Part shown: piece after piece, positions 1 through 23,061 of the stretch
Position numbering within the stretch: the stretch's first letter is position 1
How the letters are laid out: each line of letters opens with the position of its first letter
Virus record (IMG/VR): IMGVR_UViG_3300030101_001903
Location: 1 to 23,061 of that record
Origin: a virus
Length of the DNA stretch: 23,061 nt
Strand: one strand, 5' to 3'
Notes under the pieces: generated by a model
Told to the model about the DNA's origin: nothing
Database searches by the model: none
What the model saw: only the letters and a program-made list of their open reading frames with translations
Program-made: the position numbers and the translations under genes

Positions 1-147
1 ACTCCAATATTTATAATATATTTTTTTATGACATTAGCTTATTAAGAAGAATATAGTAACTACCAAATGTCACACTTTCACTTAAATAAATATTTTTCTA
101 TGTAACTATGTAAAATAGTTAACTAACAAATAGCAAAACATAATATT
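1..147. other. Noncoding leader at the left edge
   Basis: No credible gene lies here. The stretch is very AT-rich and precedes the first gene of a long + strand block, so it could hold a promoter. I see no convincing Bacteroidota-type pair of TTTG and TANNTTTG boxes; the nearest is TATTTTTC at 91-98, without a partner upstream. A short inverted repeat at 103-121 is listed separately. Confidence 0.5.
103..121. promoter_or_regulatory. 7-bp inverted repeat upstream of the first gene
   Basis: TAACTAT and ATAGTTA form a perfect 7-bp inverted repeat around the loop GTAAA, 26 bases before the first start codon. It has no GC clamp and no following T-run, so it is a poor terminator. It could be an operator-like site or chance in AT-rich DNA. 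Confidence 0.2.
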
Positions 148-894
148 ATGGAAAGAAGAAAATCTGGTAAGGGTTTTAAATTAAAAGGACATACCTTACC
201 TGGAGTGAATCAAAAAATAGAAGGTAAAAATCTACCAGATGGTAGACATCCTTCCTCTGCTTTTCAACAAAACACCGTGTCACCAATGAAGCAAGACAAT
301 GATTTAAGTGAGTATGATGCACAAGGAAACTTTATAGGAAATGTGCTACCAACGGCTAGTGATGAATTAAAAGATAATAGATATATAAAAAGTAAAGGTG
401 AATTTACATCAAGGCCTATGAGTAAAGGAGAGCAAAATCAAGCTAACTATGCAACAATGTTTACAAAAGGTAAAGGTGATAATCTTAGATATGGAGACAA
501 AATGATACCTGGAAGAACACAGTGGATTAGAGAGAATTATGGTAGAGGTTTGAGTAAGAAAGAACAAAGAAGAGCAGAAGCAGCTTTTTACAAGGCACAT
601 CCTCCTTCGTCGTTTAGAGTACCAACATCGTCAGGAGGTGAACAACTACAGCAGAACACACAACAACCAACAGAAACAACACGACCTCAGAGATACACAA
701 TTGAAGAAAAAGGAGATGATCCGTCAGAATTAACTAAAGCAGTATCTAAAGGGTACTTTAATCGAGGGCAAGGAAGTGAGTATTACCGAAACAGACCAGA
801 ACCATCTGACTTTGATAACGCAGATGATTATGTAAACGCTATCACTAAATATAAAAACGAATTTATTAAAAATAACCCTAACGCAAAATTATAA
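148..894 (+). CDS. Hypothetical phage protein with FKLK N-terminal motif and SPMKQD motif
   Basis: I do not recognise this 248-residue protein as an enzyme. It is hydrophilic, basic near the N-terminus and rich in Gln, Asn, Ser and Pro, with no membrane segment. Two short motifs tie it to other genes in the window: GFKLKG at residues 9-14, like the starts of the genes at 917, 5568 and 5946, and SPMKQD at 45-50, like TPLKQD in the gene at 5568. Residues about 155-185 (SSGGEQ to TRPQRY) look like a disordered Ser/Gln/Thr/Pro linker between two more ordered parts. The start is the first ATG after the leader, in the context TATTATG used by several genes here. From its position next to virion and chaperonin genes it may be a structural or capsid-internal protein, but that is inference only. 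Confidence 0.7.
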   Translation: MERRKSGKGFKLKGHTLPGVNQKIEGKNLPDGRHPSSAFQQNTVSPMKQDNDLSEYDAQGNFIGNVLPTASDELKDNRYIKSKGEFTSRPMSKGEQNQANYATMFTKGKGDNLRYGDKMIPGRTQWIRENYGRGLSKKEQRRAEAAFYKAHPPSSFRVPTSSGGEQLQQNTQQPTETTRPQRYTIEEKGDDPSELTKAVSKGYFNRGQGSEYYRNRPEPSDFDNADDYVNAITKYKNEFIKNNPNAKL

Positions 895-916
895 ACTTTA
901 AAGTAAAAATAAAACA

Positions 917-1852
917 ATGGCATTTAAAATGAAAGGTAACCCATACAAAATGGGTAAAATGGCAACTAAGTCAACTATGAAGATGGCTAAAGAAGCTATG
1001 AAAATGAAAAAAGAAGCTATGGCTAAAATGAAAAAAGAGTCTATGGCTAAACTAAAAGACGAGTCAGCTATGAAGCTAAAGACTTCTTACAAAATGAAAG
1101 AAGCAATGGCTAAAATGAAAGACAAGTCTGCAATGAAAGCAAAAGATGATGACGCTGTAGGACCAAAAGGATCCGCTACTATACCGTCTCATATAAGAGA
1201 AGTTTATCCTAAATTAACAAATGAAGCTTACAATAAAGACAAGTCTTTTTACGACAAAGCTTCTCGAGCAGTAATAGCGAATAAACAAAAACAATCTCCT
1301 AAAAAAATGAAGAAAGAAGAAGCAATGAAGATGAAGAAAGAAGCAGCAATGAAGATGAAGAAAGAAGCGCCTATGAAAGCTGCTAAACCAGACTTTCCAG
1401 ACATCGATGGCGATGGTAACACTAAGGAGTCTATGAAGCAAGCTGCTGCTGATAAAAAGTCTATGGCTAAGATGAAGAAAAAAGTAGCACAAGCTAACAC
1501 AGCCGCTATTTTAGCAACTAAGGGTACTAAAGCTACAAAAAAAGTAGCTGCTAAAGCCATGAGGAAAGCTGCGGTAGAAGGAGCGGCTGAAGGCGCTAAA
1601 ATGGCGATGTCGACTGCTAATGCTAAAAAAGGTGTAAAAGCTGAAGGTTCTAAAGTTGCAGGGATGAAAAAATCAGCATTAAAACAAGATAAAAAGAAAA
1701 AAAGAAAATTATCAGTAAAAGACAAATTAATAGCGGTTAACAATGCTATAGCTACTACTCAAGGACCATTTGGAAAAGGGCCTAATGTTTTCCAACGTTA
1801 TAAGAATGTAAAGAAAAGAATGAGAAGTGGCGAAAATGTAAAAGCTAGATAA
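917..1852 (+). CDS. Lys/Met/Ala-rich repeat protein, possible histone-like polycation
   Basis: This 311-residue protein contains about 77 Lys (25 %) and 30 Met (10 %). Residues 20-75 and 128-155 are built from variants of AMKMKKEA, with an exact 8-residue period at 134-149. The N-terminus MAFKMKG is the shared tag of this phage. Near residue 158 it has PDFPDIDGDGN, which looks like an EF-hand or dockerin-type loop, but position 12 of the loop is Met, so calcium binding is doubtful. The last 60 residues (KKKKRK cluster, then GPFGKGPNVFQRYKNVKKR) are less repetitive and may be a distinct domain. The composition resembles histone H1-like DNA-condensing tails, although alternating Met and Lys is unusual. 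It may bind DNA, RNA or an acidic partner; packaging with the genome is one possibility. Antisense ORFs over this gene are compositional shadows. Confidence 0.75.
   Translation: MAFKMKGNPYKMGKMATKSTMKMAKEAMKMKKEAMAKMKKESMAKLKDESAMKLKTSYKMKEAMAKMKDKSAMKAKDDDAVGPKGSATIPSHIREVYPKLTNEAYNKDKSFYDKASRAVIANKQKQSPKKMKKEEAMKMKKEAAMKMKKEAPMKAAKPDFPDIDGDGNTKESMKQAAADKKSMAKMKKKVAQANTAAILATKGTKATKKVAAKAMRKAAVEGAAEGAKMAMSTANAKKGVKAEGSKVAGMKKSALKQDKKKKRKLSVKDKLIAVNNAIATTQGPFGKGPNVFQRYKNVKKRMRSGENVKAR
1316..1363 (+). repeat. Two near-perfect 24-bp tandem repeats inside the Lys/Met-rich gene
   Basis: Two consecutive 24-base units at 1316-1339 and 1340-1363 differ at a single base and encode EEAMKMKK and EAAMKMKK. 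A partial third copy follows at 1364-1378. Related degenerate units occur around 985-1130. The pattern suggests growth of the gene by slippage of a codon-aligned 8-residue unit. Confidence 0.85.
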
Positions 1853-1889
1853 TATTAAACAAAATTATTAACCAATAAATAAAACCAAA

Positions 1890-2180
1890 ATGACCTATTT
1901 GTATTACAAGACCAGTACACTAACTGGCAACCAAAAACCTAATGAAAAAACTATTAACCAATGGAAACATCTTTCAGATAAAAAGAACTGGAGGATAACT
2001 CAATTAGCTAATGGTTATTATCAAACTGAAGTGTCTGAGCCGGAAACTAACAACTGGCACGCGGTTACTAGAAGAGAAACAATAGAAGGTGCCGAGGCTG
2101 CTATTGAAGGTAGCATCGAGCACTTTTCTAAAAAACTAGAATCTGTAAAAGGACCTAAAGTTGTAAAAACATTTGAGTAG
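1890..2180 (+). CDS. Small hypothetical protein
   Basis: This 96-residue soluble protein is not one I recognise. It starts MTYLYYKTS, contains two short Trp-bearing segments (INQWKHLSDKKNWRI and NNWHAVTRRE), and ends in a charged helix-like stretch (residues about 65-90). There is no signal peptide or membrane segment. It sits between the Lys/Met-rich gene and groEL with an A-rich leader, so it is probably co-transcribed with both. Role unknown. Confidence 0.6.
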   Translation: MTYLYYKTSTLTGNQKPNEKTINQWKHLSDKKNWRITQLANGYYQTEVSEPETNNWHAVTRRETIEGAEAAIEGSIEHFSKKLESVKGPKVVKTFE

Positions 2181-2202
2181 TAACTAAATTAAATTAAATT
2201 AA

Positions 2203-3768
2203 ATGGAATATAACCAACCTAGCGAAATTGTCAAGGATTTAAACTTTGACAATGACGCCACATCAAGAATTATAGCTGGTGTAAGTAAACTAGCTAAAGC
2301 CGTAAAATCCACACTGGGCGCAAGCGGTAAGTGCGTAATATACGAAGATGGACGCGGCAAACCGGTAATCACAAAAGACGGAGTAACAGTTGCAGAATCT
2401 GTTGTCTTGTTTGATCCGGTTGAAAATATGGGAGCTACACTTATTAAAGAAGCAGCAAGAAATACTGTCAAGGAAGCTGGTGATGGTACAACTACCGCTA
2501 CAGTTCTTGCTGAAGCTCTTATAAATAATATTAATCATGAACAAAACCATAACGTTTCTACTAGAGAAATTAAAGAAGGGGTGTTATCTGGTCTAGAAAA
2601 AGTAAATGATTATCTTGATAGCGTTAAAATAGAGGTAAAAGATGACATGTTAGACAACGTTGCCGCTATTAGCTGTAACAACGATAAAGAATTAGGTGCT
2701 ATTATTGCCGACGCTTATAAAAAAGTCGGAGGTGATGGCGTTGTTTTAATGGAAACTTCAGAAACAGAAGATACTTATGTAGAAATTGTTGATGGCGTTC
2801 AAGTAGACTGTGGTTTAACTTCACCACATTTTATAACAGATAAAGAAAAACAAAGATCTGTATTAGAAAACCCATTAGTTTTAGTCGTGGCGTCTGAAAT
2901 ACCTAATATTAGAAAGATACAAAACATACTAGAATACGTTATTAAGAACAATAGATCGCTTTTAATAGTAGCACAAGTGTCACAACAGGTAAAATCGGCG
3001 CTTTTAATGAACAAAGTAAAAGGAAATATTAAGGTAAATATTATAGACTTACCAGGCTTTGGTCCTACTAAACAAGACACCATAAAAGATCTAGCAATTT
3101 TAACTAATGCCATTGTTATAAATGAAGAGCTAGGTGATGATTTAGATGGAATATCTTTAGATGTATTAGGAGAAGCTGAAAAAGCTGTTACAGATGACAA
3201 AAACACGGTTATTACAACACTTGAAAATACCGAAGATGTTACTAAAAGAATTGAAGAGGTTAAAAAACTTGAGAAAAAAGAAAAAAACAACTTCATCAAA
3301 AAGAAAATATCCCAAAGAATAGCCATGTTATCTGGTACTGTAGGCATAATCAGGGTTGGTGCTAACTCAAAAGTAGAATTAAAAGAGAAAAAAGATAGAG
3401 TAGAAGACGCGATATATGCAACTAAAGCTGCTTTGAAAGAAGGTATTGTTCCAGGAGGTGGCATTGCGTTACTAAATGCATCGGAAAGAATACAGTACGC
3501 AAGTGTAGGAGAAGCTATATTATTAAACGCTATTAAATCTCCTTACCAAACTATATTAAACAACGCTGGTATAGAGCAAACTAAAGAGCTAGCAGGAGGT
3601 AACGGTATAAATGTTGTAACTGGCGAGGAAGTTAATATGGTGCAGTCAGGAATAATAGATCCTGTACTTGTTACTAAGACAGCACTTAAAAATGCTATTT
3701 CTGTGGTGACTACTATTATATCAGCTAATTGTGTAATTTCAAATATGCGTATAGATGAAAGCAGTTAA
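2203..3768 (+). CDS. groEL: Phage-encoded GroEL-type chaperonin (Hsp60)
   Basis: This is a full-length group I chaperonin subunit of 521 residues, which folds proteins in an ATP-driven double-ring cage in the cytoplasm. The nucleotide site is intact: ITKDGVTVAE at 56-65, GDGTTTATVLAEAL at 93-106 (D94 equals E. coli D87) and EDAIYATKAA at 401-410 (D402 equals the hydrolysis Asp D398), followed by GIVPGGG at 414-420. E. coli D52 is replaced by Glu (E48), as in mitochondrial Hsp60. By hand alignment the apical substrate/GroES groove has changed: Y199 and Y203 become L205 and H209 (CGLTSPHF), and L234 becomes Q240. The protein ends at RIDESS and lacks the flexible Gly-Gly-Met tail. The 3' end overlaps groES by 14 bases, implying coupled translation. 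The two together presumably fold a virion protein such as the capsid protein, portal or tail hub. Confidence 0.97.
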   Translation: MEYNQPSEIVKDLNFDNDATSRIIAGVSKLAKAVKSTLGASGKCVIYEDGRGKPVITKDGVTVAESVVLFDPVENMGATLIKEAARNTVKEAGDGTTTATVLAEALINNINHEQNHNVSTREIKEGVLSGLEKVNDYLDSVKIEVKDDMLDNVAAISCNNDKELGAIIADAYKKVGGDGVVLMETSETEDTYVEIVDGVQVDCGLTSPHFITDKEKQRSVLENPLVLVVASEIPNIRKIQNILEYVIKNNRSLLIVAQVSQQVKSALLMNKVKGNIKVNIIDLPGFGPTKQDTIKDLAILTNAIVINEELGDDLDGISLDVLGEAEKAVTDDKNTVITTLENTEDVTKRIEEVKKLEKKEKNNFIKKKISQRIAMLSGTVGIIRVGANSKVELKEKKDRVEDAIYATKAALKEGIVPGGGIALLNASERIQYASVGEAILLNAIKSPYQTILNNAGIEQTKELAGGNGINVVTGEEVNMVQSGIIDPVLVTKTALKNAISVVTTIISANCVISNMRIDESS

Positions 3769-4012
3769 TAACTACATAATAATAGATCAAATAAAAGAAG
3801 AGCCTAAAAAAGTAGCTGGTTTAATTCTAACAGAAAATGTAGATGATGACAATAGGTACTTAAAAGCAAAAGTCGTATCTATTGGTGGTAACGTTGAGGG
3901 AATAAAAGAAAACGATGTCATATATTACGATAAACACGCTGGACACGGAATCCAGCATAAAGATAAATTTTATGGCGTTATAAAACAAATGGACGTGGTC
4001 TTAATAGATTAA
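3755..4012 (+). CDS. groES: Phage GroES-type co-chaperonin, roof hairpin deleted
   Basis: This 85-residue protein is the lid for the adjacent GroEL; host GroES is about 97 residues. A first strand (NNYIIIDQI) is followed by a mobile-loop equivalent, KKVAGLILTE, matching E. coli KSAGGIVLTG with the hydrophobic tripeptide IVL replaced by LIL. The barrel then continues with LKAKVVSIG, IKENDVIYYD and a final MDVVLID strand. Between VVSIG and IKEND there are only about 5 residues where E. coli GroES has about 14, so the roof beta-hairpin is essentially missing, as in T4 gp31. In T4 the roofless lid gives a larger folding chamber for the capsid protein; a similar role here is inference. The ATG lies inside the end of groEL. 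Confidence 0.93.
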   Translation: MKAVNNYIIIDQIKEEPKKVAGLILTENVDDDNRYLKAKVVSIGGNVEGIKENDVIYYDKHAGHGIQHKDKFYGVIKQMDVVLID

Positions 4013-4013
4013 T

Positions 4014-4409
4014 ATGGAAAAGTATTTATATTTTAGAACAGAAGCTACAGATGCTGATGACGACGCTACAGGTGATTCAGCTTTATTTCCAGCATCTTCA
4101 CTAATGGGTATGCAACCTACTAGTGATACCGCTTTAACTTTATACTTTAAACCTATGGTACGTAGAGATCCAACTGGTTCGACTGATAGTGCTAATAGCT
4201 TAGACAATCACGACTCAGTTGTAGTTACAATACCAGCTAACACTCACATAATAGCTATGAGAGCTATATCAGAGATTATAAATAAAACAGAGTCATCTGC
4301 GTTTGTAGTTATAGCAAATGATGACTCAGGTGGTACAGAATATTTATCGGGTTCAGGTATTACAGCTTGTGACACAATAACAGTTGCAGCTGCTTACGCT
4401 AACTCGTAA
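4014..4409 (+). CDS. Small acidic protein, paralogue 1 of 3, putative virion decoration protein
   Basis: This 131-residue acidic protein starts one base after the groES stop. It begins MEKYLYFRTEA, then has FPASSLMGM, a strand-like TALTLYFKP, a long Asp/Ser-rich linker (about residues 50-68), VVVTIPANTHIIAMRAISEII and VVIANDDSGGTEYL, ending in an Ala-rich tail. The next two genes share this order: (E)K(F/Y)L near the start, (F/Y)P.S...GM, a strand, AM..I.E.I, and an Asp-rich turn followed by T.Y.S..IT. I recall similar small proteins as common near structural genes of marine phages, without a proven role. A repeated surface protein of the head is a reasonable guess. There is no enzyme motif or signal peptide. 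Confidence 0.75.
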   Translation: MEKYLYFRTEATDADDDATGDSALFPASSLMGMQPTSDTALTLYFKPMVRRDPTGSTDSANSLDNHDSVVVTIPANTHIIAMRAISEIINKTESSAFVVIANDDSGGTEYLSGSGITACDTITVAAAYANS

Positions 4410-4488
4410 TTAGACCTAAACTTTAAACCAAAACCCTAAAACTTAAAACATTAAATTAACCTAATTATTAATTAAAAACAAAAAAATT
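4410..4488. promoter_or_regulatory. AT-rich intergenic leader with an imperfect CCTAAA repeat
   Basis: This 79-base gap is the longest between genes after the left edge. It contains two similar C-A-T stretches, CCTAAACTTTAAACC at 4414-4428 and CCTAAAACTTAAAAC at 4435-4449, then CCTAATTATTAATTAAA and an A-rich run before the ATG at 4489. It may carry a promoter or a translation-enhancing leader for the second paralogue. I see no clear promoter boxes or strong hairpin. Confidence 0.25.
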
Positions 4489-4809
4489 ATGAACAAAAGT
4501 GATGAAGTTTATTGTTTTGCTCAAGTGGCAGATAATAACTCTGCTGGTTTTCCTTTATCTAGATTAAGATCTATAAACGGAGGAACAGGAGAGCTTATTC
4601 TAGCTATTGATGAGCCATCAGGAAACGTTGATGCTATTACGCTAACAACTGGTGCAGATGAACTTACTGCAGCAATGCAATTATGTAGAGCTTTAAGTGA
4701 AGCTACTAGAAACACACAATCAAACGTTGTGGTTTTAGCTAACTCAGCAGCGGCAACAGCAACAGTAACAGTTGTAAAAGAAATTACTGGTTGCAGTACT
4801 ATAGCCTAA
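4489..4809 (+). CDS. Small protein, paralogue 2 of 3, putative virion decoration protein
   Basis: This 106-residue protein keeps the plan of its neighbours: a strand-like start (VYCFAQVADN), GFPLSRLRSI in place of FPASSLMGM, ELILAIDEP, an ITLTTGADE strand, the helix AAMQLCRALSEA, and a final VVVLANSAAATATV strand ending in EITGCSTIA. It is the most diverged copy and lacks the Asp-rich turn before the last strand. The Ala/Thr-rich C-terminus is similar in style to paralogue 1. It has its own A-rich leader, so it may be expressed at a different level. Function is unknown; a minor head or surface protein is inferred from context. Confidence 0.7.
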   Translation: MNKSDEVYCFAQVADNNSAGFPLSRLRSINGGTGELILAIDEPSGNVDAITLTTGADELTAAMQLCRALSEATRNTQSNVVVLANSAAATATVTVVKEITGCSTIA

Positions 4810-4835
4810 TTATTAACATTATAAAATAAAAAAAA

Positions 4836-5120
4836 ATGATAGAGAAATTTTTAGTCATGCAAACTGCTGCTAACGATGTTATGGTATATCCTGTATCTAA
4901 AATGAAAGGTATGGAAGGTAAAGATGGTACCGTTGACATTAGTTTTGATACAGTTGGAGCTGATGACATACTAACGATTAACACAAGCGATGAGTTTCAA
5001 GCAATGAAAGATATTGCTGAAGCTATAGGTGGTAACAAAGATGGTGCTATATTGCTTGGTGATGATGTAGCTGGTACTTATATTAGTACTAGTATCACAT
5101 CTATCGGTGATTCAGCATAA
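4836..5120 (+). CDS. Small acidic protein, paralogue 3 of 3, putative virion decoration protein
   Basis: This 94-residue protein is the shortest copy and looks closest to the family core. It reads IEKFLVMQTAAND, VYPVSKMKGME, GTVDISFDTV, ILTINTSDEFQAMKDIAEAIGG and AILLGDDVAGTYISTSIT. Relative to paralogue 1 it lacks the internal linker and the Ala-rich tail. The three genes lie head to tail within 1.1 kb, so local duplication followed by divergence is likely. No enzymatic motif is present. Confidence 0.72.
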   Translation: MIEKFLVMQTAANDVMVYPVSKMKGMEGKDGTVDISFDTVGADDILTINTSDEFQAMKDIAEAIGGNKDGAILLGDDVAGTYISTSITSIGDSA

Positions 5121-5125
5121 TCTGA

Positions 5126-5566
5126 ATGCGATTAACCGCGCAGGATCTGCGTGAAATGAATATCCTTAAGTATTACAGGCTCACACGAAAGTGGGCTTGT
5201 AAGACTTACGGATTAACAGATGCAGATTTAGAATTATTAATTTACTTAGATTGTAAAAGAAGATTTACACGACAAGAGTTTATAGATGGTACTTATACCA
5301 TGAGCTGGGATAAAAACCGGTGGGAAAAACTAAGAAGAGAAGGTTGGATAGAAACTTGGAGACACAGAAACAGAACTACAATAAAATACTCAGTGTTTAA
5401 AACTTCTTTCAAATGTTCTCAACTAATAAGTAGAATATATAGAATACTTCTAGGTGAAGAAGACTTACCTACTTCAGAGAGAAGTACATTTTATAATAAT
5501 AAATCATATACAGATAAAGTTTACAATAAAGCTATAGATGATATGATAAAAGATAAATACAGATAA
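5126..5566 (+). CDS. Winged-helix (MarR-like) DNA-binding protein
   Basis: This 146-residue protein reads as a winged helix-turn-helix: a first helix (ILKYYRLTRKWACKTYG, 13-29), TDADLELLIYLDCKRRF (31-47), a recognition-helix region SWDKNRWEKLRREGWI (60-75), and a wing ETWRHRNRTTIKYSVF (76-91). A conserved tail follows, LLGEEDLPTSER and KSYTDKVYNKAI. The pattern resembles MarR/PadR-type proteins that I recall as common in marine phages. It may regulate late genes or bind DNA during packaging; neither is shown. The ATG at 5126 is given; an in-frame ATG at 5156 (MNILKYY) is also plausible and sits right before the first helix. It is the only recognisable DNA-binding regulator fold in the window. 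Confidence 0.7.
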   Translation: MRLTAQDLREMNILKYYRLTRKWACKTYGLTDADLELLIYLDCKRRFTRQEFIDGTYTMSWDKNRWEKLRREGWIETWRHRNRTTIKYSVFKTSFKCSQLISRIYRILLGEEDLPTSERSTFYNNKSYTDKVYNKAIDDMIKDKYR

Positions 5567-5567
5567 T

Positions 5568-5936
5568 ATGGCGTTTAAATTAAAAAACGAAGGTGTTAAG
5601 AAAATAATAGGTGAACTAAGAAAAGCTAGTAAGCTACACGCTGGTCAAGCTGATAAGTTACAGAAAATGATTACACCATTAAAACAAGATAGAACACCAG
5701 GGTCACAAAACCCTAATTTTCCAGACGTAGTGTATACTAAAGATGGTAAGGCAATTAAAAGTGTTAATATCGATGAAGGAAGGTTAGATTTTCTACCAAG
5801 TATAGGACCAAAAGGCAGGTTTGTTAATTATACTGAAAACGGTAAAAAAACAAAGTACTATTACAAAAATCCTAAAAAAGCACCAGACCAAGCTAAATTT
5901 AGTGATTTAGAAAAAGAAGACGACGATAGAAATTAA
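5568..5936 (+). CDS. Hypothetical protein with FKLK N-terminal motif and TPLKQD motif
   Basis: This 122-residue basic, soluble protein has no family I recognise. It begins MAFKLKNEGVKKI, the tag shared with the genes at 148, 917 and 5946, and a helix-like Lys/Leu-rich stretch follows to residue 35. TPLKQD at 36-41 matches SPMKQD of the gene at 148. NPNFPD at 48-53 echoes PDFPD of the Lys/Met-rich protein. The C-terminal half is strand-like and charged (SIGPKGRFVNY, KKTKYYYKNPKK) and ends in an acidic tail (EKEDDDRN). It starts one base after the winged-helix gene. A capsid-associated role is possible but unproven. Confidence 0.65.
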   Translation: MAFKLKNEGVKKIIGELRKASKLHAGQADKLQKMITPLKQDRTPGSQNPNFPDVVYTKDGKAIKSVNIDEGRLDFLPSIGPKGRFVNYTENGKKTKYYYKNPKKAPDQAKFSDLEKEDDDRN

Positions 5937-5945
5937 AATACGATT

Positions 5946-6434
5946 ATGGGATTTAAAATGAAAGGACCTAGCCTATACAGAGATAAATCAGCGTTTAAAG
6001 CTAACAAAAAAAAAGTTAGTCCAAACTTTGATAAAAACTTTACTTCGTTATCACGGTCGAAAAGCCCTGTTTTTAGAAAAAGTTTAGACGAAGGTGTTTT
6101 AGGTGAAGCAAATAATGATGGCAGTATATTCGTAGATAAGAGTGTTCCAAAAGGAAGTCCTTTAGAAGCTGAAGTCGTAGCTCATGAGCAAAAACATATA
6201 GACGATATGAATACTAAAATCAAAGTACCTGGCAAAAAAAATAAAGTTAAAATGCTAGATTATGGAGATAACTTTGTTATTTATAAAGGCAAAAGGTTAA
6301 AAAGAAAAGATGGTATGATAGAGCACCCTAGTAATGGTAAGATGAAACCAGAAGGTGACAAAAGTTTTCCATGGGAGCAAGCAGCATATAAAGAAGGTAA
6401 CAAAGCAAGAAAACAAGCAGAAAAAAAGATATGA
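5946..6434 (+). CDS. Putative zinc metallopeptidase-like protein (HExxH) with FKMK N-terminus
   Basis: This 162-residue basic protein starts MGFKMKGPSLYRD, the tag shared in this phage. A helix-like segment EAEVVAHEQKHIDDM has the HExxH zinc signature (H80, E81, H84). Further on, FPWEQAAY at 141-148 offers E144 as a possible third ligand, as in gluzincin-type peptidases, although the spacing of about 60 residues is my inference. Between them is a strand-like region (DYGDNFVIYKGKRLKR). There is no signal peptide. The stop overlaps the holin start by 4 bases (ATGA), so the two are translationally coupled. It could act in lysis, in virion maturation or as an injected protein. It could also be a non-catalytic relative. 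Confidence 0.65.
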   Translation: MGFKMKGPSLYRDKSAFKANKKKVSPNFDKNFTSLSRSKSPVFRKSLDEGVLGEANNDGSIFVDKSVPKGSPLEAEVVAHEQKHIDDMNTKIKVPGKKNKVKMLDYGDNFVIYKGKRLKRKDGMIEHPSNGKMKPEGDKSFPWEQAAYKEGNKARKQAEKKI

Positions 6435-6823
6435 GTATATTAGGAAAAATATTTTCAGGTGGAGCTACTGAATTAATAAAAGGTGTAGGTGGTGTTATAG
6501 ATAACTTACATACATCTAAAGAAGAAAAGCTTGAAGCAGAAAAACAAATAAAAGATATGATAATGGGTTACGAAGCTGAAATGCAAAAGCAAGTAACTGA
6601 CAGGTGGAAAGTTGATATGGCCTCTGATTCCTGGTTATCAAAAAATATAAGACCACTAGTTTTAATATTTTTAGTAGTATCAACAGTGTTATTGGTTTTT
6701 ATCGATGCTGGTGTTATTGCTTTTGAGGTTAAAGCTTCGTGGGTAGACTTATTACAATTAGTATTAATAACAGTGATTGGTGCTTATTTTGGCGGTAGAT
6801 CACTAGAAAAAGTAAAAAAATAA
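6431..6823 (+). CDS. Holin, GTA '3TM' holin-like family
   Basis: This 130-residue protein resembles the holin family used for gene-transfer-agent release. It has an amphipathic Gly-rich N-terminus (LGKIFSGGATELIKGVGGVI), a charged coiled segment (about 29-60), the signature-like DSWLSKNIRPLVLIF, and two clear hydrophobic segments at about 74-92 and 104-121 separated by a short turn. The N-terminal Gly-rich helix would be the third, weaker membrane segment. The C-terminus is basic (SLEKVKK), as expected for a cytoplasmic end. It would permeabilise the inner membrane at the end of infection. It is coupled to the HExxH gene upstream. No amidase, muramidase or other recognisable endolysin is present in the window. 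Confidence 0.8.
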   Translation: MSILGKIFSGGATELIKGVGGVIDNLHTSKEEKLEAEKQIKDMIMGYEAEMQKQVTDRWKVDMASDSWLSKNIRPLVLIFLVVSTVLLVFIDAGVIAFEVKASWVDLLQLVLITVIGAYFGGRSLEKVKK

Positions 6824-6826
6824 ATT

Positions 6827-7198
6827 ATGGCATTTAAAGATCCAACAGATTACGCATTTGGTCAATTAGGTAGTATACACGTAAGAGGTACGAACGCGGT
6901 GACATTAATTGGCGGAGATGATACTAACGCTACACCGGCTGGTAATACTAACCGTATAACAAAAGTTTTTGTAGCGATAACATTTTTAGAAGACACAACT
7001 TTTAACACTGGCGCTACAGGTTTAGTACCAGCAGATTCACAAAACTTTCCTAGTTCAGACGGAGCTAGTACAGATATAGATGCTGACGGCGGTGTCGCAG
7101 TAGACGGCGAAACGTTTCCAAAAGGTGTTACTATATACGGCAGATGGACAGGCTTTCAATTAGCTACTGGAGGCGTAATAGCTTACGTAGGCATATAA
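6827..7198 (+). CDS. Putative virion decoration/structural protein
   Basis: This 123-residue, beta-rich, Gly/Thr/Asp-rich protein starts MAFKDPTDYAFGQLGS, has a strand VFVAITFLEDTTFN, and ends FPKGVTIYGRWTGFQ and VIAYVGI. I recall this arrangement (FKDPTDYAFGQ at the start, FPKGVTIYGRW near the end) as common among small structural-region proteins of marine phages, but I know of no established function. It lacks the Lys of the FK(M/L)K tag and is not counted in that set. The next gene begins within its stop codon (TAATG). It is probably displayed on the virion together with the LamG protein; that is inference. Confidence 0.65.
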   Translation: MAFKDPTDYAFGQLGSIHVRGTNAVTLIGGDDTNATPAGNTNRITKVFVAITFLEDTTFNTGATGLVPADSQNFPSSDGASTDIDADGGVAVDGETFPKGVTIYGRWTGFQLATGGVIAYVGI

Positions 7199-8010
7199 TG
7201 TTAGGATTAGGTAATAGCTTAACTTCTGTATCTTCTTTAGGCGAAGACTTTGGTACAAATCACTCTTTGTCTTTTGATGGTAGTAATGACGAAGTAGATT
7301 TTACTACTGCTAATTTTCAAGAAAAATTATCTGCCAGTGAAGGTAACTTCAAAGTCTCTGGTTCTGTATCAGTATGGGCGAGATTAAATACAACAGGTGC
7401 TAATGGACAGCTTTGGGATTTTTATATAGATGATGATAACAGAATAAATATTCAATACAAACACAATGTTACTCACAAGTACGTATTAACGTGGAGAGGA
7501 GGTGGCGCTCAAAAGACGGCTGATAGTGCTACAGGTTTAACTCACGAAGGTGATGGTAATTTTCACCATATAGTTTGTACTTGGGACAAGGGTAGCGCTA
7601 ATGAAATGAAAGTTTATATAGACGCAGAGTTAGCAGATACAGTAAGTTTAGGAACGGTAGAAATAGCAGGAGACTTTGATGATACCGCTGATGGTACGCT
7701 TGGTCAAAGTGGCGCGGGGGGAGTAGAGTTTTTGTCTGGTACTTCTTTTAATGGTAATGCTGATTTTAACGGTTTTTTAGACGACTTTGCTGTATATTCA
7801 ACTGTTTTATCATCTAGTGAAGTTACAACTCTTTACAATAGCGGCACGTCAGATCAAACAAACGTAGATACGGTTGGTACTATTATAGCACACTGGACTT
7901 TTAACGAAGGAACAGGTACCACTGTAACAGACAGAATAAATGGTTTTGTAGGTACATTTGGTTCAGGAAGTAACGCACCTAGGTTTAGCACTACAAACGC
8001 TGGAGCATAA
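7198..8010 (+). CDS. LamG / concanavalin A-like lectin domain protein
   Basis: Starting at the ATG that overlaps the previous stop (TAATG), this is a 270-residue protein; an upstream in-frame ATG at 7144 lies inside the previous gene and is less likely. It shows the LamG jelly-roll pattern: HSLSFDGSNDEVDF at 22-35, SVSVWARLN, a GDGNFHHIVCTWD core with KVYIDAELA, and the closing FNGFLDDFAVYSTVLSSSEV with TTLYNSG. A trailing IIAHWTFNEGTGT looks like the beginning of a second such unit or a capping strand. Such domains bind sugars. In a phage structural region the likely job is glycan binding on the virion surface, either host attachment or adhesion. There is no signal peptide. Confidence 0.82.
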   Translation: MLGLGNSLTSVSSLGEDFGTNHSLSFDGSNDEVDFTTANFQEKLSASEGNFKVSGSVSVWARLNTTGANGQLWDFYIDDDNRINIQYKHNVTHKYVLTWRGGGAQKTADSATGLTHEGDGNFHHIVCTWDKGSANEMKVYIDAELADTVSLGTVEIAGDFDDTADGTLGQSGAGGVEFLSGTSFNGNADFNGFLDDFAVYSTVLSSSEVTTLYNSGTSDQTNVDTVGTIIAHWTFNEGTGTTVTDRINGFVGTFGSGSNAPRFSTTNAGA

Positions 8011-8037
8011 AATAAACAATTAATTAAATTAAATAAA

Positions 8038-8295
8038 ATGGCAAAAACAAAAAAGGCTAGTAAGCCTACAAAAATTAGTAACGAAGAATTAAATAAATTA
8101 CAAGACACAGTAAATATAATAAACAAAGCTCAAATGCAAATAGGTATGTTACAGAGTAATATACACCAATTGCTACATCATATAGCTGGTAAAAATGATG
8201 AGTTAGCTTTGATGCAGTCTAACTTTAAAGAAAGTTACGGTACTGATGATGTTAATATTTCTGATGGAACAATAAAATATAATGAAAATAATTAG
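8038..8295 (+). CDS. Small coiled-coil phage protein
   Basis: This 85-residue protein has a Lys-rich start (MAKTKKASKPTKI) and a long predicted helix at about 14-62 with heptad-like hydrophobics (LNKLQDTVNIINKAQMQIGM, LQSNIHQLLHHIAG). It ends DVNISDGTIKYNENN. I recall similar short coiled-coil proteins in marine phage structural blocks; role unknown. The gene after it starts 14 bases before its stop, suggesting coupled translation. Confidence 0.65.
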   Translation: MAKTKKASKPTKISNEELNKLQDTVNIINKAQMQIGMLQSNIHQLLHHIAGKNDELALMQSNFKESYGTDDVNISDGTIKYNENN

Positions 8296-8500
8296 AAAAA
8301 TTACTGTAGGTAAAGACTACAAAGAAAACGCTATGCACTATGCTGTAGGTCAAGACGTTTATGGTGGTCATACTATATGTAACATATTAGAAGAGCAAGA
8401 CAAATATTCTATTTACATAAAGAAAAATAAAGACGTACTACCTTGGAAAGACTTTAATAAAAACATGGCAGTGTCTGTAGAATATAATTTAGAGTATTAA
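8282..8500 (+). CDS. Small conserved hypothetical phage protein
   Basis: This 72-residue protein reads as mostly beta: MKIIRKITVGKDYKENAMHY, AVGQDVYGGHTICNIL, KYSIYIKK, then VLPWKDFNKNMAVSVEYNLEY. No enzyme motif or signal peptide is visible. It overlaps the coiled-coil gene by 14 bases at the start and its stop shares one base with the next ATG (TAATG), so all three small genes are translationally chained. Function unknown. Confidence 0.62.
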   Translation: MKIIRKITVGKDYKENAMHYAVGQDVYGGHTICNILEEQDKYSIYIKKNKDVLPWKDFNKNMAVSVEYNLEY

Positions 8501-9090
8501 TGAAAGCGCCTTTTGACTTTGTTATAGAGCCAAAAGGAAACAGATATAACAACGTTACTAAAGTTGGTGATAAAGATCTTATAATAAACACAGAAATATA
8601 TAATCACCAGTTTGTTAACAGGGAAGCTATTGTTAAGTCTGTGCCTACAGCTTTTGAAACAGAAATAAAACCTAACGACACTATTATAGTTCATCACAAT
8701 GTTTTTAGACGTTGGCATGATATGAAAGGTAGAGAAAGAAATAGTAGAAGTTTTTTTAACGAAAATACATACCTAGTAAAGCAAGATCAAATATTTTTAT
8801 ATAAAAGATATTGGGAGTGGAAAGCTGTAAAAGGATATTGCTTTGTAAAACCAATTAAACAAAGAAACAAGCTAAAGCCAGGAGAAGAAGAAAAGTGTAT
8901 AGGTATAGTTGAGTACACTGACGGTACAAATAAAGTTGGTGAGCTTGTAGGTTTTACACCTTTTTCAACTTACGAGTTTATTATAGACGGTAAACGTTTA
9001 TACAGAGTTATGAATAAATTTATTACAATTAAATATGAATATCAAGGAAACGAAGAAGCTTATAATCCAAGCTGGGCACAGAGCGGTTGA
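8500..9090 (+). CDS. Putative double GroES-like beta-barrel protein
   Basis: This 196-residue protein reads to me as two GroES-type barrels in a row. In the first, FDFVIEP is strand 1, DKDLIIN sits where the GroES mobile loop would be, NREAIVKSVP matches the TRGEVLAVG strand, IKPNDTIIVHHN matches VKVGDIVIFND, and NTYLVKQDQIFLYK (89-102) matches the closing strands EEVLIMSESDILAIV. In the second, KGYCFVKPIK starts at 111, CIGIVEYTD at 133, then KVGELVGFTPF and KRLYRVMNKFITIKY. This is by eye, not from a profile search. The last 18 residues beyond the barrel are encoded in the overlap with the next gene. It could be a modified co-chaperonin for the phage GroEL, or a virion protein that reuses the fold. 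Confidence 0.6.
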   Translation: MKAPFDFVIEPKGNRYNNVTKVGDKDLIINTEIYNHQFVNREAIVKSVPTAFETEIKPNDTIIVHHNVFRRWHDMKGRERNSRSFFNENTYLVKQDQIFLYKRYWEWKAVKGYCFVKPIKQRNKLKPGEEEKCIGIVEYTDGTNKVGELVGFTPFSTYEFIIDGKRLYRVMNKFITIKYEYQGNEEAYNPSWAQSG

Positions 9091-9310
9091 AGAATTAATT
9101 AATGTTGCTAGAGAAAAAATTATAACTAACACTGAAGACGACGTTAGTGCTGATAGACTTAAAAACGCCGCCGCTACTAAAAAGCTAGCCATATTCGATG
9201 CTTTTGAAATTTTAAATCGTATACAAGAAGAAGAAAATTTATTAAACAATAAAACCGTAGAAAAACAAGAAGTTAGTTTTAAAGGTTTTGCAGAAGGTAG
9301 ATCTAAATAA
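9035..9310 (+). CDS. Putative terminase small subunit-like protein
   Basis: This 91-residue protein is almost all helical: NIKETKKLIIQAGHRAVEEL, then ADRLKNAAATKKLAIFDAFE with ILNRIQEEEN, and a polar tail ending GFAEGRSK. The position directly before TerL, sharing a TAATG stop/start, and the small helical build fit a DNA-recognising small terminase subunit, but no helix-turn-helix is clear, so the call rests on context. The only ATG gives a 56-base overlap with the upstream gene, long for this window. An alternative is a small TerL-linked assembly factor. Confidence 0.5.
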   Translation: MNIKETKKLIIQAGHRAVEELINVAREKIITNTEDDVSADRLKNAAATKKLAIFDAFEILNRIQEEENLLNNKTVEKQEVSFKGFAEGRSK

Positions 9311-11520
9311 TGTACGAGCAGGATTTAGTTAAGGTTATAGAACCTATAAAGAAAACAACAATCACACGTTTAAATCGTGGTAAAAAATGGAAATATGGAT
9401 ATGATAAAGAACATGATATTATCGTTATATCAAAAACTGGTAAAATTGGCGAAATACTTGAAATCCAAAACTTGCGCATTGCTTTACCACTTGTGCCCGT
9501 GCAAGTATATAGACTGCCAAAAAATAAGTGGGAAAAAATAAAACAACCTTTAGAGCTTTCTAAATTAAAAAGTATTTTTGATTGGAGAAGCTACCCTGAA
9601 GAACTTAAGCCAAAGTGGTACGATTACATAGACGAAGAGTTTAAACGTAGAGAAGAGGGTTTTTGGTTTTTAAACAATAACAAACCAACTTACATAACGG
9701 GCGCTCACTATATGTATTTACAATGGAGTAAAATAGATGTAGGTGCGCCAAACTTTAGAGAAGCTAATAGATTATTTTATATATTCTGGGAAGCTTGTAA
9801 AGCTGATAATAGATGTTATGGTATATGTTACCTTAAAAATCGTAGATCTGGCTTTAGTTTTATGTCGTCAGCTGAAACAGTTAATTTGGCAACACTTGCA
9901 AGTGATAGTAGGTATGGTATATTATCTAAAACTGGTAATGATGCAAAAAAAATGTTTACAGACAAAGTTGTTCCAATATCAGTCAACTATCCTTTCTTTT
10001 TTAAACCAATACAAGACGGTATGGATAGACCTAAGTCTGAGCTTGCTTACCGTGTGCCTGCGAGTAAGTTTACACGTAAAAAAATTACTGCAAACGAAAA
10101 GCAGGAAAACTTGGTTGGACTTGATACTACTATTGATTGGAAAAACACAGGTGACAATAGTTATGATGGAGAAAAACTTAACTTATTAGTACACGATGAA
10201 AGTGGTAAATGGGAAAGACCTGATAATATATTAAACAACTGGAGAGTTACAAAAACTTGTTTAAGGTTAGGTGCTAGAATAGTTGGTAAGTGCATGATGG
10301 GCTCAACATCAAACGCTTTAGAAAAAGGAGGTAATAATTTTAAAAAATTATACAATGCGTCAGATGTTACTAAACGAAATCGTAATGGACAAACAAAGTC
10401 TGGTTTATATTCTCTTTTTATCCCAATGGAGTGGAACTACGAAGGCTTTATTGATGAATACGGATATCCAGTTTTCGATAGTCCAGATCATGATGTGCTC
10501 GGACCAGACGGTGAATTAATAGATTACGGAATAATAGAACACTGGCAAAACGAAGCTGAAGGTTTAAAAGATGACCAAGATGCTTTAAATGAGTTTTACA
10601 GACAGTTTCCAAGAACTGAAGAACATGCATTTAGAGATGAAACAAGAAACAGTATATTTAATTTAGTAAGAATATACGATCAAATAGATTATAACGAAGG
10701 TACAAAGCCTGGTATTAGCAAAGGTAATTTTCAATGGGTTAACGGAATAAAAGACACGCAAGTAATATTTTACCCAGATACTAACGGTAGATTTAATATT
10801 AGCTGGACACCACCATTACATTTGCAAAACAAAATAATAACTAAAAACGGTATTAAATATCCTGGTAACGAGCACATGGGTGCTTTTGGTTGTGATAGTT
10901 ACGATATATCAGGAACAGTAGATGGTAGAGGTTCTAATGGTGCTTTGCACGGTTTGACTAAGTTTAGCATGGAAGACGCGCCACCTAATCAATTTTTTTT
11001 AGAGTATGTAGCTAGACCACAAACAGCAGAGATATTTTTTGAAGACGTTTTAATGTCGTTAGTATTTTACGGCATGCCAATATTAGCAGAGAATAACAAG
11101 CCTAGATTATTATACTATTTAAGACGTAGAGGCTATAGAGGATATAGTATGAACAGGCCAGATAAAATTTGGAACAAATTATCTACGACAGAAAAAGAAA
11201 TAGGTGGTATACCAAACTCTAGCGAAGATATAAAACAAGCTCACGCAGCCGCTATTGAAATGTATATACAACAACACGTAGGAGATACTGGTGGAGGTAA
11301 TTGGGGTAACATGTATTTTAATAGAACTTTAAATGACTGGGCTAAATTTGATATAAACAAAAGAACAAAGTTTGACGCTAGTATCAGTAGTGGTTTAGCT
11401 ATCATGGCTTGCAATAGAAATTTATATGCACCTAATGCTAAAATTGAAAAGAAAAAATTAAGTTTAAATTTTGGAAGATACAGTAACAACGGAGCTTCGT
11501 CTAAATTAATTAAAAATTAA
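9310..11520 (+). CDS. terL: Terminase large subunit
   Basis: This 736-residue protein is the motor and nuclease that packages phage DNA. The ATPase half has a deviant Walker A, LKNRRSGFSF at 175-184, in which the usual GKS/T is replaced by GFS as in other crAss-like and marine terminases (family knowledge). Walker B is LNLLVHDES at 290-298, with catalytic E297. A coupling segment follows: GSTSNALEKGG at 331-341 and FYRQFPRTEEHAFRDE at 429-444, typical of large terminases. The RNase H-like nuclease begins GAFGCDSYD, with D529 and D532 as metal ligands. The N-terminal 110 residues are an extension with strand-like sequence (YDKEHDIIVISKTG). It starts in the stop of the TerS-like gene, and the portal gene follows after one base. 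Confidence 0.94.
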   Translation: MYEQDLVKVIEPIKKTTITRLNRGKKWKYGYDKEHDIIVISKTGKIGEILEIQNLRIALPLVPVQVYRLPKNKWEKIKQPLELSKLKSIFDWRSYPEELKPKWYDYIDEEFKRREEGFWFLNNNKPTYITGAHYMYLQWSKIDVGAPNFREANRLFYIFWEACKADNRCYGICYLKNRRSGFSFMSSAETVNLATLASDSRYGILSKTGNDAKKMFTDKVVPISVNYPFFFKPIQDGMDRPKSELAYRVPASKFTRKKITANEKQENLVGLDTTIDWKNTGDNSYDGEKLNLLVHDESGKWERPDNILNNWRVTKTCLRLGARIVGKCMMGSTSNALEKGGNNFKKLYNASDVTKRNRNGQTKSGLYSLFIPMEWNYEGFIDEYGYPVFDSPDHDVLGPDGELIDYGIIEHWQNEAEGLKDDQDALNEFYRQFPRTEEHAFRDETRNSIFNLVRIYDQIDYNEGTKPGISKGNFQWVNGIKDTQVIFYPDTNGRFNISWTPPLHLQNKIITKNGIKYPGNEHMGAFGCDSYDISGTVDGRGSNGALHGLTKFSMEDAPPNQFFLEYVARPQTAEIFFEDVLMSLVFYGMPILAENNKPRLLYYLRRRGYRGYSMNRPDKIWNKLSTTEKEIGGIPNSSEDIKQAHAAAIEMYIQQHVGDTGGGNWGNMYFNRTLNDWAKFDINKRTKFDASISSGLAIMACNRNLYAPNAKIEKKKLSLNFGRYSNNGASSKLIKN

Positions 11521-11521
11521 A

Positions 11522-13942
11522 ATGATAAGAACAAGTGTAACAAATAATTTTCCTAGTCAAGTAGTAAGTGACGTTGAAAAGTCTAGCATTGAATATGGTA
11601 TGAAAGTTGCTAAAGCTATAGAGCACGAGTGGTTTAATACAGACTATGCTATGAGTAGGTATTTAACTAATATGAACAACTTTCATAGACTAAGACTTTA
11701 CGCTAGAGGAGAACAATCAATACAAAAATACAAAGATGAATTATCTATAAATGGTGATTTGTCTTATTTAAATTTAGACTGGAGACCAGTGCCTATAATA
11801 CCAAAGTTTGTTGATATTGTAGTTAATGGTATAGCTGATAGGGTTTATGATGTAAAGGCTTTTTCACAAGATCCTTTTGGTGTAGACAAACGAACTAAAT
11901 ACATGCAGTCTATATTAAACGACATGAGAGCTAAGGAAGTTAATGATTTTGCACAAGATAAGTTTGGTATGTCTTTGAGAGAAAGTGGTGTTGAAGAACT
12001 TCCTGGTTCTGAAGAAGAATTAGCTTTACACATGCAGCTTACTTATAAGCAAGCTGTAGAACTAGCAGAAGAACAAGCTATAAACGTTTTATTAGAAGGT
12101 AACAACTTTGATTTAATTAAAAGAAGATTTTATTACGATTTAACAGTTTGTGGTATAGGTGCTGTTAAAACAAATTTCAATGAATCTGAAGGAGTTAAAA
12201 TAGAATATGTTGATCCAGCTAACTTAGTTTATTCTTATAGTGACTCACCATATTTTGAAGACTTGTATTACATAGGTGAAGTTAAATACATATCTATAAA
12301 CGAACTTATAAAAGAGTTTCCACAGCTAACTATGGAAGAGTTAAAAGAATTAACTGAAAAAAGTTATTCTGTTAATAGAGGTAATTATAATAAACCATAT
12401 TCTACTAGAGAACAAAAAGATAAAAACAAAGTACAAATACTTTATTTTAATTATAAAACTTTTAATACAGAAGTTTATAAAATAAAAAACACTAATACTG
12501 GTGGTTTAAGAGCTATAGAGAAAGACGATACGTTCACGGCTGAAAGTACAGAATATTTTACTGTTGAGTCTAGAAAAATAGAAGTACTTTACGAAGGAGC
12601 TATAATACTAGGTAGTGATAGACTTTTAAAATGGAACATGTGTAAAAACATGATGAGACCTAAAAGTGATCATACTAAAGTAAAGATGAATTACGCTATG
12701 TGTGCGCCTAGGATGTATAACGGTAAAATTGAAAGTTTAGTTAGTAGAATAACTGGCTTTGCTGATATGATACAACTAACTCATTTAAAGCTACAGCAGG
12801 TAATGTCGCGTATAGTTCCAGACGGTATTTATTTAGACGCTGATGGTTTAGCTGAAATAGATTTAGGTAATGGTACTAACTATAATCCACAAGAAGCCTT
12901 AAATATGTTTTTCCAAACTGGGTCTGTGATAGGTAGAAGTTTTACTTCTGACGGTGATATGAATCCTGGTAAAGTACCTATACAAGAAATACAGTCTGGT
13001 AACGGTGGTGCTAAAATGCAAAGCTTAATTGGCACGTATAATTATTACCTACAAATGATTAGAGATACAACAGGATTAAACGAAGCTAGAGATGCTAGTG
13101 TTCCAGATCCAAAAGCTTTAGTAGGTGTACAAAAAATGGCAGCAGCAAATAGCAACACAGCTACAAGGCACATATTGCAAGGAGGTTTATTTTTAACAGC
13201 AGAAGTTTGTGGTAATTTGTCTATGAGAGTATCAGATATATTAGAGTACTCACCTACAAGAGACGCTTTTATACAAAAAATAGGTAGACATAACGTTGGT
13301 ACTTTAGACGATGTTAAAGATCTTCATTTATATGACTTTGGTATATTCTTAGAACTTTCACCAGATGAAGAAGAAAAAGCTATGTTAGAAAATAATATAC
13401 AAATAGCTTTGTCACAACAAACTATAGATTTAGAGGACGCTATAGATCTTAGAAATATTAAAAGTTTAAAACTAGCTAATCAACTTTTAAAAGTTAGAAG
13501 AAAAAAGAAAATGCAAAATGACCAGATGCGAGCACAGCAAAACATGCAAGCTCAGGCTCAAGCTAACGCGCAGCAACAGGCCGCAGCTGCTCAAGCAGAA
13601 GTACAAAAGCAACAAGCATTAACTCAAACAAACATGCAATTAGAACAAGCTAAATCTAATTTAAAAATAGAGTCTATGATGCACGAGGCTGAAATTAAAA
13701 AGCAGTTAATGGATCATGAGTTTAGTATCAATATGAGATTAAGGCAAGTAGAAGTTGAAGCTATTAAAGGTAGAGAAAAAGAAAAAGAAGATCGTAAAGA
13801 TAAAAGAACTAAAATACAAGCGTCACAACAAAGTGAGCTTATAGATCAAAGAAAAAATGAAAAACCACCTAAAAACTTTGAATCATCAGGTAATGATATA
13901 TTAGGAGGTGGTATGGGTTTAGAAGCATTTAATCCTAGATAA
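11522..13942 (+). CDS. Portal protein, crAss-like type
   Basis: This 806-residue protein would form the ring at the capsid vertex through which DNA passes. Its place directly after TerL, its length and its layout support the call. An N-terminal domain contains DWRPVPIIPKFVDIVVNGIADRV-type sequence (residues about 80-100), a central part has YDLTVCGIGAVKTNF and VEYVDPANLVYSY, and a helical clip/crown region contains RDTTGLNEARDASVPDPKAL near 515. Residues about 660-785 form a long Gln/Ala- then Lys/Glu-rich coiled coil (MRAQQNMQAQAQANAQQQ and beyond), a feature I associate with crAss-like portals. The C-terminus NDILGGGMGLEAFNPR appears to be a conserved tail. A clear ATG follows the TerL stop by one base. 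Confidence 0.9.
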   Translation: MIRTSVTNNFPSQVVSDVEKSSIEYGMKVAKAIEHEWFNTDYAMSRYLTNMNNFHRLRLYARGEQSIQKYKDELSINGDLSYLNLDWRPVPIIPKFVDIVVNGIADRVYDVKAFSQDPFGVDKRTKYMQSILNDMRAKEVNDFAQDKFGMSLRESGVEELPGSEEELALHMQLTYKQAVELAEEQAINVLLEGNNFDLIKRRFYYDLTVCGIGAVKTNFNESEGVKIEYVDPANLVYSYSDSPYFEDLYYIGEVKYISINELIKEFPQLTMEELKELTEKSYSVNRGNYNKPYSTREQKDKNKVQILYFNYKTFNTEVYKIKNTNTGGLRAIEKDDTFTAESTEYFTVESRKIEVLYEGAIILGSDRLLKWNMCKNMMRPKSDHTKVKMNYAMCAPRMYNGKIESLVSRITGFADMIQLTHLKLQQVMSRIVPDGIYLDADGLAEIDLGNGTNYNPQEALNMFFQTGSVIGRSFTSDGDMNPGKVPIQEIQSGNGGAKMQSLIGTYNYYLQMIRDTTGLNEARDASVPDPKALVGVQKMAAANSNTATRHILQGGLFLTAEVCGNLSMRVSDILEYSPTRDAFIQKIGRHNVGTLDDVKDLHLYDFGIFLELSPDEEEKAMLENNIQIALSQQTIDLEDAIDLRNIKSLKLANQLLKVRRKKKMQNDQMRAQQNMQAQAQANAQQQAAAAQAEVQKQQALTQTNMQLEQAKSNLKIESMMHEAEIKKQLMDHEFSINMRLRQVEVEAIKGREKEKEDRKDKRTKIQASQQSELIDQRKNEKPPKNFESSGNDILGGGMGLEAFNPR

Positions 13943-13970
13943 CAATTAATTAATTATATAATATTTTATT

Positions 13971-15167
13971 ATGGCTAAAAAAAATGAAACAACAGAACCT
14001 ACTGTTGAGCAACCAAAAGTTGACAACGAAGTAGAAAAAATTAAAGTAAAAAAGAAATTAAAAAAAATCAAACCACAAGAAGATACTGTAAAAGTAGACT
14101 TAAAAAAATTAGTTGAAGAAGCAGAGAACGTTGTAAAGGTAGATTTAAACAAACCAGTTGAAGACATTAAAGTTCCAGATACAGAAGTTAAAGAAGAAGT
14201 ACAGAAAGTTGAAGAGCCTAAAGCTGAAACTGAAGAAGCACCAGTAATAGAGTTAGAAGAAATAAAAGAAGAAACTAAAGTAGAAGAACCTATTAAAGTT
14301 GAAGAGCCTATAGTAGCACCTGAAAAACCTACTATAGATCTACCAGAAAACGTTAATAAACTTTTAGACTTTATTAAAGATACTGGTGGAGATATAAATG
14401 ACTATGTAAGATTAAATATGGATTATTCTGAATTAGATAATCATACATTACTTAGAGAATATTATAAAACAACTAAACCTCATTTAGAATCTGACGAAGT
14501 AGATTTTATCATGGAAGATAAATTTTCTTTCGATGAAGAGTTAGATGATGAGAAAGATATTAGAAGAAAAAAACTAGCGCTAAAAGAGCAAGTTGCTGAC
14601 GCTAGAAACCACTTAGACGGGTTAAAGTCTAAATACTATGAAGATATCAAAGCTGGAAGTAAATTAACAAGTGAACAACAGAAAGCTATTGACTTCTTCA
14701 ACAGATACAACAAAGAGTCTGAAGCTGAACAAAAAGCATTAGAAAAATCTAGATCTGCATTTCAACAAAAAACAGACAGTGTTTTTAACGACGAGTTCAA
14801 AGGTTTTGAATACAGCGTCGGTGATAAAAGATTTAGGTTTAATGTTAAAGATGTAGACAGAGTAAAGGAATCGCAAAGTGACATTAATAATTTTGTCAAG
14901 AAGTTCTTGAACAATGAAAACTTAATGGAAGATGGGGCTGGTTACCATAAGTCTATGTTTACAGCTATGAACGCTGATGCTGTTGCTAAGCATTTTTACG
15001 AACAAGGTAAGGCTGATGCTTTGAAAGAAAGTATAGCTAAATCTAAAAATGTTAACATGGACCCTAGACAATCTCACTCAGGTGAAATACAAGCTGGGGG
15101 AATAAAAGTAAGAGTGCTTGGTGAAGATGCTAATGACTTTAAGTTTAAAATTAAAAGAAAACAATAA
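13971..15167 (+). CDS. Scaffold-like protein between portal and capsid genes
   Basis: This 398-residue protein starts with an extremely charged tail: residues 1-120 are Lys/Glu/Val/Pro-rich with repeated segments (VKVDLKKLVEE and VKVDLNKPVED; EEPIKVEEPIV), probably disordered. The rest is helical: a conserved part from about residue 125 (NKLLDFIKDTGGDIND), a long coiled coil around 195-265, a more globular SVGDKRFRFNVKDV stretch, and a basic C-terminal peptide KVRVLGEDANDFKFKIKRK. Position between portal and capsid, coiled coil and basic end are what scaffolding proteins show, the basic tail usually contacting the shell. No protease motif is seen, so removal would need another enzyme or simple exit. 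Confidence 0.78.
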   Translation: MAKKNETTEPTVEQPKVDNEVEKIKVKKKLKKIKPQEDTVKVDLKKLVEEAENVVKVDLNKPVEDIKVPDTEVKEEVQKVEEPKAETEEAPVIELEEIKEETKVEEPIKVEEPIVAPEKPTIDLPENVNKLLDFIKDTGGDINDYVRLNMDYSELDNHTLLREYYKTTKPHLESDEVDFIMEDKFSFDEELDDEKDIRRKKLALKEQVADARNHLDGLKSKYYEDIKAGSKLTSEQQKAIDFFNRYNKESEAEQKALEKSRSAFQQKTDSVFNDEFKGFEYSVGDKRFRFNVKDVDRVKESQSDINNFVKKFLNNENLMEDGAGYHKSMFTAMNADAVAKHFYEQGKADALKESIAKSKNVNMDPRQSHSGEIQAGGIKVRVLGEDANDFKFKIKRKQ

Positions 15168-15188
15168 CTAAATTAAAAATTAAAAATT

Positions 15189-16652
15189 ATGGCAATTACT
15201 GCAGGAGATAATTTGAATAGTGTACCAGCACCAAAGAAAGCTACACTATCTGCAAATTATATCGATTTTACGGCATCTGGCACGGCTGGATGGGCGCAAC
15301 AATACCTGCCTGACTTAATGGAAAAAGAAGCTGAGGTTTTTGGAAACAGAACTATCTCAGGATTTTTATCTCAAGTTGGAGCAGAAGAGTCTATGACTTC
15401 TGACCAAGTTATTTGGTCTGAGCAAGGTAGATTACATTTATCATACACGGGTACTGTTAATACTGAGACCTCTGTATTTACTGTTTTATTAGACATCGAT
15501 GGTGACAATGGTGTTACTTCTGGTAACCACGGTATAAGATTAAACGACCAAGTAGTTATAGCGACTGCTGAAGGAGCTATCAAGTGTTTTGTAACAGCTA
15601 TTTCAACTGACGCTGTTACTTGTAAGCCTTACGAGTTTGAAAATATTGACGATAGTCCAGTATTCACTGCGGGAAGCTCTATAGCTGCAACTCTACTAGT
15701 TTATGGTTCTGAGTATGCTAAAGGAACTGATGGTCAAGGTGGCCACGCTTCTGGAGCTAAAAATGTAGAGCCTGTATTTAAGTCTTTTACTAATAAGCCA
15801 ATTATTATGAAAGATTACTATGAAATTTCTGGATCTGATGCATCTGCAATAGGTTGGGTTGAAATTTCTGGTGAAGACGGGCAATCAGGTTACTTATGGT
15901 ACTTAAAAGCTGAAGGTGATACTAGACAAAGATTTACAGACTACTTAGAAATGACTATGATGGAAGCTGTAAAAGGTGTTTCTGGTAACTCTACTATAGA
16001 TGGTACTGATGGTATAGGAACTGAGTTTGGTACTCAAGGTTTATTTGATGCTATTGAAGACAGAGGTAACGTAACTACTGGTGTAACTGGTGTTAACGCT
16101 GCTACTGACTTAGCTGAGTTCGATGCTATTTTAGCGGAGTTTGACAATCAAGGAGCTATTGAAGAAAACATGTTATTCATAAACAGAGCTACTTCACTTG
16201 CTTTTGACGATATGTTAGCTTCAATGAACTCTTACGGAGCTGGAGGTACTTCTTACGGAGTATTCGACAACGAAGAAGATATGGCGTTAAACTTAGGTTT
16301 CTCAGGATTTAGAAGAGGTTCTTATGACTTCTACAAGTCTGACTTTAAATACTTAAATGACAAAGCTACTAGAGGAAGTATAAACAGTAGAAATACTACT
16401 TCACCTGTTAGAGGTGTCATCATACCAGCTGGTGTATCGTCTGTGTATGACCAAACTTTAGGTAAAAACTTAAAGAGACCATTTTTACATGTTAGATTTA
16501 GAGCTTCACAAACTGATGACCGAAGAATGAAGACTTGGGTTACTGGTTCTGTTGGTGCTGTTACATCTGACTTAGATGCAATGCAAGTTCACTACTTATC
16601 AGAAAGATGTTTAGTTACTCAAGGTGCTAACAACTTTATGATGATGAAGTAA
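15189..16652 (+). CDS. Major capsid protein, HK97 fold, crAss-like type
   Basis: This 487-residue protein is the shell subunit by position after the scaffold, length (crAss-like capsid proteins are about 490) and sequence style. The N-arm has GWAQQYLPDLMEKEAEVFGN (residues about 34-53), followed by TISGFLSQVGAEESM. A beta-rich inserted domain spans about 85-180 (TVFTVLLDIDGDNG-like region to VYGSEYA). The backbone returns with PIIMKDYYEISGSDA, a spine-helix region RQRFTDYLEMTMMEAV near 245-260, and the C-terminal RPFLHVRFRASQTDDRRMKTW and LSERCLVTQG. The leader has an AAATTAAAAATT run ending AATTATG. A strong terminator lies 8 bases past the stop, as expected for a very highly expressed gene. 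It is the most plausible client of the phage chaperonin. Confidence 0.9.
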   Translation: MAITAGDNLNSVPAPKKATLSANYIDFTASGTAGWAQQYLPDLMEKEAEVFGNRTISGFLSQVGAEESMTSDQVIWSEQGRLHLSYTGTVNTETSVFTVLLDIDGDNGVTSGNHGIRLNDQVVIATAEGAIKCFVTAISTDAVTCKPYEFENIDDSPVFTAGSSIAATLLVYGSEYAKGTDGQGGHASGAKNVEPVFKSFTNKPIIMKDYYEISGSDASAIGWVEISGEDGQSGYLWYLKAEGDTRQRFTDYLEMTMMEAVKGVSGNSTIDGTDGIGTEFGTQGLFDAIEDRGNVTTGVTGVNAATDLAEFDAILAEFDNQGAIEENMLFINRATSLAFDDMLASMNSYGAGGTSYGVFDNEEDMALNLGFSGFRRGSYDFYKSDFKYLNDKATRGSINSRNTTSPVRGVIIPAGVSSVYDQTLGKNLKRPFLHVRFRASQTDDRRMKTWVTGSVGAVTSDLDAMQVHYLSERCLVTQGANNFMMMK

Positions 16653-16660
16653 ATCACTTT

Positions 16661-16690
16661 AAAAGACCGGGGCTTCGGCCTCGGCCTTTT
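16661..16690 (+). terminator. Rho-independent terminator after the capsid gene
   Basis: A 13-position stem starts AAAAG at 16661 and reaches GGC at 16673. It closes on a TTCG tetraloop at 16674-16677 and returns through GCC to CTTTT at 16690. It holds one G-T wobble and one A-C mismatch. T-rich sequence follows (TTTTATTTTATT). The C(UUCG)G loop is exceptionally stable. It marks the end of the capsid transcript, so the genes beyond it need read-through or a promoter in the short AT-rich gap 16691-16719. Confidence 0.85.
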
Positions 16691-16719
16691 ATTTTATTAA
16701 TTTTATTATATATTATATT

Positions 16720-17523
16720 ATGGCAAAGAAAAAACAAACTAAAAAGGTGGAGGCACCTGTTGTTGAAGCGCCAGTCGCTACAGCACCAAAACCTAAAAAA
16801 GATATTTGGGAAATAAAAGATAGAAATTATTTTTTAATAGGAGACAAAGAACCTTTGTCTTATCAAATAAGATCGTCTAACATTTATTGGTTCGACGAAG
16901 AAAAAGGTTATGAAAGAGAACTAAAGTATACTTCTAACCAAAGAACACCATTTGTTGATGAGATGACAGGTGAACACAGATTAGAGCATATTGTATTTAG
17001 AAGTGGTACACTGTACGTTCCTAGAGAAAAAACTGTTCTACAAAAACTATTATCTTTGTATCATCCACACAGAGATAAAATATTCAAAGAGCACAAACCT
17101 GTAAAGGTAGCCGAGTCACAGTTAGATTGGTTAGAGTTTGAAGTTGCAGCAATGAACGCAGCTAATAACTTAGATATTGATATGGCTGAAGCTGTTATGC
17201 GTGTAGAATTAGGTTCTAAGGTATCAGAGATGAGTTCTAAGGAACTTAAACGTGATTTACTACTATTTGCTAAGAAAAAGCCTAAATTATTCTTAGAACT
17301 AGTTACTGATGAAAACGTTCAGCTTAGAAACTTTGGTATCAGAGCTACAGAAGGCAACATAATAAGTCTGTCACAAGATCAAAGAACATTTACTTGGACT
17401 TCTACTGGTAGAAAATTAATGACGGTTCCTTTTGATGAGCATCCATATTCAGCATTAGCTGCTTGGTTTAGAACTGACGAAGGTATGGAAATATATAACA
17501 ATATAGAGAAAAGATTAAAATAA
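16720..17523 (+). CDS. Conserved structural-region protein downstream of the capsid gene
   Basis: This 267-residue protein has a Lys/Pro/Ala/Val-rich, probably disordered start (KKKQTKKVEAPVVEAPVA). It is followed by a conserved body: WEIKDRNYFLIGDKEPLSY at 31-49, NIYWFDEEKGYERELKY, FVDEMTGEHRLEHIVF, and LQKLLSLYHPHRDKIF. The second half is helical (MAEAVMRVELGSKVSEMSSK, ELKRDLLLFAKKKPKLFLEL) and ends FDEHPYSALAAWFRTDEG. I recall the same pattern next to capsid genes in marine phages, without a named function. It may be a capsid-associated or head-completion protein. GC-rich hairpins on both sides isolate it from its neighbours, suggesting separate dosage control. Confidence 0.72.
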   Translation: MAKKKQTKKVEAPVVEAPVATAPKPKKDIWEIKDRNYFLIGDKEPLSYQIRSSNIYWFDEEKGYERELKYTSNQRTPFVDEMTGEHRLEHIVFRSGTLYVPREKTVLQKLLSLYHPHRDKIFKEHKPVKVAESQLDWLEFEVAAMNAANNLDIDMAEAVMRVELGSKVSEMSSKELKRDLLLFAKKKPKLFLELVTDENVQLRNFGIRATEGNIISLSQDQRTFTWTSTGRKLMTVPFDEHPYSALAAWFRTDEGMEIYNNIEKRLK

Positions 17524-17529
17524 TCAAAC

Positions 17530-17566
17530 TGTAGAGCGGTCGCCCTACGGGGCGATCGTAACTACA
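17530..17566 (+). promoter_or_regulatory. GC-rich stem-loop without a T-run, between structural genes
   Basis: An inner 9-bp stem pairs CGGTCGCCC (17537-17545) with GGGCGATCG (17550-17558) around a TACG tetraloop, with one G-T wobble. An outer 5-bp stem pairs TGTAG (17530-17534) with CTACA (17562-17566). The downstream flank is ATAAAAAAATATT, not T-rich, so classic termination is unlikely on the + strand. No gene on the - strand would use it. It may be an RNA processing or 3'-stability element for the gene just before. Confidence 0.7.
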
Positions 17567-17579
17567 ATAAAAAAATATT

Positions 17580-18299
17580 ATGGCAATAAGTATAGATACA
17601 GTACACCAAAGAGTTTTGGCTTTAGCCAACAAAGAACAAAGAGGTTATATAACTCCTCAAGAATTTAACTTATTTGCTAATCAAGCGCAAAGAGAAATAT
17701 TTGAACAATATTTTTATGAATTAAATCAATTTGCTAGATTACCACAAAACAGCTACGAGTACTCTAATGTACCAGATATATTAAAAGAAAAAATAGCTGT
17801 ATTTGAAAAGTTCCATATAGACATGTCTGCAGTATCAGGCTCTACTTGTACACTGCCTACAGATGTTTATAGATTAGGAACAGTTTTTTACAATAACAGC
17901 ACTAACAGCTTAATAGTAGAAAAAGTAGAGAAAAAAGAATTACAAAGAATGAACCAAGCTGCCTTGTACAAACCTAGACAATCAAGGCCTTTATACGTAA
18001 GAAAAAACGCTACGCAGATAGTAATATATCCTGAGTCTGCATCCCCATCATTTTCCACATCAACAGTAAACTGTCATTACATAGCTAAGCCATCTACGGC
18101 TAAGTGGGGCTCTGTAATTGTAAATGAAAAAGCTTTATACAACTCAACTACTAGTGTAAACTTTGAATTACATGAGAGCGAAGAAACTAGTCTAGTAATA
18201 AAAATATTAGAATTAGCAGGCGTAACTATAAAACAACAAGATATAACTGCATTTGCTACTAACAAAGACATTGTAACAGAAACTAAAGAAAAACAATAA
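17580..18299 (+). CDS. Head-tail connector (ring/adaptor) protein 1
   Basis: This 239-residue protein begins ISIDTVHQRVLALANKEQRG, then YITPQEFNLFANQAQREIFE with QYFYELNQFAR up to residue 50, a helical start typical of the first adaptor after the capsid module in crAss-like and related marine podoviruses (family recollection). The middle is strand-rich (DVYRLGTVFYNNS, PLYVRKNATQIVIYPES, VNCHYIAKPSTAKWG), and it ends with a helix ESEETSLVIKILELAGVTI and a Lys-rich tail. It would sit under the portal and join head to tail hub. It is followed four bases later by a second connector gene. Confidence 0.72.
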   Translation: MAISIDTVHQRVLALANKEQRGYITPQEFNLFANQAQREIFEQYFYELNQFARLPQNSYEYSNVPDILKEKIAVFEKFHIDMSAVSGSTCTLPTDVYRLGTVFYNNSTNSLIVEKVEKKELQRMNQAALYKPRQSRPLYVRKNATQIVIYPESASPSFSTSTVNCHYIAKPSTAKWGSVIVNEKALYNSTTSVNFELHESEETSLVIKILELAGVTIKQQDITAFATNKDIVTETKEKQ

Positions 18300-18302
18300 A
18301 AT

Positions 18303-19199
18303 ATGGCTACTAACTATTTATTAAACGAAACACAAGAAAATTACTATGATGACACAGCGGTTAATTATGGTAGTTATCAGTTTACATCTTTAACAGATAT
18401 TATAAATCAATTTATGCTAGCTTATGTTGGTGAAGAAAAAATAATACCTAAGGCCAAAAGAGCTGATGTAGCTTTTCACGCGCAGAGAGCTATGCAAGAA
18501 TTATCGTTTGATACTTTTAAGTCTGTTAAGTCACAAGAAATAGAAATACCACCAGCGTTAACAATGACACTTCCTCAAGACTATGTTAACTATGTTAAAC
18601 TTAGTTTTTCAGACGCTTCAGGTATAGAACACGTTATTTATCCAGCTATTAAAACTTCTAATCCATTTGCAATATCTCAAGCGGCTGATGGTAGTTATAA
18701 TAATGATGGTACTAATTTAACAGAGCAAGATGCTACTAACCATTTATCAGATACTTGGACTAAGTACAAGGCACAAACGCCTTCAGAAAATAACCAAGAT
18801 GATTACGAAGACGATATGTACTGGCCTAACGAAGGCGGTAGATATGGATTAGACCCAGCACACGCTCAAGTTAATGGTAGTTTTTATATTGACGAGCTGC
18901 AAGGTAAAATACACTTTAGCTCAAATATAAATGGCAAAACTGTTATATTAAAATATATAAGTGATGGCTTAGGAACTGAAGAAGAATTAAGAGTGCATAA
19001 GTTTGCAGAGGAAGCTATGTATAAGCATATAGCTTACGGAGTGCTTTCCACTAGAGCTAATACACCAGAAGTTTTAGTTGCTAGATTTAAAAAAGAAAGG
19101 TTTGCTGAAACTAGAAAAGCTAAACTTAGATTATCTAATATTAAACTAGAAGAAATTACACAGATACTACGAGGTAAATCTAAACATATAAAACACTAA
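18303..19199 (+). CDS. Head-tail connector (ring/adaptor) protein 2
   Basis: This 298-residue protein has a strongly patterned N-terminal half: QFTSLTDIINQFMLAYVGEE (26-45), KAKRADVAFHAQRAMQELSF with DTFKSVKSQEIEIPP (50-84), and LPQDYVNYVKLSFSDASGIE (90-109). It is a pattern I know from crAss-like and marine podophage connector proteins, somewhat reminiscent of P22 gp4-type adaptors. A Trp/Tyr/Asp-rich loop region (DDYEDDMYWPNEGGRYGLD) leads to FYIDELQGKIHFSSNINGKTV and a helical, basic C-terminus (RFKKERFAETRKAKLRLSNI). It would form the second ring between portal and tail hub. The tail hub gene starts four bases after its stop. Confidence 0.78.
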   Translation: MATNYLLNETQENYYDDTAVNYGSYQFTSLTDIINQFMLAYVGEEKIIPKAKRADVAFHAQRAMQELSFDTFKSVKSQEIEIPPALTMTLPQDYVNYVKLSFSDASGIEHVIYPAIKTSNPFAISQAADGSYNNDGTNLTEQDATNHLSDTWTKYKAQTPSENNQDDYEDDMYWPNEGGRYGLDPAHAQVNGSFYIDELQGKIHFSSNINGKTVILKYISDGLGTEEELRVHKFAEEAMYKHIAYGVLSTRANTPEVLVARFKKERFAETRKAKLRLSNIKLEEITQILRGKSKHIKH

Positions 19200-19203
19200 T
19201 TAA

Positions 19204-22200
19204 ATGCCAGAGTTAAAAAGAAGTTTTAGTTTAGGTCAAATGAATAAAGACCTTGACGAAAGGCTAGTTAAAAACGGTACATATAGAGATGCTTTAAATA
19301 TAGAAGTTTCTACTTCAGAAGGTTCTGATGTTGGAGCTGTACAAACTTTAAAAGGTAATACCGTTTTAACAACAGCGGTAGAATCAAGAAGCACTTGTGT
19401 TGGATCTATAGCTGACGAGCAAAACGATAAAATATATTGGCTAGTAGCTGGAAATGCAAGTGGACTTAGTAGCGGGTCTAATGATGCTGCTATAACTGTT
19501 TTTAGAGATTATATATTAGAGTACGAAATATCTAACACTACACTTAAATACGTTTTTGTTGACATATATAAATCTACAGCAGTAACAACTTCTACAGTTT
19601 CTAACTCTACAACCATACCAGTTGGAGATGCTACTTACATAAGAAAAGGTATGCAAGTGTCTGGTGTGGCAGGTATGCCTTTAGTTACGGTTACAGATAT
19701 AAGTAGTTTAAATATAACTGTTTCAGAAAGCGTTACAATACCAGATGCGTCTACAGTAACATTTGAGTCACCAACAGTTGATGAGAATAATCCTGGAAAA
19801 CCAGGTGGCAGAACTTTAAATTATAGCTCTAGTAGATTAATAACAGGTTTAAACGTTATTGATGGTATGTTACTTTGGACAGATAATCACTCTGAACCTA
19901 AAAAAATAAATATAGCAAGAAGTATATTAGGCACAGGCGCTAATGACTTAACTATAGGTAACGGTGCTGTTTCTACGTTTCATACTAGATTAGTTATTAC
20001 AGACGAAAATAATGATGATATAATAGTAACAGATACTGGTAGTTATCCTGTGTATATGCAAGAGCAATATATAACTGTTATAAAAAAATCTCCTTTGCTA
20101 GCACCTGTGTTAGCTATGTCTGATACTTTAGAAGCTAGAGGTGAAACTAAAGGAGTCACAACTACGGCTGTTAGATTTTATGACACTACGCCTAGTCCTA
20201 ACGAAATATTAGAAGCTGGTGAAACTATAACTATAAGTATAGGTAGCTTGTTAGGTACTGGTTTGCCTGATTATAGAGAGGGAGATGTTATATTGTTAAG
20301 TAATACTGGAGCTTCTAGCTTTACAGAGCATAAAATAAGAGCGCAGATAAATGTAGGAGGCACACCTTTGCAAAACGGTAGTTCAAATAATTTTGATGTT
20401 ACTATACTAGCTATAGATCAAAACGTTCCTGATGCTGATGAAACTTGGAATATTGTTTTAGAGTTAACGCCACCTTTGTTTGAAAAGAAGTTTGTTAGGT
20501 TTGCTAGTAGATTCAAGTATGAAGACGGTGAGTATTCTGCTTTTTCTCCTTTTACTAATGTAGCTTTTTTACCTGGTGATTTTGAATATTACGCTAGCGA
20601 AGGTTACAACTTAGGTATGTCAAATAATCTTCGTAGCTTAAAAATACAAGATTTTGTTCCAGAAAAATCTATACTACCTCAAGACGTAGTAGCCATAGAT
20701 ATATTGTACAAAGAAGACGGCTCACCAAACGTTTATACAGTTAAAACTGTAGATAGAAATAGTGCTGAATGGATAGCTGCTGGCTCTGGAAACGGGTTAA
20801 ATAATGGAGAGCTACTTATAGAATCAGACGTTATATACGCTACTCTTCCAGCTAATCAATTATTAAGACCTTTTGATGAAGTGCCTAGAAAAGCACTAGC
20901 ACAAGACATGACTGGTGGTAGAATAGTTTATGGTAACTACTTGCATAAATTTAGGATGGAAGGTTACGGTGTTAAAGCTAAAAACATAAGCGTAAACTTA
21001 AACACGCTTTTAGAGTTTAATGAAATAGCTGATGTCGGTATACCTGAAAAAAGTTTAAAGTCTTTACGAAATTATCAAGTAGGTATTGTTTATAGAGATA
21101 TATACGGTAGAGAGACACCTGTGTTAACATCAGAAAATGTAGCGGGAAGCAATAATGTATTGCAAGTTGACAAGCCGCAAGCTATAACCTCTAATAAAAT
21201 ACATGTACATATAAATAGTCCGGCACCTAAGTTTGCTGATTCATTTAAGTTTTTTATAAAAGAAACTTCTAACGAATACTATAACTTAGCTATGGACAGG
21301 TGGTATAACGCTGAAGATGGTAATATATGGTTAAGCTTTCCTTCTTCAGAAAGAAACAAAGTTGACGAAGAAACATTTTTAATACTTAAAAAAGAGCACG
21401 ATGGCTCTACAGCTGTAACTGAAAATTATAAATATAAAATATTATCTATAGTAGGTGAAGCACCTATATTTGTAAAAACTATACAAAAGTTTGTTGCTAC
21501 AATAACTAATTCATCTGTAGGTAATGTTTCAGACGCAGTGTTTGGTCAAGTGGTGGGTAATAGTTTGTCAGAAGGTTATCCTTTGAAAAACTTAAGTACA
21601 TTTATGATAGACACTTCAACTTACAAAGACTCTGCTTTATCAGACGCTTTTGAAGTTAAAAATACTTTTGTAAGATTTAGAACTGACACTGCTGCTTCTA
21701 AATATTATAAAATAATTGGTATTGTACCAGGAGACGCTGCTGCAGGTACCGCTACTAAATTTACAATAGAAGGTAGATTCGGTTCTGATATAGATTTTAC
21801 TTCCACGGCTGGTAGTATAGGCACTAGAATATCAGGCTTAATTGCTGATTTTAAAAGTAGAAACGTGGAAGATAGACCAGAGTTTGAAGGTAAATTTTTT
21901 GCTAAAATATATAAAGACTTAGGTATAAGACAATTTATAACAAAAGAACTTTTAGACGATGAAGATAGTTTAGTTGTTAGTAAAGCGCTTCCAGTTAGAT
22001 GGGTTAAAAATGACGGTGTTGATTTTACTGGAATTCCAAACGATCCTGGTCAGAACGGTTCTGTCGGTCAGTTTGGAGTTGTAACTAATGCAGAGTGGGG
22101 TGGTGTTGATATTAAAGGTAGCGCTTCTACTGCTTGGCATGGTTTATCTGCTGGATTTGATAATGATGGTAATTTAGGTGGTTTTGGTTTAGACCCAAAA

Positions 22201-23061
22201 CAAGTTGGTAGTAACGTATCAAGTCAAGGCGCCGAGTACTGGAGAGATTTTGCTAGAGTTTATCAAGGCGCTGCTACTGGTAGTGGAGACAATAATCACT
22301 TTTTTATAGACGAGGCTTTTTATCAAAACAAATTAAATTCAAAAGGTAATTCTATAGGTGCTAATGGTAGCACTAAAAACACTGGTGATGGTATAAGACC
22401 TAACAACAATCCATCTAAAAACATAACAGTAGATCAAGACTTAATAGATATATCGTGGGCAAATATACATCCTTCAGGTTCAACAAATGGTTTTTCTGCC
22501 ATAGAGTACCCTATAGCTCATGATTTTATTTATAGTTTTTATCAAGTAGGTACTAAATTTAGAATAAAAGATGATCCAGATCAAATAATATATACTGTAG
22601 AGTCTTTAGAAGGTCACACAAAAAGAATACAAAACTATAAAGTTCTTGGCCCACCATTTACTAATAGAAACGATCCTGAAAACAAAAGAGAAACTTGGAC
22701 TATGTCTGTGTCTCCTAGGTTTGGACTTGGCCCTTCTGGTTACCATCCATTAAAACCAAATACACACTTTGAGGTTTCAAGTGGTACTGGTTTAGGTCAG
22801 ATAGCAGTTGATCGTTTTCATAACAATGTAGGTTCTACAGCTGGTACACCTACTGGTACCGCTAGAGCAGGTTCTAGATTACAGCCTCACGGTAACTCAC
22901 CTGGTCATACTTTTGAACTACTACAAAACGTAACTAATACAAACTCTCCTGATGATTCGTTTACAGAAAACCCTGCTTTGTGGGAAACAGAACCTAAAGA
23001 AGACATAGGATTAGATATATATTACGAAATAGGTAGAACATATCCTATGAAGTTTGATTTT
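19204..23061 (+). CDS. Tail hub / stabilisation protein, crAss-like (3' end beyond window)
   Basis: From the ATG at 19204 the frame is open to the last base: 1286 codons without a stop, so the gene is incomplete. The start MPELKRSFSLGQMNKDLDER with LVKNGTYRDALNI and VSTSEGSDVGAVQTLKGNT is the hallmark opening of crAss-like and marine podophage stabilisation/tail-hub proteins (family recollection). Later hallmarks are KIYWLVAGN near 78, LLWTDNHSEPKKINI, FVRFASRFKYEDGEYSAFSP near 430 and DILYKEDGSPNVYTV. It is beta-rich throughout, with Gly/Ser/Asn-rich insertions around 930-1060 that may be surface loops. The known role in relatives is to close the connector and anchor tail spikes. It is larger than P22 gp10 (about 470 residues). 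Confidence 0.9.
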   Translation, partial: MPELKRSFSLGQMNKDLDERLVKNGTYRDALNIEVSTSEGSDVGAVQTLKGNTVLTTAVESRSTCVGSIADEQNDKIYWLVAGNASGLSSGSNDAAITVFRDYILEYEISNTTLKYVFVDIYKSTAVTTSTVSNSTTIPVGDATYIRKGMQVSGVAGMPLVTVTDISSLNITVSESVTIPDASTVTFESPTVDENNPGKPGGRTLNYSSSRLITGLNVIDGMLLWTDNHSEPKKINIARSILGTGANDLTIGNGAVSTFHTRLVITDENNDDIIVTDTGSYPVYMQEQYITVIKKSPLLAPVLAMSDTLEARGETKGVTTTAVRFYDTTPSPNEILEAGETITISIGSLLGTGLPDYREGDVILLSNTGASSFTEHKIRAQINVGGTPLQNGSSNNFDVTILAIDQNVPDADETWNIVLELTPPLFEKKFVRFASRFKYEDGEYSAFSPFTNVAFLPGDFEYYASEGYNLGMSNNLRSLKIQDFVPEKSILPQDVVAIDILYKEDGSPNVYTVKTVDRNSAEWIAAGSGNGLNNGELLIESDVIYATLPANQLLRPFDEVPRKALAQDMTGGRIVYGNYLHKFRMEGYGVKAKNISVNLNTLLEFNEIADVGIPEKSLKSLRNYQVGIVYRDIYGRETPVLTSENVAGSNNVLQVDKPQAITSNKIHVHINSPAPKFADSFKFFIKETSNEYYNLAMDRWYNAEDGNIWLSFPSSERNKVDEETFLILKKEHDGSTAVTENYKYKILSIVGEAPIFVKTIQKFVATITNSSVGNVSDAVFGQVVGNSLSEGYPLKNLSTFMIDTSTYKDSALSDAFEVKNTFVRFRTDTAASKYYKIIGIVPGDAAAGTATKFTIEGRFGSDIDFTSTAGSIGTRISGLIADFKSRNVEDRPEFEGKFFAKIYKDLGIRQFITKELLDDEDSLVVSKALPVRWVKNDGVDFTGIPNDPGQNGSVGQFGVVTNAEWGGVDIKGSASTAWHGLSAGFDNDGNLGGFGLDPKQVGSNVSSQGAEYWRDFARVYQGAATGSGDNNHFFIDEAFYQNKLNSKGNSIGANGSTKNTGDGIRPNNNPSKNITVDQDLIDISWANIHPSGSTNGFSAIEYPIAHDFIYSFYQVGTKFRIKDDPDQIIYTVESLEGHTKRIQNYKVLGPPFTNRNDPENKRETWTMSVSPRFGLGPSGYHPLKPNTHFEVSSGTGLGQIAVDRFHNNVGSTAGTPTGTARAGSRLQPHGNSPGHTFELLQNVTNTNSPDDSFTENPALWETEPKEDIGLDIYYEIGRTYPMKFDF

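Follow-up and report, generated by a model that had tools for sequence, protein, structure and literature searches.

A divergent phage GroEL with an altered client groove and cognate co-chaperonin genes in an apparent phage head module

Some phages bring their own chaperonin, and the locus described here bears on the question of why they do so: is such a GroEL a recently captured host protein, an ordinary folding machine that has drifted, or a machine dedicated to phage proteins? The locus lies in a stretch of 23,061 nucleotides (the window), which comprises bases 1-23061 of a 38,859-bp IMG/VR virus record (IMGVR_UViG_3300030101_001903) and as a whole gave no match to phage records by megablast. 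The original prediction had read the open reading frame at 2203..3768 as a complete GroEL with a rewired apical pocket, and had proposed selection for a narrow client, or for exclusive pairing with the phage GroES, rather than capture of the host gene. Here, we follow up these proposals by comparing the protein and its gene neighbourhood with those of phage relatives and bacterial hosts.

The chaperonin gene and its surroundings

A complete GroEL is indeed encoded at 2203..3768 (plus strand). The intact open reading frame of 521 aa matches Cpn60_TCP1 over residues 30-514 (Pfam PF00118, E 2.1e-52) and the phage GroEL family phrog_5725 (PHROGs, E 4e-132), and its structural model (pLDDT 84.5) aligns with GroEL structures over 508 residues (Z about 41, rmsd 4.2), as expected of a GroEL-type three-domain Cpn60 fold. 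The protein was aligned by MAFFT with GroEL of E. coli (MG1655), with 80 close relatives found in IMG/VR phages, with 80 GroELs of named Bacteroidota, and with GroELs of named phages; the window protein and its 80 relatives, which are 71-100% identical to it, are referred to as the clade (81 sequences). The equivalents of the E. coli nucleotide-site residues, namely D59 (D52), D94 within GDGTTT (D87), D402 (D398), G418-G420 (GGG 414-416) and D486 (D495), are invariant in all 81. The earlier assignments of D94 and D402 are thereby upheld, but not that of E48 to the D52 position, which is taken by D59 in an intact ITKDGVTV motif and is D in 81/81. The absence of a Gly-Gly-Met tail, also noted before, extends to the entire clade (tail in 0/81, versus 79/80 hosts). 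With a dN/dS of 0.11-0.15 to close relatives, the gene is intact and has long been passed on vertically under purifying selection.

From its PHROGs matches, the window reads as the head module of a tailed phage, on the plus strand. Beyond groEL and groES (3755..4012) lie, all in this orientation, the genes for a holin (6431..6823; phrog_3427, E 8.8e-32), a probable tandem GroES (8500..9090), the terminase large subunit (9310..11520; phrog_6681, E 1.8e-168), the portal protein (11522..13942; phrog_6547, E 3e-156) and a virion structural protein (15189..16652; phrog_13704, head and packaging, E 2.9e-96), the last being a candidate major capsid protein and a possible client of the GroEL. The order groEL-groES-tandem GroES-terminase-portal recurs across related loci, and a terminase is present in 55 of the 59 related loci that have at least 7.5 kb downstream. 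The host may be a flavobacterium, since isolated relatives infect Flavobacterium, Maribacter and Cellulophaga. Phage GroELs had been called uncommon, which fails for this group, as at least 589 IMG/VR stretches encode relatives of the window GroEL. Starting from the portal, GroEL was matched in five of 20 loci, most records being too short; the five include all four loci that hold 10 kb upstream of the portal. Virioplankton chaperonins have reportedly been surveyed by Marine et al. in 2017.

Other products of the window have features of their own. Inside the head module, 7144-8010 encodes a protein with a Concanavalin A-like (Laminin_G_3) domain, possibly a glycan-binding part of the virion. 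A 311-aa protein without family match (917-1852) has an extremely high content of Lys, Met and Ala and contains KMK/MAKMKK in irregular repeats, and three small proteins encoded in a row directly after groES (4014-4409, 4489-4809 and 4836-5120) resemble, by eye, diverged copies of each other. An N-terminal tag, FK[ML]K[GNS] (typically MAFKMKG), recurs on several otherwise unrelated proteins of the window (148-894, 917-1852, 5568-5936 and 5946-6434) and of related loci; the 96 tagged open reading frames counted over both are all on the plus strand, and the motif, possibly a virion-targeting or propeptide signal, is about 40 times commoner within the first 30 residues than beyond them.

The client groove

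Three substitutions had been read by hand in the apical pocket, and the MAFFT alignment with E. coli GroEL bears them out: Y199, Y203 and L234 are L205, H209 and Q240 in the window. The complete set of window groove residues (L205, H209, F210, Q240, L243, I247, K264, L268 and M269) corresponds to E. coli positions 199, 203, 204, 234, 237, 241, 259, 263 and 264. Over the 81 clade members, position 199 is L in 66, I in 13, and M and V in one each; position 203 is H in 75, N in five and Y in one; and position 234 is Q throughout. Changes that had been missed include L259, which is replaced in every member (K in 79, R in two), and A241 and V264, which have become I and M, respectively, in 81/81; V263 is L or M. 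L237 (81/81), F204 (F in 79 of 81) and N265 are kept. Judged from the alignment, L259K is the strongest groove change, and the clade, identical to E. coli at only F204 and L237 of the classic eight groove positions (Y199, Y203, F204, L234, L237, L259, V263 and V264), lacks the canonical hydrophobic client groove, a feature that is common among group I chaperonins without defining them.

The Bacteroidota hosts (n = 80, including Polaribacter, Maribacter, Winogradskyella and Tenacibaculum) have Y199, Y203 and L259 in 80/80 and L234 in 78/80, with M in the other two. The observation therefore stands: the substitutions are absent from these GroELs, marine Flavobacteriia among them. Being fixed or nearly fixed over 81 sequences and, apart from the M at L234 in two, not found in the hosts, the changes appear to exceed chance. 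Helix I, which had been thought one residue shorter, spans 261-272 in the model, and the gap of one residue is at D253, within the loop that precedes it; this gap is shared by the lineages of MW202828 and elemo (81/81 and 15/15).

Whether the groove has been a special target of change was examined against the 265 positions that are invariant in the hosts and identical in E. coli, 121 of which are altered in the clade. Helices H and I with the underlying segment have 12 of 20 conserved positions altered, compared with 43 of 79 in the remaining apical domain (Fisher p = 0.80); for the eight classic positions the figures are 6/8 versus 49/91 (p = 0.29); and in a BLOSUM severity test p was 0.11 relative to the apical pool and 0.047 relative to the whole-protein pool. 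The groove as a statistically privileged target is thus unsupported. Its chemistry has shifted all the same: the mean hydropathy of the eight groove residues is 0.64 in the clade versus 2.48 in hosts, and the net charge of helices H and I with the segment is +5.2 versus +0.1, whereas that of the apical domain barely moves (-5.9 in hosts, -5.0 in the clade). Within the clade, entropy is 0.30 at the eight positions versus 0.77 in the apical domain, and "altered, then held" seems a fair description of the groove. The word "rewired" is thus apt for a groove that has become less hydrophobic and more basic, but selection on it is unproven by the number of changes, because groove positions have been altered no more often than apical positions of similar conservation.

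Outside the groove, both partners of the R197-E386 contact are lost in 81/81 (replaced by C/S/V and K), and V464-N467 of the inter-ring contact region are deleted in 81/81, with R452 variable. In 55 of the 81, the D83-K327 pair (K90 and D332 in the window) has its charges exchanged (K/R with D/E). The contacts are assigned as in E. coli GroEL. Because part of the inter-ring contact region is lost, the sequences suggest that the double ring is weak or absent.

The co-chaperonins

The groES gene (3755..4012, plus strand; 85 aa; Cpn10, E 1.1e-9; phrog_3188) overlaps the end of groEL by 14 nt, and in 80 of 80 related loci (tblastn included) it likewise overlaps groEL directly downstream. This order is the reverse of groES-groEL in E. 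coli MG1655. The profile of the phage GroES matches that of host GroES (hhalign, 97%). The mobile loop of the window protein reads AGLILTENVDDDN; in the related loci G24 and L25 are invariant, hydrophobic residues are retained at positions 26 and 27, and the flank on the C side of the loop mostly has a charge of -3, compared with 0 in hosts. In E. coli, the loop tripeptide of GroES contacts GroEL L234, L237 and V264 (PMC3514286). The acidic flank could match the more basic groove, which would fit a re-keyed pairing. The proposals of a narrow client and of exclusive pairing are consistent with the data, but neither gains from the groove counts (p = 0.80 and p = 0.29) or from the apical severity test (p = 0.11).

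A second lid is probably encoded at 8500..9090 (plus strand). Its 196-aa product matches phrog_13932 ("co-chaperonin GroES", E 4.5e-15), and its model (pLDDT 70) has as best PDB match, over both domains, chain 7ekq_R of Chlamydomonas Cpn20 (Foldseek E 2.7e-5, Z 10.1, 158 residues, rmsd 3.9). Single Cpn10s are next, and T4 gp31 is also among the matches. Pfam, solved-structure profile and profile-profile searches gave no Cpn10 match, and the assignment as a tandem, Cpn20-like GroES is based on PHROGs and the predicted fold. The first domain carries LIL/LII in a low-confidence loop; the loop of the second is less clear. The gene is present in 61 of the 65 related loci with at least 6.5 kb downstream, and homologues occur in elemo, Panino, MW202828 and phi38:1-type phages (immediately preceding the terminase in the first two, and two genes ahead of it in MW202828); the first domain of the elemo homologue matches GroES phrog_3188 (E 3e-4). 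T4 gp31, the classic phage co-chaperonin, differs in having one domain and in working with the host GroEL. Plastid Cpn20 is the best structural match, but the tandem-domain Cpn20 has been described as chloroplast-specific (PMC5780408); confirmation of the double-length lid would place a Cpn20-type subunit outside plastids.

Lids of this kind also occur in a related phage without a detectable GroEL. Cellulophaga phage phi19:3 (Pachyviridae) encodes, in a similar place, a 200-aa protein (L356, 5085-5687), the C-terminal half of which matches Cpn10 (E 1.6e-7), and in addition an annotated single-domain GroES (L358, 32116-32370), and a search of its complete genome detected no GroEL. Its lids presumably work with the host GroEL. 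Since phi19:3 keeps both co-chaperonin genes without detectable GroEL, not every relative couples its lids to a phage GroEL, and strictly exclusive GroEL-GroES pairing is disfavoured as a rule.

Explanations and known systems

The reading that we hold to be the more probable one, with some reservation, is that of a divergent group I chaperonin that belongs to the phage, comes with one or more lids of its own and most likely serves virion production; it is kept by a widespread lineage of marine phages, the cultured relatives of which infect Flavobacteriaceae. The best supported description from the sequences is that of a group I chaperonin that would be ATP-driven, lid-using and dedicated to phage morphogenesis, with less hydrophobic capture and an electrostatically retuned groove. 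The client groove has shed much of its usual greasiness and acquired a positive charge, which argues for an old, dedicated phage folding machine instead of a recent capture. In such a machine, the remaining hydrophobic strip (L243/I247/M269) would still dock the L-I-L of the phage GroES mobile loop, aided by charge between the basic groove and helices and the acidic loop flank. General capture of unfolded protein would be weakened, and folding would favour a single phage protein or a handful, most likely from the head, under capping by the phage GroES and perhaps also by the tandem GroES encoded near the terminase. The window lineage has groEL in its late/structural region; that the client is purely structural is nevertheless insecure, because the elemo GroEL is encoded on the strand opposite to the structural genes and that of phi38:1 sits amid replication genes. 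An elaboration that we consider unlikely as a whole is a three-part chaperonin in which a basic-groove GroEL serves one or a few virion proteins, single-domain GroES and the tandem Cpn20-like subunit form a hetero-oligomeric lid, and this lid takes over the host GroEL in relatives without GroEL.

Other explanations start from the same data. An ordinary, fairly promiscuous GroEL-GroES machine may have drifted everywhere, with mutually compensated groove changes that have no special meaning for clients. The groove changes are indeed proportionate to those in the rest of the apical domain, nearly half of the host-invariant positions are altered overall, and different groove residues have been lost in other phage lineages. 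Yet the new residues are frozen in the clade, with L234Q and L259K/R in every member, hydropathy drops sharply and the groove gains charge while the whole apical domain does not, and mutations at these hydrophobic sites impair substrate binding by E. coli GroEL (PMC3268035). We regard general divergence as possible, if doubtful. A degenerate groove, in a protein that no longer folds clients by encapsulation and has another role, for example as a scaffold or as a decoy for host GroES, would also suit the reduced hydrophobicity, the missing salt-bridge partners and the missing inter-ring contact residues; this is improbable, given that purifying selection maintains the motifs of the ATP site, L237 and N265, together with a cognate GroES whose mobile loop is conserved.

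A recently captured host GroEL that shares its groove with marine Flavobacteriia deserves next to no credence. The closest solved sequence to the window GroEL is an ancestral Fibrobacteres-Chlorobi-Bacteroidetes chaperonin, so that an old Bacteroidota origin is possible. However, the window GroEL is only about 40% identical to Bacteroidota GroELs, which keep the host groove residues, and the tree, in which deeper placement among the long-branched phage GroELs is unsafe, puts the window-clade GroELs in one clade (100/100, stem 0.77) and the hosts in a separate one (99/98). Recent host capture is thus ruled out, and the original rejection of a captured copy holds in that sense. In the clade, nature provides a series of group I chaperonins whose textbook client groove was altered and then held; cognate lids are encoded beside them, and one relative has lids but no detectable GroEL, so that client specialisation and lid specificity can be tested by residue swaps.

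Among known systems, the chaperonins of Pseudomonas phage EL and of OBP and AR9 are likewise phage-encoded, and the apical groove of EL is also remodelled; the EL chaperonin showed no interaction with GroES of E. coli, and a phage GroES was not known for it (PMC7185714). The window GroEL is not of this giant-phage type, being 24% identical to EL and having an adjacent cognate groES. The kind of system described here is already known, since GroEL was reported in 36 related environmental genomes of marine Bacteroidota phages (Nishimura et al., 2017; PMC5332604). These form, with phi38:1 and phi40:1, group 2 of the marine Flavobacteriaceae phages, which have GroEL and GroES and related portal, terminase and head genes. 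However, the GroEL of phi38:1 is 39% identical to that of the window and keeps Y199 and L259, and its groES lies upstream, separated by one gene. Elemovirus (Flavobacterium phages elemoA-F) and Maribacter phage Panino also have GroEL and, directly before the terminase, a GroES of 180-182 aa, and in elemo the small GroES adjoins GroEL; the elemo GroEL is 37% identical and keeps Y199 and L234. Position 203 is L/M in relatives of MW202828, G in elemo and R/S in phi38:1 and Calle_1. Closest among named phages by its portal (53%) is MW202828 (Podoviridae sp. ctfjg026), which shares with its IMG/VR relatives and the window the order groEL-groES, the tandem GroES homologue, the terminase and the portal. 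Its lineage likewise has a polar residue at L234 (E), I at A241 and the D253 gap, but differs in a GroEL only 38% identical, in which Y199 is kept, L259 is V/I in most members, and the groove charge is only +1.1.
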